The notes beneath the pieces are model-generated. The model had not been told where the DNA came from. It was given only the letters and a program-made list of their open reading frames with translations, and ran no database searches. 64,000 bases of DNA from positions 124,001 through 188,000 of the forward strand of contig SKKN01000025.1 of assembly GCA_007121455.1 (NCBI GenBank), given 5' to 3'. The number at the start of each line of letters is the position of its first letter. Positions within the stretch are counted from its first letter, which is position 1. The DNA is from Gemmatimonadota bacterium. GTDB taxonomy: Bacteria > Gemmatimonadota > Gemmatimonadetes > Longimicrobiales > Gaopeijiaceae. This document shows, in pieces, positions 1 through 64,000 of this stretch. The translations under genes and the position numbers were made by a program.

Positions 1-133
1 TGGCCTCCTGCATGAGGAAGACGACCGGGGGCTCCCCCGGAAACTCACCGGATTCGACGGCTCCCTTCAGGGCCACGAACGGGAGTGCGGCGAGATTGGG
101 CTGATCGGGCCCACGAGTCGCGATGACGAACAT
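1..133 (-). CDS. DsrE/YchN-like protein, 5' part only
   Basis: The first 44 residues of a protein whose gene runs off the left edge. The start MFVIATRGPDQPN, followed by a segment ending in VVFLMQEA, resembles the first beta-alpha-beta unit of small DsrE/DsrF/YchN-fold proteins, which carry sulfur or act as sulfur-relay or peroxiredoxin-like subunits in the cytoplasm. The ATG is preceded by a good ribosome binding site, GGAGG, eight bases upstream. The active-site cysteine, if there is one, would lie outside the window. Family assignment is by N-terminal resemblance only. Confidence 0.55.
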   Translation of the reverse strand, partial: MFVIATRGPDQPNLAALPFVALKGAVESGEFPGEPPVVFLMQEA

Positions 134-179
134 ATGACTACCTCCTTTCAGGGGATCCGGTCGCGTCCGAGGCGTGGAC

Positions 180-2996
180 TCAGAAACCGATCCAGTAGTT
201 GACCTTGATCACGAACACATTGGCAGGGGCCGCATCGAACAGGGCGCGAGCGTCACGGTCCAGGGAGAAGTCCCCCTGCTGCACCCGGTCTCGGCGCTCC
301 TGCTGCCACACGAGAAAGAGCTGCGAACCGGGCCGATATTCCCAGCGCAGAACCGCATTGCCCCGGAGTGACCTCAGGTTGAAGTCCGGGTCCTCGAAAA
401 CGAGATCGCTCGACCCATCGCCACGGAAATCCAGGTGACGCCGGCCATCCATTTCACAGCTTCGGCCCTCCACGCATCGTACCCCTCCTTCGCCGAGCAC
501 CGCCTCCCCCTCGGGCAAGGAGATGAACTCGAACGTGCGCGCGCGAGCAAGCTGCTTGTATCCCAGAAAGTCGCCTGCGGAGAGGAGGGGCTGGCCGAAG
601 ACCTCGAGGGTGAGCGTCGGGGAAAATGCCCACGAAAGCCTCGTATCGATCGACAGGGTGCGTGTATCGAGGTCCGCGAAGAAATACCGGCCACCGTACG
701 TCGGGGCGAACCCTCCGTTCCGGAGTTGCGTCACGTACTGGGCTCGATCGATCGAGCGGGTGTAGGTGGGAGCAAGCGCGAGCTGCATCGATGCGGAAGG
801 CCGGTACGCCACCTCGAGGGAGAAATCTACCTCACTCCCGCCTCCGGAAGCGTCGACGTACCCGGCCTCTACGGAAGCGCTCAACCCTCTCCGCGGATCC
901 GAGCCGAGTGAAAGCCCAGCCTCGACGGATCGGGGCACCTCCATCAAGGGGCCCCCACGGGTCGCACGGTCGTCGAGGACGCTTGGCGAATAGCCGAGCC
1001 TCAATCCTGCTTCCCAGAGGTTCAGGAAGGTGAAATCGGCATTCACGTTCAGCGGCCCCGCGGTGTACGCGTCGTTCCAGCGGCTGCGATGGACTTCGGA
1101 TGAGAAGAGGCTGTTCCGCCAGCCCCGGAAGGCGAAGACCGAGAAAGAGTATTCTCGAAAGACCTCTCCCGGCTCGATCTCCCGGTACTCTCCGTAGAAC
1201 CCGGCGAAGATCCGCTCCGAGGACGTCGAGAATCCGAGGTCGTTCACTGCGAACCCGGGTGTTCGATGCCCAAGCCAGGCACGTCCCGTCCACGGGCTTC
1301 CTCCCCGACGCGCGAGATCCAGATACCAGTGGCCTCCGGTCATCGACGTGGCGCTGGAATCCACCTGCACATGGACCGCGTCCGGGCGCTGGAAATAGTG
1401 GACGCTCGATTCCTGAAGACGGAGCATCGCAGCAGGAGAACCTCGCACGTGATTCGCCACGACTCGCCCTTCGAGAGCCCACTCGCGATCGGCCCAACTA
1501 TGCTCGAAGTCGACACCGACGCTGTGCGCGCTCGAGGTCAGGAAATCGGCGCCCCCGTCGGAAGGAAGGTGACGGCCCACATGCGTGAAGATCGCGCCCA
1601 CCTGGGAGTCTCCTCCCGCGAGATCCTGCCGGGCGCGCAACACCCCATACTGCGCACGCGGCTCAGCAAGGAACCCACCGTAAAGCTCCTCCTCTGGATC
1701 ATAGGTCCGCCCGCGAACCCGATCGGTCACCGCGGCGAGCCCCCCGAGGCTGAGGCCGTCTCGGGTACGCCCCGTCACCTTCGCGGCGCCGATGATCGGG
1801 GTCTCGCGAGGGACGTCCGAAAAGGCGGCGTCGGCAGGCGCGCGCCCCTGGGGCGATCGGCCGATGCGACGTGAGTGGAACAGGGTGCTCTCGGGTCCCG
1901 GAAGCTCGAAGTCGAAAAGTCGGTCATCCCGCGTGAAGAAGGGCCGCTGCTCCGGGAAGAACGTCTCGAACGCCGTCAGATTCACGACGGCCGGGTCGAC
2001 CTCGACCTGCCCGAAATCCGGATTGATCGAGAAGTCGGCAACGAAGGAGGAACCGAGGCCGTATCGTCCATCGAGCCCGACCTGCCCCGTTCGGTCGGCG
2101 CCCTCCCGAAAGGGGTCGTCCGTGGCCTCGGCCACCCCGTGTCGACTTGCGAGCACGAACGGGAGAAGCTCGAGGTTTCGCGGACGGTGCGACAACTCGA
2201 TCCCCTCGAGCACGGTGAACGCGCTCACACCCCCGAAACGCCTCCTGGATTCGAGCGCAAGGTAGCTGAGCTCCCCTGTGGCGACCCGGCGTCTCGTGAT
2301 ATTCAGGCCCCAGGATTGAGGACCGGGCGAAGGATCATAGCGCAACTGCGAGAGGGGAATGCGGAACTCCGCCGTCCACCCTTCGTCATCGATGTGGGTC
2401 GCTCCTTCCCAGACGGCCTCCCAGGCGCCATCGACCTCGATGTCGTCGTACCGATAGCGATCCACCTGCACCCCCGCCGCGGTGAGACGAAACGCGTATG
2501 CCGTACGGCGGTCCAGGTTCGGATCGAAGGCAACCTCCACGAAATCGTACGAGTCGGACTCTTCGTCCCGCCGAGTGAGCTGTCGACCGATCGACGCAGG
2601 ATCCGCATCGTGCATCCGGACCCCTACATAGACGGCCTCGTCGTCGAAGAGGAGCCGCACCTCTGTTTCGTCCCGAGCCGGCAGGCCCTCCGTGGGCTCC
2701 CCGGCGATAAAGCCCGAAACCACCGGCGCGGTCCTCCATGCCTCTTCGTCCATTCGACCATCGACTTCGATCGGCCCCTCTCTCCTCACGGCCACGATCC
2801 GGGGAGGACCGGTTCCGTCGCTCACCGCCGAATCGGAAGCCATCTGGTGCGCCGGTCCAGGAGCCGAGGTCGCCGCGGGAGGAGCGGTGGGGGCCGTCCA
2901 ACCGGCAACGAGGACGAGGAGCGCGAGGAGGCCGGCGGGCCGAAGCGTCCTACGGCGCGCCCGACCGGACAGTCTGCACATGGATGGTGGCACCAC
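180..2996 (-). CDS. DUF5916 outer-membrane protein with CBM9-like N-terminal domain
   Basis: A 938-residue exported protein. A basic N-terminus and hydrophobic stretch (about residues 17-35) form a signal peptide; the second Met (residue 6) is an equally good start. Residues about 65-260 contain IDGRMDEEAW and FVEVAFDPN segments typical of the carbohydrate-binding family 9-like domain seen in DUF5916 proteins. The rest is rich in alternating aromatic and polar residues and ends in NYWIGF, a terminal-Phe signature of outer-membrane beta-barrels. Substrate is unknown; members are common in Bacteroidota and Gemmatimonadota next to hydrolases or transporters. It stands alone here, transcribed away from the CBS gene upstream. 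Confidence 0.85.
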   Translation of the reverse strand: MVPPSMCRLSGRARRRTLRPAGLLALLVLVAGWTAPTAPPAATSAPGPAHQMASDSAVSDGTGPPRIVAVRREGPIEVDGRMDEEAWRTAPVVSGFIAGEPTEGLPARDETEVRLLFDDEAVYVGVRMHDADPASIGRQLTRRDEESDSYDFVEVAFDPNLDRRTAYAFRLTAAGVQVDRYRYDDIEVDGAWEAVWEGATHIDDEGWTAEFRIPLSQLRYDPSPGPQSWGLNITRRRVATGELSYLALESRRRFGGVSAFTVLEGIELSHRPRNLELLPFVLASRHGVAEATDDPFREGADRTGQVGLDGRYGLGSSFVADFSINPDFGQVEVDPAVVNLTAFETFFPEQRPFFTRDDRLFDFELPGPESTLFHSRRIGRSPQGRAPADAAFSDVPRETPIIGAAKVTGRTRDGLSLGGLAAVTDRVRGRTYDPEEELYGGFLAEPRAQYGVLRARQDLAGGDSQVGAIFTHVGRHLPSDGGADFLTSSAHSVGVDFEHSWADREWALEGRVVANHVRGSPAAMLRLQESSVHYFQRPDAVHVQVDSSATSMTGGHWYLDLARRGGSPWTGRAWLGHRTPGFAVNDLGFSTSSERIFAGFYGEYREIEPGEVFREYSFSVFAFRGWRNSLFSSEVHRSRWNDAYTAGPLNVNADFTFLNLWEAGLRLGYSPSVLDDRATRGGPLMEVPRSVEAGLSLGSDPRRGLSASVEAGYVDASGGGSEVDFSLEVAYRPSASMQLALAPTYTRSIDRAQYVTQLRNGGFAPTYGGRYFFADLDTRTLSIDTRLSWAFSPTLTLEVFGQPLLSAGDFLGYKQLARARTFEFISLPEGEAVLGEGGVRCVEGRSCEMDGRRHLDFRGDGSSDLVFEDPDFNLRSLRGNAVLRWEYRPGSQLFLVWQQERRDRVQQGDFSLDRDARALFDAAPANVFVIKVNYWIGF

Positions 2997-3241
2997 AAAG
3001 CCTGCCTTTTGATCTGGCTGGAACTCGCCGTTCGTCTCGGGAAAGGCCCCGCGATTTCGAGCGGCATTGAACCCCGATCAGGAGGACGGGATCCGGACTC
3101 CCCGGCAGGGGGGAGGAATCGCAATGGTGAGACGATGAGGTTCTGGTCTTGCACCGGCCAAGCCCTGGCCCGACGGGGTGCCGCCGGGAAAACCTCGAGC
3201 GAAGTTCGTCGAGGAGGGAGCTGACTGATCCGCCTTCGCAA

Positions 3242-3781
3242 TCAGCTTTCCGCCAGTGCCCGCACGATGTCCGATTGCGTGACGATCCCCACGAAACCTC
3301 CCTCTTCGACCACGAGCGCGCGCCGCACTCCCTTTTCGTGGAGGAGACGAGCGAGATTCCTGAGGGAGGCCGAGGATTCGATCGTGATCGGCACGGACGT
3401 CATGATGTCCTCCGCCTCGTACCCGTCGAAAACGTTGTCGGGAAGGGTACCGACCTGGTCCCGGACATCGACGTAGTTCCCGTCCGCCGTCACGTAGTAC
3501 GCGAAGAACTCCCCAACAGGCTCCTGACCGAGGAACGAGGGCTCACGGGTGGGAGTCCTCACCCCGAGCCCCCACCGAGCCGCCTCGGGGATCTCGTCCA
3601 GTTCCCGCGCGAGACGCACCACATCGCGTATGGTCACGATCCCGAGGAGCGATCCGTCCTCGCCCACCACCGGCGCCCCGGTGATGCCGGCGCGTTCGAG
3701 CAGTCGTACCAACTCCGCCACGGGCGCATGGGGCGGAACCGTGATCAAATCCGTCTGCATGATATCGCGTACCCGACTCAT
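3242..3781 (-). CDS. Two-CBS-domain protein
   Basis: A 179-residue cytoplasmic protein made almost only of a CBS pair: the first repeat (about residues 7-60, DIMQTDLITVPPHAPVAEL) and the second (about 122-177, DIMTSVPITIESSASLRNL), with a 60-residue insert between them. CBS pairs bind adenine nucleotides or metals and normally regulate a partner; no catalytic domain is attached, so the partner is unknown. The ATG is preceded by a purine-rich site (GAGAGGAGAGGAAGG). Divergent from the lipoprotein gene at 3977. Confidence 0.85.
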   Translation of the reverse strand: MSRVRDIMQTDLITVPPHAPVAELVRLLERAGITGAPVVGEDGSLLGIVTIRDVVRLARELDEIPEAARWGLGVRTPTREPSFLGQEPVGEFFAYYVTADGNYVDVRDQVGTLPDNVFDGYEAEDIMTSVPITIESSASLRNLARLLHEKGVRRALVVEEGGFVGIVTQSDIVRALAES

Positions 3782-3976
3782 CCTTCCTCTCCTCTCTTCG
3801 CAAATTCAGACGCCGTGACACCTCGACCTGCCCTTGCGGGCCCAAGCAAGAGCCGTGCCGTGCGTGTAGGATATCCTTCCCCCAGGGGCAGCGATACCTT
3901 ACACTCTTCGGAATGGCTTCGCGGGTCGCGACAGCACCTCGCGCCGCGAGCTTCCACCCGTGGACCCGGAGGTCCC

Positions 3977-4930
3977 ATGGCCAACACGATATCCAGACCG
4001 ATCGCTCGCTGCGCAGCCCTGTCCCTTTCCGCATTCCTCCTCGGGGGCTGCGACGGGGACGACAGCATGGGTCCCCTCGACGTCGTGGTGACGGAGGTGG
4101 ACGGGATCGGCCTCGAGCAGCCCGCGGCCGTCATCCATGACCCGGTGGACGACGTGTACCTCGTTTCGAACATCAGCGGCGCACCGGCAGACCGGGACGG
4201 CTCGGGCTTCATCTCGAAGCTCTCACCGGATGGGGAGGTCCTCGACCTTCACTGGGTCCGCCTGTTCGGGCCGGACCTGGCCCTGAACTCCCCGAGGGGA
4301 ATGGCGATCCGGGGCGACAGCCTCTTCGTGGCCGACCTCGACTGCGTCCGGCTCTTTCAGCGGACCGAGGGAACGGGCGTGGCACGGGTCTGCCTCGACG
4401 GCTCGACCTACCTCTCGGACGTGGACGTCGGCCCCGAGGGATCGATCTTCGTCGCCGACGCCGGGCTCCAGGCCGGGGCGAACGGGCTCGAAGCCAGCGG
4501 ATCCGACGCCGTCTATCGCGTCGTGCTGGAAGCCGGGCGGCAGGGCTCGACCCTGGCCCAGAGCCCCGAGCTGGGTCACCCGAGCGGCCTGGCCGTCGGC
4601 ACCCGCGGAATCTTCGTCACGACGTTCGGGACCGGCGAGATCTTCCGCCTCACCCCGGCCGGCGAGCGCACCTCGGTGATCCCGGCCTCGGGCCGGAGCT
4701 TCGATGGGATCGTCTTCCTCCCCGACGGCGGCTTCGCCTACTCGTCGTCGAGCGAATCGACGATCCATCTCGTCACCGGAGAGGGGCGGATCGTGCGCCT
4801 TCTGGAGGACATCCCGGAGCCAGGAGCCCTGGGGTACGATGAGGCGAGAAACCGTATCCTGGTGCCGCTGCTCTCCGAAAACCGAATCCTCTTCGTCGAC
4901 CTGCCCGATGAGCCGGACGACGCCCTGTGA
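3977..4930 (+). CDS. Beta-propeller (SMP-30/NHL-like) lipoprotein
   Basis: A 317-residue lipoprotein. The start at 3977 is chosen because it gives a proper lipoprotein signal with lipobox LLGGC (Cys about residue 24). The body consists of repeating units such as LNSPRGMAIRGDSLFVAD, VDVGPEGSIFVADAG and PSGLAVGTRGIFVTTFG, spaced as blades of a six-bladed propeller of the SMP-30/gluconolactonase or NHL type. Such proteins bind calcium or sugars, or serve as scaffolds; the ligand cannot be told. It ends 36 bases upstream of the promoter of the cysteine-rich leader unit and is probably a separate transcript. Confidence 0.8.
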   Translation: MANTISRPIARCAALSLSAFLLGGCDGDDSMGPLDVVVTEVDGIGLEQPAAVIHDPVDDVYLVSNISGAPADRDGSGFISKLSPDGEVLDLHWVRLFGPDLALNSPRGMAIRGDSLFVADLDCVRLFQRTEGTGVARVCLDGSTYLSDVDVGPEGSIFVADAGLQAGANGLEASGSDAVYRVVLEAGRQGSTLAQSPELGHPSGLAVGTRGIFVTTFGTGEIFRLTPAGERTSVIPASGRSFDGIVFLPDGGFAYSSSSESTIHLVTGEGRIVRLLEDIPEPGALGYDEARNRILVPLLSENRILFVDLPDEPDDAL

Positions 4931-4966
4931 AGACCGTGAGATCCCTGGGTTCGACGATCGCCGGGG

Positions 4967-4995
4967 TTGACAGTCGGCGGTGGCCTGGGTATTTA
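4967..4995 (+). promoter_or_regulatory. Sigma-70-type promoter of the cysteine-rich leader unit
   Basis: TTGACA at 4967-4972 and TATTTA at 4990-4995 are separated by exactly 17 bases. This is one of the clearest consensus-like promoters in the window. Transcription should begin at about 5001-5004, so the ATG at 5004 would be at or within three bases of the 5' end, making the short message leaderless. It is the only obvious promoter ahead of the susC-like gene at 5235. Confidence 0.7.
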
Positions 4996-5003
4996 CCTCC
5001 GTT

Positions 5004-5120
5004 ATGAGCGAGTACGGACGCACTTTCGTCTGCTGCATGTGCAGCTGTCTGTGTTGTGGGTGTCGCGAGATGCCCGGAACAGCGGAGCTGTGTACGTGTC
5101 GCAGGAGGAAGATGGTCTGA
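5004..5120 (+). CDS. Leaderless 38-residue cysteine-rich peptide, probable leader peptide
   Basis: A 38-codon frame with nine cysteines. Seven lie within 11 residues (CCMCSCLCCGC, residues 10-20), followed by CTC at 30-32 and a basic tail RRRKMV. It has no Shine-Dalgarno sequence, and its ATG nearly coincides with the expected transcript start. It is followed by hairpins and a strong terminator placed just before the susC-like gene. Polycysteine leaderless frames that attenuate downstream operons in response to cysteine are known in mycobacteria, and Cys-motif upstream frames (CruR) regulate a TonB receptor with copper in Bordetella. By analogy this is best read as a sensing leader peptide; a free-standing metal-binding peptide is the alternative. 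Confidence 0.6.
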   Translation: MSEYGRTFVCCMCSCLCCGCREMPGTAELCTCRRRKMV

Positions 5121-5131
5121 CCATCGCTTGA

Positions 5132-5149
5132 GCCGGGAGAGCACCCGGC
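5132..5149 (+). promoter_or_regulatory. Leader hairpin upstream of attenuator
   Basis: GCCGGG (5132-5137) and CCCGGC (5144-5149) form a perfect 6-bp stem with a 6-base loop. GCCGG of its left arm can alternatively pair with CCGGC at 5165-5169 inside the left arm of the following terminator, giving a possible antiterminator. Two smaller hairpins lie upstream within the cysteine frame (5032-5045 and 5079-5091). The alternative pairings are inferred by eye. Confidence 0.4.
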
Positions 5150-5160
5150 ACGAGAAATCC

Positions 5161-5202
5161 AAGACCGGCCGCAGCCACCCGAGCTGCGGCCGGTCTTTTT
5201 TT
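5161..5202 (+). terminator. Strong rho-independent terminator, probable attenuator of susC
   Basis: Arms 5161-5175 and 5183-5197 are perfectly complementary over 15 bp, with a 7-base loop, and the run of seven T residues reaches 5202. It follows the cysteine-rich frame by about 40 bases and ends only 32 bases before the susC ATG. That space holds a ribosome binding site (GAGG) but is too short for an independent promoter plus leader. Transcription of susC therefore most simply requires readthrough, which is the layout of an attenuator. Confidence 0.8.
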
Positions 5203-5234
5203 GTTCTGTCCCGCTTACGAGTCTGAGGAATACC

Positions 5235-8198
5235 ATGTCGACCGATTTCGAAACGAGTTTCGACGATGGGGCTGCGAGCACCGGGGCGAGTCGCCGAAGT
5301 GCTCGCCGCTCCCGCGGACGACTCACCACCCTTGCGATGGTCGGAGCCCTCCTCTGGATGGGCTCTGCCTCCTTGGAGGCCACCGAGCTTCCCTCTCCTT
5401 CGGTTCCTCCCGCTCCCGACTCGGAGGTCGGAACCATCTCCGGGGAGGTCCGAGCGGCCGGATCGGGACAGCCGCTCGTCAGCGTTCAGGTCGCGGTGAT
5501 CGGATCCGGAATCGGCACGATCACGGGGCCGGACGGTGGATTCGTTCTGGAAAACATCCCCGCCGGAGAACACGTGCTTCGGGCCCAGCTGCTCGGCTAT
5601 CGCACCGTGCAGGAGTCGGTGCACCTCGAGGCAGGTCAGAACGTGACCGTGGATCTCACGCTTTCCGAGAGCGCGATCGGGCTCGACGAAATCGTCGTCA
5701 CGGGTACAGCGGGCCAGGCTCGCAGACGGGAGGTAGGAAACCAGATCACGCAGATCAACATGGCTGAAGTGCAGGAGCCCGTGGCCTCCATGGATCAACT
5801 TCTCCAGGGACGGTCAACCGGCATGACGGTGACCTCCCACGGCGGAGCCTTCGGAGGCGGCGCCGCGATTCGGTTGAGGGGCAACGTCAGCCTTTCCATG
5901 AGCAATCAGCCACTCATCTTCATCGACGGTGTCCGTCAGTCCGCGGAAGGGTATCCGGTCAACAACACCGAGGGGGATTTTCCCCACTACGGCTCTAGCT
6001 CGCAGATGAGCCCCTTGAACGAGATCCACCCCGGGGACATCGAACGAATCGAAATCGTGAAGGGAGCGGCGGCGACGACACTCTACGGCTCCGAAGCCTC
6101 GGCCGGAGTCATCCAGATCTTCACCAGACAGGGAGCATCAGGAAGTCCCCAGTGGACCTTCCAATCGGACCATGGCGTCGACTGGGTGCGACCCTTCGGC
6201 TCGAGTCAGCGGCCCTACGTCGGTATGGAGCCGTTCTTGAGGAATGCGTACGGGACGCAGAACAGCCTCTCGGCATCCGGAGGGCTGGGAGCCGCCAACT
6301 ATTACCTTTCCGGCGTTTACGAGGTGGGCGACGGCGTACTTCCGAATGATCATCAAGACCGTGTCGGGCTGCGTGCGAACCTCTCCCTGGAAGCTCGATC
6401 GGATCTCCTCCTCCAGTTGCACACGGCCTATTCACGGCACGCCCTCGACATCACGCATACGGGCAACAGCGCGATGGCGATCCCCTTCTCCGTGTTCCGG
6501 GCGCCGAACAACGCCTTTGGAACCACTGACCCGGAGGTCATTCGAGAGCTCACGGATGCCAAGATCTGGCAGGACAACGACCGATTTCTGACGAGCCTGA
6601 CCGCGGTCTGGGAACCCAACTCGAGAACGACGCAACGTGCCACCGTGGGACTCGATCGAAGCGCCTTCCACGGGCGGCAACATCGGCCTCTCGGATTCAA
6701 CAACGATCCACAGGGGTCCATGTCGGACACCCGCTGGGAGAGCCGAACCATCACGCTGGATTACACCGGGAATTACACCCTCCTCCAGGATCCATCCGGT
6801 GAGGCGGTCGCCTCCACCCTGTCGTGGGGTCTTCAGGGAACCTCTACCGAGGAATCCAAGCTCGACGGTTTCGGGCGTGGCTTTCCAGGCCCGGGACGAC
6901 ACACCCTGAGCAACATGGCCTCCGGGCTCCTCTTCAGCTCCGAGCAGAGACGGGTGTCCGGAGGATTCTTCGGCCAGAGCATGGTGGCGTTTCGTGACCG
7001 GGTCTTCGTCACCGCCGGAGCTCGGGTCGACGGACACAGTGTTTTCGGGGAGAACCTCGGGCTTCAAACGTACCCGAAGTTGAGCGCCTCGTGGGTGATT
7101 TCGGATGAGGCTCTCTGGCCCGAGAGCTGGGGCGACGTGAAACTGCGCGCGGCATACGGACTTGCAGGCCGTGCCCCCGGAGCATTCGATGCGGTCCAGA
7201 CCTGGACCGCACACTCGTTCGGAGGAGCCGCGTCATTCATCCCGGAAAACGTAGGGAACCCGGAACTCGGACCCGAGAAAACCCGGGAGACGGAGGTCGG
7301 CTTCGACGGTTCCTGGCTCAATGGGCGGCTCGCTGTCGACTTCACCTTTTACCACCAGGACACCAGAGACGCATTATTCGCCATTGCCCAGCCTCCGACT
7401 CAGGGCTTCCTGAGCAGCCAGCTGGAGAATGTCGGGGCGCTCTCCAATCGGGGACTCGAGCTGAGCGTCGATGGGAGGGTGATGGAGCAGCCGGGCTTCA
7501 CCTGGAATCTCGGTGCCAACCTTTCCACGAACCGGAGTGAAGTCCTCGATATCGGCACGGCAACGGTGTCGTCGATCGTGGAGGGGCATCCGGCCCCGGT
7601 GATGCGCGGCGCCTATGTTCGAAACGCTGATGCGTTCGAAGATCCCGATATCGATCCAGACCACTTCTATGGGCCGAACGCGCCTACGCGGATCGTCGGC
7701 CTGAACACCTCCCTCGACTTCCGCAATGGGGTCTCTCTCAGCGCGCGAGGAGAGTACCAGGGAGGTCACTACATCCGGGACGGGACCTCACACAACATGG
7801 TAAACCGAGGAGCCGGAGCTCCCGGATGCGATGATGCGTACGAACACGTTCCGTATTCCGATTACCCGCAGGGGGACTTGAGCCAGGTAACAGCCCTCGA
7901 TCGGGCGCGGTGCTACCGGGAAAGCCTGCTCAACGGAATGTGGAACATTCCTGCGGACTTCTTCAAGGTGCGCGAAATCACCCTGCACGTGCCGGCGACA
8001 CGAGTAGTGCCCGGAGCCCGGACGGCGAGCCTCACTTTTTCGCTTCGGAACGCGTTCCGCTGGACGAACGACGACTTTCCTTCGTTCGATCCGGAAATGA
8101 TCCCGAGCCGGGATTCACTGTCCTCGCTCTTCGTTGGAATCACGGAACACGTTCCCGACCCCGCGCGCGTTGCCGTGTCGCTTCGGGTCACATTTTGA
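5235..8198 (+). CDS. SusC/RagA-family TonB-linked outer-membrane transporter
   Basis: A 987-residue outer-membrane importer. After a long N-terminus (about 50 residues with a hydrophobic stretch), residues about 60-145 form a carboxypeptidase-regulatory-like domain (ISGEVRAAGSGQPLVSVQVA, later FVLENIPAGEHVLRAQLLGY). LDEIVVTGTA follows as the TonB-box region, then a plug (IRLRGNVSLSMSNQPLIFID and IERIEIVKGAAATTLYGSEA, the SusC signature) and a large barrel ending in AVSLRVTF. It works with the SusD-like lipoprotein 18 bases downstream to import a TonB-energised nutrient. The substrate is unknown; no glycoside hydrolase or peptidase is adjacent. Probably controlled by the upstream cysteine leader and attenuator. 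Confidence 0.92.
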   Translation: MSTDFETSFDDGAASTGASRRSARRSRGRLTTLAMVGALLWMGSASLEATELPSPSVPPAPDSEVGTISGEVRAAGSGQPLVSVQVAVIGSGIGTITGPDGGFVLENIPAGEHVLRAQLLGYRTVQESVHLEAGQNVTVDLTLSESAIGLDEIVVTGTAGQARRREVGNQITQINMAEVQEPVASMDQLLQGRSTGMTVTSHGGAFGGGAAIRLRGNVSLSMSNQPLIFIDGVRQSAEGYPVNNTEGDFPHYGSSSQMSPLNEIHPGDIERIEIVKGAAATTLYGSEASAGVIQIFTRQGASGSPQWTFQSDHGVDWVRPFGSSQRPYVGMEPFLRNAYGTQNSLSASGGLGAANYYLSGVYEVGDGVLPNDHQDRVGLRANLSLEARSDLLLQLHTAYSRHALDITHTGNSAMAIPFSVFRAPNNAFGTTDPEVIRELTDAKIWQDNDRFLTSLTAVWEPNSRTTQRATVGLDRSAFHGRQHRPLGFNNDPQGSMSDTRWESRTITLDYTGNYTLLQDPSGEAVASTLSWGLQGTSTEESKLDGFGRGFPGPGRHTLSNMASGLLFSSEQRRVSGGFFGQSMVAFRDRVFVTAGARVDGHSVFGENLGLQTYPKLSASWVISDEALWPESWGDVKLRAAYGLAGRAPGAFDAVQTWTAHSFGGAASFIPENVGNPELGPEKTRETEVGFDGSWLNGRLAVDFTFYHQDTRDALFAIAQPPTQGFLSSQLENVGALSNRGLELSVDGRVMEQPGFTWNLGANLSTNRSEVLDIGTATVSSIVEGHPAPVMRGAYVRNADAFEDPDIDPDHFYGPNAPTRIVGLNTSLDFRNGVSLSARGEYQGGHYIRDGTSHNMVNRGAGAPGCDDAYEHVPYSDYPQGDLSQVTALDRARCYRESLLNGMWNIPADFFKVREITLHVPATRVVPGARTASLTFSLRNAFRWTNDDFPSFDPEMIPSRDSLSSLFVGITEHVPDPARVAVSLRVTF

Positions 8199-8216
8199 GA
8201 GAAGAGGGGAAATAGA

Positions 8217-9497
8217 ATGAGACGCATACGTTTCACTGTGTTCGGAGCGCTCCTCGTGCTTGCGGCCTGCGACTTCGACGTCAGTAATCCAGGACCGATC
8301 GAGGCCGACGCGCTCAACGATCCGGCCGCGTTCGAGGGACTGGTCCGCGGCATGAGCCAAGCGACGTCCTTCGCGCTCTGGCGCTTGGCCTTCGTCGGTG
8401 GAGAGGTGAGTCGGGAGCTGATCGAAGCCGGCCGGTTCTTCTCTCCCAAATTGCCCGTGGTCCCCGGTCAGCTGACGCAGGAATCGATCGGCTCGCGCTA
8501 CTGGAATCCCGCGGTCCGCGCGCGCTGGGTAGCGGAGGATGGAGTGCGGCGGTTCAGGGAGCTTCTGGACGACTTCGACAGCTCTCCGCTGGCCGTGCGC
8601 GCCCTGCTGCACGCCGGCTTCGCCAACCGGATGCTGGGAGAGAACTTCTGTGAAGCCGTCATCGACAGTGGGCCCGCTGAGCCGAACGAGGTCTACTTCG
8701 AGAGAGCGGAGGGCCAATTCACCGAGGCGCTCCGCATCGCGGAGACCCTGGGGGACTCGGAGGCCGTCCATGCGGCGAGGGCAGGACGAGCCGGCGTCAG
8801 GATCTATCTGGATGACTGGCCGGGCGCTGCTGACGATGCGGCGAGCGTCCCCGATGGATTCGTGCGGGAGGCCGAGTACTATGGGGACCAGGGCTTGGAT
8901 CAGTACAACAATCTCTATTGGTCCAACGCCAATTCACCCTTCCGCACGTACAGCATCGCCGAGACTTTCTACGAGAGCTACTACGAAGAGACAGGGGATC
9001 CCCGAGCCGCCTGGGGCACGGACCCGAACCAGCCCGTAGGAGAGCTTGCGCACGTACGCTGGCTGTTCACGGTCAACAAGCACAACGATTTCGATGCACC
9101 CATCAACGTGGCGAGCGGTCGGGAAATGCGCCTGATCGAAGCAGAAGCGCAGCTCCGCCGAGGTGACGCCGCGGCTGCGGTGAACATCCTGAATGATCTC
9201 CGGCACACAGTGGTTTCCGACCACGACGGTGCCCCGCTCGCACCCTGGCCGGAGACGGCAGATCTGGAGAAGGCGTGGGAATACCTGAAGCTGGAGCGAG
9301 GAATCGAACTGTGGATCGAGGGACGGCGCATGGGAGATCTTCGGCGATGGACAGCAGACGGGTCTCTCGGCGAAACGGTAGATGTGTCGGATCGAATCCG
9401 CCTCTGCCTCCCGATCGCGGACAGCGAGAAGGACACGAACCCCAACCTCGACCCAAATCATCAGGACCCAATCAACCCCGCGTACACGGGACGCTGA
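8217..9497 (+). CDS. SusD/RagB-family nutrient-binding lipoprotein
   Basis: A 426-residue surface lipoprotein with signal LVLAAC (lipobox Cys about residue 18), then the mature start DFDVSNPGPIEADAL that is typical of SusD-like proteins of this type. The C-terminal region contains EMRLIEAEAQLRRGDAAAAV and LERGIELWIEGRRMGDLRRW, the TPR-like helices and closing motif of the family. It caps the SusC barrel at 5235 and is translated from the same message (18-base gap, GAGAAGAGGGGAAA ahead of the ATG). It is somewhat shorter than the usual 500 or so residues. Confidence 0.9.
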   Translation: MRRIRFTVFGALLVLAACDFDVSNPGPIEADALNDPAAFEGLVRGMSQATSFALWRLAFVGGEVSRELIEAGRFFSPKLPVVPGQLTQESIGSRYWNPAVRARWVAEDGVRRFRELLDDFDSSPLAVRALLHAGFANRMLGENFCEAVIDSGPAEPNEVYFERAEGQFTEALRIAETLGDSEAVHAARAGRAGVRIYLDDWPGAADDAASVPDGFVREAEYYGDQGLDQYNNLYWSNANSPFRTYSIAETFYESYYEETGDPRAAWGTDPNQPVGELAHVRWLFTVNKHNDFDAPINVASGREMRLIEAEAQLRRGDAAAAVNILNDLRHTVVSDHDGAPLAPWPETADLEKAWEYLKLERGIELWIEGRRMGDLRRWTADGSLGETVDVSDRIRLCLPIADSEKDTNPNLDPNHQDPINPAYTGR

Positions 9498-9581
9498 TCC
9501 CAGGGAATCCCGGATGGTGGATTCCGCATCCAGTTGACGGAGGAGCTGAGCCGAAGAGACTGGGTGGACGGAAGCGGTGGA

Positions 9582-9619
9582 CCGGAGCCGGCGCACCCAG
9601 CCGGGTGCGCCGGCTCCGG
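9582..9619 (+). terminator. Perfect 17-bp inverted repeat between convergent genes
   Basis: Arms 9582-9598 and 9603-9619 are perfectly complementary with a 4-base AGCC loop. It lies between the ends of susD (+) and the UMF1 transporter (-), the expected place for a shared terminator. There is no T-run on either side, so it is not a textbook intrinsic terminator; it may act as an RNA-stabilising 3' hairpin or as a bidirectional barrier. Confidence 0.55.
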
Positions 9620-9621
9620 CC

Positions 9622-10989
9622 TTATCCGGCAACACCCTCCTCTACGGGCCTCGCCCGGAGCTGAGCCTCTCGTGCGACACGCCGTCCCTCCTCCTCGTCG
9701 ACCACGTAGAGGATCGCACCGCCGACCAAGAAGAAGAGTATGATGGAGAGGATCCCGTACCGGCTCGAGCCCGTCAACGCGATGACCAGAGCCATCACGG
9801 AGGGCCCCGCCATTCCCGCGAACTTGTCCATCACTCCGTAGAAGCCGAAGAGCTCGCCCGACTTGTAGGCCGGGATCATGCTCGAGTAGAGGGACCGGGA
9901 GAGCGCCTGGGTGCCTCCCTGCACGGTCCCCACGAGGAACGCAAGCGCCCAGAAGTGGACGGCGGACGTCATGAAGTAGCCGAGGATCGAGATCCCCGTA
10001 TAGACGCAGAGACCGAGAAAGATCGCCCGCTTCGTGCCGATCTTCCCCGCCAGCATTCCGAAGAGGAACGAGAAGGGCACCCCGACGAACTGAACCATCA
10101 CGATCGCGCCGATCATGTGACCCTGGTCGATCCCAAGCTCCGCGCCGTACACGGACGCCATCCGAATGATCGTCCCGATTCCGTCGCCGTAGATCAGATA
10201 CGCGACAAGGAAGAGGAAGGCATTCCGGTACGACCGGAGCTCCTTCAGGGTGCTCTGGATGCGGTTGAGTGCAAACCGGAACGTTCCCTTCTCCACGACC
10301 TCGCCGGGAGCGAGTTCGGCGACCGGCTCGGCTACCCGTCGAAAGATGGGTATGGAGAAGACGGCCCACCAGACCGCCACCGCAAGGAAGGAGAGCCGCG
10401 GCGCGAGAGTCCCCTCCGGGATGCCGAAGAACTCGGGCATCTGGATCATCAACAAACAGAATGTCAGGAGCAGCCCCGCCCCCAGGTATCCGATCGCGAA
10501 GGCACCGGTGGATACCCGATCCACTTCGTGCGGGCGGGCGATGTGCGGCAGTAACGCGTCGTAGAAAACGATGCTCCCGTTGGCCCCCACGTTCACCAGA
10601 ACGAAAAAGGCGAGCCCGAGAAGCCAGTCCCCTTCCTGCACGAAGAAGAGCATGCCCGTCGCGGCAACCCCGAGTCCGGCGAACGCCGCCAGGAGCGGCT
10701 TCTTGATCGCGGCTCGGTCCGTGATCGCACCGAGCACCGGCGCCACGACCGCTACGAGTACGATTCCGAGCGTCGTCGCGATGGCGAAGTTGCGGGTCGC
10801 GTCGGCACCGGGAAGTTCCGCGGCCGCCACGTTCTGAAAGTAGATGGGAAAGACGGTGGCGACGACGACGGCCCACATGCCGGTCGTGGCCCATTCGTAC
10901 ATCGCCCAGGCCCGGAGCTCGGGCCGGTGGAGGCCGAGGCGTTCCAGGAGCGGCATCTCCGCATGCCCGGGAAGCGAGCCTTTGGCCAT
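9622..10989 (-). CDS. UMF1-family MFS transporter
   Basis: A 455-residue inner-membrane protein with about 12 hydrophobic segments. WAMYEWATTGMWAVV near residue 30 and the loop APVLGAITDRAAIKKPLL between helices 2 and 3 are characteristic of the UMF1 (Atg22-like) branch of the major facilitator superfamily, whose members export amino acids or unknown solutes. The central and second-half motifs (VNVGANGSIVFYDALLPHIA and VGTVQGGTQALSRSLYSSMI) are well preserved. The substrate cannot be inferred. Convergent with susD and transcribed alone. Confidence 0.88.
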   Translation of the reverse strand: MAKGSLPGHAEMPLLERLGLHRPELRAWAMYEWATTGMWAVVVATVFPIYFQNVAAAELPGADATRNFAIATTLGIVLVAVVAPVLGAITDRAAIKKPLLAAFAGLGVAATGMLFFVQEGDWLLGLAFFVLVNVGANGSIVFYDALLPHIARPHEVDRVSTGAFAIGYLGAGLLLTFCLLMIQMPEFFGIPEGTLAPRLSFLAVAVWWAVFSIPIFRRVAEPVAELAPGEVVEKGTFRFALNRIQSTLKELRSYRNAFLFLVAYLIYGDGIGTIIRMASVYGAELGIDQGHMIGAIVMVQFVGVPFSFLFGMLAGKIGTKRAIFLGLCVYTGISILGYFMTSAVHFWALAFLVGTVQGGTQALSRSLYSSMIPAYKSGELFGFYGVMDKFAGMAGPSVMALVIALTGSSRYGILSIILFFLVGGAILYVVDEEEGRRVAREAQLRARPVEEGVAG

Positions 10990-11180
10990 CGGCCTCTCTC
11001 TATCGGGGGTGAGCCCCTAAGGTGAACGGACCCCAACCTCGACGCGGCCTTCGCTCGAGGCAAGGCCGAGCGCGACCTCGGCTGAATCGGGTTCAGTTCA
11101 GGTCAGGTATGACCGCGTCAGACCGACTCGGGTGTAGGCGTGACCGGTGGAGGAGGGCGACCCGGTCCGGTGCCAACCGG

Positions 11181-12380
11181 TCAGGAATCGCTCGTTATCA
11201 CGAAGACCGGAAGGCCTGCGAAGCTCGTATACCGCGGGCGGAGTCGCTCAACATGGTAGAACCTGTCCACCTCCACGAGTTTCGTCTTCTGCGTCACCGC
11301 CTCGATCGGAACGCTGTCGTACATGCCGTTGTGGATCGAAACGAGGCGCCCGGTCACGCCCTGGAGGATCAGATCCAACGCGAGGTTCCCGAACGCCATC
11401 GGGACGATCGAATCGATGGCATCCGGGTCGCCGGAGCGGACGAGGTAGCCGAGGCGCTGATTCACCACGTTGATCCGTCGGCCCTGGTTGAACCTGGGAG
11501 AGAGACCCTTCAGCAGGCCGGAGACTTTGTCCCCGATCCCTCCGAGCTTTCTGTGGCCGAACATATCCGCCTCCTGACCCTCGAACGTGAGGTCCTCGTC
11601 ACCCGCGATGCGGGCTCCTTCCGAAATCAGGACGACCGAGTACCGACTTGGATGTCGATTCCGGTCGTAGACCATGAGCTCGGCGAGCTGTTCGATGTCA
11701 AAGGGATGCTCGGGGATCACGCACCGGTCCGCCGCTCCGGCCATCGTGGGGAGGAGCGCGCTGAAGCCCGCGTACCGCCCGAAGACCTCGATCACGAGGA
11801 ATCGCTCGTGGGATCCCGCGCTCGTGCGTAGCCGGTGCGTGAGCTCGATCGCGCGGGTCACGCAGGTGCTGAAACCGATGCAGTAGTCCGTCCCGTAAAC
11901 GTCGTTGTCCATCGTCTTGGGAATCGCGACGATCGGGACGCCCTCCTGATGCAGGCGTTCCGCATAGCTCAGAGTGTCATCCCCACCGATCGGAATCAGG
12001 GCATCGATTCCGAGGAACTCGAGGTTTTCGAGGACCGCGTCCGTGACGTCGTTCACAGGATCTCCGTACCGGTCCCGGAGGTGCTCCGGAACGAGCGGGG
12101 CCGGCAAAGTGCTCGGACGGGTCCGGGACGTGTGGAGGAAGGTCCCTCCCGTGCGTCCGGCCCTGTTCACGACCGCCTCCGTGAGCTCCCGCACGTGTTC
12201 TTCGTTGTCCGCCTTGGGATCCGGGACGAAGTCCACCAGGCCGGCCCAGCCACGACGGATCCCGATTACCCGGTACCCCTCCCGGAGGGCACGAATCGTG
12301 ATGGCCCGGATGGCAGGATTGAGGCCGGGGACGTCCCCGCCTCCAGTGAGAATTCCGATGATGCCTTTTGGTTCGCGCAC
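11181..12380 (-). CDS. pfp: Phosphofructokinase, probably pyrophosphate-dependent
   Basis: Phosphorylates fructose 6-phosphate to the 1,6-bisphosphate in glycolysis. GILTGGGDVPGLNPAIRA opens the nucleotide-binding fold. PIGGDDTLSYA carries Asp where ATP enzymes have Gly (GGDGS), and IPKTMDND carries Lys where ATP enzymes have Gly (PGTIDND). In this family that Asp and Lys pair marks use of pyrophosphate as donor, which makes the reaction reversible. GFSTCVTRAIE and EVFGRYAGF follow as usual. The GTG at 12380 is preferred because it places the Rossmann motif near the N-terminus; an ATG at 12452 would add 24 residues. About 399 residues, as usual for PPi enzymes. Confidence 0.85.
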   Translation of the reverse strand: MREPKGIIGILTGGGDVPGLNPAIRAITIRALREGYRVIGIRRGWAGLVDFVPDPKADNEEHVRELTEAVVNRAGRTGGTFLHTSRTRPSTLPAPLVPEHLRDRYGDPVNDVTDAVLENLEFLGIDALIPIGGDDTLSYAERLHQEGVPIVAIPKTMDNDVYGTDYCIGFSTCVTRAIELTHRLRTSAGSHERFLVIEVFGRYAGFSALLPTMAGAADRCVIPEHPFDIEQLAELMVYDRNRHPSRYSVVLISEGARIAGDEDLTFEGQEADMFGHRKLGGIGDKVSGLLKGLSPRFNQGRRINVVNQRLGYLVRSGDPDAIDSIVPMAFGNLALDLILQGVTGRLVSIHNGMYDSVPIEAVTQKTKLVEVDRFYHVERLRPRYTSFAGLPVFVITSDS

Positions 12381-12456
12381 GCCGCTTCCGAGGAAAAAGG
12401 GGAAAGAAGAAATCGGGGAGTCGGCGACGCCGGCGCAGGAGAGCCGCACCACCTGA

Positions 12457-12854
12457 TTGGCGCTACACCGGCGAAACCGCGGGGGTCCGGACGCGGCGGC
12501 GGAACGCGAGGTGGTTCATGGAGGAAGAGCACGTCTTCCAGAACCATGCCGAAGGGGTCCGGCAGGTGGTGGAGGCCGGCGGCCGGGTCGGTGTGGGAAG
12601 CCACGGTCCTCGGAGCGGAGGTCGGCCTGCAACGGGACCTGGGGTCGCTGGAGAGCGGAAAGCTGGCGGACCTCGTGATCCTCGACGGAAACCCCCTGGA
12701 GGATTTGCGGAATACAAACCGAATCGAGTACGTGATGAAGAATGGACGCCTCTACGAGGCCGAAACTCTCGACGAGGTGTGGCCGGAGGAACGAGTGCTC
12801 GAGCGAGGAAGTTGGGTGCAGGACGAGCCCGATCCCTCGCCGCGCGACCCTTGA
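12457..12854 (+). pseudogene. Remnant of an amidohydrolase C-terminus
   Basis: Two out-of-phase pieces match consecutive parts of secreted (TolB-fused type) amidohydrolases. In frame with 12458, NARWFMEEEHVFQNHAEG and then VVEAGGRVGVGSHG are visible to about 12605. From about 12600 in the next frame, EATVLGAEVGLQRDLGSLES and then KLADLVILDGNPLEDLRNT, running to MKNGRLYEAETLDEVWPEE and a stop at 12854. Roughly 25-30 residues expected between them (around the metal-binding Asp segment) are missing, and the N-terminal 80 percent of the enzyme is absent. This is a decayed gene with an internal deletion that shifts the frame. Confidence 0.7.
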
Positions 12855-12947
12855 CCATTCGGCAGACAGGTCGAGGGCGTGCGGGGGGCCGACGAGGGCA
12901 CGCCCCGTCCCCGGTCCCATGTGCATCCCGACAGGAGGTCCTGCTCA

Positions 12948-13370
12948 ATGAAGATCGAGTCCCATACGATCACCCGTGAAACCCAGGGTGACGATCACAT
13001 CCTGGATCTGACCGACGACCTTCAGGAGCTCGTTGGGGGAAGCGGTATCCGGACGGGTCAGCTCACGGCGATGGTCACCGGCTCCACGGCCGCGCTCTCA
13101 GCCACGGAGTTCGAGCCGGGCCTCGTCGAGCGGGATCTGGCCGCAGCGTTGGAAGGGATCGCGCCCCGGGACGAGACATACCGCCACGAGGAGACATGGG
13201 GGGACGACAACGGGCACAGCCACGTCCGCGCCACCCTCGTCGGGCCTTCACTCGCGCTCCCCGTGGTGGACGGGCGAATACCGCTCGGCACCTGGCAGCA
13301 GATCATCCTCATGGACTTCGACACCCGTCCTCGAAGCCGGACGATCGCATTGGTCCTGATCGGGGAGTGA
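12948..13370 (+). CDS. YjbQ family (UPF0047) protein
   Basis: A 140-residue cytoplasmic protein that covers the whole family length. The signature PVVDGRIPLGTWQQIILMDF, with the upstream acidic and His-containing stretch (TYRHEETWGDDNGHSHVRA), defines the YjbQ/UPF0047 family; some members show weak thiamine-phosphate synthase activity, but the physiological role is unsettled. The ATG at 12948 is chosen over the upstream in-frame start because AGGAGGT lies nine bases before it. The thiC gene 1.6 kb away makes a thiamine link possible but not shown. Confidence 0.88.
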   Translation: MKIESHTITRETQGDDHILDLTDDLQELVGGSGIRTGQLTAMVTGSTAALSATEFEPGLVERDLAAALEGIAPRDETYRHEETWGDDNGHSHVRATLVGPSLALPVVDGRIPLGTWQQIILMDFDTRPRSRTIALVLIGE

Positions 13371-13399
13371 CGGAAGCGTGATCGGCGGGGCGATTCTCC

Positions 13400-13960
13400 T
13401 CAGGTCACGAGCATGAGGCCGAAGAAGCCGAGCCACACGGCCAGGAGGAAATGCCAGTAAAGTCCGGTGACCTCGACCGGCACCGCTCCCCGGTCCAACC
13501 GTGCCGACGTCCAGAAGAGGGCCACGAGACCGGCAAGCACGTGGACTCCATGGATTGCCGTGATCAAGTAGAAGAAGCTGCTCGCGGGATTGGTCGCCAC
13601 GACGAAGCCGAGCCCCTGGAGTTGAATCCAGAGGAAGACCTGCCCCAGAACGAAAAGGCACCCGGCACCCCCGGCGGCCCACAAGGCTTTTCGTGCCGCA
13701 CCCAACTCCTCATGGAGCACCCGCCGACGCGCAAACACGAGCAGCATGCTCGCTGTAGCGAGGGCGAGTGTACTGAGCCAGACGACCGGAAACCCTATCA
13801 GACGGATCGACGTCCAGGACCCGAGTCCCATCCGGACGACATAGGCGCTCGCGAGCGCCGCGAAGAGGAGCGTCATCGACCCGATCGCCACCGCGAGCGC
13901 CACCTTCCCCACCGGGACCGAGAGGCCCGCGCGACGAGGCGTCGGGCTCGCGCGGCTCAT
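13400..13960 (-). CDS. Cytochrome c oxidase subunit III-like protein
   Basis: A membrane protein of 186 residues with five hydrophobic segments. ATNPASSFFYLITAIHGVHV followed by a Gly/Leu-rich helix and VTGLYWHFLLAVWLGFFGLM are the conserved last helices of heme-copper oxidase subunit III, which associates with the catalytic subunit I. The ATG at 13960 is preferred because it gives a short N-terminus before the first helix; an ATG at 14062 would add 34 polar residues and overlap the DUF1028 gene by 41 bases. No subunits I or II are present, so it is either an orphan or serves an oxidase encoded elsewhere. Confidence 0.82.
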   Translation of the reverse strand: MSRASPTPRRAGLSVPVGKVALAVAIGSMTLLFAALASAYVVRMGLGSWTSIRLIGFPVVWLSTLALATASMLLVFARRRVLHEELGAARKALWAAGGAGCLFVLGQVFLWIQLQGLGFVVATNPASSFFYLITAIHGVHVLAGLVALFWTSARLDRGAVPVEVTGLYWHFLLAVWLGFFGLMLVT

Positions 13961-14021
13961 CGGTCGACCCTGCTGCGTCGCTGCTTCGACTTCAACGCCC
14001 TCGCCTTCCGCCGGTCCCACT

Positions 14022-14861
14022 TCAGGGAGAACCCGCAGTTTGGGCCGATCTCCACGCGTCATAGCGCGTGCGAAGCGTCCGAACCGGATTCGCGTCCTCC
14101 TGGGGCTCGGTGTTGTCCGGCCAGACGGCGATGTAGAGGTGGTAGTCGCCGTCGTTGTACGGGGCTCTCAGGTCCTCGGGCGGATCTCCCACGTCGGGCC
14201 CGAGGGCATCGGCGGGGTCCGCGGCGAGGATGTACGCCACATGGGACGTCTTCCCCGTACACATCGCCCCGTCGGGAAGGGGCTCGGTCTCGCAGGTGCA
14301 GCGCCCGTCGCCCCCGAGCTCGTCGGCCTTCTCCATCGCGAGCATGACGCGGTCGATGATCGGCTCGTCGCTCTCCTGCATGAGGTGAGCGGCCTCGAGC
14401 ATCGTCTCCTCGCTCGCCATGATGTTGCCCTGGACCCCGTAGACGATCCCGTCGCGAGCCACGCCTTGGATGTCCATCGCGGCGTCCCGGTTGCTCGCGC
14501 CCGTGCGGCCAGTTGTACGGCCCTGCAGATCCGCGATTGCGAACTGGCGCCGGTCGATTTCCGGGTCCGACTCGAGGAGGCGGATGATCTCCTCGGGGTC
14601 GGTTCCCTTCCCGAGCTCGTCGAAGATGAGCCTCTGATTCGCATGGGTCCTGTCGACCCCCGCCTGGGCCGCAGCCACGCCGACCCCGGGCACCACGACC
14701 GCCTGGAGGAGCTTGAGTTGGTCCGGACCCGTCGCCGCGCAGGTCGCTGAAGCAATGACGACCCGACCGGTTTCCCGATCCACCGCGATGATCGACCAGG
14801 TCGCGCTCGCAGCCGACGGCACGAGGAATGCAAGCAACGCCAGCGAGAGAAGGACTCTCAT
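14022..14861 (-). CDS. Secreted DUF1028 protein
   Basis: A 279-residue protein with a cleavable signal peptide (about residues 1-20, ending SAASA). TWSIIAVDRETGRVVIASAT, the Gly-rich GVGVAAAQAGVD and the block MDIQGVARDGIVYGVQGN are the hallmarks of DUF1028, an Ntn-hydrolase-like fold of unknown activity found in exported and intracellular forms. The segment after residue 210 (DVGDPPEDLRAPYNDGDYHL) is the usual C-terminal part of secreted members. Transcribed with, and overlapping, the longer form of the subunit III gene. Confidence 0.85.
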   Translation of the reverse strand: MRVLLSLALLAFLVPSAASATWSIIAVDRETGRVVIASATCAATGPDQLKLLQAVVVPGVGVAAAQAGVDRTHANQRLIFDELGKGTDPEEIIRLLESDPEIDRRQFAIADLQGRTTGRTGASNRDAAMDIQGVARDGIVYGVQGNIMASEETMLEAAHLMQESDEPIIDRVMLAMEKADELGGDGRCTCETEPLPDGAMCTGKTSHVAYILAADPADALGPDVGDPPEDLRAPYNDGDYHLYIAVWPDNTEPQEDANPVRTLRTRYDAWRSAQTAGSP

Positions 14862-14947
14862 CGGAGTCTCCCTGAAGATCGGAGCTATACGAAACTTACA
14901 AAGGCCCGGACAAACTGACTCACCCCTCGTACCCTGTCAAACTGCTC

Positions 14948-16848
<1,901 letters not shown>

Positions 16849-16975
16849 TATGAAAAACCTACCACGTCTTCGTCGACCACGCCATCTCGACCCCCTCCCC
16901 CCTTGCGCCTGCCACCCTTACCTTGAGGCCGCTCGGCACGCGTGAATCATCACGGAAACGAGGAGCCTGGTGGGA

Positions 16976-17296
16976 ATGGAAGTGTTCAAGAACTACAGGG
17001 ACCACGTGCCGATTCGGCCGGGGAAAGTTGGGAAGGAAACCTTGTTCGAGAGCTCTCGGCTCCTGTTGGGCTTGAACGCCCTGGAGCCGCGTGTGGAGCA
17101 ATCGGTCCACACCCACGCGGAGCAGGACAAGTTCTACCATGTACTGGAAGGTGAGGGAGAGTTCACCGTCGGAGCCGAAGTGCGCTCGGCAGGCCCCGGC
17201 GAGGTGGTGTGGGCACCGGCAGGGGTCGAGCACGGCGTGCGGAACGGCGGAGAGCGACGACTCGTGCTCCTGGTCGGCATGGTGCCGCCCCCCTGA
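16976..17296 (+). CDS. Small cupin-domain protein
   Basis: A 106-residue single-domain cupin. Motif 1 is seen as HTHAEQDKFYHVLEGEGEFTVG (split here: HTHAEQDKF, then YHVLEGEGEF), with two His and a Glu-type metal site, and motif 2 as PAGVEHGVRNGG. These barrels bind a metal and small acids or sugars; the exact reaction is unknown. The ATG at 16976 has AGGAG ten bases upstream; a GTG at 16970 is the alternative. It precedes the MFS gene by 11 bases, so the two are probably co-translated, suggesting a shared substrate. Confidence 0.82.
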   Translation: MEVFKNYRDHVPIRPGKVGKETLFESSRLLLGLNALEPRVEQSVHTHAEQDKFYHVLEGEGEFTVGAEVRSAGPGEVVWAPAGVEHGVRNGGERRLVLLVGMVPPP

Positions 17297-17307
17297 AGGG
17301 ACGATCG

Positions 17308-18591
17308 GTGAAGCCCGACGGCGGGCGCGGGCCCGCTTCGAGGTACTGGATCTTCCTCAAGCAGCACCCCTCCCTCCTCGGCTACGGGATCCTCCTCACT
17401 CTGGCATCGAGCTTCGGCCAGACCTTCTTCATCTCCCTTTTCGTGCCTTCGCTCCTTCTGGAGTTCGGGCTTTCCGCAGCCGCATTCGGCAGCCTGTACG
17501 CCCTGGCGACACTCGGAAGCGCGCTGCTCCTTCCCGCCGCGGGACGCGGGATCGATCATATCCCGCTCTCCCGATACACCCTGCTCGTGCTCGCCGGCCT
17601 CTGCGCCTCGGCTCTCCTCCTCGCGAGCGCCGGAAGCGTGTTCGTCCTGGGCCTTTCGCTCCTGGGACTCCGTCTGGCCGGTCAGGGGCTGAGCCCACAC
17701 ACCGGCCTCACGGCGATGGCGCGCTACGTTCCCGCGTCACGGGGCAAGGCCCTCAGCATCGCCTCACTCGGCTTCCCGCTCGGTGAAGGCACGCTGCCCC
17801 TGCTCGTCGCCGGACTGCTGAACGTTGCGGGGTGGCGCACGGGATGGTTCCTCTCCGCCGGGGTGGTGGCGGCGGTATTTCTCCCGCTCTCCGTCCGATG
17901 GCTCCGGACCTCGGAGATCGAACTGGACCCCCGCAAGATCGTCCGGCTCCCGTATGAGGAAGAGGGCGGGCAGACCGCCACATCCGGGCGTCCCACCTCG
18001 AACCGACACTGGACGCTGAGCGAGGTCCTCCGTGACGGTCGCTTCTGGCTTCTCCTCCCTGCTTCCCTCCTCCCCCCGTTCTGGGCTACGGGTCTGATTC
18101 TGTACCAGGCGCCGATCGCCCAGATCAAGGGGTGGTCACTTACCGGAATGGCCTCCGCGTTCGTGGCGTACGCCGTGGCGCGCATCGTCTCGTCCCTCGC
18201 GGTGGGCGGAGCGATCGACCGATGGTCGGCCCGCGTCCTCTTCCCAGCTGCCGTGCTCCCCATGGGGGTCGGGGTCGTGTTTCTCGACGTCTTCACCGGG
18301 CTCTGGGCCGCCTTCGCATACCTCGGCCTCCTCGGGACGACGACAGGCCTGAATTCGAATCTGAAAACCGCGCTCTGGGCCGAACTCTACGGGATCAGGC
18401 ACCTCGGGGCGGTGAAGAGCCTCGGCGCCGGAATGATGGTCCTGAGCACGGCAGCGGCTCCGCTCGTCGTCGGGGTCGCAGTCGAGCAACCCGATCTCGT
18501 TCCCGCTCTCCTGAGGAGCGCCGTGGTGTCGGTCGTGGTAGGATCCACGCTCGCACTGATCGCCGTCCGACAGAGGCGCGCCCACCCCTGA
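17308..18591 (+). CDS. MFS transporter
   Basis: A 427-residue inner-membrane protein with about 12 hydrophobic helices, starting at GTG 17308 just after the cupin stop and behind GAAGGGA. SLGFPLGEGTLPLLVAGLLN in the first half and GLLGTTTGLNSNLKTALWAE in the second half resemble MFS carriers of the oxalate/formate or monocarboxylate type, but the loop motif is not diagnostic. The gene ends in TGATCA (18589-18594), whose two halves form the stop codons of this gene and of the convergent gene. Confidence 0.85.
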   Translation: MKPDGGRGPASRYWIFLKQHPSLLGYGILLTLASSFGQTFFISLFVPSLLLEFGLSAAAFGSLYALATLGSALLLPAAGRGIDHIPLSRYTLLVLAGLCASALLLASAGSVFVLGLSLLGLRLAGQGLSPHTGLTAMARYVPASRGKALSIASLGFPLGEGTLPLLVAGLLNVAGWRTGWFLSAGVVAAVFLPLSVRWLRTSEIELDPRKIVRLPYEEEGGQTATSGRPTSNRHWTLSEVLRDGRFWLLLPASLLPPFWATGLILYQAPIAQIKGWSLTGMASAFVAYAVARIVSSLAVGGAIDRWSARVLFPAAVLPMGVGVVFLDVFTGLWAAFAYLGLLGTTTGLNSNLKTALWAELYGIRHLGAVKSLGAGMMVLSTAAAPLVVGVAVEQPDLVPALLRSAVVSVVVGSTLALIAVRQRRAHP

Positions 18592-19350
18592 TCAATCAGG
18601 GGCGGTACGGAAGGCAAGACTCCACGACGCCCCCAGATAGAACGCAGGATACATGAGGGAAACGAGGACCCAGAGCATTTCTCGCTCGGGAATCTCGAGG
18701 AGGATCAGAAGCAGAAGGAGAGCCCAGACCACCCCGAAACCCACGATCCAACTCCCGAAAGGACCTCCCTTCGTCGGGTAGAGATAGCGCAGCGGGACGA
18801 TGGTGAGGACGGTGAACCCGGTCAGCAGGAGGAGCGTGACCGGAAGGGCGGGCTGGAGGAAGAAGAGGTAGAACGCCACCACGTTCCAGTAGGAGGGGAA
18901 GCCGCGGAAGAATCCGTCGGACGTCTTCGCCTGGACCTGGGAGAATCCATAGGCGCTGGCGAGGAGAGGGAGGAGGAGGATCCACGCGAAATCTCCCGGG
19001 AGGAGGTCTGCTCTCCAGACCAGGAGGAGCGGAAGGGAGACGAACGTCTGAAAGTCGACGATGTCGTCGAGGCGGCTTCCATCGATGGAAGGCACCGCCT
19101 CTGCCACCCGGAAGCGTCGAGCGAGCCATCCGTCGGTTGCGTCGACTGCGCTCGTCATCCAGAGAAGGAGAAGAGCGATCCTCAGGTCGCCTATGCTCCC
19201 GTGAACGATGTAGACGGCCGCGAGCGCCCCCAGCACGAGGCCGAGGGTCGTGTAGGCATGGACCGCCCATGCAGCGCGCCGTCCGCGGCGGTGGGAGGAA
19301 GGATCCCGCGTCGTCAGGTCCGCGCTCCCTCCGCTCCTCGTGAGCGCCAC
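18592..19350 (-). CDS. Phosphatidylcholine synthase-like CDP-alcohol phosphatidyltransferase
   Basis: An inner-membrane enzyme of about 252 residues. DATDGWLARR, then a spacer and DGSRLDDIVD, form the metal and CDP-binding signature of CDP-alcohol phosphatidyltransferases. The context around it (a start like WAVHAYTTLGLVLG and the loop SDGFFRGFPSYWNVVAFYL) is the arrangement of bacterial phosphatidylcholine synthase (Pcs), which condenses CDP-diacylglycerol with choline. The start is uncertain: GTG 19350 overlaps the MBL gene by 37 bases, and no ATG is available near the expected N-terminus. Substrate choline is inferred by resemblance, not proved. Confidence 0.72.
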   Translation of the reverse strand: MALTRSGGSADLTTRDPSSHRRGRRAAWAVHAYTTLGLVLGALAAVYIVHGSIGDLRIALLLLWMTSAVDATDGWLARRFRVAEAVPSIDGSRLDDIVDFQTFVSLPLLLVWRADLLPGDFAWILLLPLLASAYGFSQVQAKTSDGFFRGFPSYWNVVAFYLFFLQPALPVTLLLLTGFTVLTIVPLRYLYPTKGGPFGSWIVGFGVVWALLLLLILLEIPEREMLWVLVSLMYPAFYLGASWSLAFRTAPD

Positions 19351-20261
19351 TCCGGATTCCGGTCGAGGAAGAAGCGCATCCCGCCCCAGTCCGTCTCTGC
19401 CGGAAAGACCCCGAAGTATTCGGCGGCCCGGCCCTCCGGAAGATGCTTCGACAGGGCACGGACCACCTCCTCGTGGTACCGAACCCCATCCTCTTTGTCC
19501 TCCCGCTCGAGGGCGGTGCGGACGCGGGAGGCGAGCTCCACGAGGCGAGCGTGGAGCTCGGCACGGCGACCGTGGAGGTCGGCATGGAGCCCGAAATGGG
19601 TGACGCCGAAATAGTCCACCTCGACCGGAGCCAGGGTCTCCACGAGCGTCCGCTCCCACGCATCGAGGTCCACCGAGGGCGGGGGCGTCGGGGGGTGGGT
19701 CGGGACGCCCGGTCCGAGAATGATCCCCAGGGAGTCACCGGCGAAGAGCACGCCGTGGCGCTCCGACTCGAAAGCGAGGTGGTGCGCGATGTGTCCGGGA
19801 GTCGGCAGCGGAAGGATCCTGGGAATCGGTCGCCCATCTCCGGGACGCCAGCCCCGAATGCGGGATGGTGGCACCGGGAGCACCTCTCCCCAGAGCCGGT
19901 CGTGGGCCTCCCCGAAGGTGCGGCGGGTGCTGCGGACGAGCCGCTCCGGATCTGCGATATGCGGGGCCCCGTCCTCATGGACATGGATCGTGATCTCGGG
20001 CACCGCCTGTGCGATGTGGCCTGCGGCCCCCGCGTGATCCAGGTGGACGTGGGTCAGAAGGAGGTGCCGGACCTCGCGGAGGGGAAGACCGAGCGCAGCG
20101 AGCTCTTCTTTCAGCTTCGGCAGCGCAGGGGTCGGGCCCGGATCCACCAGAACCGGCTCCGGTCCATCCACGAGGTATACGCAGATCGCCCCCGGGATCT
20201 CGAGGTGCTCTATATCGAGCGTGCGCACTCCGGAGACCGAGGGACCCCTGCCGGTCGCCAC
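19314..20261 (-). CDS. Metallo-beta-lactamase-fold hydrolase
   Basis: A 315-residue soluble hydrolase. THVHLDHAGA supplies the HxHxDH zinc motif, PTPGHIAHHLAF the third His, and FAGDSLG the bridging Asp. The GTG at 20261 is chosen because GGAGA lies just upstream and it follows the citrate synthase stop by 10 bases. The C-terminal part (FGVTHFGLHADLHGRRAELH) is of the type found with MBL-fold thioesterase- or glyoxalase II-like enzymes of unknown substrate. Sits in an operon-like run gltA, MBL, Pcs-like. Confidence 0.85.
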   Translation of the reverse strand: MATGRGPSVSGVRTLDIEHLEIPGAICVYLVDGPEPVLVDPGPTPALPKLKEELAALGLPLREVRHLLLTHVHLDHAGAAGHIAQAVPEITIHVHEDGAPHIADPERLVRSTRRTFGEAHDRLWGEVLPVPPSRIRGWRPGDGRPIPRILPLPTPGHIAHHLAFESERHGVLFAGDSLGIILGPGVPTHPPTPPPSVDLDAWERTLVETLAPVEVDYFGVTHFGLHADLHGRRAELHARLVELASRVRTALEREDKEDGVRYHEEVVRALSKHLPEGRAAEYFGVFPAETDWGGMRFFLDRNPEWRSRGAEGART

Positions 20262-20271
20262 CGTTTCTCCG

Positions 20272-21582
20272 TCAGCCTCTCCGGTCGACCGGCACGTACT
20301 GGCGCTCGCCGGCACCCGAGTAGACCTGACGAGGCCGTGCGATCCGCTGCTCCTTGTCCAGCAACATCTCCTCCCACTGGGAGAGCCATCCCACCGAACG
20401 GGGGATGGCGAAGAGCACCGGGAACATCTCCACCGGGAAGCCCATGGCCTGATAGATGAGTCCCGAATAGAAGTCGACGTTCGGGTACAGGTTTCGGGAG
20501 ACGAAGTAGTCGTCCTTCAACGCGATCTCTTCGAGCTCCAGCGCGATGTCCAGGAGGGGATTCTTTCCGGTGACCTCGAAGACGTCGTGCGCGGTCTTCT
20601 TGATGATGTTCGCCCGCGGATCGTACGCCTTGTACACGCGGTGACCGAATCCCATGAGGCGCCGTTCCCCCCGCTTCACGCTCTCGATGAAACCGGGGAT
20701 GTTCTCCGTGTCGCCGATCTCCGTGAGCATGCGGAGCACCGCCTCGTTCGCTCCGCCGTGCAGGGGCCCATAGAGGGCAGCCATCGCCCCCGCGAGAGCC
20801 GAGAACGGATCCGCCTGCGAGCTCCCGATCACCCTCATCGCGGTGGTCGAGCAATTCTGCTCGTGATCGGCATGGAGGATGAAGAGGACGTCCAGCGCCC
20901 GCTCGAGCACCGGATCGGGCTCGAACTCCTTCACGCCGATCCTGAACAGCATGTTCAGGAAGTTGCCCGTGTAGGAGAAGTGATTCTCCGGATAGACGAG
21001 CGGAAGACCGCGGTGGTGCCGGTACGCGAAGGCCGCGAGCGTCGGCATCTTCGCGACGATGCGCACCATCTGCTCCCAACGCGTCTGGGCATCGTCGATC
21101 CGCTTCGCCTCGGGATAGAAGGTGGAGAGGGCGGCCACCGAAGAGATCATGATGCCCATCGCATGGGCGTCGTACCGGAACCCCGTGAGGAGCTTCGCGA
21201 TGTTCTGGTGCACGTAGGTGTGGTAGGTCACCTCGTGAACGAAGCCCTCCAGCTCATCGGCAGTGGGAAGCTCCCCCTTGAGCAGGAGGTGAGCCACCTC
21301 GAGGAAGTCGCTCTTCTCCGCGAGCTCCTCGATCGGATAGCCTCGGTACCGAAGGATCCCCTTCGAGCCGTCGATCTCGGTGACGCTGCTCCGAGTAGAG
21401 GCAGTGTTCGTGAAGGCCGGATCATAGGCCATCATCCCGAAGTCGTCATCCTCCACCTTGATCTGGCGAAGGTCCATAGCCCGCACCACATCCCCCTCCA
21501 GAACCTCTACCTCGTAGTCGCGCCCCGTCCGGTTGTCCCGGATCGAAAGGGTATCTCGAGTTCCGGATCCACGTTCAGCCAT
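20272..21582 (-). CDS. gltA: Citrate synthase
   Basis: Condenses oxaloacetate with acetyl-CoA in the citric acid cycle. All three catalytic residues are in place: His in LHADHEQNCST, His in PLHGGANEAV and Asp in NVDFYSG. MGFGHRVYKAYDPRA and the N-terminal small strand domain (from RDTLSIRDNRTG) show a hexameric, type II-like enzyme of about 436 residues. GGAGGGGG precedes the ATG. The following MBL gene starts 10 bases later. Confidence 0.96.
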   Translation of the reverse strand: MAERGSGTRDTLSIRDNRTGRDYEVEVLEGDVVRAMDLRQIKVEDDDFGMMAYDPAFTNTASTRSSVTEIDGSKGILRYRGYPIEELAEKSDFLEVAHLLLKGELPTADELEGFVHEVTYHTYVHQNIAKLLTGFRYDAHAMGIMISSVAALSTFYPEAKRIDDAQTRWEQMVRIVAKMPTLAAFAYRHHRGLPLVYPENHFSYTGNFLNMLFRIGVKEFEPDPVLERALDVLFILHADHEQNCSTTAMRVIGSSQADPFSALAGAMAALYGPLHGGANEAVLRMLTEIGDTENIPGFIESVKRGERRLMGFGHRVYKAYDPRANIIKKTAHDVFEVTGKNPLLDIALELEEIALKDDYFVSRNLYPNVDFYSGLIYQAMGFPVEMFPVLFAIPRSVGWLSQWEEMLLDKEQRIARPRQVYSGAGERQYVPVDRRG

Positions 21583-21776
21583 GTCCCCCTCCGTGACCGT
21601 CTGACCTCATCGTCTCGCGCCGTTTCACCACCCGCCCCCGATGGAAGCGGCTCTTAACATACCACGGGCACAGGGGTTCGGGCTACCGGGGTTCCGCGTG
21701 TCGACTGCACTCCCTTCCCAGGATCCGGAATCCGGCTCCTCCCGAGCTCCTCCTCCGGCACCGCCCTCCCCGCGGG

Positions 21777-23123
21777 CTACGCCCCCACCCCGAGATACCA
21801 AGTCGCGATGTTGAAGTAGATGAGAACGCCGCAAATGTCCGCAATCGAGGTGATCAGCGGCGCGCTCGCCGTAGCGGGGTCGAAGCCGAACCGGGTCAGC
21901 AGGAACGGGAGGGACATGCCGATCACGCTCCCGACCAGGACCACGAGCATCATCGTCACCGCGACGACCGCCACGATGTCCGGGGCTCGAACGGTGGCGA
22001 TCAGTGCGACTCCGGCCGCCATCGTGGCGCCCAGGATCGCAGCCACGAAGAGCTCCTTTCCGATCATTCCGAACCAGTCCTTCATCCGGACGTCCCCGAT
22101 CGCGAGCGCACGGACCATCAGCGTGGCCGACTGCGAGCCCGCGTTCCCGCCGGAATCGATCAGGAGCGGCAGGAAGAAGGCGAGTGCGATCATGGCGTCC
22201 AGCGTATCCTCGAAGTAGGCGATTCCCGCCCCGGAGAAGATGTTCATCATGACGAGGACCAGAAGCCATCCCACGCGGGCACGGTACAGGACGCCTACGG
22301 AAGCGTCTTTCAGGCTCACTCGGACCGGAATCGTGGAGCCGAGCTTGTGGAAGTCCTCCGTGGCCTCCTCCTCGGCCACGTCCAGGAGGTCGTCCACAGT
22401 CACAATCCCCATGAGGACACCGGTCGAGTCCACCACGGGCAGGGCGACCTGGTCGTAGTGCTGGACGATTCGAACGGCCTCCTCCCTGTCCGCCATCGCC
22501 GGGACCGCCGCGAACGTATGGTCCATCACGCTCTCCACGGTGTCCTCGGGCTCTGCGAGGATGAGTCGCCTCAACTCGAGGTCGTCGATCAGGCGCCAAT
22601 CACCGTCCACGATGAAGACCCTGTTGACCGTCTCGGCGATCTTTCCCCTTCGCCGAACCTGCCGAAGCGCCTGCTCCACCGTCCAGTGCTTTCGAACCGC
22701 GATGTAATCCGGCGTCATGAGTCGGCCGGCGCTCTCCTCCGGGTAGCCGAGGAGCTCCCGCGCCTCTGCAAGATCCTCGGGGGGGAGCAGGTTGAGAAGC
22801 TGTTGGGTAACCTGGCCGGGAAGTTCTTCGAGCAGGGCGGTTCGGTCATCCGGGGGGAGGTCGGTCAGGAGCCGTCGGGTCTCCTCATCCGTGAGGTCGA
22901 CGAGGAGGGCGTTCTGGTCTTCCGATTGGAGTTGGGCGAAGACATCGGCCGACCGATCCCTTGAAAGAGCCCGGAAGAGGAGGACCCGATCCCTCTTCTC
23001 GAGCTCGAGGAGGAGCCTGGCGACATCCGGCGCCGGCCACTCCCCAAGCGAATGCCGGAGCTCGGTCCAGTTTCGCTCGGCGATCAGCCCCTGTACCACC
23101 GGCAGCGTGTCTGATTCGATCAT
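21777..23123 (-). CDS. mgtE: Magnesium transporter MgtE
   Basis: A 448-residue magnesium channel with the usual order: N-terminal helical superhelix domain (about 1-130), a CBS pair that senses cytosolic magnesium (about 135-255) and five membrane helices (about 275-448). SGGNAGSQSATLMVRALA is the conserved pore-lining signature. Its ATG overlaps the stop of the phosphatidyltransferase gene by four bases, so the two are one transcript. Confidence 0.94.
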   Translation of the reverse strand: MIESDTLPVVQGLIAERNWTELRHSLGEWPAPDVARLLLELEKRDRVLLFRALSRDRSADVFAQLQSEDQNALLVDLTDEETRRLLTDLPPDDRTALLEELPGQVTQQLLNLLPPEDLAEARELLGYPEESAGRLMTPDYIAVRKHWTVEQALRQVRRRGKIAETVNRVFIVDGDWRLIDDLELRRLILAEPEDTVESVMDHTFAAVPAMADREEAVRIVQHYDQVALPVVDSTGVLMGIVTVDDLLDVAEEEATEDFHKLGSTIPVRVSLKDASVGVLYRARVGWLLVLVMMNIFSGAGIAYFEDTLDAMIALAFFLPLLIDSGGNAGSQSATLMVRALAIGDVRMKDWFGMIGKELFVAAILGATMAAGVALIATVRAPDIVAVVAVTMMLVVLVGSVIGMSLPFLLTRFGFDPATASAPLITSIADICGVLIYFNIATWYLGVGA

Positions 23124-23905
23124 GTCATCCTCGGATCGCGGACCCCTTCACCGCCTGCAGACCGCCAGACGGGTCGGATCAGCCAGCGTACGTCGACGGC
23201 GAAGGAATAGAGGAGAAGGCCGAGAGCAAGAGCCGCCAATCCGGAGGCGAGCCCCGCGGGTACGACTGGGCCGAGGCACACGAGAAGCACGACGCCCTGC
23301 ATTACACACACGGTCTTACGGCGTCGACTCGGCGGCAGGTCGCCCCGGAGCGCAGGCCAGATCGCCGAGGCGCCGACGAAGAGGTACCGCAGCGCTCCGA
23401 TCAGGATCACCCATGCGCCCACCTGTCCGCTCAGCCAGACGAGGAACGAGAGGGCGAGCAGGAGGAAGGCGTCCAGCTCCATGTCGAAGCGGGCTCCGAA
23501 CCGGCTGGTCGTCTTCGATCGCCTCGCGACAGGGCCATCCAGCCCGTCGAGCACCATCGCCACCGTGGACACTCCGATGATCCACCAGTACCCTGAAGGG
23601 TCGAGGGCCCCAGTGTGGAGAGTAAGGGCGGCAACGGGAGCGATCAGGATCGCCCGAAGGAGCGTCAGGCGATTCGCTGGACCCAACGGAGTACCCGCGA
23701 CGACTTCGGGCGCCCTCCAGAGGACGAGCGCCACGAGCAGCGCGTAGAGGACGAGCGTATGAACGAAAAACCCGGGATCGGTATCGAGGTGCCACCACGT
23801 TCCAGTCGCGACCGCGCCGAGCAGGACCGACCCATACGCGAGATCCCGCTCCACGCCGCCGCCGGCATCAAGCTCCGCTCCCAACTCCGGGTCGACGTCA
23901 AACAT
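23120..23905 (-). CDS. CDP-alcohol phosphatidyltransferase family protein
   Basis: A membrane protein of about 261 residues. DGLDGPVARRSKTTSRFGAR followed by FDMELDAF gives the full D-x2-DG-x2-AR-x8-G-x3-D-x3-D signature, here with DMELDAF as in a branch of unassigned members. Two helices precede the catalytic helix bundle. The start is ambiguous: ATG 23905 overlaps head-to-head with the ATG of the dehydrogenase at 23904, while ATG 23956 has a better GGAG but lies inside the opposite gene. It may make a polar lipid or an inositol-like headgroup conjugate; the acceptor alcohol is unknown. Confidence 0.82.
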   Translation of the reverse strand: MFDVDPELGAELDAGGGVERDLAYGSVLLGAVATGTWWHLDTDPGFFVHTLVLYALLVALVLWRAPEVVAGTPLGPANRLTLLRAILIAPVAALTLHTGALDPSGYWWIIGVSTVAMVLDGLDGPVARRSKTTSRFGARFDMELDAFLLLALSFLVWLSGQVGAWVILIGALRYLFVGASAIWPALRGDLPPSRRRKTVCVMQGVVLLVCLGPVVPAGLASGLAALALGLLLYSFAVDVRWLIRPVWRSAGGEGVRDPRMT

Positions 23906-24941
23906 GACCGTTGAGCATTCCGACACCCTGTTCGAGGAGCCTACCCCACCCGGCACCGCGCTCCAGTTCTGGATCCGGACGCCCGGGCAAGGAACGATGT
24001 TGAGGAAACCGCTTGCCCCACGGCAAGAGGGGGAGGTCCTGGTCCGGACGCACTATTCCGCGATCAGCCGTGGAACCGAGGCACTCGTCTTCCGCGGTGA
24101 AGTCCCGCCCTCTCAGTACGAGAGCATGCGCGCTCCGTTCCAGGAAGGTCGCTTTCCGGGTCCGGTAAAATACGGATACACCAGCGTCGGCCGGGTGGTC
24201 GCAGCTCGAGAGGAGCCGGGCGCCGGGCTCCTGGACCGGATGGTCTTCTGCCTGTATCCCCACCAGGACCTCTACCACGTGCCCGCGACAGCAGTGACTC
24301 CCCTTCCCCCCGGGATACCGCCGGAGCGCGCGATCCTCGGCTCCAACATGGAGACCGCAGTAAATGCCGTGTGGGACGCCGGCGCGGTGCCGGGCGACCG
24401 GATCGCGGTGGTCGGCGGAGGGGTCGTGGGGCTGCTGATCGCCTGGCTCTGCCAGCGAACTCCGGGCACTGAAGTGATCGCGGTGGACACGAACGCGTCC
24501 CGGGCGCTCCCGGTCGAGGGGTTGGGCGCTCGGTTCTCCGTCGATCCGCCGGAGCAGTTCGACGCGGACGTGGTCTTCCATGCGAGTGGGCAGCCGGAAG
24601 GACTCCGCACCGCGCTCCAGCTCGCCGGCGACCAGGCCACCGTGGTCGAGGCGAGCTGGTACGGGGACCGACAGGTTCCAGTCCCTCTCGGCGAAGCATT
24701 CCATTCACGGCGCCTGCGGCTGGTCAGCACCCAGGTGGGACGCGTGCCTCCGACCCGCGCGCCGCGCTGGAGCCCGAGCCGCCGGCTGAGCCTCGCACTC
24801 GACCTCCTCCGCGATCCGTGGTTCGATGACCTGATCACCAGCGAGAGCGAGTTCGAGCAGCTTCCCGAGGTGCTGGAGCGCCTCAGCCGGGAGCCCGGAG
24901 ACACCCTCTGCCATAGAATCCGGTATTCCACGAACCACTGA
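23904..24941 (+). CDS. MDR-superfamily (zinc-type) dehydrogenase of the pteridine-like cluster
   Basis: A 345-residue NAD(P)-dependent oxidoreductase. An N-terminal GroES-like domain ([20 protein letters not shown]) precedes a Rossmann domain with [19 protein letters not shown]. The usual Cys ligand for catalytic zinc is replaced in the SRGTE loop, as in BchC-like members, so it may reduce or oxidise without zinc. It begins the run of genes for a modified pterin-type product, 49 bases before the QueD-like gene. The start codon overlaps that of the divergent gene (CATG at 23903-23906). Confidence 0.8.
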
Positions 24942-24990
24942 CCCGACCGGGGTCCACTTCCTCCCGATTCCCGAACCGAGGACTTCGAGC

Positions 24991-25389
24991 ATGTATACCC
25001 TGACCGTGCGGGACCACTTCATGATCGCACACAGCTTCCAGGGCGAGGTCTTTGGTCCGGCCCAACGCCTCCACGGCGCCACATACGTAGTGGATGCGAC
25101 CTTTCGCCGTCCCGAACTGGACGCGGACGGCCTGGTCGTGGACATCGGGCTCGCCAGTGAGGAGCTGGCGCGGATTTTGTCCGGACTCAACTACCGCAAT
25201 CTCGATGAAGATCCCGAGTTTGCGGGGAAGAACACGACGACGGAGTTCCTGGCGCGGGTGATTTTCGAGCGCCTCGTGAAAGCCATCCATCAGGAACGGC
25301 TTGGGAGGAATGCCCGCGGAATCGCCTCCATCCTCGTGACGCTGAAGGAGTCACACATAGCGCAAGCAGGTTACGAAGGGGACGTGTGA
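24991..25389 (+). CDS. QueD/PTPS-fold protein lacking the catalytic triad
   Basis: A 132-residue T-fold protein of the 6-pyruvoyl-tetrahydropterin synthase/QueD family (PF01242). Aligned with E. coli QueD, the pterin-anchoring Glu is kept (Glu120 in TLKESH), as are two zinc His (14 in IAHSF, 28 in RLHGA). The third zinc His is Ala30, the catalytic Cys27 is Ala24, and the Asp70/His71 pair is replaced in GLNYRN (66-70). The fold should therefore bind a pterin-like ring but cannot run the standard side-chain chemistry. It is followed with a 4-base overlap by the glycosyltransferase. Automatic annotation would call it 6-carboxytetrahydropterin synthase, which is doubtful. Confidence 0.85.
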
Positions 25390-26513
25390 GCGAAAGGGAG
25401 CTCCACTTCGTCGTGCCAGGTCCTCTCGACCAGAGGACCGGGGGCTATCTCTATGGCGCTCGCATGGTGGAGAGGCTGAAGACCCTCGGGTGGCGGATCC
25501 GGGTGCACAACCTCGGCGGCACGTTTCCGGATCCGGATCCCACCGCGCGCCGGTCCCTCGCCACGACGCTCGATTCGATCCCGAGGCAAGCCGATGTCCT
25601 GATCGATGGCCTCGCCATGGGGGCGATCCCCGAGCCGATCGAGGCGCACACGGAGCGGCTCCGGATCCTCTCTCTGGTGCACCATCCGCTGGCCGACGAA
25701 ACAGGCCTGGACGAGCGCACGCGGACCCGGTTCGCCGAGCTCGAGAGCCGGGCGCTGGCGGCTTGCGCGGGGACGATCGTAACGAGCCGGTTCACCGCGG
25801 ACCGACTCGCAGCGGTTTTCGGCATCTCTCCCAACCGGATTCGGATCGCCGTTCCGGGCACCGACCCTGCCCCTTTGGCGCGCGGTCCAGGACCCGGAGA
25901 GCCGCCGCGGGTGCTGAGTGTGGGGTCCGTCACCCCTCGGAAGGGCCACGACGTCCTGGTGCGGGCTCTCGACGCGATCCGCGACCTGCCGTGGAGCTGC
26001 ATCTGCGGAGGGAGCCTCGAACGTGCCCCCGGGTATTCCCGATCCGTCCGTGCGGAGGTGCGACGGGCCGGCCTTTCCGGGCGGATCCGATTCCTCGGGG
26101 AATTGGGCGAGACAGCGCTCGAGGATGAGTACGCCGCGGCCTCCCTCTTCGTGCTTCCGTCCCACTACGAGGGGTATGGAATGGTTCTCACCGAGGCGCT
26201 GGCCCGCGGTCTCCCGATCGTCAGCACCACAGGTGGCGCGATCCCGTACACGGTACCGCAGGACGCCGGTGTCCTCGTGGCGCCCGGAGATCCGCCGGCA
26301 CTCGCCTCGGCACTCGCGGAGCTCCTCTCGAACGAAGAGGCGGCCTCCCCCGCGCACGATTCCCGGGGGGCGGAGCGTCGAGCTCGTCTTGAGGCTTCGG
26401 CTCGGCGGCACGCCCGTAAGCTCCCCGATTGGAGCGAGGCCGCGCGGGGTCTTGCCCACGCGATATCCGAACTCACCCGACTGCCGGACACCTCCCGGCG
26501 GAATCGCTCGTGA
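25386..26513 (+). CDS. GT4-family glycosyltransferase
   Basis: A 375-residue GT-B enzyme that starts at GTG 25386, overlapping the preceding stop (GTGA). The C-terminal nucleotide-sugar domain shows [20 protein letters not shown] and [20 protein letters not shown], the donor-binding E-x7-E region of family GT4. The N-terminal domain holds [20 protein letters not shown] and the [12 protein letters not shown] segment. No signal peptide, so it acts in the cytoplasm. Placed between a pterin-fold protein and a methyltransferase, it is a candidate for glycosylating a pterin- or pyrimidine-derived acceptor. Confidence 0.9.
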
Positions 26514-27352
26514 GCACCGCCCATTTCCCCTCCGACTGGCTCGCTCTCCGGGAGCCGGTCGACCACCGCTCCAGGGCTACTTCGCTCATCGACCCACTTT
26601 CCCGGTGGTGGCGATCCCGGACGAAACCCAGGATACTCGACCTGGGAGCGGGAACGGGCTCGAATCTCCGGTACCTCCAGAGCAGGATGCCCAACGAGGC
26701 CCAGTGGCTCCTCCTCGACCATGACCGGAATCTCCTGCGCCTCGCCGACGACGGGAACGGTCGGCAGATAGGGGTGCTGCAGGTCCAGGGGGACCTCGCA
26801 CGCCTGGGGCCCGGCCTCGTCCCGCACGCCGACCTCGTGACGGCCTCGGCACTCCTGGACCTCGTCTCCCGGGAGTGGCTCCGCGCTCTTGTCACCGAAT
26901 GCCGAGAGCACGGCTGCGCCGTGCACTTCGCCCTCACCTACGACGGCGAGATCGAGTGGACGGCGGCGGGTGGGCGGGACCGAGCGGACCGGGCCGGGGA
27001 AGGCGACGCGCTGATCCGTGAGGCGGTGAACGCCCATCAGCGCCGGGACAAGGGAACCGGCGACGCCCTCGGCCCGGCCGCCGCCCTCTTCGCGGAGGGA
27101 CTCCTGCGAGCGGCAGGGTACACCACCTGGCTCGCTCCGAGCCCCTGGCAACTTGGAGCCCGGGACCTCGAGCTCGCTCGCGCACTCCTCCGCGGCTGGG
27201 AGCACGCCGCGCTCGAGGAGCAGCCCCACGAGAGCCGCCGGATCCGGGAATGGGCAGCCCGCCGGGAAGGAACGATTCAGGAGCCGGACTTCGGCCTCAC
27301 CGTGGGGCATCTGGACCTCCTTGCGCTACCGCCGCGAGCGGAGGCGAAGTGA
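26510..27352 (+). CDS. Class I SAM-dependent methyltransferase of the pteridine-like cluster
   Basis: A 280-residue methyltransferase starting at GTG 26510, overlapping the previous stop by four bases. ILDLGAGTGSNLRYLQ is motif I for SAM binding; LLLDHD and VTASALLDLVSREWL are motifs II and IV equivalents. The central Ala/Arg-rich region and the C-terminal segment (IREWAARREG) give no acceptor clue. Co-translation with the glycosyltransferase and with the next membrane protein suggests that it tailors the same product. Confidence 0.88.
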   Translation: MSTAHFPSDWLALREPVDHRSRATSLIDPLSRWWRSRTKPRILDLGAGTGSNLRYLQSRMPNEAQWLLLDHDRNLLRLADDGNGRQIGVLQVQGDLARLGPGLVPHADLVTASALLDLVSREWLRALVTECREHGCAVHFALTYDGEIEWTAAGGRDRADRAGEGDALIREAVNAHQRRDKGTGDALGPAAALFAEGLLRAAGYTTWLAPSPWQLGARDLELARALLRGWEHAALEEQPHESRRIREWAARREGTIQEPDFGLTVGHLDLLALPPRAEAK

Positions 27353-28449
27353 AGCCTTCCGGAGGGGTGACCCTTCCCGCAGGAGGGAGGCTCCTCCTTC
27401 GTACCGGCGTGAGCCTCGGGCTGCTCGCGACCCTGGTCATCGTTCTGGACTGGGGCCAGGTGGTCGTTCGCCTCCGGGATCTGCGACCCGGATGGATCAT
27501 TCTCGCCGGAGTCGTCTCCACGCTGCAGGTGGCGCTTCTCGCGTGGCGATGGCGCTACACCTCCGGCAGGCTGGGCGTCCCGATCCCCTACGGCCGAGCA
27601 CTTCGCGAATACTACCTGGCCATCTTCCTCAACCAGGTCCTTCCGGGTGGGGTTCTGGGAGACGTGTCTCGGGCTTGGCGGCATGCCAGCCTGCCCTCGT
27701 CCCGGGCGGAGGAGCCGGAACTCGTCGCGTCGCGCGATGCGGGGGCGGCGGTTCGGGGTGTGGTGTTGGAGAGGGCGTCCGTCCAGGTCGTCATGATCTT
27801 CGTCGCGTTGCTTTCCCTGCTCAGCATCGCTTCAGCCCACCTCGGCGGACGCGAAGCCGGCTGGACCGTCGCCGCCACGGCGAGCTTCCTCGTGCTCGGC
27901 GGCCTCCTCCTTTCGTCGACCCTCGGCGCTTCACGGACAAGCGGGAAAGGCGGCCGTCAGGGCGGCCCCCGCACCCTCTCCGGGGGCGCCGGCACGCGCG
28001 TGCCAAGGGATTCCCTTCTGAACCGGATCCGGACCGACGTGCGTGCTGCCTTCCTGTCCGAAGGGGCTCTCTTCGTTCAACTCGCAACGGGCGCGCTCGT
28101 CGCCGGATCCTACATCGCGGTCTACCTCCTCGCCGCACGCGCGGTGGGGATCGAGACTCCGGTACTCCTACTCCTTCCGCTCGTCGCCCCCGTGTTGATC
28201 TCGATGCTCATCCCGATCACGATCGCGGGTTGGGGCCTTCGTGAAGGAGCGGCTGCGGCGCTCTGGGGCCTCGTCGGCCTCAGCGCCGCGGATGGGGTGG
28301 CCATCTCGGTGGCGTATGGCTTGCTCATCCTTCTCTTCAGTTTGCCCGGCGCTCTGATCGTCCTTAGCCTCGTGGTGGGCTCGAGCCCGTTCGGAGGCCT
28401 TCCAGACCGTCACCGAGGAGGACGCCGTGAACCGGCCCACCGCCCCTGA
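27349..28449 (+). CDS. UPF0104/lysylphosphatidylglycerol synthase-type membrane protein
   Basis: A 366-residue polytopic membrane protein starting at GTG 27349 with a 4-base overlap. REYYLAIFLNQVLPGGVLGD and the Gly/Pro-rich ISMLIPITIAGWGLREGA are the conserved motifs of the flippase-like (UPF0104, LPG_synthase_TM) family; related proteins move lipids or lipid-linked headgroups across the membrane. It has no aminoacyl-transferase domain. In this cluster it could export or flip the glycosylated product. A hydrophilic loop of about 45 residues (about 200-245) is unusual for the family. Confidence 0.85.
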   Translation: MKPSGGVTLPAGGRLLLRTGVSLGLLATLVIVLDWGQVVVRLRDLRPGWIILAGVVSTLQVALLAWRWRYTSGRLGVPIPYGRALREYYLAIFLNQVLPGGVLGDVSRAWRHASLPSSRAEEPELVASRDAGAAVRGVVLERASVQVVMIFVALLSLLSIASAHLGGREAGWTVAATASFLVLGGLLLSSTLGASRTSGKGGRQGGPRTLSGGAGTRVPRDSLLNRIRTDVRAAFLSEGALFVQLATGALVAGSYIAVYLLAARAVGIETPVLLLLPLVAPVLISMLIPITIAGWGLREGAAAALWGLVGLSAADGVAISVAYGLLILLFSLPGALIVLSLVVGSSPFGGLPDRHRGGRREPAHRP

Positions 28450-28468
28450 CCCACACCCGAAAACCACC

Positions 28469-29302
28469 TCATCGAAGGACCAGGTCGAAGAGGATGTCCT
28501 CCCCGATCCGGAAGTTTCGACAAGGCGGGCGGATTCCCTCCCGGAGGCGCTCGATCGGCTCCAGGTCGAACGCCGGTCGCCCCGAACCGATCAGAAGCGG
28601 CGCCACCGTGACATGGAGTCGGTCGAGCGCGTTCGCCTCCAGGAATCGGGAGACGGTGATCCCGCCGCCCTCGACGAGAACCCGTCTCAACCCGCGGTCG
28701 GCGAGCACCCGGAGAACGTCAACCGGATCGAAGCGTCCCTCCGGAGTGGCCAGCGCGATGACCCCGTCCTCGGGAGGCTTTCCTTCGCCCTTTCGGCGGA
28801 GGATGAGGGTCGGCGCGGCTCCATCCGTGAACACGCGACTTTTCGGATCGAGGCGGCCGTTGGGATCCAGCACGACCCGGACGGGGTTCTCCCCTTCCAC
28901 CTCGCGTACCGTGAGTTGCGGGTCGTCCGCTCCGACGGTACCGGCACCCACCACGACGGCGTCGACGAGCGCCCGCAGCCGGTGAAGCCGACGGATATCC
29001 TCCGGGCCTGTGACATAATGCGAATCACCGGTCACCGTCGCGATGCGGCCATCGAGGCTCTGCCCGATCTGTGCGACGACCAGATCACGCCTCCGCAGGA
29101 GGGGGAGGAAGAGGCTCAGCATCTCCTTCGCGGCCACCGTCGGGGGAGCGGACCACCCGGAGGCTCCGGCGGGGTCGACCTCGAGCCACGCCGAGGTCTC
29201 GCCACGGATCCGGGTGCGGACCGTGTCCGTCGCCTCCGGCAGGACCGGAAGCAGTCCACGGATCAGCGCCCAGGCGGTTCGTTCGTCAATCGGCTTACTC
29301 AC
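28469..29302 (-). CDS. Stand-alone RibD-type pyrimidine reductase
   Basis: A 277-residue protein starting at GTG 29302 behind AAGGAG. After an N-terminal domain of about 65 residues of unknown type, the RibD C-terminal (dihydrofolate reductase-like) fold begins: VVAQIGQSLDGRIAT, VGAGTVGADDPQLTVR and LVEGGGITVSRFLE. These bind NADPH and the ribosylamino-pyrimidine. The deaminase half of bacterial RibD is missing, as in archaeal and fungal reductases that act before deamination. It is divergent from the ribA-like gene (26-base gap) and convergent with the flippase-like gene. Confidence 0.87.
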   Translation of the reverse strand: MSKPIDERTAWALIRGLLPVLPEATDTVRTRIRGETSAWLEVDPAGASGWSAPPTVAAKEMLSLFLPLLRRRDLVVAQIGQSLDGRIATVTGDSHYVTGPEDIRRLHRLRALVDAVVVGAGTVGADDPQLTVREVEGENPVRVVLDPNGRLDPKSRVFTDGAAPTLILRRKGEGKPPEDGVIALATPEGRFDPVDVLRVLADRGLRRVLVEGGGITVSRFLEANALDRLHVTVAPLLIGSGRPAFDLEPIERLREGIRPPCRNFRIGEDILFDLVLR

Positions 29303-29328
29303 GACACTCCTTCGGACAGGTAGCAGCC

Positions 29329-30471
29329 ATGCACCAGGCGGAACGCGGTCTCTTCGATCTGCGGCAGGGGCGAGTCCTCTGTGTGGCAGCCCCGGATACC
29401 GTCCTCCTCCTCGCCGCGGTCGAGGGATTGCGCGACGAGACCCTCGCACGTCTTCGCGACCTGGGCGGTGGAGCGGTCCGGCTCGTGGTGACGCACCACC
29501 GCGCCCGCTCGATGGGGCTGGTCGACGGGCGACCCGGGAGCCTCGGGCCGGAACAGGTCAACGGACGCGTTGTCGCACTCAGCCTCGGCCTGGGTCCGGG
29601 CCATCACCTCAAGGAGATCCTGCGGCTATCGAGTGCCAACGGCAAGCACTCCGGTCCACTCGACCTCCGCGAAGCGGGTGTGCTGGAATCCACGGGCCTG
29701 ACGTTCGCGAGGCTCGGCCGGCTCCTCCCCGCTGTCGTCGGGGCGTCGGTCGATCCCTCTGCGCCCGAGTTGGAGTCACTCATCGAGGATGGCACGATCC
29801 TACGCCTCACCGCACGTCAGATCGAGGAGTTCTCCACGACGCACCGCGTGGAGGTCGTCCACGTGAGTGACGCCCCGGTCCCCCTCGAAGGAGCGGAGGA
29901 CGCCCGTTTCATCCTCTTCAGGGAGGGCAATGGGCTGTTCGAACACGTGGCGGTGCTGATCGGGGAGCGGGAACGGTGGCCGGATCCGGTTCCGGTCCGC
30001 GTCCATTCCGCCTGTCTCACCGGCGACCTCTTCGGAAGCCTTCGGTGCGACTGCGGAGAGCAGCTTCGCGGAAGCCTTCGCGTCTTCAAGCGGAACGGGG
30101 GCGGCGTGCTCCTCTATCTGGCCCATGAGGGTCGGAGCATCGGACTCGCCAACAAGCTACGCGCCTACACGATGCAGGAAGAGGGACTGGATACGGTGGA
30201 CGCGGACTGCGCCCTCGGGTTCGGAGCGGACGAGCGGCGCTACGATGCCGCAGTCGACATCCTCCGTCACCTCGGCGTGTCCAGAATCCAGCTCCTCACG
30301 AACAACCCCGAGAAGTACCGCGCCATGGAGGAAGGCGGGATCGAGGTTCTGGATCGACAACCGCTCCACGGAGAACTGAACGCTCACAACCTCCCCTATG
30401 TGAGCGCGAAGGCATTGCGAGCGGGCCACTGGATGGAGGAGATGCTCTCGAGAAGGCTCCGCAACGGGTAG
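29329..30471 (+). CDS. GTP cyclohydrolase II fused to a degenerate RibB domain
   Basis: A 380-residue protein that opens GTP to a diaminopyrimidine. The C-terminal GCHII domain is complete: zinc Cys229, 240, 242 (SACLTGDLFGSLRCDCGEQ), LAHEGRSIGLANKLRAY with the catalytic Tyr280, GFGADER and LLTNNPEKY. Residues about 1-195 resemble a RibB (DHBP synthase) domain in order (FDLRQGRVLCVA, VTHHRARSMGL) but lack the DDEDRENEGD metal motif, so it should be inactive. No ribE, ribH or deaminase gene is nearby. The protein is therefore unlikely to serve ordinary riboflavin synthesis and probably feeds the surrounding pathway. Confidence 0.88.
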   Translation: MHQAERGLFDLRQGRVLCVAAPDTVLLLAAVEGLRDETLARLRDLGGGAVRLVVTHHRARSMGLVDGRPGSLGPEQVNGRVVALSLGLGPGHHLKEILRLSSANGKHSGPLDLREAGVLESTGLTFARLGRLLPAVVGASVDPSAPELESLIEDGTILRLTARQIEEFSTTHRVEVVHVSDAPVPLEGAEDARFILFREGNGLFEHVAVLIGERERWPDPVPVRVHSACLTGDLFGSLRCDCGEQLRGSLRVFKRNGGGVLLYLAHEGRSIGLANKLRAYTMQEEGLDTVDADCALGFGADERRYDAAVDILRHLGVSRIQLLTNNPEKYRAMEEGGIEVLDRQPLHGELNAHNLPYVSAKALRAGHWMEEMLSRRLRNG

Positions 30472-30481
30472 CCGACACCCC

Positions 30482-31282
30482 TCAGGCCAACCGATCCAGG
30501 TCGAACTCCCGAGCGTCCTGGATCACCTCCGCCAGGACCTGCCCGTAGTGTGAGACGAGCCGTTCCCCCATCGCCGCGTCTCCGAGCCGGGCATCCCCAG
30601 TGACCCCGGAGGGATTGAGATCGCCGGCGAGCCAGGAGAATGCCGCCTCTCCCTCCGGCCTCAACCGCTTCGCTTCCTGCTCGAGCTCCCCGGCCACGGA
30701 CGGAAACTCCCGCACCTCCTCGACCTGGACGAGATCGGGCCGCAGGTGGAGCATCATCGCCGTCTCGACCGCTCCTCCGTGAAGACCCTGTCGCCATTCC
30801 GCCTCCGGGAGGTCCACAGAGTCGGGGCGAGAGAAACGCGGGTACGTGGCCTTCACCACAAGCATCCCGAGCTCGTCACGGAGCGTGAGACCCGCGCTCT
30901 CCATCACATGCCGATTCCCCCCATGGCTATTGCCCAGCACGAGCCGCCGCACCCCGTGCCGAGCGAGTGCCTCCCCGTGCTGAACCACCAGCGATCCGAG
31001 AGACTCGGGGCTGAGGGTGAGCGTCCCCGGCCAGCGCGCGTGCTCCCGGCTCGCGCCCACGGACTGCGGGGGGAGCACTCGTGCAGGGAATCCTTCGGGA
31101 AGGCGACGAAAAGCGCTCGCCAGAATTCCCAATCCGATCTCCAGGTCCGTGGAGAGGGGGAGGTGCGGCCCGTGCTGCTCGATCGCCGCGAGAGGGAGGA
31201 TCACCACCGGGTCGGTCTCCGCGAAATGCTCGACCTCGAGTGTCGTCATCGTGTGCCAATACGGAAGGTCGGAACGGATCAC
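30482..31282 (-). CDS. Creatininase-family amidohydrolase
   Basis: A 266-residue metal hydrolase. LPLAAIEQHGPHLPLSTD supplies Glu, His and Asp metal ligands, NSHGGN the next His, and LHGGAVETAMML the last Glu. This family includes creatininase and the archaeal deformylase ArfB of the riboflavin/F420 pathway, which removes the formyl group from the ring-opened GTP product. Its position facing the GCHII gene (10-base gap, convergent) makes a pyrimidine amide substrate plausible. Overlaps the FkbM gene by four bases, so it belongs to the FkbM-cytochrome b561 operon. Confidence 0.87.
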   Translation of the reverse strand: MIRSDLPYWHTMTTLEVEHFAETDPVVILPLAAIEQHGPHLPLSTDLEIGLGILASAFRRLPEGFPARVLPPQSVGASREHARWPGTLTLSPESLGSLVVQHGEALARHGVRRLVLGNSHGGNRHVMESAGLTLRDELGMLVVKATYPRFSRPDSVDLPEAEWRQGLHGGAVETAMMLHLRPDLVQVEEVREFPSVAGELEQEAKRLRPEGEAAFSWLAGDLNPSGVTGDARLGDAAMGERLVSHYGQVLAEVIQDAREFDLDRLA

Positions 31283-32064
31283 GACCCTCTTCCGTCCTGC
31301 ACCGAGGCGGACGAAGCGCCCGCCGGTCGCGTTCCGAGCCGCGCGTACAGGTCACCCGACGAGGCCCCCCCTGCTCCGGCCTCGAGCCATTCGAGGACAG
31401 CTTCCCCAGACTGCCAGTCGTCGAAGACGAAGCTCCGCTCCTCGCCGAGGACGGCGTTGAACTCGTACGCTCCCAGCTCTTCCAGGCGGCGGACGCACCC
31501 GACCGCGACCGGAAGGCTCCCGGAGACGAACTCGATGGACAGTCCCGGCACGGGTTCGCTCAACCCCCGGAGCACCTCGAGCTCGTATCCTTCCACGTCG
31601 ATCTTGCAGAATCGTGGCGTTCCATAGGTTTCGATGAGGCGGTCCAGCGTCGTGACCACCACCTCCCGTTCGGCTTGCCACCGTACATCGCGAAAGCCGG
31701 GGTTGGTGTTCGGGATCGACCGGCGCCAGGAATGGGCGAGCGTCGAGACCGTCGGCGTACGGTGGCTGATCGCGAGACGGGCTCGCCCCGACTCGCTTCC
31801 CGCGGCCTCCGCACGAACGGTGATCCGTTCGTTCCCCCCCACGAGGCACTTCAACCAGGAAGCGATGCGGGGTTGTGGCTCGAGCGCGATCACGTGGGCC
31901 CCCAAAGCAGCGAAGGCCCATGCCCGGTCGCCCAGATGGGCGCCGACGTCGAAGACGAGATCCCCGGGCCCGACGAAGGGCCGGTAGAGCCGCTTAAGCG
32001 CCCGCTGCCGACCCGGCCGCCAGTAGAGGACGAGCGAGCGGAGCAGCCCGAACCACTCATCCAT
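31279..32064 (-). CDS. FkbM-family methyltransferase
   Basis: A 261-residue SAM enzyme. LVFDVGAHLGDRAWAFAALG is motif I, ALEPQPRI the post-I acidic loop, and TPRFCKIDVEGYELEVLRGL the characteristic FkbM KxDVEG-x-E motif. FkbM enzymes O-methylate sugars or polyketide hydroxyls, a possible link to the glycosylated product of the preceding cluster. Overlaps both neighbours (4 bases with creatininase, 8 bases with cytochrome b561), so the three form one transcript reading leftwards. Confidence 0.88.
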   Translation of the reverse strand: MDEWFGLLRSLVLYWRPGRQRALKRLYRPFVGPGDLVFDVGAHLGDRAWAFAALGAHVIALEPQPRIASWLKCLVGGNERITVRAEAAGSESGRARLAISHRTPTVSTLAHSWRRSIPNTNPGFRDVRWQAEREVVVTTLDRLIETYGTPRFCKIDVEGYELEVLRGLSEPVPGLSIEFVSGSLPVAVGCVRRLEELGAYEFNAVLGEERSFVFDDWQSGEAVLEWLEAGAGGASSGDLYARLGTRPAGASSASVQDGRGS

Positions 32065-32632
32065 GCCCCGAACCCCGTGAGCGGCCCCCGCCGAAGGGAG
32101 GCCACATCCGGGACATCACGCCATCCTTTTCGACGAGCGCGGAGTGCATCGCTGCGGAGACGTGCACGCCGACCAAGCCGACGAGGGCGTAGGCCGAGAA
32201 CTTGTGGATGACGGCCATCCGGTCTGCGGTCTCCGGCATCTCCGGAATTAGCGGCGGGATCCCCAGCGTGTCGAGAAGCTCGATGGGAAACCCGCCGCCG
32301 ACCGTACGGACGTACCCGCTGACTGTCATCGCAACGAGAAGCAGGTAGAGTCCGAAGTGGCTGAGCCCAGCGAGCCGGCGCTGGATCGGCGGCCAATGGG
32401 AGGGCGCGGGAGGAGCTCGGAGGACGAGCCGTGAGACGATGCGGACCGCGACGAGAGCGAGCAGGACGCTCCCGAGCCCTTTGTGCAGGATGAAGAGTTC
32501 GTCCCCGTACTCCTGAAAGCCCTCGCTCGTCATCGCGATCCCCACCGGGAGCATCACGAATACCATCGCGGCGATGGTCCAGTTGAGAAGTCGGGCGACG
32601 ACACTGTAACGTGGGGGTTCGGGCTCGATCAT
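32057..32632 (-). CDS. Cytochrome b561
   Basis: A 191-residue membrane cytochrome with four helices. RLLNWTIAAMVFVMLPVGIA, LHKGLGSVLLALVAVRI, SHFGLYLLLVAMTVSGYV and HKFSAYALVGLVGVHVSA give the helix order and the heme His residues (HKG, SHFG, HKF, GVHV) of the bacterial b561 family, which passes electrons from ubiquinol, often to oxygen or superoxide. First gene of the operon with FkbM and creatininase; the link to them is unexplained. Confidence 0.9.
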   Translation of the reverse strand: MIEPEPPRYSVVARLLNWTIAAMVFVMLPVGIAMTSEGFQEYGDELFILHKGLGSVLLALVAVRIVSRLVLRAPPAPSHWPPIQRRLAGLSHFGLYLLLVAMTVSGYVRTVGGGFPIELLDTLGIPPLIPEMPETADRMAVIHKFSAYALVGLVGVHVSAAMHSALVEKDGVMSRMWPPFGGGRSRGSGHG

Positions 32633-32663
32633 GTTCGTCGCGACCTCCCTCTGGCGTGTGGGG

Positions 32664-34313
32664 TCAGTCCTGTCCTGTACTCATGGCCGACACGCTGAAC
32701 GCTCGCACGAACCAGTCACGGAACGCATCCATGCCGCGAGCGGACCCATCCGACGCCGGCACCGCCCCCGGGACGAATCCCCAATCCAGAAACGGCTCGA
32801 GAAGCTCGGGGTCGCCGCTGATCACGTGGACCGGGACGTCCTGGCTCGCACCATCTCCTGTGATGAGCGGTGCCGGTTGGTGATCGCCAAGCGCGATCAG
32901 GAGCGTGCCCTCGTCGAGATAGCGCTCGGCGTACGCGGTCATCGCATGCACCGCGTAGTCGATCGAGAGCGCGAAGTGCTCCCGCACCCGGTCCGAATCC
33001 CTCCAAAGCTCCTCCGGCGGCTCCCCAGCGCCGTCCCATGGAGCGAAGATCGCACCATCTCCGATCGCGTCCCAATCATCGAGCACAGGGAGTATGGGCG
33101 TCCATGGCGCGTGACTGCTGATCAGTCCCACCGTGGCGAACAGCGGCCGTGGGTCTCCTCCTCCGGGTCGCACCGTCTCCTGCAGGTACGACCAGGTGAA
33201 TTGATCCGGCATCGTCACCCAGTTGAGGGCGGGCCCGGCGTACCCGATATCCCGATGCGCAAAGATGCGGTCGAATCCCAGTCGTTCCCCCTCGGGCCAG
33301 GCAAGCGTGATCGCCGGCATGAGCGCTACGGTCCGGTAGCCGGCATGCCGAAAATCGTCGATCAAGGTCTCGCGAACACTGGTGAGCAGGAGCTCGTACC
33401 GCAACTGGTTGTCCAGCCACAGACCGCTGAGCAGCGTCCCATGGCCGAGCCAGGACTGTCCCCCCTGGCTCGGAGCCACGAGCCGGCCGCTGGCGAGGTG
33501 GAGGCCCGCTGCTTCGAGCCGGTCCGCCATGTCACCGAGCCTGGGGAGAACGATCGGAGCGTAGAGCGGATCGTCCAGGGCCGTGACCCCGTAGGACTCG
33601 ATGAAGGCGAGGAGCACGTCGCGCCCCTCCAGCCGCTGAAGAAGCCCGGGGTGATCGCTATAGCCCGCCCGCTTGGAGGCCATCTCCTCGGAGAAGGTCT
33701 CCCGCTCCGCCAGCATCCGCCCCATGTAGTGCACCTGCTCGACGATCAGGTCCACCGCGGGAAGCGCGACCTTCGATGCGGCGGGGTGGACATGCTCCCC
33801 CCAGAGGCCAACGGAGAGGAGCGCCGCGAGGAGGGCACCGATCCCGACCGCGGACCACCGGCCGGCGGGGACCCTCGCCCGGTGAAGCAGATGAGCCGCG
33901 GCGAGGGCGAGGAGGAGCACTCCGACGCCCGCGCCGAAGAGGGCCAGAGCAGCACGGACGGAGCCCAGCGTTCCCACCAGAAGATTGTGGACGGCCCCCG
34001 CGAGATACAGATCAAGGTAGAGGTTCAGAGGGCGTGCAAGACTCAGCCGCGCCGCCGCGTCGGCCAAGCCGGTCACCGTCAATGCGACCAGCATCAACGC
34101 AGCGCCGGCAATGACCGTCAGGGCCCAACGACTCCGGGGCAGGAATGCGCAGAGGCCTACGACGACGGCAGCCTCCACCGCGATCCAGGCGGAGGCTGAA
34201 GCGCCTCCGGAAAGCCAGCGCGGGGCCAGGAGGAGCCCATTGACAAGGACGAAAGCGAGCAGCAAGCTCAGGATCCCCTTGACCACGCTTACCCGAGAGT
34301 TCAGATCGTTCAC
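32664..34313 (-). CDS. Membrane-anchored sulfatase-fold (LTA synthase/phosphoethanolamine transferase-like) enzyme
   Basis: A 549-residue inner-membrane protein with four to five N-terminal helices (about 10-170) and a large extracytoplasmic domain of the alkaline-phosphatase/sulfatase superfamily. LLAFIESYGVT carries the first metal ligands, SQGGQSWLGHGTLLSG the likely nucleophile Ser, and TLLIALGDHQPAP the second metal pair. Similar architecture belongs to OpgB/MdoB and LtaS phosphoglycerol transferases and to phosphoethanolamine transferases. It is divergent from opgGH (84-base gap), which supports decoration of periplasmic glucans, although the donor is not known. Confidence 0.82.
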   Translation of the reverse strand: MNDLNSRVSVVKGILSLLLAFVLVNGLLLAPRWLSGGASASAWIAVEAAVVVGLCAFLPRSRWALTVIAGAALMLVALTVTGLADAAARLSLARPLNLYLDLYLAGAVHNLLVGTLGSVRAALALFGAGVGVLLLALAAAHLLHRARVPAGRWSAVGIGALLAALLSVGLWGEHVHPAASKVALPAVDLIVEQVHYMGRMLAERETFSEEMASKRAGYSDHPGLLQRLEGRDVLLAFIESYGVTALDDPLYAPIVLPRLGDMADRLEAAGLHLASGRLVAPSQGGQSWLGHGTLLSGLWLDNQLRYELLLTSVRETLIDDFRHAGYRTVALMPAITLAWPEGERLGFDRIFAHRDIGYAGPALNWVTMPDQFTWSYLQETVRPGGGDPRPLFATVGLISSHAPWTPILPVLDDWDAIGDGAIFAPWDGAGEPPEELWRDSDRVREHFALSIDYAVHAMTAYAERYLDEGTLLIALGDHQPAPLITGDGASQDVPVHVISGDPELLEPFLDWGFVPGAVPASDGSARGMDAFRDWFVRAFSVSAMSTGQD

Positions 34314-34397
34314 CTTTTTCGGTCGCCGAGAGGGAACGGGCAGCGGTGAGGTCGCCCGTCCACCCGATCGGGGGTACCGGCTTCCCGGGTCTGAGAT

Positions 34398-36044
34398 TTG
34401 TACCGCTTAATCGCTCCCATCACGCTCCTGCTCCTGCTCGCCATTGTCGTCTGGGTGGCCGGGTCGCGGGATGCCCACGTCGATCAGACATCGATCGAAA
34501 CGACCGGGGCGTCGGACGCGGTGAGGAGCGAGGACCCCTCGCTCTCCGCCTTCCCGAGCTCGTTCGAACCCTCCACGGAACTCTCACTCTTCGACCAGGT
34601 CACCGACCGGGCCCGCGGTCTGGCCCGCAAGCCGTACGCGCACCCGGACACGGTCCTCCCCGACCCCCTCGCCGAGTTGGATTACACGGAGTATCAATCG
34701 ATACGGTTCCGACCCGAGGCGGCGCTCTGGAGAGACGAGGTGCGTTTCGAGGTGCAACTCTTCCACCGGGGTTTTCTCTTCCGGAAGCCGGTGCACATCC
34801 ACGTGGTGGACGACGACGCGATCGACCTGCTCGCCTTCGACGGAAGCCGGTTTCGCTACGACGAGCCTGCTCCTGTCCGCGGCGACGATCTTCCGTCGGA
34901 CCTCGGACATGCCGGATTCCGCGTACACTACCCGCTCCACGGCCCGGAGAGCAAGGACGAGATCGCGGTATTCCTCGGCGCCTCGTACTTCCGGATCCTG
35001 GGGCCGGGCCAGGTACACGGTCTCTCGTCCCGCGGCCTGGCCATCGATACGGCGTTGGACGGGGGCGAGGAGTTTCCCGACTTCCGTGAATTCTGGCTCG
35101 TTCGGCCGGAGCCCGATGCGTCGACCTTCACCATTTACGCCCTCCTGGACAGCCCATCGATCACCGGCGCCTATCGCTTTGACCTCGAACCGGGGAGCCG
35201 GATGGAGGTGGCGGTGGAGGCCCGACTCTTCGCCCGCGAGGAGATCCGAAAGCTGGGAGTGGCGCCGCTCACGAGCATGTTCCTCTTCGGACCCGACGGG
35301 GCACGAGACTACGACGACTTTCGGCCCCGAGTGCACGATTCGGAGGGGCTTCTCGCCTACACCGGTCCGGGAGAATGGATCTGGCGGCCGCTGAGCAACC
35401 GCTCGACCCTCCAGGTGACTTCCCTGCGGGACCGGAACCCGCGTGGCTTCGGCCTCGTTCAACGTGAACGGGAGTTCGCGCAGTACCTCGATCTGGAAGC
35501 TCAGTACCACCGGCGTCCCAGCCAGTGGGTGGTCCCGGAGGATGACTGGGGTGAAGGGGGCGTGGAGCTCGTGGAGATCCCCACCTCTTCCGAATTCAAT
35601 GACAACATCGTGGCCTACTGGGTGCCGCAGGAACCCGTCGGTGCCGGCGCCGAGCGGCGGTACCGCTACCGACTCACCACGTTCGACGCGTACCTCGAGC
35701 GGGAGACCCGGGCGAGCGTGGGGCGAACCCGAATCGGCTGGAATGCGCTGCCCGGAGAGAGTGCTCCGCCCCCGCGCAGTCACCGCCGGTTCGTCGTGGA
35801 CTTCGTGGGAGGCAACCTCCCCTCCGATGGAGCCACCGCCGAGCTCGACGTCTCCGTTCAAAACTCCTCGGGAAGCGTATCGGACATCCTGGTCCAGCCC
35901 CTACCGGAGGGTCGGGGCCGGAGGGTGTCCTTCCTGCTCGTCCCGGACGGTGACCGCCCCGTGGACATGCGACTCTTTCTCGAGGAGGACGGCGAGCCCG
36001 TAACGGAAACGTGGAGCTACCTCTGGGTTCCCGATGCCCCGTGA
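34398..36044 (+). CDS. opgG: Periplasmic glucan biosynthesis protein OpgG/MdoG
   Basis: A 548-residue protein with an N-terminal membrane or signal segment (ITLLLLLAIVVWVAGS). Family motifs are intact: YQSIRFRPEAALWRDE, FEVQLFHRGFLF, SYFRILGPGQVHGLSSRGLA and SMFLFGPDGARDYDDFRPRV, with the Glu/Asp-rich FREFWLVRPEP. OpgG works in the periplasm to branch or release beta-1,2-glucans. The stop overlaps the start of opgH by 11 bases, the same order as in Proteobacteria. Length is close to E. coli OpgG (511). Confidence 0.93.
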   Translation: MYRLIAPITLLLLLAIVVWVAGSRDAHVDQTSIETTGASDAVRSEDPSLSAFPSSFEPSTELSLFDQVTDRARGLARKPYAHPDTVLPDPLAELDYTEYQSIRFRPEAALWRDEVRFEVQLFHRGFLFRKPVHIHVVDDDAIDLLAFDGSRFRYDEPAPVRGDDLPSDLGHAGFRVHYPLHGPESKDEIAVFLGASYFRILGPGQVHGLSSRGLAIDTALDGGEEFPDFREFWLVRPEPDASTFTIYALLDSPSITGAYRFDLEPGSRMEVAVEARLFAREEIRKLGVAPLTSMFLFGPDGARDYDDFRPRVHDSEGLLAYTGPGEWIWRPLSNRSTLQVTSLRDRNPRGFGLVQREREFAQYLDLEAQYHRRPSQWVVPEDDWGEGGVELVEIPTSSEFNDNIVAYWVPQEPVGAGAERRYRYRLTTFDAYLERETRASVGRTRIGWNALPGESAPPPRSHRRFVVDFVGGNLPSDGATAELDVSVQNSSGSVSDILVQPLPEGRGRRVSFLLVPDGDRPVDMRLFLEEDGEPVTETWSYLWVPDAP

Positions 36045-37962
36045 AGCCGTGACAGAGGGCCTTGCCTCCTCCCCGCGACGGATCGAGTCCGTATGGGGCA
36101 GGGTCCGGCGCTGGCTCTTCTTCGCGCTCGTCGCCGGGACGACGCTGGCGGGCGCCGCGATGATGTGGACGATCCTCCGCTCGAACGGCGTCTCCCTTCT
36201 CGAGCTGTTCATCTTCACTCTCTTCGTGCCAACGTTCGCGTGGATCGCGATCGCGTTCTGGACGGCGGCGGCGGGCTTTCTCCTCCAGCTCTTCCGACGG
36301 GACCCGCTTTCTCTCGCGCGGACGCACCGCGTGGTACCCCAGGACGAACCTCTGACCACACGTACGGCGCTGGTGATGCCTGCGTTCAACGAGGCCCCCG
36401 ACCGCGTGATGGCCGGACTCGCAGCGATGATCCGCTCACTACAGCGGACGGGCGCCGGTGAACACTTCGACGTGTACCTCCTGAGCGATTCGACGGATGC
36501 CGAGCTCGCCCGGGAAGAGGCTGCCGCGTGGAAGGCTCTCCGCGAACGGCTGGACGTGGCGACAGGGCTCTACTACAGGCGCCGTCCGGCGAATACAGGC
36601 CGGAAGGCCGGAAACATCGAGGATTTCTGCCGCCGCTGGGGCTCCCACTACGACTTCATGGTCGTCCTCGACGCCGACAGCGTGATGGAGGGGCGGGTGC
36701 TGGTCGAGCTGGCGCGAACGATGGAAGCGAACCCCGAGACGGGATTGATCCAGACCGTCCCCCTACCGGCGCTTCAAAAGACGCTGCTCGGACGAATCCT
36801 TCAGTTCGCCGCCTGCCTCTACAGCCCAATGCTCGCCACGGGCCAGAGCTTTTGGCACACGGACGCGGCGAATTACTGGGGCCACAATGCGATCGTCCGG
36901 GTGCGGGCGTTCGCCGACCACTGCAGCCTTCCGGTCCTCCCCGGACGACCGCCGCTCGGGGGAGAGATCCTCAGCCACGACTTCGTGGAAGCGGCGCTCC
37001 TCCGGCGAGCAGGCTGGCGGGTCTATCTGATGGCAGACCTCGGCGGCAGCTACGAGGAGGTGCCGGGGAACCTCCTCGACTACGCGCGGCGGGATCGAAG
37101 GTGGGCTCAGGGCAGCCTTCAGCACCTGCGACTCCTCTTCACACCGGGACTGCACTGGCTGAATCGGGTTCACTTCACACTGGGTGCGATGGGGTACATC
37201 GCTTCCCTCCTGTGGATGCTTCTTCTGGTCGCGGGGACGGCGTATGTGCTGGTGCCGACCCTGAGCTCCGGCCCGATGCTTCCGCTCGGCGACGCCCCTT
37301 CGGGGGGCGCCGCGGCCGGCCTCCAGACGCTCCTGCCCCTGCTCGGGCTGACTGCGCTCCTTCTCTTCCTGCCCAAGCTCCTCGCCTTGCTGCTTGCGGT
37401 CACCCGCCGGGTGGAAGGATTCGGGGGGCCGGTCAGGCTGGTGGGGAGCGCGCTGCTCGAGCTCGGCTTTTCGGTGCTCACCGCCCCCCTCATGATGATC
37501 TACCACAGCCGCTTCGTCCTGAGCGTGCTTGGAGGCCGGGAGATCCATTGGGAGCCGCGCCCCCAGGGTGCGCGTGCCGTCTCATGGAGGGAAGCGTGGC
37601 GGGCGACGGCGTGGATCATGGCGATCGGAGCGCTTTGGGCGGGGGCCACACTCTACCTCAGCCCCTCCTTCTTCCTCTGGATGACGCCGATCTTTCCCGG
37701 GCTTCTGCTGGCAGCTCCCATCATCCGCTGGACGAGTCGCCGAAGGCCTGAACCGGCGACCGGCACTCCTCGGACCTTCACCGTGCCCTCGGAAGCAGCC
37801 CCCTCCCGGGTCCTCCGGGAAAGTGCGGACCCGGATCCCCTCGAGCCCATGTGGAGCCGAGAGCCGGCACCGACGGACCCCCTCCCCCCGGAGCTCCCTC
37901 TTCCCATGCCTCAGGCCGTGCTCCGCAGATCGGCTGACCGACCGAGAGCGAGCACGACCTGA
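36034..37962 (+). CDS. opgH: Glucan beta-1,2-glucosyltransferase OpgH/MdoH
   Basis: A 642-residue GT2-family inner-membrane synthase that polymerises UDP-glucose into the glucan backbone. Two N-terminal helices precede the catalytic domain with LVMPAFNEAPDRVMAGL, DFMVVLDADSVM, GEILSHDFVEAALLRRAGW and RRDRRWAQGSLQHLRL (the D, DxD, ED/SHD and QxxRW-type motifs), followed by several C-terminal helices. It is about 200 residues shorter than the E. coli enzyme, mostly at both ends. The Pro-rich C-terminus (EPAPTDPLPPELPLPMPQA) is likely disordered. Confidence 0.93.
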   Translation: MPREAVTEGLASSPRRIESVWGRVRRWLFFALVAGTTLAGAAMMWTILRSNGVSLLELFIFTLFVPTFAWIAIAFWTAAAGFLLQLFRRDPLSLARTHRVVPQDEPLTTRTALVMPAFNEAPDRVMAGLAAMIRSLQRTGAGEHFDVYLLSDSTDAELAREEAAAWKALRERLDVATGLYYRRRPANTGRKAGNIEDFCRRWGSHYDFMVVLDADSVMEGRVLVELARTMEANPETGLIQTVPLPALQKTLLGRILQFAACLYSPMLATGQSFWHTDAANYWGHNAIVRVRAFADHCSLPVLPGRPPLGGEILSHDFVEAALLRRAGWRVYLMADLGGSYEEVPGNLLDYARRDRRWAQGSLQHLRLLFTPGLHWLNRVHFTLGAMGYIASLLWMLLLVAGTAYVLVPTLSSGPMLPLGDAPSGGAAAGLQTLLPLLGLTALLLFLPKLLALLLAVTRRVEGFGGPVRLVGSALLELGFSVLTAPLMMIYHSRFVLSVLGGREIHWEPRPQGARAVSWREAWRATAWIMAIGALWAGATLYLSPSFFLWMTPIFPGLLLAAPIIRWTSRRRPEPATGTPRTFTVPSEAAPSRVLRESADPDPLEPMWSREPAPTDPLPPELPLPMPQAVLRRSADRPRASTT

Positions 37963-37976
37963 GCGTCCCGCGCAGG

Positions 37977-38831
37977 TCACCCTCTCCTTCGGAGGACCAC
38001 CGCGCGGTACCGGATGAACCCCTTCCGCAGCCCGACCTGTAGAGCGTTCCCCCCGATCATGTTTCCGAAGAACGGGATGCCGTCGAGCCCGAGCCGGCGG
38101 AAGAGCGGGGCCGTCCATGCGATCAACATGTCCCGTGGCCGGCCGAGGCGCACCAGGCTCGAGAGATCTCTTATCTCGACCACCTCGAACCCGGCACGCT
38201 CGCTTTCCTCCTCGAGCTCTTCCACGGTACAGAGTCCCGGCAGGCGCCAACCTTCCTGGAAGGTGCGGACGTGCCGACGATCGATCTCGGGAAGCTCCTG
38301 CGCGGCGACGGCGAGAAAATCGTCCACCACGATCATGATCCCGCCGCTCTGCACGTGCCGAGCGGCGGAGTCGAGGAAGACGGAAGGAGACAGACTGTGA
38401 ACGAAGGATTCCACAGCAACACCGACATCCGCGCGTATGTCGAGATCCATTCGCTGAAAGTCGCCCTGGATGAACCGACACCGATCGGAGAGCCCTCTCC
38501 TGCCGGATAGCCTCCTCGCAATTTCGAGTTGCTTTCGGCTGATCGTGACCCCAAGCCCCCGACTCTCCGGAAATCGAGCGCAGAGCTGGAAGAGGGTCCC
38601 ACCCACGCCGCACCCCAGATCCAGGATCTCGATCGAACCGATGGGAGCGGCCACCTCCTCGATGCACTCGGCGATCAGGACATTGATGTAATTCGAGGCC
38701 TCCTCGGACGTGGTGACGCCCGGACCCCAGAGCGCGCGGTGAATCGCGTATGCTCCTCCGCTCCCGCCGACCCAGAGGAAGCGACCCGTGTTGCGGTCGT
38801 AGTACCGGGCGATCGGGTTGGTCGCAGTCAC
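37977..38831 (-). CDS. Class I methyltransferase (C-methyltransferase-like)
   Basis: A 284-residue SAM enzyme. EILDLGCGVGGTLFQLCARF is motif I. Its N-terminal ARYYDRNTGRFLWVGGSG and the IHRALWGPGV segment resemble terpenoid C-methyltransferases of the geranyl diphosphate or sterol type, and FVHSLSPSVFLDSAARHVQS is the usual post-II region. The start is GTG 38831, overlapping the histidine kinase stop by four bases. What it methylates is unknown; the kinase just upstream may be its regulator or a chance partner. Confidence 0.83.
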   Translation of the reverse strand: MTATNPIARYYDRNTGRFLWVGGSGGAYAIHRALWGPGVTTSEEASNYINVLIAECIEEVAAPIGSIEILDLGCGVGGTLFQLCARFPESRGLGVTISRKQLEIARRLSGRRGLSDRCRFIQGDFQRMDLDIRADVGVAVESFVHSLSPSVFLDSAARHVQSGGIMIVVDDFLAVAAQELPEIDRRHVRTFQEGWRLPGLCTVEELEEESERAGFEVVEIRDLSSLVRLGRPRDMLIAWTAPLFRRLGLDGIPFFGNMIGGNALQVGLRKGFIRYRAVVLRRRG

Positions 38832-40459
38832 TCGGCGCCCTCCGGAAACGTCACCGTGAAGGTGCTGCCCCTGCCCACCTCGCTCTCCACGGTGATCGTC
38901 CCGCCGAGCATCGTCACAAGGCGTTCGGTGATTGCCAGACCAAGCCCGGTCCCGGGGGCTCGGAACTTCATTTCGTCCTTCGCCTGCCAGAAGGCTTCGA
39001 AGAGCCAAGAGCGGTCCTCCTCGGAGACCCCGACCCCGGTGTCGCGGACCTGTAAGCTCACCTCCCCGTTCTCCCGACGCACCTCGAGCGCGACCTCCCC
39101 CTCGTCCGTGAACTTGACGGCATTTTCGACGAGGTATACGAGGATCTGACGAATCTTGCGGGGATCCGTTCGAATCGAACCCTGAGGCCCCTTGACTTCG
39201 GCCCTGAGGGCGAGCCCCCTCTTTTCGGCGAGAGGTCGGAAGATCGCATGGACCTCGTCGACGAGCTCGGAGATGTGCGCGTCCGTCGTCTCCACGGGCT
39301 GAGCGCCGGCCTCGAGTCGGGAGAAGGTCAGAATCTCCTCGATGAGCTGTAGCAGATAACCCGCGCTGAGCCGGATGTATTCGACGTGCTGACGCGACGA
39401 TGCGGGAATCGGCTCCGGGACTCCCTCTTCCAGCAGCTGCGCATAGCCGAGGACGGCGTTGAGCGGTGTGCGAAGCTCGTGACTGATCGTCGTCATCGCG
39501 CCGAGAATCCGGTCATGGGACACGAGTGGAGCCACGACGTAGGAGCGGACCCCCAACTCCCGCAGCATTTCCAGGTGCCTCTCGTCGGAAGCCAATTCCC
39601 CGAGGCCGGCTTCCGTCAGGTCCGGTTCCAGCTCGGACTCTGCCGTCCGGATCGCGCGACCCGCGCTGCGGGAGGCGTTCGGGTTGCGAGGGTATCGTTC
39701 GGCGAGTGCCCACAGGAGCTCCCCCTTGAAGGGGTCGCGATGCTCGACGGCGAGTCGTTCGAGGATGCCGTCCTGATTGATGATGTCCACGGTGGCCCAG
39801 TCCGCCACCTCGGGGACGGCGAGCCAGACCACGGTTCGCAGCGTATGCGCGTAGTCGAGCGAGGATGCCAGCTCGATGCTGGCTCGGGCGAGGAACGAGG
39901 TCCGCCGCTCGGCTTCTTCGGCCGCGGACCGCGCAGTGCGTTCCCGAGCGAGCTGGAGCGCCTGCTCCGCGATCCGTCTCTGCTTGGTCATGTCTCGAAG
40001 AACGACGGTGAAGACCAAACGGTCGTCTTCCCGGGACTTCGCGATCGACGCCTCGGCGGGAAACTCCTCTCCACCTTTCCGGACTGCGGAAATCTCCATC
40101 CGCTCTCCCATCCGCCGGGCATCGACGGAGGAAAGGCCGAACCGCTCCACATGCCGCCGGTGGAGGGTGCGAACCGACTCCGGGAGAAGGAGGTCGAGCG
40201 ACCGACCGACCACCTCCTCCCGGGCATACCCGAAGATCCGCTCGGCCCCGTCGTTGAAAAAGAGGATCCGCTGAGACCCGTCGATCAAAATGATCGCGTC
40301 CGCGGCGATCGAGAGGACCAAAGCGAGGTGGGCGTCGGAAAGTGGGCGAATGTCGACCGCGCTTTCGTCGGCGGCCGGACCCGGTGGAGCAACGCTCGAG
40401 CCATGATCCCGGACGGCTGGGTCTTCGCTTCTTCGAGGAACGCCGTAATCGTCCGCCAT
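38828..40459 (-). CDS. PAS-GAF sensor histidine kinase with a shortened GAF-HisKA junction
   Basis: A cytoplasmic kinase of about 543 residues. It has a PAS domain (ILIDGSQRILFFNDGAERIF) with its PAC tail (FTVVLRDMTKQRRIAEQAL), a GAF domain (FLARASIELASSLDY to VAPLVSHDRILGAMT), the H box SHELRTPLNAV, then N (RKIRQILVYLVENAVKF), G1 and G2 boxes (VRDTGVGV, GTGLGL). The last third of the GAF and the HisKA lead helix are absent: ILGAMT runs straight into TISHELRTPLN. No transmembrane segment. The start is uncertain; ATGs at 40546 or 40552 are alternatives. The methyltransferase gene overlaps its stop. Confidence 0.85.
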   Translation of the reverse strand: MADDYGVPRRSEDPAVRDHGSSVAPPGPAADESAVDIRPLSDAHLALVLSIAADAIILIDGSQRILFFNDGAERIFGYAREEVVGRSLDLLLPESVRTLHRRHVERFGLSSVDARRMGERMEISAVRKGGEEFPAEASIAKSREDDRLVFTVVLRDMTKQRRIAEQALQLARERTARSAAEEAERRTSFLARASIELASSLDYAHTLRTVVWLAVPEVADWATVDIINQDGILERLAVEHRDPFKGELLWALAERYPRNPNASRSAGRAIRTAESELEPDLTEAGLGELASDERHLEMLRELGVRSYVVAPLVSHDRILGAMTTISHELRTPLNAVLGYAQLLEEGVPEPIPASSRQHVEYIRLSAGYLLQLIEEILTFSRLEAGAQPVETTDAHISELVDEVHAIFRPLAEKRGLALRAEVKGPQGSIRTDPRKIRQILVYLVENAVKFTDEGEVALEVRRENGEVSLQVRDTGVGVSEEDRSWLFEAFWQAKDEMKFRAPGTGLGLAITERLVTMLGGTITVESEVGRGSTFTVTFPEGAE

Positions 40460-40954
40460 CGCTTCACCATCACCCTTTTCGTGGACGGCGTGCGAACCGA
40501 CGGTGTCCGAAACGACCGTGTCCGAAACGCCGAACCCTTCCTTCATCGCCATGCAGATTTCGATGTACCGTTCCAGGACGATCGGGGATCCCTCTCCTCT
40601 TCCTTCGCTCTGCCTCCGGAACGTGAGCACCTCGGCTCGGCCGAAGGTTGCAATGGCGGGACATTCTGCCCTCTGGGGATTGCCCGAACCGGGCAAAAGG
40701 GCCCTCGCTCGAGGGCCCGAAGGACGGGCAAACGAACTCAAGGCACATCCGGTCGCGCCGTCCGTTTCCGCCCGGCCACCCGGAGTCTCTTTCCGGACAG
40801 GTTCAGCGCCAACGGCCTCACACTTCATTTCGCACGAACCCGAAAACCGCTCCACTCTCCGGAGGTTCGCACGGTGGTTCCGGCTGCACGCGCTGGGCAC
40901 GGCTCATGCACACCGCAGGGATCCCGAATCCCCCCTATCCACGCGGAGCAGCTC
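40460..40954 (-). other. Gap between kinase and otsA with tandem hairpins
   Basis: No convincing gene is seen over this stretch, although the minus-strand frame stays open to 40900. A 15-base direct repeat (GACSGTGTCCGAAAC, twice, 40499-40528) and two adjacent hairpins occur. The first hairpin is 40680-40686 with 40690-40696; the second is 40699-40706 with 40711-40718. On the minus strand the second is followed by four T residues and could be a weak terminator, which argues against translation of the kinase from 40900. The plus strand carries the promoter and ribosome binding site (GGAG at 40945) of otsA. Confidence 0.5.
40680..40718 (-). terminator. Two tandem hairpins, possible minus-strand terminator
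   Basis: Reading leftwards, arms 40718-40711 and 40706-40699 form an 8-bp GC-rich stem with a 4-base loop, followed by TTTT; then arms 40696-40690 and 40686-40680 form a 7-bp stem with a 3-base loop. The T-run is short. It lies between divergent genes rather than behind a gene, so it may instead be an operator or an RNA element of the kinase leader. Confidence 0.35.
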
Positions 40955-42583
40955 ATGAATGCGCACGAATCCGACTCCCAGGCCTCGTCCGGGAACCGGC
41001 CCGCACCGGGCGACCACCAGGGCTCCCTGCGTCTCAGGAAGGAGCGGCGGTTCTCGCCGTTCCGGCCGTTCAGGGGGAGTAACCGGAGACGAGGCGGAGG
41101 CCGCCTGGTCATCGCCTCGAACCGCCTGCCGGTGGTCCTCAGACGTGACCCTGCGGGGGCATGGCAAGTCGCTCCGGCCGCTGGGGGATTGGTCACGGCG
41201 CTCGACCCGGTGATGCGAAAGCGCGGAGGCCGGTGGATGGGGTGGCCGGGAGCATCCGATGTCGGCGTGGAAGAGCTCACGACAGCGCTGGATCGTAGCG
41301 CGGACCGCCCCCCATACGAGCTCGAGGCGATCGAGTTGAGCGAAACGGACCGTGATCTCTTCTACCGGGGGTTCTCGAATGAGGTGCTCTGGCCCCTCTT
41401 CCACGGCTTCCCCGGGCGTTGCCAGCCGAACCCGAGATACTGGCAGGGATACCGGAGGGTGAACCGCCGGTTCGCCCGAGCGATCGCGAGTTCGAGTCGG
41501 TGGGACGACTTGGTCTGGGTACAGGACTACCACCTGCTCCTCGTCGCGAAGGAGCTTCGCAGCATGGGTGTGGAGAATGAGCTCGCCTTCTTCCTCCACA
41601 CCCCCTTCCCCCCCGCCCACATGCTCCGGCACATCCCCTGGCATGAGGAGCTCTTGAAGGGGCTACTCTCCTTCGACCTGATCGGCTTTCAGACGCGGCG
41701 GGACGAGACGAACTTCCTTGCAGCCGTTCGCCACTATCTGCCCGACGAATCCGCCGCTCCTCGCGGTCGCGCGACGCGAGTCCACGACAACTCTTCCTCC
41801 TCGACCGGCGTCTTTCCGATCTCGATCGATTTCGGCGAATTCGGAGGAGCTGGAGCGTCGAGCGAAGTGACCGCCCGGGAGCATCGGATTCGGAACTCCT
41901 TGGGAGAGTGCCGCCTCATCCTCGGCGTCGACCGCCTCGACTACAGCAAGGGTCTACCGGAAAAGCTCCGCGCCTTCCACGAGGCGCTGGAGGACCACCC
42001 TCCGCTACGCGGAAGCGTGATCTTGAAACAACTCGTAATCCCCAGCCGGGACCGGATCGCGGCGTACGCGGAGACGAAGGATCAGATCGAAACGCTCGTT
42101 CGAGCCATCAATCGGAAATGGGGTCGCTCGAACTGGCAGCCGGTCCACTACCGGTACGGGTCCTGGGACCGCACGGAGCTTCTGGCCCACTACCGGGCCG
42201 CGGATGTGGCACTGGTGACACCGCTCAGAGACGGGATGAACCTGGTCGCGAAGGAGTACTGTGCCACGAACGGGGGCACCGGGGTCCTCGTCCTGAGCGC
42301 GTTCGCCGGCGCAGCGGCTGAGCTCGGGGGCGGTGGCCTTCTCGTGGACCCCACCGAACCCAGGGCCGTCGCCCAGGCGATTGGAACTGCATGCGCCCTG
42401 CCGGTGGAGGTTCGAAGGGAGCGGATGACCCGGTGCCGGGAGGCGGTTCGCCGCCACGATGTTCATGCCTGGGTGCAGGCGTTCCTCACCGAGGGGCTCC
42501 GCTCTACGGGGGGACGTGGACCGACACGGGAGAAAAGCGCCCGGAGTCACCGCTCCCCGGAGCGTCCGGAGGCATTCGGCTGA
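40955..42583 (+). CDS. otsA: Trehalose-6-phosphate synthase
   Basis: A 542-residue GT20 enzyme that joins UDP-glucose and glucose 6-phosphate. After a 45-residue basic extension come VIASNRLPVVLRR, the GGLVTAL donor loop, VWVQDYHLLLVAKEL, FFLHTPFPP, GVDRLDYSKGLPEKL and TPLRDGMNLVAKEY, all conserved. Start at ATG 40955 behind GGAG; the frame is open further upstream, but only this start fits the family. No trehalose-6-phosphate phosphatase is adjacent. With opgGH next door the region is rich in osmoprotection functions. Confidence 0.94.
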   Translation: MNAHESDSQASSGNRPAPGDHQGSLRLRKERRFSPFRPFRGSNRRRGGGRLVIASNRLPVVLRRDPAGAWQVAPAAGGLVTALDPVMRKRGGRWMGWPGASDVGVEELTTALDRSADRPPYELEAIELSETDRDLFYRGFSNEVLWPLFHGFPGRCQPNPRYWQGYRRVNRRFARAIASSSRWDDLVWVQDYHLLLVAKELRSMGVENELAFFLHTPFPPAHMLRHIPWHEELLKGLLSFDLIGFQTRRDETNFLAAVRHYLPDESAAPRGRATRVHDNSSSSTGVFPISIDFGEFGGAGASSEVTAREHRIRNSLGECRLILGVDRLDYSKGLPEKLRAFHEALEDHPPLRGSVILKQLVIPSRDRIAAYAETKDQIETLVRAINRKWGRSNWQPVHYRYGSWDRTELLAHYRAADVALVTPLRDGMNLVAKEYCATNGGTGVLVLSAFAGAAAELGGGGLLVDPTEPRAVAQAIGTACALPVEVRRERMTRCREAVRRHDVHAWVQAFLTEGLRSTGGRGPTREKSARSHRSPERPEAFG

Positions 42584-42690
42584 CCGACGGCCCCGAACCT
42601 TCCCCCCCATCGGTCGAGCCCCACCGCCGTCCCACTCCTGCCCGAAACCCCTCCGGGCGTTAGACTCCCTCCGCGATCCGGTCCGACGCT

Positions 42691-44055
42691 GTGACGGGCC
42701 GGGAAAGGACCACCGAACAGAAGGCCAGCAGCATACCCATGCCCGCGCCCACCCACTCCTTCACGGCCATAGCGGCCGTCTACTTCATCCTGGCGGGCGC
42801 GCCGCTCGCCGTAGCTGCCGTCGGTCACGAAGCAGCAGGGCGGGGGTTCTGGATCGAGTTCGCCGTGGGCCTCGGCTTCGTCGGGTTTGCGATGCTCGGC
42901 CTCCAGTTCGCGCTGACCGCCAAGTTCCAGCGCCTCTCGACCTTCCTCGGACTCGACGCGCTGCTTCACTTCCACCGCCAGGCGGGGCTGATCGCCTACG
43001 GGTTCATTCTCCTCCACATCGGCATTCTCATAGCTGCGAGCCCCGATTACGCTGCGTTTCTCGATCTTCGCGTCGACCCGGTCCGGGCACTCGCTCTCTG
43101 GGCCGCCGTCGGCGCCCTCACCGCGCTCGTCGCTACGACCCTCTGGCGGAAGCGCCTCGGCATTGCCTACGACTGGTGGCGCCTCGGCCACGCCGTGCTC
43201 GCTGCGCTCGTGCTCCTGATCGGGATCGCCCACATCCTTCGAGTAGGCTGGTACGTGGATGATGTGTGGAAGCAGACGACGTGGCTCGGGACCACACTCG
43301 CGGCAGCGGGACTCGTCGCATACGCCCGGGGGTGGAAGCCGCTCGTGCTCCGGCGCCGGCCCTGGCGTGTCACGGCCATCCATCCGGAACGCGGGCAGGC
43401 CTGGACACTCGACCTGGAGCCCGTGGGGCATGACGGAATGAGCTTTCAAGCCGGTCAATTCGCCTGGCTGACTCTGGGCGAATCGCCCTTTGCTCTCGCT
43501 CAGCACCCCTTCTCCCTCTCGTCGAGCGCCACCCGCCGAAATCCCGTCAGCCTGACGATCAAAGCAATGGGGGACTATACCTCCACCATCCATCGCGTCG
43601 ATCCGGGCGCTCCCGCCTACCTGGATGGACCCTATGGGAGCTTCGTCCTGGACGACGAGGCGGATGGCATGGTGCTGGTCGCCGGCGGCGTCGGGATCAC
43701 GCCCATCATCAGCATCGTACGAACGCTCCGCGACGAAGGGAGGTGCATCCCGACGCTCCTCGTCTACGGATTCGCTTCGGAGGACGAGGCTTTGTTCCTG
43801 GACGAGCTCGCCGCAATGGGCGCGGGACCCGATTTCTGCTTCGTGCCGGTCGTCGAACACCCGGACGACGGCCAGGAAGGGGAGACCGGGCGCGTGGGCG
43901 CGCAACTCCTCGATCGTCACCTCCCGGAGGACCGGGAGGGGATGCGTTACTTCGTCTGTGGTCCGGAACCGATGATGGACGTGGTCGAAGCCCACCTTCG
44001 TGCACGAGGGATTCCTCTGGAGCGGATCCTCTCGGAGCGCTTCAACCTGGCCTGA
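42691..44055 (+). CDS. Ferric reductase-like membrane flavoprotein
   Basis: A 454-residue protein with a six-helix heme-binding part (about 20-215), where His in FHRQAGLIAYGFILLHIGI and RLGHAVLAALVLLIGIAHIL are likely heme ligands. An FAD-binding domain (HPFSLSSSATRR) and an NAD(P)-binding domain (GGVGITPIIS and VCGPEPMMDVVE) follow. It carries electrons from cytosolic NAD(P)H across the membrane, as in ferric reductases and NOX-like enzymes. GTG 42691 or ATG 42739 may be the start; neither has a strong site. A 30-residue membrane peptide gene follows two bases later. Confidence 0.88.
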   Translation: MTGRERTTEQKASSIPMPAPTHSFTAIAAVYFILAGAPLAVAAVGHEAAGRGFWIEFAVGLGFVGFAMLGLQFALTAKFQRLSTFLGLDALLHFHRQAGLIAYGFILLHIGILIAASPDYAAFLDLRVDPVRALALWAAVGALTALVATTLWRKRLGIAYDWWRLGHAVLAALVLLIGIAHILRVGWYVDDVWKQTTWLGTTLAAAGLVAYARGWKPLVLRRRPWRVTAIHPERGQAWTLDLEPVGHDGMSFQAGQFAWLTLGESPFALAQHPFSLSSSATRRNPVSLTIKAMGDYTSTIHRVDPGAPAYLDGPYGSFVLDDEADGMVLVAGGVGITPIISIVRTLRDEGRCIPTLLVYGFASEDEALFLDELAAMGAGPDFCFVPVVEHPDDGQEGETGRVGAQLLDRHLPEDREGMRYFVCGPEPMMDVVEAHLRARGIPLERILSERFNLA

Positions 44056-44057
44056 CC

Positions 44058-44150
44058 ATGAAACACCTCGTGACCAGACGCCTCGCCGCAGCGGTCGGGC
44101 TCGCGCTCGCCGGGCTCGCAGCCCTCTTCAGCTACCTGATCAATTCGTAG
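44058..44150 (+). CDS. 30-residue single-helix membrane peptide
   Basis: A frame of 30 residues that starts two bases after the ferric reductase stop (TGACCATG). A basic start (MKHLVTRR) is followed by one hydrophobic helix (LAAAVGLALAGLAALFSYLI) and ends NS. The spacing suggests translational coupling, and the design is that of small accessory subunits of membrane oxidoreductases. No family is recognised. Confidence 0.5.
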   Translation: MKHLVTRRLAAAVGLALAGLAALFSYLINS

Positions 44151-44220
44151 GATTTTTCGCACACATCGAGTAGCCGCTCAGGGCCCAGACTCCAACCGGA
44201 TGCCAGCCTGACCCCACCGT

Positions 44221-44700
44221 TCAGCCTTCGATGTGGAACGGGTCCGAAACCTGGTCGCGGAACTCCCCCTGGTCCATGAGGTGGAGCGCCACCCGAAAAC
44301 GGTACTCTCCCGGCGACAAGGTCGCCGGCAAAGAGGCTTCGTACCGGGCATCCTCACCGGGGTCGATGATGTGAAGGACCGCAGTGCAGATCCGGTCCTC
44401 CTGCTCCTCCGACCCCTTCCAACCGTCATCCGTGAACCGCTCGAGCTCATGGAAGCAGAGATTGAAGCCCACCGGTTCACCGGACTGATTGACGAGCAAC
44501 AGCGTCACTTCCGCCCCGGGCTCGAATCCGTCCGCCTCCACTTCGAGCGTGACGTCCGCACCCTCTGCCAGGAGGGCGTGGCCCGGCTGAAGCTCGAAGT
44601 CCTCGGAGGGAGGGGCGGTCACGGAATCCTCGCACGCCGAAACGGCGAAGACGAAGGGGATCGCGGCAAACACGATCAGGCTGCTACGTCGAGCGATCAT
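44221..44700 (-). CDS. Small lipoprotein with an Ig-like domain
   Basis: A 159-residue lipoprotein with signal AIPFVFAVSAC (Cys23 as lipid site). The mature part begins EDSVTAPPSEDFELQPG and consists of a beta-sandwich pattern: VTLEVEADGFEPGAEVTLLL, VNQSGEPVGFNLCFHELERF, then YEASLPATLSPGEYRFRVAL. This resembles the bacterial Ig-like or BsuPI-type domain used in protein-binding lipoproteins. A Cys pair (in NLCFHE and RICTAV) could form a disulfide. Function unknown. Divergent from the amidohydrolase gene. Confidence 0.75.
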   Translation of the reverse strand: MIARRSSLIVFAAIPFVFAVSACEDSVTAPPSEDFELQPGHALLAEGADVTLEVEADGFEPGAEVTLLLVNQSGEPVGFNLCFHELERFTDDGWKGSEEQEDRICTAVLHIIDPGEDARYEASLPATLSPGEYRFRVALHLMDQGEFRDQVSDPFHIEG

Positions 44701-44906
44701 CAGACTCTCCTCGGGTGTTTGAGTCGGTGGTCAACCTGTACAACGAGCAAGGGCCCGGACTTGTGACATGGATCCACTCTGCGGGGAGCCTGCAGGGAGT
44801 CTGGGTTCTCCCGGCTTGTCGATGAGGAACTGGACGGGGGCCGTCTGGTGGTGTTAACGGTTCCTCTGACTCTGCGGGATGCCTCCAGACCAGGAGAGAA
44901 GCCACG

Positions 44907-46217
44907 ATGAACCGGACCGCACCACGATGCCAGGGACACGCGAGCACAGGATTCCTCACGGCACCTTTCGGACCGCGAGGCCGCCGCGGCCACTTCACCG
45001 TCGCTCTCCTCCTCCTCGTCGTCGGGATCGGATGCGAGGCTCCCGAGGCGGACGCCCAGGACGTCCAGGCGTTCGTGGGAGCGCGGATCTTCGACGGCAG
45101 CGGAGCGCCGATCATCGAGGATGGAGTTCTCCTGGTCCGAGACGGCGTCGTGAGCGAGGTGGGCTCGGCGGGAGAGATCGAGGTCCCGGACGACGCCCAG
45201 GTTGTGGACCTGGAAGGCCGCTGGCTTCTGCCGGGTCTCATCAATGCGCATGGACACGTCAACTCCGACGGTGACCGCTCCTCGATCCCTGAGCAGCTCG
45301 AGATCTACGCGCACTACGGGGTCACGACGGTGGTGAGCCTCGGAGACGATGGGGAGCGTACCGACGACGCGCGCTGGAGCCCCGAGCTCGAGCGGGCCCG
45401 CCTGTTCGTGTCGGGCCCGAGTCTCAGGCCGGGCTCCTCCGAGGAGGCCGTCAGCGAGGTCGACCGGGTTGCCGAGATGGGTGCCGACTGGGTGAAGATG
45501 CACGTGAACGACGGCGGAGGCCGTGAATACCATCCGGCGGTGATCGCGGCGGCCCAGGAACGCGGCCTCCCCGCCGCGATCCACATCGAACAGCTCGACG
45601 ACGCCAAGAGCGTCCTGGAGTCCGGTGCATCCCTCCTCGCCCATAGCGTTCGCGATGAGCCCGTGGACCAGGAGCTCATCGCGCTCATGCGGGAGCGGGA
45701 CGTCTGCCTGACCCCCACCTTCACCCGCGAGCTCTCCACCTTCGTATACGCGGAGCGGCCCGACTTCTTCGATGACCCCTTCTTCCTGGAAAGGTCCGCA
45801 CCCGAGGACCTGGAGAACTTCCTCACGCCCCAGCGGCAAGCCCAGGCGGAAAGCGCGGGTGCGCAGTACTGGAAGGAAGCGCTCCCTCTGGCGAAGGAGA
45901 ACATGCTGAGGCTCCATGAGGCGAGCGTGGGAATCGCGATGGGGACGGACAGCGGCCCCAGCGGGCGTTTCCAGGGCTACTTCGAGCATCTGGAGCTGGA
46001 AATGATGGTGGATGGGGGCATGAGTCCGACAGACGTCCTCGTCACGGCCACCGGCGGCGCAGCGCGTTGCATCGGCCTCGAGGGAATTCTCGGAACCCTC
46101 GAGCCGGGAGCCTGGGCCGACCTCCTCGTCCTCGACGCCGACCCGACCGCCGACATCCGGAACACGCGGGAGATCCGTGGCGTCTGGATCGCGGGGAACC
46201 GGGTACGCGGGGGATGA
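44907..46217 (+). CDS. Exported amidohydrolase-family protein
   Basis: A 436-residue secreted metal hydrolase. A hydrophobic segment with a GIGCEAP lipobox-like end (about residues 30-43) suggests a lipoprotein. The amidohydrolase fold shows LPGLINAHGHVNSDG (HxH metal pair), WVKMHVNDGG (Lys equivalent), AAIHIEQLDDA and LAHSVRDEP (the next His residues), MGTDSGPSG (Asp) and LVLDADPTADIRNTREIRG at the end. Substrate is unknown; relatives cleave dipeptide- or imidazolone-like amides. The amidohydrolase remnant at 12457 belongs to another subfamily. Confidence 0.88.
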   Translation: MNRTAPRCQGHASTGFLTAPFGPRGRRGHFTVALLLLVVGIGCEAPEADAQDVQAFVGARIFDGSGAPIIEDGVLLVRDGVVSEVGSAGEIEVPDDAQVVDLEGRWLLPGLINAHGHVNSDGDRSSIPEQLEIYAHYGVTTVVSLGDDGERTDDARWSPELERARLFVSGPSLRPGSSEEAVSEVDRVAEMGADWVKMHVNDGGGREYHPAVIAAAQERGLPAAIHIEQLDDAKSVLESGASLLAHSVRDEPVDQELIALMRERDVCLTPTFTRELSTFVYAERPDFFDDPFFLERSAPEDLENFLTPQRQAQAESAGAQYWKEALPLAKENMLRLHEASVGIAMGTDSGPSGRFQGYFEHLELEMMVDGGMSPTDVLVTATGGAARCIGLEGILGTLEPGAWADLLVLDADPTADIRNTREIRGVWIAGNRVRGG

Positions 46218-46372
46218 CGGGAGGCTTCGAAGCAATGGCGGAGACGCGCGAGGAATTGGGAGGTTGCAGCCCCAAGGGATGAGGGCGCGGCGGGCACCTT
46301 CCCCGCAGAGAATGGTAGGAGAAAGGCGTCCCGTCGCGTTTTCCCGTCCTCCGCTGAACCCGGCACCCCACC

Positions 46373-47077
46373 ATGGACCGACGAAGCTTTCTCGGGTTCG
46401 GAGGGTCCCTCCTGGGTCTCTCCAGTCTCGCCCGCTTTCGCTTCGGTGCGTTTCCGGACATCGGCACATCGGGGCAGCCCCCATCGGTCGACTCCCCGCC
46501 GAGGCCCCCGCACCTTCTCCACCTTCCCGCCACCCTTCAGGCGAACGCGTTCGCCTCCGCCACAGGAGACGACGCACGCTACCACGCCCTGGTCTACGAG
46601 GGCGGCGGCGCCGCTGACAAGTCCCTCCTCACCACGCCCCGCTCCGATACAGGGGTCGCCCGGGAACTGCGGGCGGCAGGAGCCCGCGACGGAGGCGGCG
46701 TGCCCATGTCCGCCTGGACGCTCCGCCGACTGCCACTGGTTCGTGCGCCCGACCGCCGGGTTGAGGGGTCACCTCTGGCCATCTATGTGGAATGGGACGG
46801 ATGGAGCGCTCCTCGCGAGCTTTCGTCCCTCCTCCGCGATCCGGGCGGTCGTGGTTCGGAATTCCGGTTCGGGGGAAACGAGGAGCACAATGACCGATGG
46901 GAGTCGGGGTGCATCGTCTGCCTGTTCAGTTGCCCCGGAGGCGTGATCTCCAACGCGCGGTACTCCATCCGGGACCACGTCCGGGGGGCCACTCGATTCT
47001 CCCCCGCTCCCGACCTGCCCCCGGATGGGACGGAGGTGACCGTCACCCTGGAGCTGCTGCGGGGATCCCAGGGGTAG
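46373..47077 (+). CDS. Tat-exported YdjY-like protein
   Basis: A 234-residue protein with a short twin-arginine signal, MDRRSFLGFGG, followed by a hydrophobic stretch. The mature domain shows HALVYEGGGAADKSLLTTPR, then RELRAAGARDGGGVPMSAWT, and the Cys-bearing WESGCIVCLFSCPGGVISNA. These features resemble YdjY-type domains found in secreted proteins of Planctomycetota and Gemmatimonadota, whose role is unknown. The CxxC and nearby Cys suggest a metal site. Confidence 0.65.
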   Translation: MDRRSFLGFGGSLLGLSSLARFRFGAFPDIGTSGQPPSVDSPPRPPHLLHLPATLQANAFASATGDDARYHALVYEGGGAADKSLLTTPRSDTGVARELRAAGARDGGGVPMSAWTLRRLPLVRAPDRRVEGSPLAIYVEWDGWSAPRELSSLLRDPGGRGSEFRFGGNEEHNDRWESGCIVCLFSCPGGVISNARYSIRDHVRGATRFSPAPDLPPDGTEVTVTLELLRGSQG

Positions 47078-47079
47078 AC

Positions 47080-47190
47080 CTTCCCCGGCGTCCGGCATCG
47101 TCGGCCAGTCCCCGGATTTCCCCGGAATCCGGCATCGCCGATCAGGGACCCGGATTTCCCCGGAATCCGGCATCGCCGATCAGGGACCCG
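47080..47190. repeat. 38-bp tandem repeat, two exact copies plus a degenerate one
   Basis: Two identical 38-base units occupy 47111-47148 and 47149-47186, beginning CCCGGATTTCCCCGGAATCC. A diverged partial copy precedes them (about 47080-47110) and the first bases of another follow (47187-47192). Each unit contains the inverted pair GGATT/AATCC, so each can form a small hairpin in either strand. The array lies just downstream of the YdjY-like gene, where it could act as a 3' structure; a copy-number array is the alternative. Confidence 0.85.
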
Positions 47191-47380
47191 GATGAAGGTC
47201 TCCTGCATTCCGTCCATCCTTCCTCCCCTTCGGTCTCCCCCAGAGCGGCACCCCTCCAGCCACACACGGACCCGCCGGAGCCGGTTGGCCTGTGCGGGAA
47301 CTCCTCCGCTCCCTCAGGCGTTGGGCCCGGGAACCGATGATCCAACGATTACAACGCTCACAAACACATTGCGAGGAAAT

Positions 47381-47986
47381 ATGAGTGAAGCAACCTCCAC
47401 GATACGGGCCCTCTATGAGGCAGCATTTCGCAGCGGCCTCCCCTTCGAGGAGTTCCTCCACCAGGCCGAGGCGCACCGAGACCTCTGGCACGCGTTCGCC
47501 CTGCGGTCCCCCGAATTCCCGGAAGCTGCCCGTCGCATCGGCAGTGTAGACGGCTGCTGGCGGCTGCTCGTCCTGACGGATGACTGGTGCGGGGATGGAA
47601 TCAACACGCTTCCCATCATGGCACGTTTGGCCGACTCGGCAGGGAACGTGAGTCTCCGGGTCGTGCCCCGCGACGCCTATCCCCAGATCCGGGACCGTCA
47701 CCTCACGAATGGAAGTCGCTCCATCCCAATCGCAATTCTCCTGGGTGAGAATGGAAACCCGCACGGGTGGTGGGGACCCAGGCCGGGACCCCTCCAGTCA
47801 CTTTTCGAGACCCACCTGCGGGACCTTCCCGGAGAGCAACGCTATCGGGAGATCCGACGATGGTACGCCCGGGACCGGGGAATCACGACGGCGGAGGAAA
47901 TCGTAGCACTCTTCGAGCGCGCCGGAGCGGAGGTCGAGGCGGACGTCGCCGGGAGCTCGCCCTGCGATGAAGTCTGGGCGGCGTAA
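47381..47986 (+). CDS. Thioredoxin-fold protein with a single active-site Cys
   Basis: A 201-residue cytoplasmic protein that starts at ATG 47381 behind GAGGAA. LLVLTDDWCGDGINTLPIMA corresponds to the thioredoxin active-site helix with only one Cys (WCGD), and the following SLRVVPRDAYPQIRDRH and NGSRSIPIAILLG, with the cis-Pro, complete the fold. Such one-Cys members occur as a family of thioredoxin-like proteins in many soil bacteria; the role is unknown. No signal peptide. Confidence 0.75.
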   Translation: MSEATSTIRALYEAAFRSGLPFEEFLHQAEAHRDLWHAFALRSPEFPEAARRIGSVDGCWRLLVLTDDWCGDGINTLPIMARLADSAGNVSLRVVPRDAYPQIRDRHLTNGSRSIPIAILLGENGNPHGWWGPRPGPLQSLFETHLRDLPGEQRYREIRRWYARDRGITTAEEIVALFERAGAEVEADVAGSSPCDEVWAA

Positions 47987-48083
47987 CCGCGCACGGATCG
48001 AGCGGGAACCCCGATCCTCCACGGCGCGTTGGGAGGGTACGCGAGTGGTTTTCCGTTACCCCGGAACCGAAGGTGGCCGTCGG

Positions 48084-48659
48084 ATGAGAGGAATCCACAA
48101 CGTGTCACGGAACACCCCCCGGACAGTCGCTCGTCGAGCCTTCGTTTTCGCGGCATTCGCAGTGTCGTCGGCCTGTGCCCCGGACCGGGGGGGAGACGCA
48201 ACCCCGCCGGGAGAAGACAGGATCACGGAGGTTCAGGGAGCCGGGGAGCCCGACCTTCGCACCGCTGCATCTGTGGGAACCCTCGCCGCCACCACCTCGG
48301 GGGGAACAGACATCGACCTCACTTTCCGACCCGATGCGCCGGTTCCGGGGGAGGTCGAGCTCATCCTCGACATACGGCCTTCGCCGGAGGAACCCGACGC
48401 CGTGTCGGTGGACCTGGTTTCGCCGGAGATGCCGGCTCATGGGGTCCTGCGGTACCCGGCAACGTGGAACGGGGAAGATGGCTCGTTCACGGTCGACGTG
48501 TCGATTCCGATGGAAGGCCTCTGGGAAATCTACGTGAACCTGGATGTCGGAACCGATGCCGCGGCCTTCGAAATTCGCGTCCCGTCCCTGGACGCGGAGA
48601 CCCTGAACGCTCACGACGAGCACACAGGGATGGAGCATATGGGACATGAACATCGATGA
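48084..48659 (+). CDS. YtkA/FixH-like lipoprotein with His-rich tail
   Basis: A 191-residue lipoprotein starting at ATG 48084 to give signal FVFAAFAVSSAC. The mature domain has the beta-sandwich pattern of YtkA-like proteins: VPGEVELILDIRPSPEE, SPEMPAHGVLRYPATWN and IPMEGLWEIYVNLDVG. The C-terminus is His-rich (HDEHTGMEHMGHEHR) and could bind copper or another soft metal. First gene of a run of exported proteins; its last codons overlap an alternative start of the next gene. Confidence 0.72.
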   Translation: MRGIHNVSRNTPRTVARRAFVFAAFAVSSACAPDRGGDATPPGEDRITEVQGAGEPDLRTAASVGTLAATTSGGTDIDLTFRPDAPVPGEVELILDIRPSPEEPDAVSVDLVSPEMPAHGVLRYPATWNGEDGSFTVDVSIPMEGLWEIYVNLDVGTDAAAFEIRVPSLDAETLNAHDEHTGMEHMGHEHR

Positions 48660-48708
48660 GGATCAGTTAGCCCGATTCATTCACTTCACCCGAAGGAGTC
48701 CAATCCGC

Positions 48709-49095
48709 ATGCGTAGCTTCATGATCACCACATTGGGTTTGGCCGTGCTCGCTCTTGGTCCGTCTGCCGCCGGCCTGGCGGCTCAGGCCGCTGACGGACA
48801 GGAGCAGGAATTCACGGCGCAGGTCGTGGACGTGGCCTGCTACACGGTGCACGACCTCCAGGGAGAGGACCACCGGATGTGCGCCCAGGTCTGCGCCGAC
48901 CAGGGGGTGAGTCTCGTTCTCCTCGACTCCGAGGGCCGACTGTACCATCCGGTCGGGATGGATATGCCGAGTAGCGGCGACGAGGAAAACGAGCAGCTGC
49001 GGCCCCACGCCGAACGTCAGGTGAACGTCCGCGGCACGGTCATCGATCGCGGCGGGCTTCGAACGATCGTGCTCGCCGACGTGTCCGGAGCGTGA
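48709..49095 (+). CDS. Secreted Cys-motif small protein
   Basis: A 128-residue protein with a signal peptide (to about residue 25, SAAGLAAQAADG). The start at 48709 is chosen for its AAGGAG site and signal peptide. The core VVDVACYTVHDLQ followed by HRMCAQVCADQGVSLVLLDS has a C...H..CA..CA pattern that could hold a metal or heme; the rest (QVNVRGTVIDRGGLRTIVLA) looks like an OB-type barrel. Family not named with certainty. Likely co-transcribed with the YtkA-like and TlpA-like genes on either side. Confidence 0.65.
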   Translation: MRSFMITTLGLAVLALGPSAAGLAAQAADGQEQEFTAQVVDVACYTVHDLQGEDHRMCAQVCADQGVSLVLLDSEGRLYHPVGMDMPSSGDEENEQLRPHAERQVNVRGTVIDRGGLRTIVLADVSGA

Positions 49096-49117
49096 CGCCG
49101 CAGACCACTTCATCGTC

Positions 49118-50635
49118 GTGGCGAAGCGTACTTCATTGAACCGGAATGGGCGGCGGGCTGGGGCGTGGGTGCCCGGGCTCGTCGTCCTCTTCGGGGGCCT
49201 TGCGGCTTGCGGGTCCGGAGACGGCGAACCCGTCGCGGACCCGCTGCCGGACCACCGGGAGGCGGAGCGAGTGGTCGAGGGCGGAGAGACGATCGTGCTG
49301 AACGAGGGCCCCCGCGAAGCACTGCGGGTCCGCGATCAGCTTCCCTCCGGATCCGCCCAACTCATCTTCCTCCGCGGTCGGGCGGCAACGCCGACGCCAA
49401 GCGGAGGGGCTGCATGGGCGGACCTGGACGGTGGGCGTGTCCTCGTGTTCGGCCATTCTCCTGTAGGGGTGCAACAAGTCATCCAGTCGGGGGACGGCGA
49501 GGGCGCTCTCGAGCCCGTGGTTGCCCAGGTGCGTCCTGAGAGGACGCGCATCTTCCAACGGGATGGGACCGGATTGGCAGTGGCTCCCGGCGGAGAATTG
49601 GTTCGGGAAGGCCATCGTCTGCCCGGAATCGTCACGGGAGCGGACCCCACCTTCCTCGCCACCTCTCGTTCCCCTCTCTTTCTTCCCTTGTCGCCCGTGC
49701 GGGCCGAGGACCCTCTCCTCTGGATCGCGGAAGATCCCTCCTCGCCTCCCCGTCCCATGGGGAGGGTGCTCGTGCCGGAAGAACCGGTCCTGGGCTACCT
49801 CGTCAACAGCGGATGGGCCCTTCCGGCCCCGGACGGCGGCGCCTACTTCGCCTCCGGCTTGCGCCCCGAGCTGATCCGGATCGGGCCAGACGGCCACCCG
49901 GAGTGGACGAGCCGTTGGAGGCCACGCAAACCCGTTCGTGAGCCTCGAATCGAAGCAGTGGACGGATCGGCGGTCGCGAGTTTCGATATCCTCCAGCACG
50001 CCGCAGCCCTCGGTGGCGATGGCCGGATCTACGTTCTCACCGCATCGGAGTCCACCTCCCGTGCGGACCGCCTGCTCGTCTTTGAACCCGACGGAACGCT
50101 GGTGCGCACGGGGAAGGTCCCTCCGGATCACGCAGTGTTCCTGGACGACCGGGGAGCCGTCCACGCCATCCCGGAGGACCGGGCGCTCATGGATCCAGCG
50201 GAGCGGGACCGTGCACCGTTCGATCCTTTCGACCTCCCGGACCTGATCGCCGACAATCATGTCAACCTGGAGGAATACGAGGACCGGGTGGTCGTCGTGA
50301 ATTTCTGGGCGAGCTGGTGCCCCCCATGCCGCCGAGAGATTCCCGCGCTCGACTCCCTCGCCGCAGAACTCGATCCTCATCAGGCGGTCGTGATCGGACT
50401 GAACGATGACCAGGTCGCGAGCCGGGGAGTTGCCTTCCTGAACGAACTCGGAGGCGTCTCCTACCCGAACGCGCGCGGCGGCGGCCGCCTCAGGGGCATC
50501 TACGGCTACCGGGGTCTCCCCTACACGGTCATCCTCGACCGGGACCACAAGGTGATTCAGAGCTTCTATGGGTTCGGTGGATCTGTGGACCCCCTTCGGC
50601 GAGTGGTTCGGGAAGAGTTGGCTCGGTACAGGTGA
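49118..50635 (+). CDS. Lipoprotein with N-terminal propeller-like region and C-terminal TlpA thioredoxin domain
   Basis: A 505-residue lipoprotein (GTG start, signal ending LAAC at about residue 31). Residues about 70-360 form repeated beta segments with SGWALPAPDGGAYFASGLRP and a string of short beta pairs, probably a propeller. The C-terminal 140 residues are a TlpA/ResA thioredoxin: VVVVNFWASWCPPCRREIPA with the CPPC pair and GLPYTVILDRDHKVI with the cis-Pro. It should reduce periplasmic disulfides. Its stop overlaps the upstream GTG of the DUF3179 frame by four bases. Confidence 0.87.
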   Translation: MAKRTSLNRNGRRAGAWVPGLVVLFGGLAACGSGDGEPVADPLPDHREAERVVEGGETIVLNEGPREALRVRDQLPSGSAQLIFLRGRAATPTPSGGAAWADLDGGRVLVFGHSPVGVQQVIQSGDGEGALEPVVAQVRPERTRIFQRDGTGLAVAPGGELVREGHRLPGIVTGADPTFLATSRSPLFLPLSPVRAEDPLLWIAEDPSSPPRPMGRVLVPEEPVLGYLVNSGWALPAPDGGAYFASGLRPELIRIGPDGHPEWTSRWRPRKPVREPRIEAVDGSAVASFDILQHAAALGGDGRIYVLTASESTSRADRLLVFEPDGTLVRTGKVPPDHAVFLDDRGAVHAIPEDRALMDPAERDRAPFDPFDLPDLIADNHVNLEEYEDRVVVVNFWASWCPPCRREIPALDSLAAELDPHQAVVIGLNDDQVASRGVAFLNELGGVSYPNARGGGRLRGIYGYRGLPYTVILDRDHKVIQSFYGFGGSVDPLRRVVREELARYR

Positions 50636-50736
50636 GGCCCCGGAACCGAGAACGCGTCCCATGGATTCCGATCACCAGGAGGCAGGGTCCCGAACCGAGG
50701 CCCGTCGTGGGAAACCTCGAGATGCGAGATGGAACG

Positions 50737-51777
50737 ATGACGCGAAGAGAAAAGATCGCCGGCTCGATCGTGCTTGCTGGACTCCTCCTGCTTGCGGTGA
50801 ACCCGCTTCCCTCCGCGTTCGGCCAACGGGGCGAACCGACACTTCCCTTCTCCGAAAACCCTTACGTCTTGAGCGACGAGATCGATGCCTACGCCGACTT
50901 CATGATGTCGGGGGGGCCTCCACCGGATGGGATCCCGTCGATCGACGATCCGGTTTTCGTTTCCGCGGGGGACGCGGATCTGGAGCCCGGGGACATCGTA
51001 ATCGGGTTCTCCCATGACGGTGAGGCTCGGGCATACCCTCAGCGCATCATCGTCTACCATGAAATCGTAAACGACCGGGTCGGGGGATTGAACGTCGCCG
51101 TGACATACTGCCCCCTCACGGCTACGGCGCAGGGCTTCAAGCGGGGCGAGACAACCCTCGGCGTCTCGGGGCAGCTTCTGAACAGCAACGTGGTCATGTT
51201 CGACCGCGAAACCCGGAGCTACTTTTCGCAGATCACGGCCACGGGCCTCACGGGCGACCACCGGGGCCGCACGTTGGACGAGGTTCAGCTCGTCTGGACC
51301 ACGTGGGAGCGGTGGCGGAACACCCACCCCCGCACAGAGGTGCTGACCGAGGAGACGGGGTATCTGCGCAACTACCCCCGGGACCCTTACGGCACCTACA
51401 ATCCCCGGGGCGGCTACTATACGCAGGCCGGGACGATGTTTCCCCTGATGTATTCGTCCAATCGCCACCATGCCAAGGAGATGATCGTCGGCGCGCGCAC
51501 CTCCGATCGGAGCGCCTACTTCGTCCTTTCGGAGCTCGCCGAGGAAGGCGTCCAGTCCACCGAGAACTTCCTGGCCGTCTACGACCCGGATCTCGATGTC
51601 GGATACGTGTATGCGACCGATCGGGAGGCGGCGGAGGTCGGATCTCTCGGAGGGGGAGCGTATGAGCTGGACGGTGCGTCCTATCCGGCCGACGGTCTTC
51701 CCCTCGAGCGGCTGGTCTCGGTGGAGGCGTTCTACTTCGCGTGGCACGCCTTCTACCCCGAGAGCGAGCGTGTCTGA
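50737..51777 (+). CDS. Secreted DUF3179 protein
   Basis: A 346-residue exported protein with a signal peptide (IAGSIVLAGLLLLAVNPLPS). The start at ATG 50737 is favoured by the signal; a GTG at 50632 keeps the frame open and overlaps the TlpA stop. DUF3179 landmarks are VIGFSHDGEARAYPQRIIVY, VTYCPLTATAQGF and VSGQLLNSNVVMFDRETRSY, with the conserved HEIVND and CPLT motifs. The biochemical role is unknown; it recurs beside thioredoxin-like genes. Confidence 0.87.
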   Translation: MTRREKIAGSIVLAGLLLLAVNPLPSAFGQRGEPTLPFSENPYVLSDEIDAYADFMMSGGPPPDGIPSIDDPVFVSAGDADLEPGDIVIGFSHDGEARAYPQRIIVYHEIVNDRVGGLNVAVTYCPLTATAQGFKRGETTLGVSGQLLNSNVVMFDRETRSYFSQITATGLTGDHRGRTLDEVQLVWTTWERWRNTHPRTEVLTEETGYLRNYPRDPYGTYNPRGGYYTQAGTMFPLMYSSNRHHAKEMIVGARTSDRSAYFVLSELAEEGVQSTENFLAVYDPDLDVGYVYATDREAAEVGSLGGGAYELDGASYPADGLPLERLVSVEAFYFAWHAFYPESERV

Positions 51778-52357
51778 TCCGCCGAAACCTGCCGCTGCCG
51801 CCGTGACGTCCATGCGCAAGCTGGTCGAGATCATGAGGGTGCCCTCGCACCGGCGCCTGGCGCTGGGGATCGCCGGCACCTACTTCGTCCTCTTCCTCTG
51901 GGGGCTTCAGGACATCTCTCGGGGAGGCCGCGGGTTCGCATTCCTGACCGCGAACTGGAGTCGGGCTCTCGACCGAACGGGATCGCTCACCTTCGAGCCG
52001 GTGGCACAACTTACGCTGCCGGGCCTGACGGTTCTCCTATCACCGATCAACATGCTGATGGGCGTCGTCCTTTCCGTGCTGGCGGGCCTCAACCTGCTCG
52101 TCACCTACATCGCATTGACGAGGCCGTGGGCGTGCGGATTCAACCGCTCGACCGGGGTCCTGGCATCCCTTCCCGCCCTCCTGGCCGGAAGCGCGTGCTG
52201 TGCCCCGGCAGTCCTGCTCATCCTGGGAATCCAGGCCTCGTCGCTTTTCATCGGCGTCTTCCAGGTGCTGATTCCCGCGTCGCTGATACTGCTCCTCATC
52301 ACGCTGAAGTTCATATTGGATCGCACCAACACGGACCTGCTGAGGGAGGAGGGATGA
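51770..52357 (+). CDS. Polytopic membrane protein with a GSACCAPAVLL motif
   Basis: A 195-residue inner-membrane protein with about four or five helices, starting at GTG 51770 (eight-base overlap with the preceding stop). Between helices is GSACCAPAVLLILGIQASS, a vicinal Cys pair in a membrane-edge setting resembling MerT- or CcdA/VKOR-like cysteines that pass metal ions or electrons. No family was named with certainty. Its co-translation with DUF3179 and closeness to TlpA suggest that it reduces or feeds the exported redox proteins. Confidence 0.68.
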   Translation: MSDPPKPAAAAVTSMRKLVEIMRVPSHRRLALGIAGTYFVLFLWGLQDISRGGRGFAFLTANWSRALDRTGSLTFEPVAQLTLPGLTVLLSPINMLMGVVLSVLAGLNLLVTYIALTRPWACGFNRSTGVLASLPALLAGSACCAPAVLLILGIQASSLFIGVFQVLIPASLILLLITLKFILDRTNTDLLREEG

Positions 52358-52544
52358 GACACCCTGTGTCAACCTCTTCGCGTTCATGCGGCATTCGGGA
52401 CGGGGGTCTTGGATGCCTCGAGGAAGGGGGAGGCAGGCCGGAATGGGCCGTTACGGGTCTCCGGGCGCGCTCCGGGAACCCTGGTCGACTCTCGAGGATT
52501 CTTCTTCTGAACCGAACGAGGCGCCCACCCGCCGGGGAGGCATC

Positions 52545-53024
52545 ATGCAAGCAGTTTCGATTCTGGCACTCCGCATTTCCATCGCGCTCCTGGTTCTCCT
52601 GTGGGGGATCGACAAGATCGTCGACCCCGCACATGCGATCCAGGTCTCGGACGCCTTCTATTTCGGGATCCTGAGCGCAGAGCTTTTGATGCCGGTCCTG
52701 GGAATTGCACAGGTCTCCGTTGCGGTACTGGCAATGGTGGGCCTTTTCCGCCGGTTCGTGGACCCGGTGATTCTTCTGATCAACCTCGGATCGCTCCTCA
52801 GTATCTGGCGATCGATCCTGGATCCATGGGGGTGGGTGCTCGAGGGAACGAATGTCCTCTTCTTCCCATCGTTGATCGTTGTGGCCGGCTGCCTGGTCCT
52901 GATCACCTTCCGGGACCATGAGACCCTCGTCCTGGATGCGAGGGGCCGGACGGGTAGCGAGTACTCCGGCCCGTCGGGCGGAAAACCGGTTCGGGATGGG
53001 CCTATGGTTGGGCCGTCCCGCTGA
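52545..53024 (+). CDS. DoxX-like small membrane protein
   Basis: A 159-residue protein with four hydrophobic helices, starting at ATG 52545 behind GGGGAGG. LRISIALLVLLWGIDKIVDP and the second-helix segment LSAELLMPVLGIAQVSVAVL resemble the DoxX/MauE-type quinol- or thiol-linked family. The C-terminal polar tail (RGRTGSEYSGPSGGKP) is not conserved. It is the last gene of the exported redox-type module, before the sigma factor gene. Confidence 0.65.
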   Translation: MQAVSILALRISIALLVLLWGIDKIVDPAHAIQVSDAFYFGILSAELLMPVLGIAQVSVAVLAMVGLFRRFVDPVILLINLGSLLSIWRSILDPWGWVLEGTNVLFFPSLIVVAGCLVLITFRDHETLVLDARGRTGSEYSGPSGGKPVRDGPMVGPSR

Positions 53025-53048
53025 GCTCCTTCTGGACAAACTGATCTC

Positions 53049-53588
53049 ATGCGACGCTCCTTCGAAGAACTCATCGGATCCGAACTGGATCAGCTGTATC
53101 GTGCCGCCCTCTTTCTCGTCGGCGGCCGCACGGAGCAAGCGGAGCGACTTCTCACCGCGGTCGCTCTGAGTGCCCACCGGGAGTACGCCTCCCTGGAGGA
53201 CGAGCCGGAACGCCCTGGGCGATGGCTCCTCGAGCGCCTCGCCAGCACGGCTCTACACGCCGAGACCCAGTCCAATTCGATGTCCTCCGCAACCGGCGTC
53301 GCCCCTTCCCCCACCGGGGACGTCGCCGTGGACTCGAGCCCTGAAACCTCGTCCCTTCCCCGCCAGCTTCACCTCGATCATGTGGCTGCAGAGGCTTCCG
53401 GCCTCCCACTCCGGACCCGGATCGCATTCTGGTTCGCGGTGATCGAACGGCGCAGATATAGCGACATCGGCGAAATCCTGGACGAACCCCCAAGTAGCGT
53501 GGCCCACCGGATTCGGGTCGGCCATCGCGTCATCGTTCACGGGATCTCACGATCCAGAGCTCGCAGGGAACGCGGGAGGCCCGGATGA
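53049..53588 (+). CDS. ECF-like sigma factor with a weak region 2
   Basis: A 179-residue protein of sigma-70 extracytoplasmic type. Region 4 is clear: LPLRTRIAFWFAVIERRRYS, then IGEILDEPPSSVAHRIRVGH, a helix-turn-helix for the -35 element. The N-terminal region 2 (LDQLYRAALFLVGGRTEQAE) lacks the usual DAEDLVQETF core, so -10 recognition may be altered. It overlaps the next gene (ATGA), a transmembrane zinc-finger protein, in the standard sigma/anti-sigma order, and probably controls the exported redox module upstream. Confidence 0.75.
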   Translation: MRRSFEELIGSELDQLYRAALFLVGGRTEQAERLLTAVALSAHREYASLEDEPERPGRWLLERLASTALHAETQSNSMSSATGVAPSPTGDVAVDSSPETSSLPRQLHLDHVAAEASGLPLRTRIAFWFAVIERRRYSDIGEILDEPPSSVAHRIRVGHRVIVHGISRSRARRERGRPG

Positions 53589-54415
53589 GATGTGATGAGG
53601 CGAGGGCCCTCCTGTGGCCACCGGAGGAGCCCAAGGTCGTCGGAAGTCGGATCTTGGAGGCCCGCCGCCACGTCGAGGCATGCGAAGGCTGTCGGGATTA
53701 TCTGGCCATGGACGCCGCCCTTGTCGAAAGGTTTCGGCGAGCCCGCGAGATCCAGGCGCCCCCCGAGGTCCGCGAGCGCATTTTCGATGCGCTCGCACGG
53801 GAGCGCGTGGCAGATCATGCGTCGCCGCCCTCCCGTGTATCCGGAAAGGAACAGAGGAAGGGTCTCCACTCACTTCCGGCGGCCCTCGCGTCGGTTGCAG
53901 TCGTGTTCTTCGTGGTCATGTTCACGGTTTCGGGCCCCTTTTCGAACCTTGGAGGAGACGCCGACGAGCCCGGTGCACTCGTGCGGGAGTCGGGCCGGGT
54001 CTTCGTGGAGGACTTCCTCAGGAGAGCAGTGCAGGCCGAGCATATCCAGACTTCGGACCCGTCCGAGGTTGCCCGCTTCCTCACACGCGAGCTTGGAACC
54101 CCCGTCGGTACGCCGCTCTCCTTCCCCGGGTTCGACCTGGCTGGAGCCGAGGTGTGCATCGTCGAGGGAGCCCGTGGCGCAGTGGTTCTATACAAGCAAG
54201 GCGGCCGGATCCTGTATCACTACATCATCCCGAACGACACCCGAGGCGAGACGGATCCGGCCGTGTCCGACGCGATCCCCCCGCGCTGGTCGGGCGAGCG
54301 CTCGTATCCGTCCGTCGTCACCTGGCGCGCCGGAGGACTGGATCAGGCCTTGGTGAGCGACCTTCCCCGGGATGAGCTTCTGGCAGTCGCCAGAGGCATC
54401 ACCGATGAGAGATGA
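53585..54415 (+). CDS. Membrane-spanning zf-HC2 anti-sigma factor
   Basis: A 276-residue protein. An N-terminal zinc-binding anti-sigma domain (RRHVEACEGCRDYLAMD, H-x3-C-x2-C, with Cys3 as a further ligand) is followed by one transmembrane helix (ALASVAVVFFVVMFTVSGPF, about residues 99-118) and an extracytoplasmic sensor domain of 150 residues of no known family. Pairs with the sigma gene by a four-base overlap. Confidence 0.82.
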   Translation: MRCDEARALLWPPEEPKVVGSRILEARRHVEACEGCRDYLAMDAALVERFRRAREIQAPPEVRERIFDALARERVADHASPPSRVSGKEQRKGLHSLPAALASVAVVFFVVMFTVSGPFSNLGGDADEPGALVRESGRVFVEDFLRRAVQAEHIQTSDPSEVARFLTRELGTPVGTPLSFPGFDLAGAEVCIVEGARGAVVLYKQGGRILYHYIIPNDTRGETDPAVSDAIPPRWSGERSYPSVVTWRAGGLDQALVSDLPRDELLAVARGITDER

Positions 54416-54449
54416 GGTGGCGGCGTCCGGCGGGAAGTAGGACCCCGGG

Positions 54450-54635
54450 GTGGACGGGGAGCTCGGCCCGGAACTCGCGAAGGAGGTGGGCAGCCACCTC
54501 GAAGCTTGCGCTCGCTGCTATCCCCGTCTCCTCTTCGAGCGAGCCTTTCGGGAGGCGCTGGCAACGGCGGCGCAGGACGCGACCGCGCCCGAATCACTCG
54601 AGGCGCGGATCCTCGAATCGCTTCCGGAGGAATGA
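54450..54635 (+). CDS. Short zf-HC2-type protein, probably 5'-truncated
   Basis: A 61-residue frame from GTG 54450. DGELGPELAKEVGSHLEACA, continuing RCYPRLLFERAF, is the core of a second zinc-finger anti-sigma-like protein with the H-x3-C-x2-C ligands. An in-frame TAG at 54438 lies 10 bases upstream, separating it from a short open stretch (MRDEVAASGGK) where homologues carry their first Cys ligand. The gene may therefore be broken at its 5' end. There is no convincing ribosome binding site for the GTG. Confidence 0.5.
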   Translation: MDGELGPELAKEVGSHLEACARCYPRLLFERAFREALATAAQDATAPESLEARILESLPEE

Positions 54636-54638
54636 CCA

Positions 54639-54794
54639 ATGACGCTCAACGAGAAGCAGCTCGACATGACGTGGAACCTCCTGCATATGGCGCGGATGCT
54701 CCGGGATCGGGGAGGCCTCCCCGCACACGGGAACCAGCGGTCGGCGTGGGAGGCCGGCTGCCGCTCCGACCATCCGAACCCCGAACACCGCTGA
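54639..54794 (+). CDS. 51-residue small protein
   Basis: A frame of 51 residues, MTLNEKQLDMTWNLLHMARM, then LRDRGGLPAHGNQRSAWEAG and ending RSDHPNPEHR. It starts four bases after the previous stop, behind a good GGAGGA. The helical N-terminus and the polar, His- and Trp-bearing C-terminus look like a real small protein. No family is recognised. It precedes the hydrolase-OsmC gene by 13 bases and may be co-transcribed. Confidence 0.55.
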   Translation: MTLNEKQLDMTWNLLHMARMLRDRGGLPAHGNQRSAWEAGCRSDHPNPEHR

Positions 54795-54807
54795 GGCTTA
54801 CCGGAAC

Positions 54808-56046
54808 ATGATCAACGAGCGAGTGACCTTTCCAGGCGCCCACGGCGACGAGCTGAGCGCCCGACTCAGCCTACCGCCGGACGGAGACGTCGTGGCGTGC
54901 GCCCTCTTCGCCCACTGCTTCACCTGCTCGAAGGACCTGAAGCCGGTCGTCAACATCAGCCGCGCGCTCACGCAGCAGCGGATCGCGGTCCTGCGTTTCG
55001 ATTTCACGGGGCTGGGCGAAAGCGAAGGGGACTTCGCCGATACCACCTTCACCTCGAACGTCGAGGATCTCGAGGCGGCAGCCGCGTATATGGCTCGGGA
55101 GGTCGAAGCACCGTCCATCCTGATTGGGCATTCGCTGGGTGGGGCCGCGGTGCTCCAGGCCGCACGACGGATCGAGTCGGCGAGGGCCGTGGCCACCATC
55201 GGAGCACCATTCGACCCGAAGCATGTCAAGCACCTCTTCTCCGGGTCGCTCGAGGAGATCGAGTCGCGGGGAGAAGCAGAGGTCGTGCTCGCCGGGCGAC
55301 GCTTTCGGGTGGGGCGTGCGTTCGTGGAGGACCTGGCCGAGCACCGGATGGAGGAGACGATCCGGGAACTCGGCCGGCCCCTTCTCATCTTCCACTCACC
55401 CGTGGACCGGGTGGTGGGCGTGGAGAACGCTCAGCGCGTGTACGAGGCGGCCCGCCACCCCAAGAGCTTTGTCTCTCTGGATCGAGCCGACCACCTGCTT
55501 CTGGACGAGGCGGACTCTCACTACGTAGGGGTGGTCCTCGCCGCGTGGGCGGGACGCTACCTCGACACGTCTCCGGACGCGGAGATCGAGGCGGAGGAAG
55601 CTCCGGAAGGCCGGCTCACGACACGCACGGGAGCCGGAGCGTTCCGCACGGAGGTCGTGGCGCGCGGTCACGCGCTTCTGGTGGACGAGCCCCGGTCCGT
55701 GGGCGGAGAAGAACTCGGCCCGACGCCGTACGACCTGCTTTTGGCCGCGCTCGGCGCATGCACCTCGATGACGCTGCGGATGTACGCGGACCGCAAGGGA
55801 TGGCCTCTCGAGGAGGCCGTCGTGCGCCTCGAGCACTCGAAGATCCACCGCGAGGACGAGGAGCGCCTGGAGGAGGAGGAGGATGCCCGGTTGGACCGGA
55901 TCGACAGGGAGATCGAGTTGATCGGCCCGCTCGACCGGGAAGAGCGCGAGCAGCTCGTCGAGATTGCGAGCCGTTGCCCGGTCCACCGCACGCTCGATAC
56001 GGGAGTGCGCATTTCGACGCGAGAGGAGCCCGGAAGCTCCCGGTAG
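54808..56046 (+). CDS. Alpha/beta hydrolase fused to an OsmC domain
   Basis: A 412-residue fusion. Residues about 5-255 are an alpha/beta hydrolase with FAHCFTCSKD, RFDFTGLGESEG (oxyanion-side motif), nucleophile Ser109 in LIGHSLGGAA and a late VDRVVGVENA acid loop. Residues about 270-405 are an OsmC/Ohr fold with LLAALGACTSMTLRMYADR and RCPVHRTLDTG, which carry the two redox Cys. Such fusions are known in several phyla and combine an esterase with peroxide reduction. Cytoplasmic. Confidence 0.9.
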   Translation: MINERVTFPGAHGDELSARLSLPPDGDVVACALFAHCFTCSKDLKPVVNISRALTQQRIAVLRFDFTGLGESEGDFADTTFTSNVEDLEAAAAYMAREVEAPSILIGHSLGGAAVLQAARRIESARAVATIGAPFDPKHVKHLFSGSLEEIESRGEAEVVLAGRRFRVGRAFVEDLAEHRMEETIRELGRPLLIFHSPVDRVVGVENAQRVYEAARHPKSFVSLDRADHLLLDEADSHYVGVVLAAWAGRYLDTSPDAEIEAEEAPEGRLTTRTGAGAFRTEVVARGHALLVDEPRSVGGEELGPTPYDLLLAALGACTSMTLRMYADRKGWPLEEAVVRLEHSKIHREDEERLEEEEDARLDRIDREIELIGPLDREEREQLVEIASRCPVHRTLDTGVRISTREEPGSSR

Positions 56047-56233
56047 AACGCATGTCTCCCACGCACAGCCCGGTCCCCCTCTGGGACCCTGCGACGTTCG
56101 CGGTTGTGCGAGGACTACCTCGAACTCGAGCACCTCGTCGGCTCATTTCGGCAAGGCTCACGAAGCGAGGAGCGTGCCAGGGACGCCCACGGGGGACTGA
56201 TGGGCCGGAGTCTCGGGTCGGGGACGAAGTTCC

Positions 56234-56380
56234 TCACCAGTCGGTCAAGCGGAAGTGGGGACACTCCACACCCGGCACGATCGTTGCAATAAGTTCGGCG
56301 TGCTCCTGAACGAGCTCGCCGAGGAGCTCCAATGGGAGGACCGTCGTCGTCCTCCGGGGCGCGGGGCCCTGGCAGCTCAT
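56234..56380 (-). CDS. Possible 48-residue small protein
   Basis: A short minus-strand frame, beginning MSCQGPAPRRTTTVLP and containing LELLGELVQEHAELIATIVP, then VECPHFRLTDW. The helical, amphipathic middle looks protein-like, but there is no good ribosome binding site and no known family. It lies in a 363-base gap between plus-strand genes that is otherwise empty. Low confidence. Confidence 0.3.
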   Translation of the reverse strand: MSCQGPAPRRTTTVLPLELLGELVQEHAELIATIVPGVECPHFRLTDW

Positions 56381-56409
56381 GGAAACTCAACCCGACCGGG
56401 AGGTGGATC

Positions 56410-56886
56410 ATGCCGGCCCTGGAACGCGTTCGAGCCCTGCTCGATGAGGAAGGGCTCCGCTACGAGATCGTGGAACACGGGGAGGAGCTTACCGCCCGTG
56501 AGGAGGCGGAGGCCAGCGGCCTCCCCCCGAACCATTGGGCCAAGAGCCTGGCCGTCCTCCTCGACGGGCGTCCCGCCCTGGCCGTACTTTCCGCTGATCG
56601 GCGGCTGGATCTGAACGAGCTCCGGGAGGTGGCCGGAGCCCGCAAGGCGGAACTGGTCCAAGAGGATGCCCTCTCGGAGCTGTACCCGGATTGCGACCTG
56701 GGCGCCCTCCCCCCCTTCGGCGGCCTCTACGGACAGCCCACCTACGTGGACACCTCCCTCAGGCAGGCGAGCCGGATCGGCTTCCACGCGGGAACGCACA
56801 CCGAAACCCTTCTCCTGAGCTATCCCGAGTTCGAACGGGCAGCTCAGCCGGTGGTGGGTTGGTTCGCCCGGGAGCAGGACGCTTAG
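56410..56886 (+). CDS. YbaK/EbsC-type aminoacyl-tRNA deacylase
   Basis: A 158-residue cytoplasmic protein. ERVRALLDEEGLRYEIVEHG opens the YbaK fold. NHWAKSLAVLLDG carries the essential Lys, and PPFGGLYGQPTYVD the conserved GxxP substrate loop. Members hydrolyse mischarged tRNAs such as Cys-tRNA(Pro) or act on free aminoacyl substrates; the exact specificity cannot be told from the motif. Start at ATG 56410 is chosen because it begins the family domain. Confidence 0.86.
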   Translation: MPALERVRALLDEEGLRYEIVEHGEELTAREEAEASGLPPNHWAKSLAVLLDGRPALAVLSADRRLDLNELREVAGARKAELVQEDALSELYPDCDLGALPPFGGLYGQPTYVDTSLRQASRIGFHAGTHTETLLLSYPEFERAAQPVVGWFAREQDA

Positions 56887-57029
56887 GCCCCGCCAGCGTC
56901 TGGTTCGCCCGGTTCAACGGCGGCCTCGTCCTTCCTCATGCAAAGCCCTTCGGGTTGGAGGAGCCGAGATAGGGGAAGTACGGCACGGTCCCGGCCCGTA
57001 CGGTCCTCTGAAGCCCCGCTCCGAGTCCC

Positions 57030-58730
57030 ATGATTGACATCGATGGCTCCATGGGCGAGGGGGGCGGTCAGATCCTGCGGACGGCCCTCGCGCTGTCCGC
57101 CGTCACCGGGAAGGGGTTCCGGGCGCACTCCCTCCGCCGGGGGCGTCCGAATCCGGGGCTTGCCCGTCAGCACCTGACGTCCGTGGAGGCGGTGGCCCGG
57201 GTGTGCGGGGCGGAGATGGAGGGGGCCCGGCTTGGAGCCACGGAGCTGACCTTCCGGCCGGGGCGAATCCGACCCGGGAGGTACCGAACCTCCACCGGCG
57301 GGGCGGGAAGCACGACCCTGGTGCTTCAGGCCGTCCTGCCCCCCCTTGCCCTCGCGCCGGGCCCCTCCCAGATCGACCTGGAGGGTGGGACGCACAATCC
57401 CTACGCGCCCCCATTCGAGTTCCTCGAATGGACCCTGGCGCCGCTCCTCCGCAGGGTCGGCATCCGGCTCGACCTCCAGCTCCACCGGCCGGGCTTCCAC
57501 CCCGTCGGAGGGGGACGGATGACCGCCCGGATCGAGGCCGGGTCGCTCGAGCCGCTGACCCTCGAACGTCGGGGCCCGATCCTCCGGCGGAGGGCACGGG
57601 CCATCGTCTCGGCCCTCCCAAGCCACATCGGCCAGAGGGAGCTGGACACCGTGGCCGCCGGTCTGGGGATCGAGGAGGAAAACCTGGAGCTCGTCCAGGT
57701 CCCGGATCCGGCTGGCCCGGGAAATGCCGTCATGGTGCGGGTGGACGGAGCGGAGGTGAGCGAGGTGTTCACGGGTTTCGGCCGGCGGCAGGTCCCGGCG
57801 GAGCGGGTCGCCGGCGAGGTGGTGGCGGCGGTCCGGGAGTGGGAGGCCGGGGACGTTCCGGTGGGCCGACACCTGGCGGATCAGCTCTTGGTGCCTCTTG
57901 CCCTGGCGGGTGGCGGCAAATTCCGGACCCTCGAGCCCTCGTCCCACGCCCGGACCAATGCTCGCGTGGTGGCCCGGTTCCTCGACGCAGAGGCGCGGTT
58001 CGAGCCCTTGGAGGGAGCCGCCTGGCGGGTCGAGGTGGAGGTCGCCCGTGCGGTCCGGCCGCGCGAAGACCGCGGGGCAAGTGGCCTGCGCCTTGCATCC
58101 CCCGTCGATGTTCGCCTGTACGAGCGGCACATTGCCGGTGACCTTCAGCCAAGAGACGAGCTCATGCTGACCCTCCGCGATCTCATGTCGCACGATCCGC
58201 TCACCCTGGAACCGGAGACGACCCTCCGCGAGGCCTTGAGCCAATTGACGGCCGCCGGCGTAAGCGGCGCTCCCGTGGTCACCGCGGGCAACCGCCTCGT
58301 GGGAGTCCTGTCCACCTCGGACATCCTCGAGTTTCAGGACTCGAGCCCGCCGGTGCCGTCTCATCGCTCCGAGCAGCAGGAATGGGGGGAGTGGGGGCCG
58401 GCGGATCAGTGGGAGGAAGATGTATCGGAGCCACCCTCCGCATACTTCCGCGTGATGTGGGACGCATCGAGCGCCGACCTGGTGGAGCGGCTCGCCGAAC
58501 CCGAAAGCCCGGAATGGGACATCCTCTCCGAACACGCCGTGGGCGACGTGATGACGCAACGAGCCATCGCCCTATCCCCGGACACGGACGTGGCGGATGC
58601 AGCTCGCCTCATGGTGGGACGGGGGATCCACCGGATCATCGTGACGGAGAACGAGACTCTCGTGGGGATCGTCTCCAGCCTCGACTTCGTGCGAGCGGTG
58701 GCGGAAGAGAAGCTCCGAGGTTCTGCCTGA
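57030..58730 (+). CDS. rtcA: RNA 3'-terminal phosphate cyclase fused to a CBS pair
   Basis: A 566-residue protein joining two domains not usually fused. Residues 1-340 are RtcA, which makes 2',3'-cyclic phosphate ends on RNA through an enzyme-AMP: GSMGEGGGQILRTALALSA, THNPYAPPFEFLE, HPVGGGRM and the catalytic His306 in PSSHARTNARVVARFL. Residues about 345-378 are a linker, then CBS domains at about 380-440 and 505-560 (LRDLMSHDPLTLEPETTL; AVGDVMTQRAIALSP). Met379 (58164), where a CBS protein could start alone, has a weak site. The fusion may be genuine or result from loss of a stop. Confidence 0.82.
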   Translation: MIDIDGSMGEGGGQILRTALALSAVTGKGFRAHSLRRGRPNPGLARQHLTSVEAVARVCGAEMEGARLGATELTFRPGRIRPGRYRTSTGGAGSTTLVLQAVLPPLALAPGPSQIDLEGGTHNPYAPPFEFLEWTLAPLLRRVGIRLDLQLHRPGFHPVGGGRMTARIEAGSLEPLTLERRGPILRRRARAIVSALPSHIGQRELDTVAAGLGIEEENLELVQVPDPAGPGNAVMVRVDGAEVSEVFTGFGRRQVPAERVAGEVVAAVREWEAGDVPVGRHLADQLLVPLALAGGGKFRTLEPSSHARTNARVVARFLDAEARFEPLEGAAWRVEVEVARAVRPREDRGASGLRLASPVDVRLYERHIAGDLQPRDELMLTLRDLMSHDPLTLEPETTLREALSQLTAAGVSGAPVVTAGNRLVGVLSTSDILEFQDSSPPVPSHRSEQQEWGEWGPADQWEEDVSEPPSAYFRVMWDASSADLVERLAEPESPEWDILSEHAVGDVMTQRAIALSPDTDVADAARLMVGRGIHRIIVTENETLVGIVSSLDFVRAVAEEKLRGSA

Positions 58731-59065
58731 AGGGGAGAGGCGCCCGGTAGTTCCGCGGGCATGGCCGCGTACGCGTCGGGCGCGCGCTCCTGCGCTCGAG
58801 GCAGCCTGCCGCCAAGTCGTCTCATCCGGGGCCCGTGAGCGGGACGAAAAGCCCGATAGCCGCTGCTTCCGCGTTTCCCGCTGGACACAATCCAAACGTC
58901 CCTCCGACACTCGAGTCCCAACATCCACCGCAATCAAGCGCGGTACAGCCCGTGCATGTTCGATTGCGCACGTCTACCGCGGCGTGCCTGCGGTGGCCGG
59001 GGAGTTCCGGGATGAGCTTTTGGCTTTTCGGAAGCGGAGGATGGACACGGCAGGAGGAAACCAGA
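58731..59065 (+). other. Intergenic stretch without a recognisable gene
   Basis: No frame here has family character or a good start. The minus-strand frame 58822-59082 contains several Cys (TCTGCTALDCGGCW), but its composition is not convincing and it has no ribosome binding site. The last 20 bases hold the AGGAGGA site of the next gene. Promoter elements were not identified with confidence. Confidence 0.5.
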
Positions 59066-59350
59066 ATGCCACCACAACGCACGTTCGGACAGATTGAGTT
59101 CGCGGGGCAGATGTGGAGATGGACCGCGGTCTCACATTCCTCCCGACCTGGCGACCCGGGCAGCGATGCGTCGGGGACCCAACGTGTCGGGTGCTTCCAG
59201 CGGTTGGATCAACGCGTTTCGTGCGAGCTGCCGCGAGGAGACGGGAAGGCCCTCACGGACCAGCGACTCCTCCGCTTGTTGGAGGAGACCCGCTTCGGCA
59301 CATGCCGCCCCGAGGCGAGCGGCCCTCCGCCCGCATCGGCCGGCCGATGA
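59066..59350 (+). CDS. 94-residue hypothetical protein
   Basis: A small soluble protein starting at ATG 59066 behind AGGAGGA. It begins MPPQRTFGQIEFAGQMWRW and later reads VSCELPRGDGKALTDQRLLR, ending in a Pro/Ala-rich tail. Trp- and Arg-rich beta segments followed by one helix; no family recognised. Its stop overlaps the start of the ATP-grasp gene (ATGA), which supports real translation and a shared operon. Confidence 0.55.
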   Translation: MPPQRTFGQIEFAGQMWRWTAVSHSSRPGDPGSDASGTQRVGCFQRLDQRVSCELPRGDGKALTDQRLLRLLEETRFGTCRPEASGPPPASAGR

Positions 59351-60681
59351 CGGACCCAGCCATGCACCTGCGCCCCGTGGAGGGGCGCAGGGGAAACGTC
59401 TTCGTGGTGGGGTACGACGAGCACCAGCACCGGCATGTGGAGAGACTGGACCCGGACAGCCACTTCACCTTCCACACGCTGATTCCGAGCTCCGCTCTTC
59501 GACGGGTCTCGGAAATTCCGATCGCCCGTCTCCTGGAGGAGGCCGAGGCGACCCTGGATCGTTTCGGGGAGCCGGTGGACGCGATCGTTTCGTTCATGGA
59601 CTTTCCCGGAATCGAAATCGCCTCGCTCCTGGCCGCCCGCCGAAATCTGGCGGGCCCCAGTCTCGAAGCGGTCCTCAAGTGCAACCACAAGCTCTGGGAG
59701 CGCCGCCTCCAGGCGCAGGTGCTGCCTGAGACGACGCCCCGCTTTGCGGCTGTCGATCCGTTCGATGACGGCGCCCTCGCTGAACTGGAGGACCGGATCC
59801 CCTACCCGTTCTGGATCAAGCCGTTCAATGGCTACGCGTCCTATCTCGGGTTCCGGATCGACGAGCCCAGTGACGCGCTCCATGCCCTTCCGATCGTCCG
59901 GAATGACATCGATCGTTTGGCCGCGCCACTCGAGTATCTGATGGAGCTGGCGCACATGCCCGAGGATCTCCGCGCCTTGGGAGGACGGTGCCTGATCGCC
60001 GAAGAGATCATCTCGGGAAAGCAGTGTACCCTCGAGGGCTACGTGTGTCGTGGAACCCCTCGCATTTTCGGAGTGGTGGATTCCGTCAGGGAGGCGAACG
60101 GCGTTTCCTTCGCCCGCTATGAGTACCCATCCCGGCTACCGGACGAACTCCAGGACCGCATGGTCCGCATCGCCGAGCAGCTCATCCGCCACCTCGGCTT
60201 CGACGACGGAGCGTTCAACATCGAGTTCTACTCCGACTCACTCCGGAACTGCCTCTGGGTCCTGGAGGTCAACCCGCGGCTGTCTCAATCCCACCTCGAA
60301 CTCTTCGAGAACGTAGACGGAGCCAGCCATCAGAAGGCGGCGATCGAGGTGGCGCTAGGACGCGTCCCCGATATGCCGCGCGGGCATGGCGAGCACCCTT
60401 ATGCGGCCAAGTTCTTTCTCCGGGCGTGGGAGGACGCCCGGATCACACGTGTGCCGGGCCCGAGCGAGCTTCGGCACATCGAGCGAGAGGTGCCGGGCAC
60501 CTCCATTCTTCTGCGGGTGGAGGAGAACACCCGGCTCTCGGACGTGCCGGACCAGGACAGCTACAGCTACGAGCTGGCCTGGATCTGGGTCGGCGGGCAG
60601 AGCCGGGAGGCACTCATGGAAAAATACCGCGTGGTCGTGGAGCGTCTGGACATCCGTTCCGAGCCGCCGGAGCCGACCTGA
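59347..60681 (+). CDS. ATP-grasp ligase-like protein
   Basis: A 444-residue cytoplasmic enzyme of the ATP-grasp carboxylate-amine ligase superfamily. A Rossmann-like N-domain (EGRRGNVFVVGYDEHQHRHV) precedes ATP-binding segments with YPFWIKPFNGYASYLGF (the grasp Lys), CLIAEEIISGKQCTLEGYV, and WVLEVNPRLSQSHLELFENV, where the Glu and Asn bind magnesium. It should join an acid to an amine through an acyl phosphate; the partners are unknown. Its start overlaps the 94-residue gene. The acyl-AMP ligase gene follows after a short gap. Confidence 0.84.
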   Translation: MTDPAMHLRPVEGRRGNVFVVGYDEHQHRHVERLDPDSHFTFHTLIPSSALRRVSEIPIARLLEEAEATLDRFGEPVDAIVSFMDFPGIEIASLLAARRNLAGPSLEAVLKCNHKLWERRLQAQVLPETTPRFAAVDPFDDGALAELEDRIPYPFWIKPFNGYASYLGFRIDEPSDALHALPIVRNDIDRLAAPLEYLMELAHMPEDLRALGGRCLIAEEIISGKQCTLEGYVCRGTPRIFGVVDSVREANGVSFARYEYPSRLPDELQDRMVRIAEQLIRHLGFDDGAFNIEFYSDSLRNCLWVLEVNPRLSQSHLELFENVDGASHQKAAIEVALGRVPDMPRGHGEHPYAAKFFLRAWEDARITRVPGPSELRHIEREVPGTSILLRVEENTRLSDVPDQDSYSYELAWIWVGGQSREALMEKYRVVVERLDIRSEPPEPT

Positions 60682-60698
60682 AAGGAGCCCGAACACAC

Positions 60699-60776
60699 TT
60701 GGGGTACTTTCGAGCCATCACAGCCGATCTCGAAGTGGAGTTCGACCTCGTGGTGGCGGAGAACGGGGCCGTGATC
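60699..60776 (+). pseudogene. Possible remnant of a HAD-type phosphatase
   Basis: One reading frame of this gap shows LGYFRAITADLEVEF followed by DLVVAENGAVI. The VVAENGAVI string is typical of the region after the catalytic core in HAD-IIB phosphatases (Cof/sucrose phosphatase-like), but nothing else of the enzyme remains. It may be a decayed fragment or chance. Low confidence. Confidence 0.3.
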
Positions 60777-60844
60777 TCCAGCGCCCTCATGATCCTCGTC
60801 TCGTGTCTCCTGCACGGCACACCGGAGGCCGGGAGCCGGGAACG

Positions 60845-63760
60845 GTGAACCGCCCCGGAGGCGACCCCCCGCCGCCGCCCCGTCCGGACCGGACCGAGGA
60901 CGAGAAGGGCGCGGTCGACGTCCCCCCCCACCTCTCCATGGTCCTCGAGGTTACGCGCGCATTCGCCTTGGAGTGCGGGGGACCCCGGGCCCTGCAAGCC
61001 GTTCGTCCGGATGCATCTCTGGTCCGGGATCTGGGGCTGGGCAGCCTGGAGCGGGTGGAGCTCCGGCTTCGGATCGAAGAGGTCCTCGGAGTGGAGCTTC
61101 CCGACGAGACCCTCGCCCTGGACACACCTTCCGAGCTGGCGCGGGCCGTGGTGGAGGCCCGCGTCGCACAGCCGACACCCCATGCCATGGTCACGGCTCC
61201 TACGCGGGACCTCGACGTCCACCGCGCGGAGGGCTCCGCCACCCTCCAGGAGTCCCTCCAGAGGTGGGCCGACGCCGATCCGAGTCTGCCCCACGCCTAC
61301 CTGAGGGAGGACGACGGGTCGTTCGTGACCCTCACCTACGGCGAGCTCCGGGAGGGGGCGGCCGCCATCGCCCGGGGGATTCGTCACCGGGGGATCGAGA
61401 AGGGAGAAACCGTGGCACTCATGCTCCCCACAGGCGCCGACTTCCTCCAGTCGTTCATGGGAATCCTGCTCGCGGGCGCCGTTCCCGTTCCCCTCTACCC
61501 TCCCTTCCGGACCGCCGGGCTGGAGGACTACCTGAAGCGGCAATCGGGAATTCTCGGGAACGCCCGGACCCGGCTCCTCCTCAGCACGGCCGAGGTCTCA
61601 CCCGTGGCCCGGATGCTCCGGGGAGCGCCCGGCCCCACCCTCGCCACGACCACGCCCGAGGGGCTGGCCCGGGCCGATGGTCCGGTTCCAATCGCATCTG
61701 GAGCTGCGGAGGACCCGGCCCTGATCCAGTACACTTCGGGGAGCACCGGGGCGCCCAAGGGGGTCGTGCTGAGCCAGACTGCCCTCCTGTCCAACATCCG
61801 GGCCATCGCGAAGCACATTCGGATGACCCCCTCCGACGTGGGGGTAAGCTGGCTCCCCCTTTATCACGACATGGGGCTGATCGGCACCTGGCTCAACTGT
61901 CTTCACCACGGCGTGCCTCTCGTTCTCTTGTCCCCCCTCTCCTTTCTCGCCCGGCCCGACCTCTGGCTCTGGACGATCCACCGGTTCCGAGCCACGCTCT
62001 CCACCTCCCCCAACTTCGGCTACGAGCTCTGCGCCCGGAGAGTTCCGGACGAGAGGCTCGAAGGACTCGATCTCTCGTCGTGGCGGTGCGCCCTGAACGG
62101 AGCCGAGCCGGTGAACGCCGAGACGCTCGAGCGCTTCTGCCGACGCTTCGGGGCGCACGGCTTTCGCCCCGAGTCGTTCATGCCCGCGTACGGCTTGGCG
62201 GAAAGCGCCGTGGCCCTCGCGCTGTCTCCCTCGGGGCGAGCCCCGGTGGTGGACCGGATCGCACGAGCTTCGTTCGAGAGGAAGAGCCGGGCCGAGCCAG
62301 CTCCCCGGGGAGAGAAGTCGCCCCTCAGCTTCGTATCCATGGGCCCACCGCTTCCCGGCCACGAGGTGAAGGTCACCGACGACCGGGGCGAGACTCTTCC
62401 GGAAGGGTACGTGGGGCGACTACTCTTTCGTGGCCCGTCGAGCATGGACGGATACCACCGGCGTCCGGACCTGACCCGGGAGATGGTCCTCGCCGGGCGG
62501 TGGATCGACACCGGGGACTTTGCCTACCTGAAGGACGGGGAGCTGTACGTCACGGGTCGGCGGAAGGATCTCATCATCAAGGCGGGCCGAAACCTCGTGC
62601 CCGAGGACGTCGAAGCCCTGGTCGCTTCCGTAGAAGGAATCCGAAGGGGATGCGTTGCGGCCTTCGGCGTCTCGGACCCCGAGGCGGGTACCGAGCGACT
62701 GGTGGTCCTGGCCGAAACCCGGGCGACGGACCCGGAGGAGATCCACTCCCTCGAGAGCGCGATCGTCGCCCGTCTGTCGGACACCATCGACCTCCCGCCC
62801 GACGAGGTGTTCCTCCTGCCCCCCAGGTCCGTGCCCAAGACCTCGAGCGGCAAGATCCGCAGGAGCGAGGCCAGGCAGTCGTTCGAGGCCGGCCGGTTGG
62901 GAACGCCGGAGCGCCCTTCCGTCCGGACGGCCATGAAGCTCCTCCGGGGCGGCGCCATGCGGTTCGCCGCCTCGGCGTGGGCCCGGATGCGCAGGGGCGC
63001 CTACGTGGCCTATCTCGCCGTGGCAGCACCGGCTTTCGGCGTTCTTGTCATCCTGCCGGGGTGGGTCCTCGCCGCCGCCCTTCCCGGGCGGCGCTCGGCT
63101 TCACTGATCGGGCGAGGGCTGACGAGGATCGCGCTTCGCATTGCCGGTGTCCGCACCTCCGTCGAAGGACGGGAGAACGCGCCGGGCGAAGGCCCCGTGA
63201 TCCTCGCGTCCAACCATGCGTCCTACGTGGACACCGCGGTGCTCCTCGGCCACCTGCCGTTGGATGTGCGGATCGTGGCCAAGCGGGAGGTTCTGGGGTG
63301 GCCGCTCATCGGCACCTTCGTGCGGAAGGGAGAACACCCCACGGTGGACCGATGGGACGTTCGAAGGAGCGTCGAGGACCGGAGGGCCATCGCTCGCCAC
63401 CTCGCCGGCGATGACGCGATCCTCTTCTTCCCCGAAGGAACCTTCACGCCCGCCCTGGGCCTCCGACCCTTCCGCCTGGGCGCCTTCGAGACCGCCGTGG
63501 AAACCGGGACCTCGGTCATCCCGGTGGCCCTGAGCGGCACGCGACGGATTCTCCCGCCGGGGCGCGTGCTCCCTCGTCCCGGGCGTGTCCGGCTGTGGAT
63601 CGGGCCGTCGATCCCTCCGGAGGGCGAGGGTTGGCCCGCAGTCATTGCCCTGCGAAACCGGGTTCTCGACGCCATTGCAGCTCACTGCGGCGAGCCGAAG
63701 CTCGAGACGTTCGTGGGAATCCCTGCTCCTCCGGAATCACCGGACGCTCGTCGGCCTTGA
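60845..63760 (+). CDS. ACP - acyl-AMP ligase - PlsC acyltransferase fusion
   Basis: A 971-residue three-domain enzyme starting at GTG 60845. Residues about 30-105 are an acyl carrier domain with attachment Ser67 (DLGLGSLERVE). Residues about 132-700 are a fatty acyl-AMP ligase-like domain: YTSGSTGAPKGVVLS (Tyr296 on), WLPLYHDMGLIGTWLN and GRRKDLIIKAGRNLVPEDVE. Then come one or two hydrophobic helices and a PlsC acyltransferase (NHASYVDTA, His791 and Asp796; FPEGTFT, 862-868). It should activate a fatty acid, hold it on its own carrier and transfer it to a lipid or other acceptor at the membrane. Order and content differ from E. coli Aas. Confidence 0.9.
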   Translation: MNRPGGDPPPPPRPDRTEDEKGAVDVPPHLSMVLEVTRAFALECGGPRALQAVRPDASLVRDLGLGSLERVELRLRIEEVLGVELPDETLALDTPSELARAVVEARVAQPTPHAMVTAPTRDLDVHRAEGSATLQESLQRWADADPSLPHAYLREDDGSFVTLTYGELREGAAAIARGIRHRGIEKGETVALMLPTGADFLQSFMGILLAGAVPVPLYPPFRTAGLEDYLKRQSGILGNARTRLLLSTAEVSPVARMLRGAPGPTLATTTPEGLARADGPVPIASGAAEDPALIQYTSGSTGAPKGVVLSQTALLSNIRAIAKHIRMTPSDVGVSWLPLYHDMGLIGTWLNCLHHGVPLVLLSPLSFLARPDLWLWTIHRFRATLSTSPNFGYELCARRVPDERLEGLDLSSWRCALNGAEPVNAETLERFCRRFGAHGFRPESFMPAYGLAESAVALALSPSGRAPVVDRIARASFERKSRAEPAPRGEKSPLSFVSMGPPLPGHEVKVTDDRGETLPEGYVGRLLFRGPSSMDGYHRRPDLTREMVLAGRWIDTGDFAYLKDGELYVTGRRKDLIIKAGRNLVPEDVEALVASVEGIRRGCVAAFGVSDPEAGTERLVVLAETRATDPEEIHSLESAIVARLSDTIDLPPDEVFLLPPRSVPKTSSGKIRRSEARQSFEAGRLGTPERPSVRTAMKLLRGGAMRFAASAWARMRRGAYVAYLAVAAPAFGVLVILPGWVLAAALPGRRSASLIGRGLTRIALRIAGVRTSVEGRENAPGEGPVILASNHASYVDTAVLLGHLPLDVRIVAKREVLGWPLIGTFVRKGEHPTVDRWDVRRSVEDRRAIARHLAGDDAILFFPEGTFTPALGLRPFRLGAFETAVETGTSVIPVALSGTRRILPPGRVLPRPGRVRLWIGPSIPPEGEGWPAVIALRNRVLDAIAAHCGEPKLETFVGIPAPPESPDARRP

Positions 63761-63926
63761 CCGTGGCCATCCAACAGGGCCAGCTCGCCTTCTCCCTCTT
63801 TTCGGCCGGAGGCCGCTGCCCATGGACCTGGCGTCCTCCGTGGATGCCGGCCTAAGCTCCCCCCTCCGCCGGATTAGATTCTGAAATGCCCGGTCAACGA
63901 ACCCCTCTCGACCCGACCGATTGCTG

Positions 63927-64000
63927 ATGGTGACGATCGAACCGATTCTCCTCTTCGCCGCGATTCTGGTCTTGCTCGGGGTGTTGTCCAGCAAGATCTC
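63927..64000 (+). CDS. Cation/proton antiporter, 5' end only
   Basis: The first 24 residues (MVTIEPILLFAAILVLLGVL, then SSKI) form the first hydrophobic helix of a gene cut by the right edge. The spacing and the SSKI end are those of NhaP2/CvrA-type potassium or sodium-proton antiporters. Family assignment rests on this helix alone. The start could also be TTG 63921. Confidence 0.45.
   Translation, partial: MVTIEPILLFAAILVLLGVLSSKI

Follow-up and report, generated by a model that had tools for sequence, protein, structure and literature searches.

A putative cysteine-codon attenuator ahead of a SusCD importer operon in a Gemmatimonadota bacterium, and its relatives at cysH

In the window described here, a stretch of 64,000 nucleotides, a susC–susD operon lies behind a short reading frame rich in cysteine codons and a strong terminator. 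SusCD importers are usually associated with glycan or peptide cargoes, and their regulators are usually proteins. The arrangement in the window most likely represents a ribosome-mediated transcription attenuator of the trp type, which reads charged tRNA-Cys and controls the susC–susD operon for import of reduced sulfur; it is very probably cysteine shortage that would switch SusCD on through the leader and terminator. The genome that contains the window (G000) is a 3.5-Mb draft, GC-rich, in which TGT is a rare codon.

All parts of the locus lie on the forward strand. Upstream of the leader, an unrelated, lipoprotein-like gene ends at 4930. It is followed by a promoter read from the sequence (4967–4995), with TTGACA at 4967–4972, a 17-nt spacer and TATTTA at 4990–4995; a strict promoter scan lists none here, because TATTTA matches TATAAT at only three of six positions. 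This −10 element ends 8 nt upstream of the ATG at 5004, which opens a leader peptide frame of 38 codons with nine Cys (MSEYGRTFVCCMCSCLCCGCREMPGTAELCTCRRRKMV; 5004–5120, stop TGA at 5118–5120), seven of them clustered in 11 codons. There is no Shine–Dalgarno sequence ahead of this ATG. The leaderless start proposed in the preliminary description, or a near-leaderless one, is plausible from the 8-nt promoter spacing, which is identical in the G048 relative (L182) discussed below; in most leaders of the family, the 5′ UTR appears to span tens of nt. Within the frame lie the regulatory Cys-codon block, or segment 1 (5028–5063), for which pairing with segment 2 is predicted as long as no ribosome covers it, and segment 2 itself (AGCTGTGTACGTGTCG; 5086–5101), the predicted antiterminator partner of the terminator 5′ arm. 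A small hairpin, GCCGGG/CCCGGC (5133–5150), separates the leader stop from an intrinsic terminator (5161–5202) made up of a 15-bp stem (5161–5197) and a seven-T run, which ends 32 nt upstream of the susC ATG at 5235. For the terminator hairpin a folding energy of −31.6 kcal/mol was computed, with a z-score of −8.0; the leader frame from Cys to stop and the whole leader have z-scores of −3.1 and −6.4, respectively; an Rfam search of the locus gave no matches. The promoter, the 38-codon frame with its seven Cys in 11, the 15-bp terminator and the 32-nt gap had already been recorded in the preliminary description, and their coordinates and counts proved accurate on re-reading.

Downstream, susC (5235–8198) encodes a TonB-dependent outer-membrane receptor of 987 aa with Pfam matches to TonB receptor, Plug and CarbopepD_reg_2, and susD (8217–9497), which starts 18 nt after susC, encodes a SusD/RagB lipoprotein of 426 aa with a Pfam match to SusD_RagB. 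The pair has the make-up of a SusCD importer, viz. a SusC with N-terminal extension, plug and barrel, and an adjoining SusD lipoprotein.

The order of events proposed for this leader is borrowed from known amino-acid attenuators. RNA polymerase would start just ahead of the leader frame and, when Cys-tRNA is ample, the ribosome would pass the Cys block and reach the stop, the 15-bp terminator would form and transcription would end before susC. When Cys-tRNA is scarce, we infer that the ribosome would stall in the Cys block, upon which the segment after the block would pair with the terminator 5′ arm and, by this antitermination, allow the polymerase to continue into susCD. The importer would then bring in reduced sulfur, most likely peptides that contain cysteine or some other organic sulfur compound; no enzymes of sulfate reduction are detectable in this lineage.

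In the folded window leader the Cys block is 84% paired with a later leader segment. The duplex between segment 2 and the terminator 5′ arm has an energy of −15.7 kcal/mol, with p = 0.35 against dinucleotide shuffles and p = 0.18 in a second test; taken alone, the window antiterminator does not stand out from GC-rich sequence that has been shuffled. Each of the 14 leaders tested has the best partner of its terminator arm within the leader frame, a short way ahead of the stop, and the position of segment 2 relative to the Cys block and the stop is the same throughout. Combined over the leader set, the antiterminator pairing reaches p = 1.7e-4 (0.003 with one leader per genus), and two individual leaders, L022 and L193, each give p = 0.018. 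Terminator arms vary between genera and their partners vary along with them, as in GCCACCGG/CCGGTGG and GGAGCCCCGGCCTCT/GAGAGGCCGGGG. A stricter test over the family, in which the stalled ribosome was masked and occupancy of the arm scored, gave a borderline value (0.06). Segment 2 lies 16–32 nt upstream of the leader stop, so a ribosome at the stop would not fully cover it, and termination would therefore need pairing of segments 1 and 2, or moving ribosomes.

A short-peptide search gave one weak match in the same family, a Cys-rich frame and terminator directly before cysH. In those genomes of the family that encode a PAPS reductase, 16 cysH-type loci were then inspected, 14 of which have a Cys-rich frame with a terminator: ten were found by automatic scan (G144, G003, G115, G015, G048, G098, G138, G137, G143 and G045) and four by reading, namely G141 (two Cys), G047 (three Cys), G136 (imperfect terminator) and G139 (without a usual start codon). 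Of the two remaining loci, that of G101 encodes a different PF01507 protein, and that of G022 is truncated where its contig stops; a lone leader (L202) lies at a different contig end in G022. The proteins downstream of the cysH leaders are PAPS reductases with a C-terminal ECG(L/I)H motif and belong to Pfam PF01507; in G015, a second poly-Cys unit precedes a tetrapyrrole methylase (siroheme) gene and cysD. A TTGACN-17-TARACT promoter lies upstream of most of the family cysH leaders, which share with the window the promoter type, a poly-Cys frame with TGT bias, a predicted segment 2 within the frame and a terminator close behind. They differ from it in the gap between stop and stem, which is 21–29 nt for most of them and 40 nt for the window leader, and in target, which is sulfate assimilation for the cysH leaders and SusCD for the window leader. 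Judged by their sequences, the cysH leaders of this Gemmatimonadota family are a classical cysteine-attenuator family, and the window element is one of the set. Cysteine-codon attenuation, the central proposal of the preliminary description, is thus well supported, with promoter, poly-Cys frame and terminator recurring at cysH in 14 family genomes and a Cys-bearing version standing before the closest susC orthologue.

Wider searches returned little more. A leader profile run over 394 genomes of the class found nothing convincing beyond the window's family, a DNA search with the leader in 39 relatives recovered only the leader itself (the other matches were short GC-rich or hairpin-like pieces), and exact and one-mismatch Cys-codon patterns, searched in relatives and across the phylum, stayed at the noise level of a reversed-pattern control. 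Recurrent Cys-pattern matches in another family were rejected as leaders; they belong to an interspersed GCGTCTGCTGCGTCTGT-type repeat adjoining tRNA genes.

Conservation upstream of susC homologues, on which the first reading also depended, holds in layout for the nearest orthologue but is absent in all more distant homologues. The closest susC orthologue (L022 in G020, a member of another genus) is 61–62% identical and is preceded by a leader frame with four Cys (ATGATGATGTGTTGTCGCACCATGTGC..., more fully VHTLRSMMMCCRTMCGSPQGEAVGCAHAHVMRR), with TTGACA about 100 nt upstream and, 36 nt ahead of the susC start, a terminator that has a 15-bp stem and a T run. This leader, with only four Cys, was missed by the automatic Cys scan and found by reading. 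The gene upstream of it differs from the window's upstream gene. In the SusC tree the window, G020 and G009 form a clade with 100/100 support, which is unaffected by two rows that are wrong-frame translations (L026 and L228); the G009 contig breaks off at susC, and the upstream region is missing. No comparable terminator was seen near susC in about 30 other family susC upstream regions, and the Cys-frame scan found no further case in those regions, in five susC paralogues of the same genome or in 24 loci of other genomes. The susC leader is thus a property of one small clade. A DNA alignment of the window and L022 leaders is not better than shuffles; the two are alike in layout and not in alignable sequence, which leaves common descent of the leader itself a possibility.

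The sulfur metabolism of these genomes bears on the cargo. The PAPS_reduct model (PF01507), which covers both CysH and CysD, finds nothing in G000 or G020 and one CysD-type match in G009. Matches to sulfite or nitrite reductase are absent from all three, whereas in G015, G045 and G003, all with a cysH leader, sulfite-reductase matches are present alongside CysH. These absences rest on draft genomes that are 95–97% complete, and an assembly gap in each of three related genomes is unlikely. Enzymes of the cysK type (cysteine synthase) are present in G000, G020 and G009, so full cysteine auxotrophy is not claimed; these organisms may be able to use sulfide, and appear to require reduced sulfur. 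The cysE model is uninformative, with no match above cut-off in any of six genomes. A profile search of G000 detected no second leader. With its single detected cysteine attenuator predicted to drive an outer-membrane importer, and with no matches to sulfate-reduction enzymes, the natural cargo of the importer would therefore probably be reduced organic sulfur.

It is possible, though rather unlikely, that the same cysteine attenuator controls a SusCD whose cargo contains no sulfur, the importer being just one part of a response to cysteine starvation, or to starvation in general, and taking up, for instance, peptides or glycans as carbon sources. The sequence names no cargo, the solved structures nearest to SusC are glycan and peptide importers alike, and no sulfur gene adjoins susCD within the window. 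Against this, every other leader target found in the family belongs to sulfur assimilation, and the genomes with a leader-bearing susC have no sulfate-assimilation gene matches. A cargo of reduced organic sulfur is accordingly preferred, and if it is right, the leader provides a sequence-based clue to what a SusCD importer carries. The evolutionary reading, for which we see about even chances, is that the lineage lost sulfate reduction and that the cysteine attenuator found at cysH in its relatives now drives a SusCD dedicated to uptake of cysteine or organic sulfur; once the biosynthetic pathway was lost, its type of regulator would then have passed to an importer that scavenges. The novelty lies in the target, as cysteine attenuation is a known mechanism: searches of the literature turned up no SusCD controlled by an attenuator with cysteine codons, nor any report of cysteine attenuators in Gemmatimonadota, the cysH set included. 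Cysteine attenuators with intrinsic terminators would thereby be extended to this phylum, with a whole set at cysH.

Could the parts have met by chance, the terminator being that of the upstream lipoprotein-like gene, the Cys frame untranslated and susC served by an undetected promoter? The failure of the leader DNA to align with that of the orthologue, and of the strict scan to list a promoter, would suit this explanation, but several observations make it highly improbable. The Cys cluster of the leader is the densest in the window over all six frames, an 11-codon stretch with at least six Cys occurred in none of 200 windows simulated with a first-order Markov model, and Cys accounts for 24% of leader residues versus 0.74% in the long frames of the window. 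The TTGACA promoter sits between the upstream gene and the leader frame, and only the 32 nt already mentioned are left between terminator and susC ATG. The orthologue has the same layout behind a different gene, and the cysH leaders are built of the same parts.

Codon usage speaks to the nature of the signal. TGT accounts for six of the nine Cys codons in the leader versus 18 of 134 in long window frames (p = 7e-4), and for 40 of 64 across the leaders against the same 18 of 134 in window genes (p = 5e-12); rare TGT at the regulatory position fits codon sensing rather than a metal-binding peptide. The spacing of Cys varies among leaders (CCMCSCLCCGC, CCRTMC, CCAMCCCC and CCCRCSC), and Cys content and TGT use are kept. 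As to the inducer, for which cysteine, Cys-tRNA or a thiophilic metal had been suggested, the cysH relatives and the TGT bias point to cysteine or Cys-tRNA, and a metal is unlikely given an intrinsic terminator and a peptide without RAPP. CruR (bp2923) of Bordetella, to which the leader had been likened, is an exported DUF2946 protein of 145 residues that has a CXXC for copper binding and the arrest motif RAPP, and acts in a Rho-dependent manner (PMC9426467). Both are upstream frames before a TonB receptor, but beyond this the analogy fails: the window has a 38-residue peptide and an intrinsic terminator, as against a copper signal and Rho, although an extra role of Rho is possible in the window. 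That the peptide is a CruR-like sensor of copper or another thiophilic metal, an arrest peptide or a tiny metallothionein, with its codons irrelevant, is highly improbable, for while its CXC and CC spacing could bind metal and CruR does control a TonB receptor (PMC9426467), Cys spacing is not kept between leaders, there is neither a RAPP-like arrest motif nor a signal peptide, and related leaders stand at cysH, a gene of the cysteine pathway.

Among characterised systems, the polycysteine leaderless short ORFs of mycobacteria attenuate their downstream operon in response to cysteine, as reported by Canestrari et al. 2020 (doi 10.1111/mmi.14498) according to PMC9031893. They have in common with the window a short frame rich in Cys codons, a possible leaderless start and a cysteine signal; the window belongs to another phylum and its target is an outer-membrane importer. 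In actinobacterial cys leaders, the subject of an earlier prediction, runs of Cys stand close to the stop and an intrinsic terminator is not conserved (PMC1262725), a pattern that the window leader does not follow, its Cys block being succeeded by about 18 further codons and a strong intrinsic terminator. The uORFC-8-2 motif upstream of cysS in Rhodobacterales combines tandem Cys codons with an intrinsic terminator and is predicted to act by ribosome-mediated attenuation, but it has only two Cys codons, a conserved RNA structure and a cysteinyl-tRNA synthetase target, and occurs in alphaproteobacteria (PMC8632094). As in other amino-acid attenuators, the window has codons for a single amino acid clustered in a short frame and an intrinsic terminator between the leader and the first gene; in the relatives at cysH, the controlled genes clearly concern that amino acid. 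With attenuators of the trp/his type it shares regulatory codons, three mutually exclusive hairpins (predicted here) and an intrinsic terminator, and it departs from them in the place of the leader stop, which comes after segment 2 in the window and before segment 2 in the trp/his type.

The leader stop codon is separated from the terminator stem by 21–29 nt in most relatives compared to 40 nt in the window, where the gap is longer because an extra small hairpin (GCCGGG/CCCGGC, 5133–5150), possibly a pause hairpin, intervenes between the leader stop and the terminator. The attenuator is preceded by a lipoprotein-like gene (3914–4930, forward strand), for which a Pfam search gave zero matches.

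The family genomes carry a full set of cysteine attenuators at cysH and one at siroheme/cysD genes (together loci L176–L191, L193 and L202, the last a leader standing alone at a contig end). Cysteine attenuators of this Gemmatimonadota family at cysH and siroheme/cysD have apparently not been described previously, so far as the literature searched shows.

A GCGTCTGCTGCGTCTGTGCGTCT-type interspersed repeat was also seen at loci L121 and L124 and in genomes G225, G309, G329 and G342, with copies near tRNA genes and gidA-like genes; its CVCCVC reading was rejected as chance. An Rfam search of the window returned a single match, a TPP riboswitch (RF00059, 61.5 bits) at 16752–16849 on the reverse strand.
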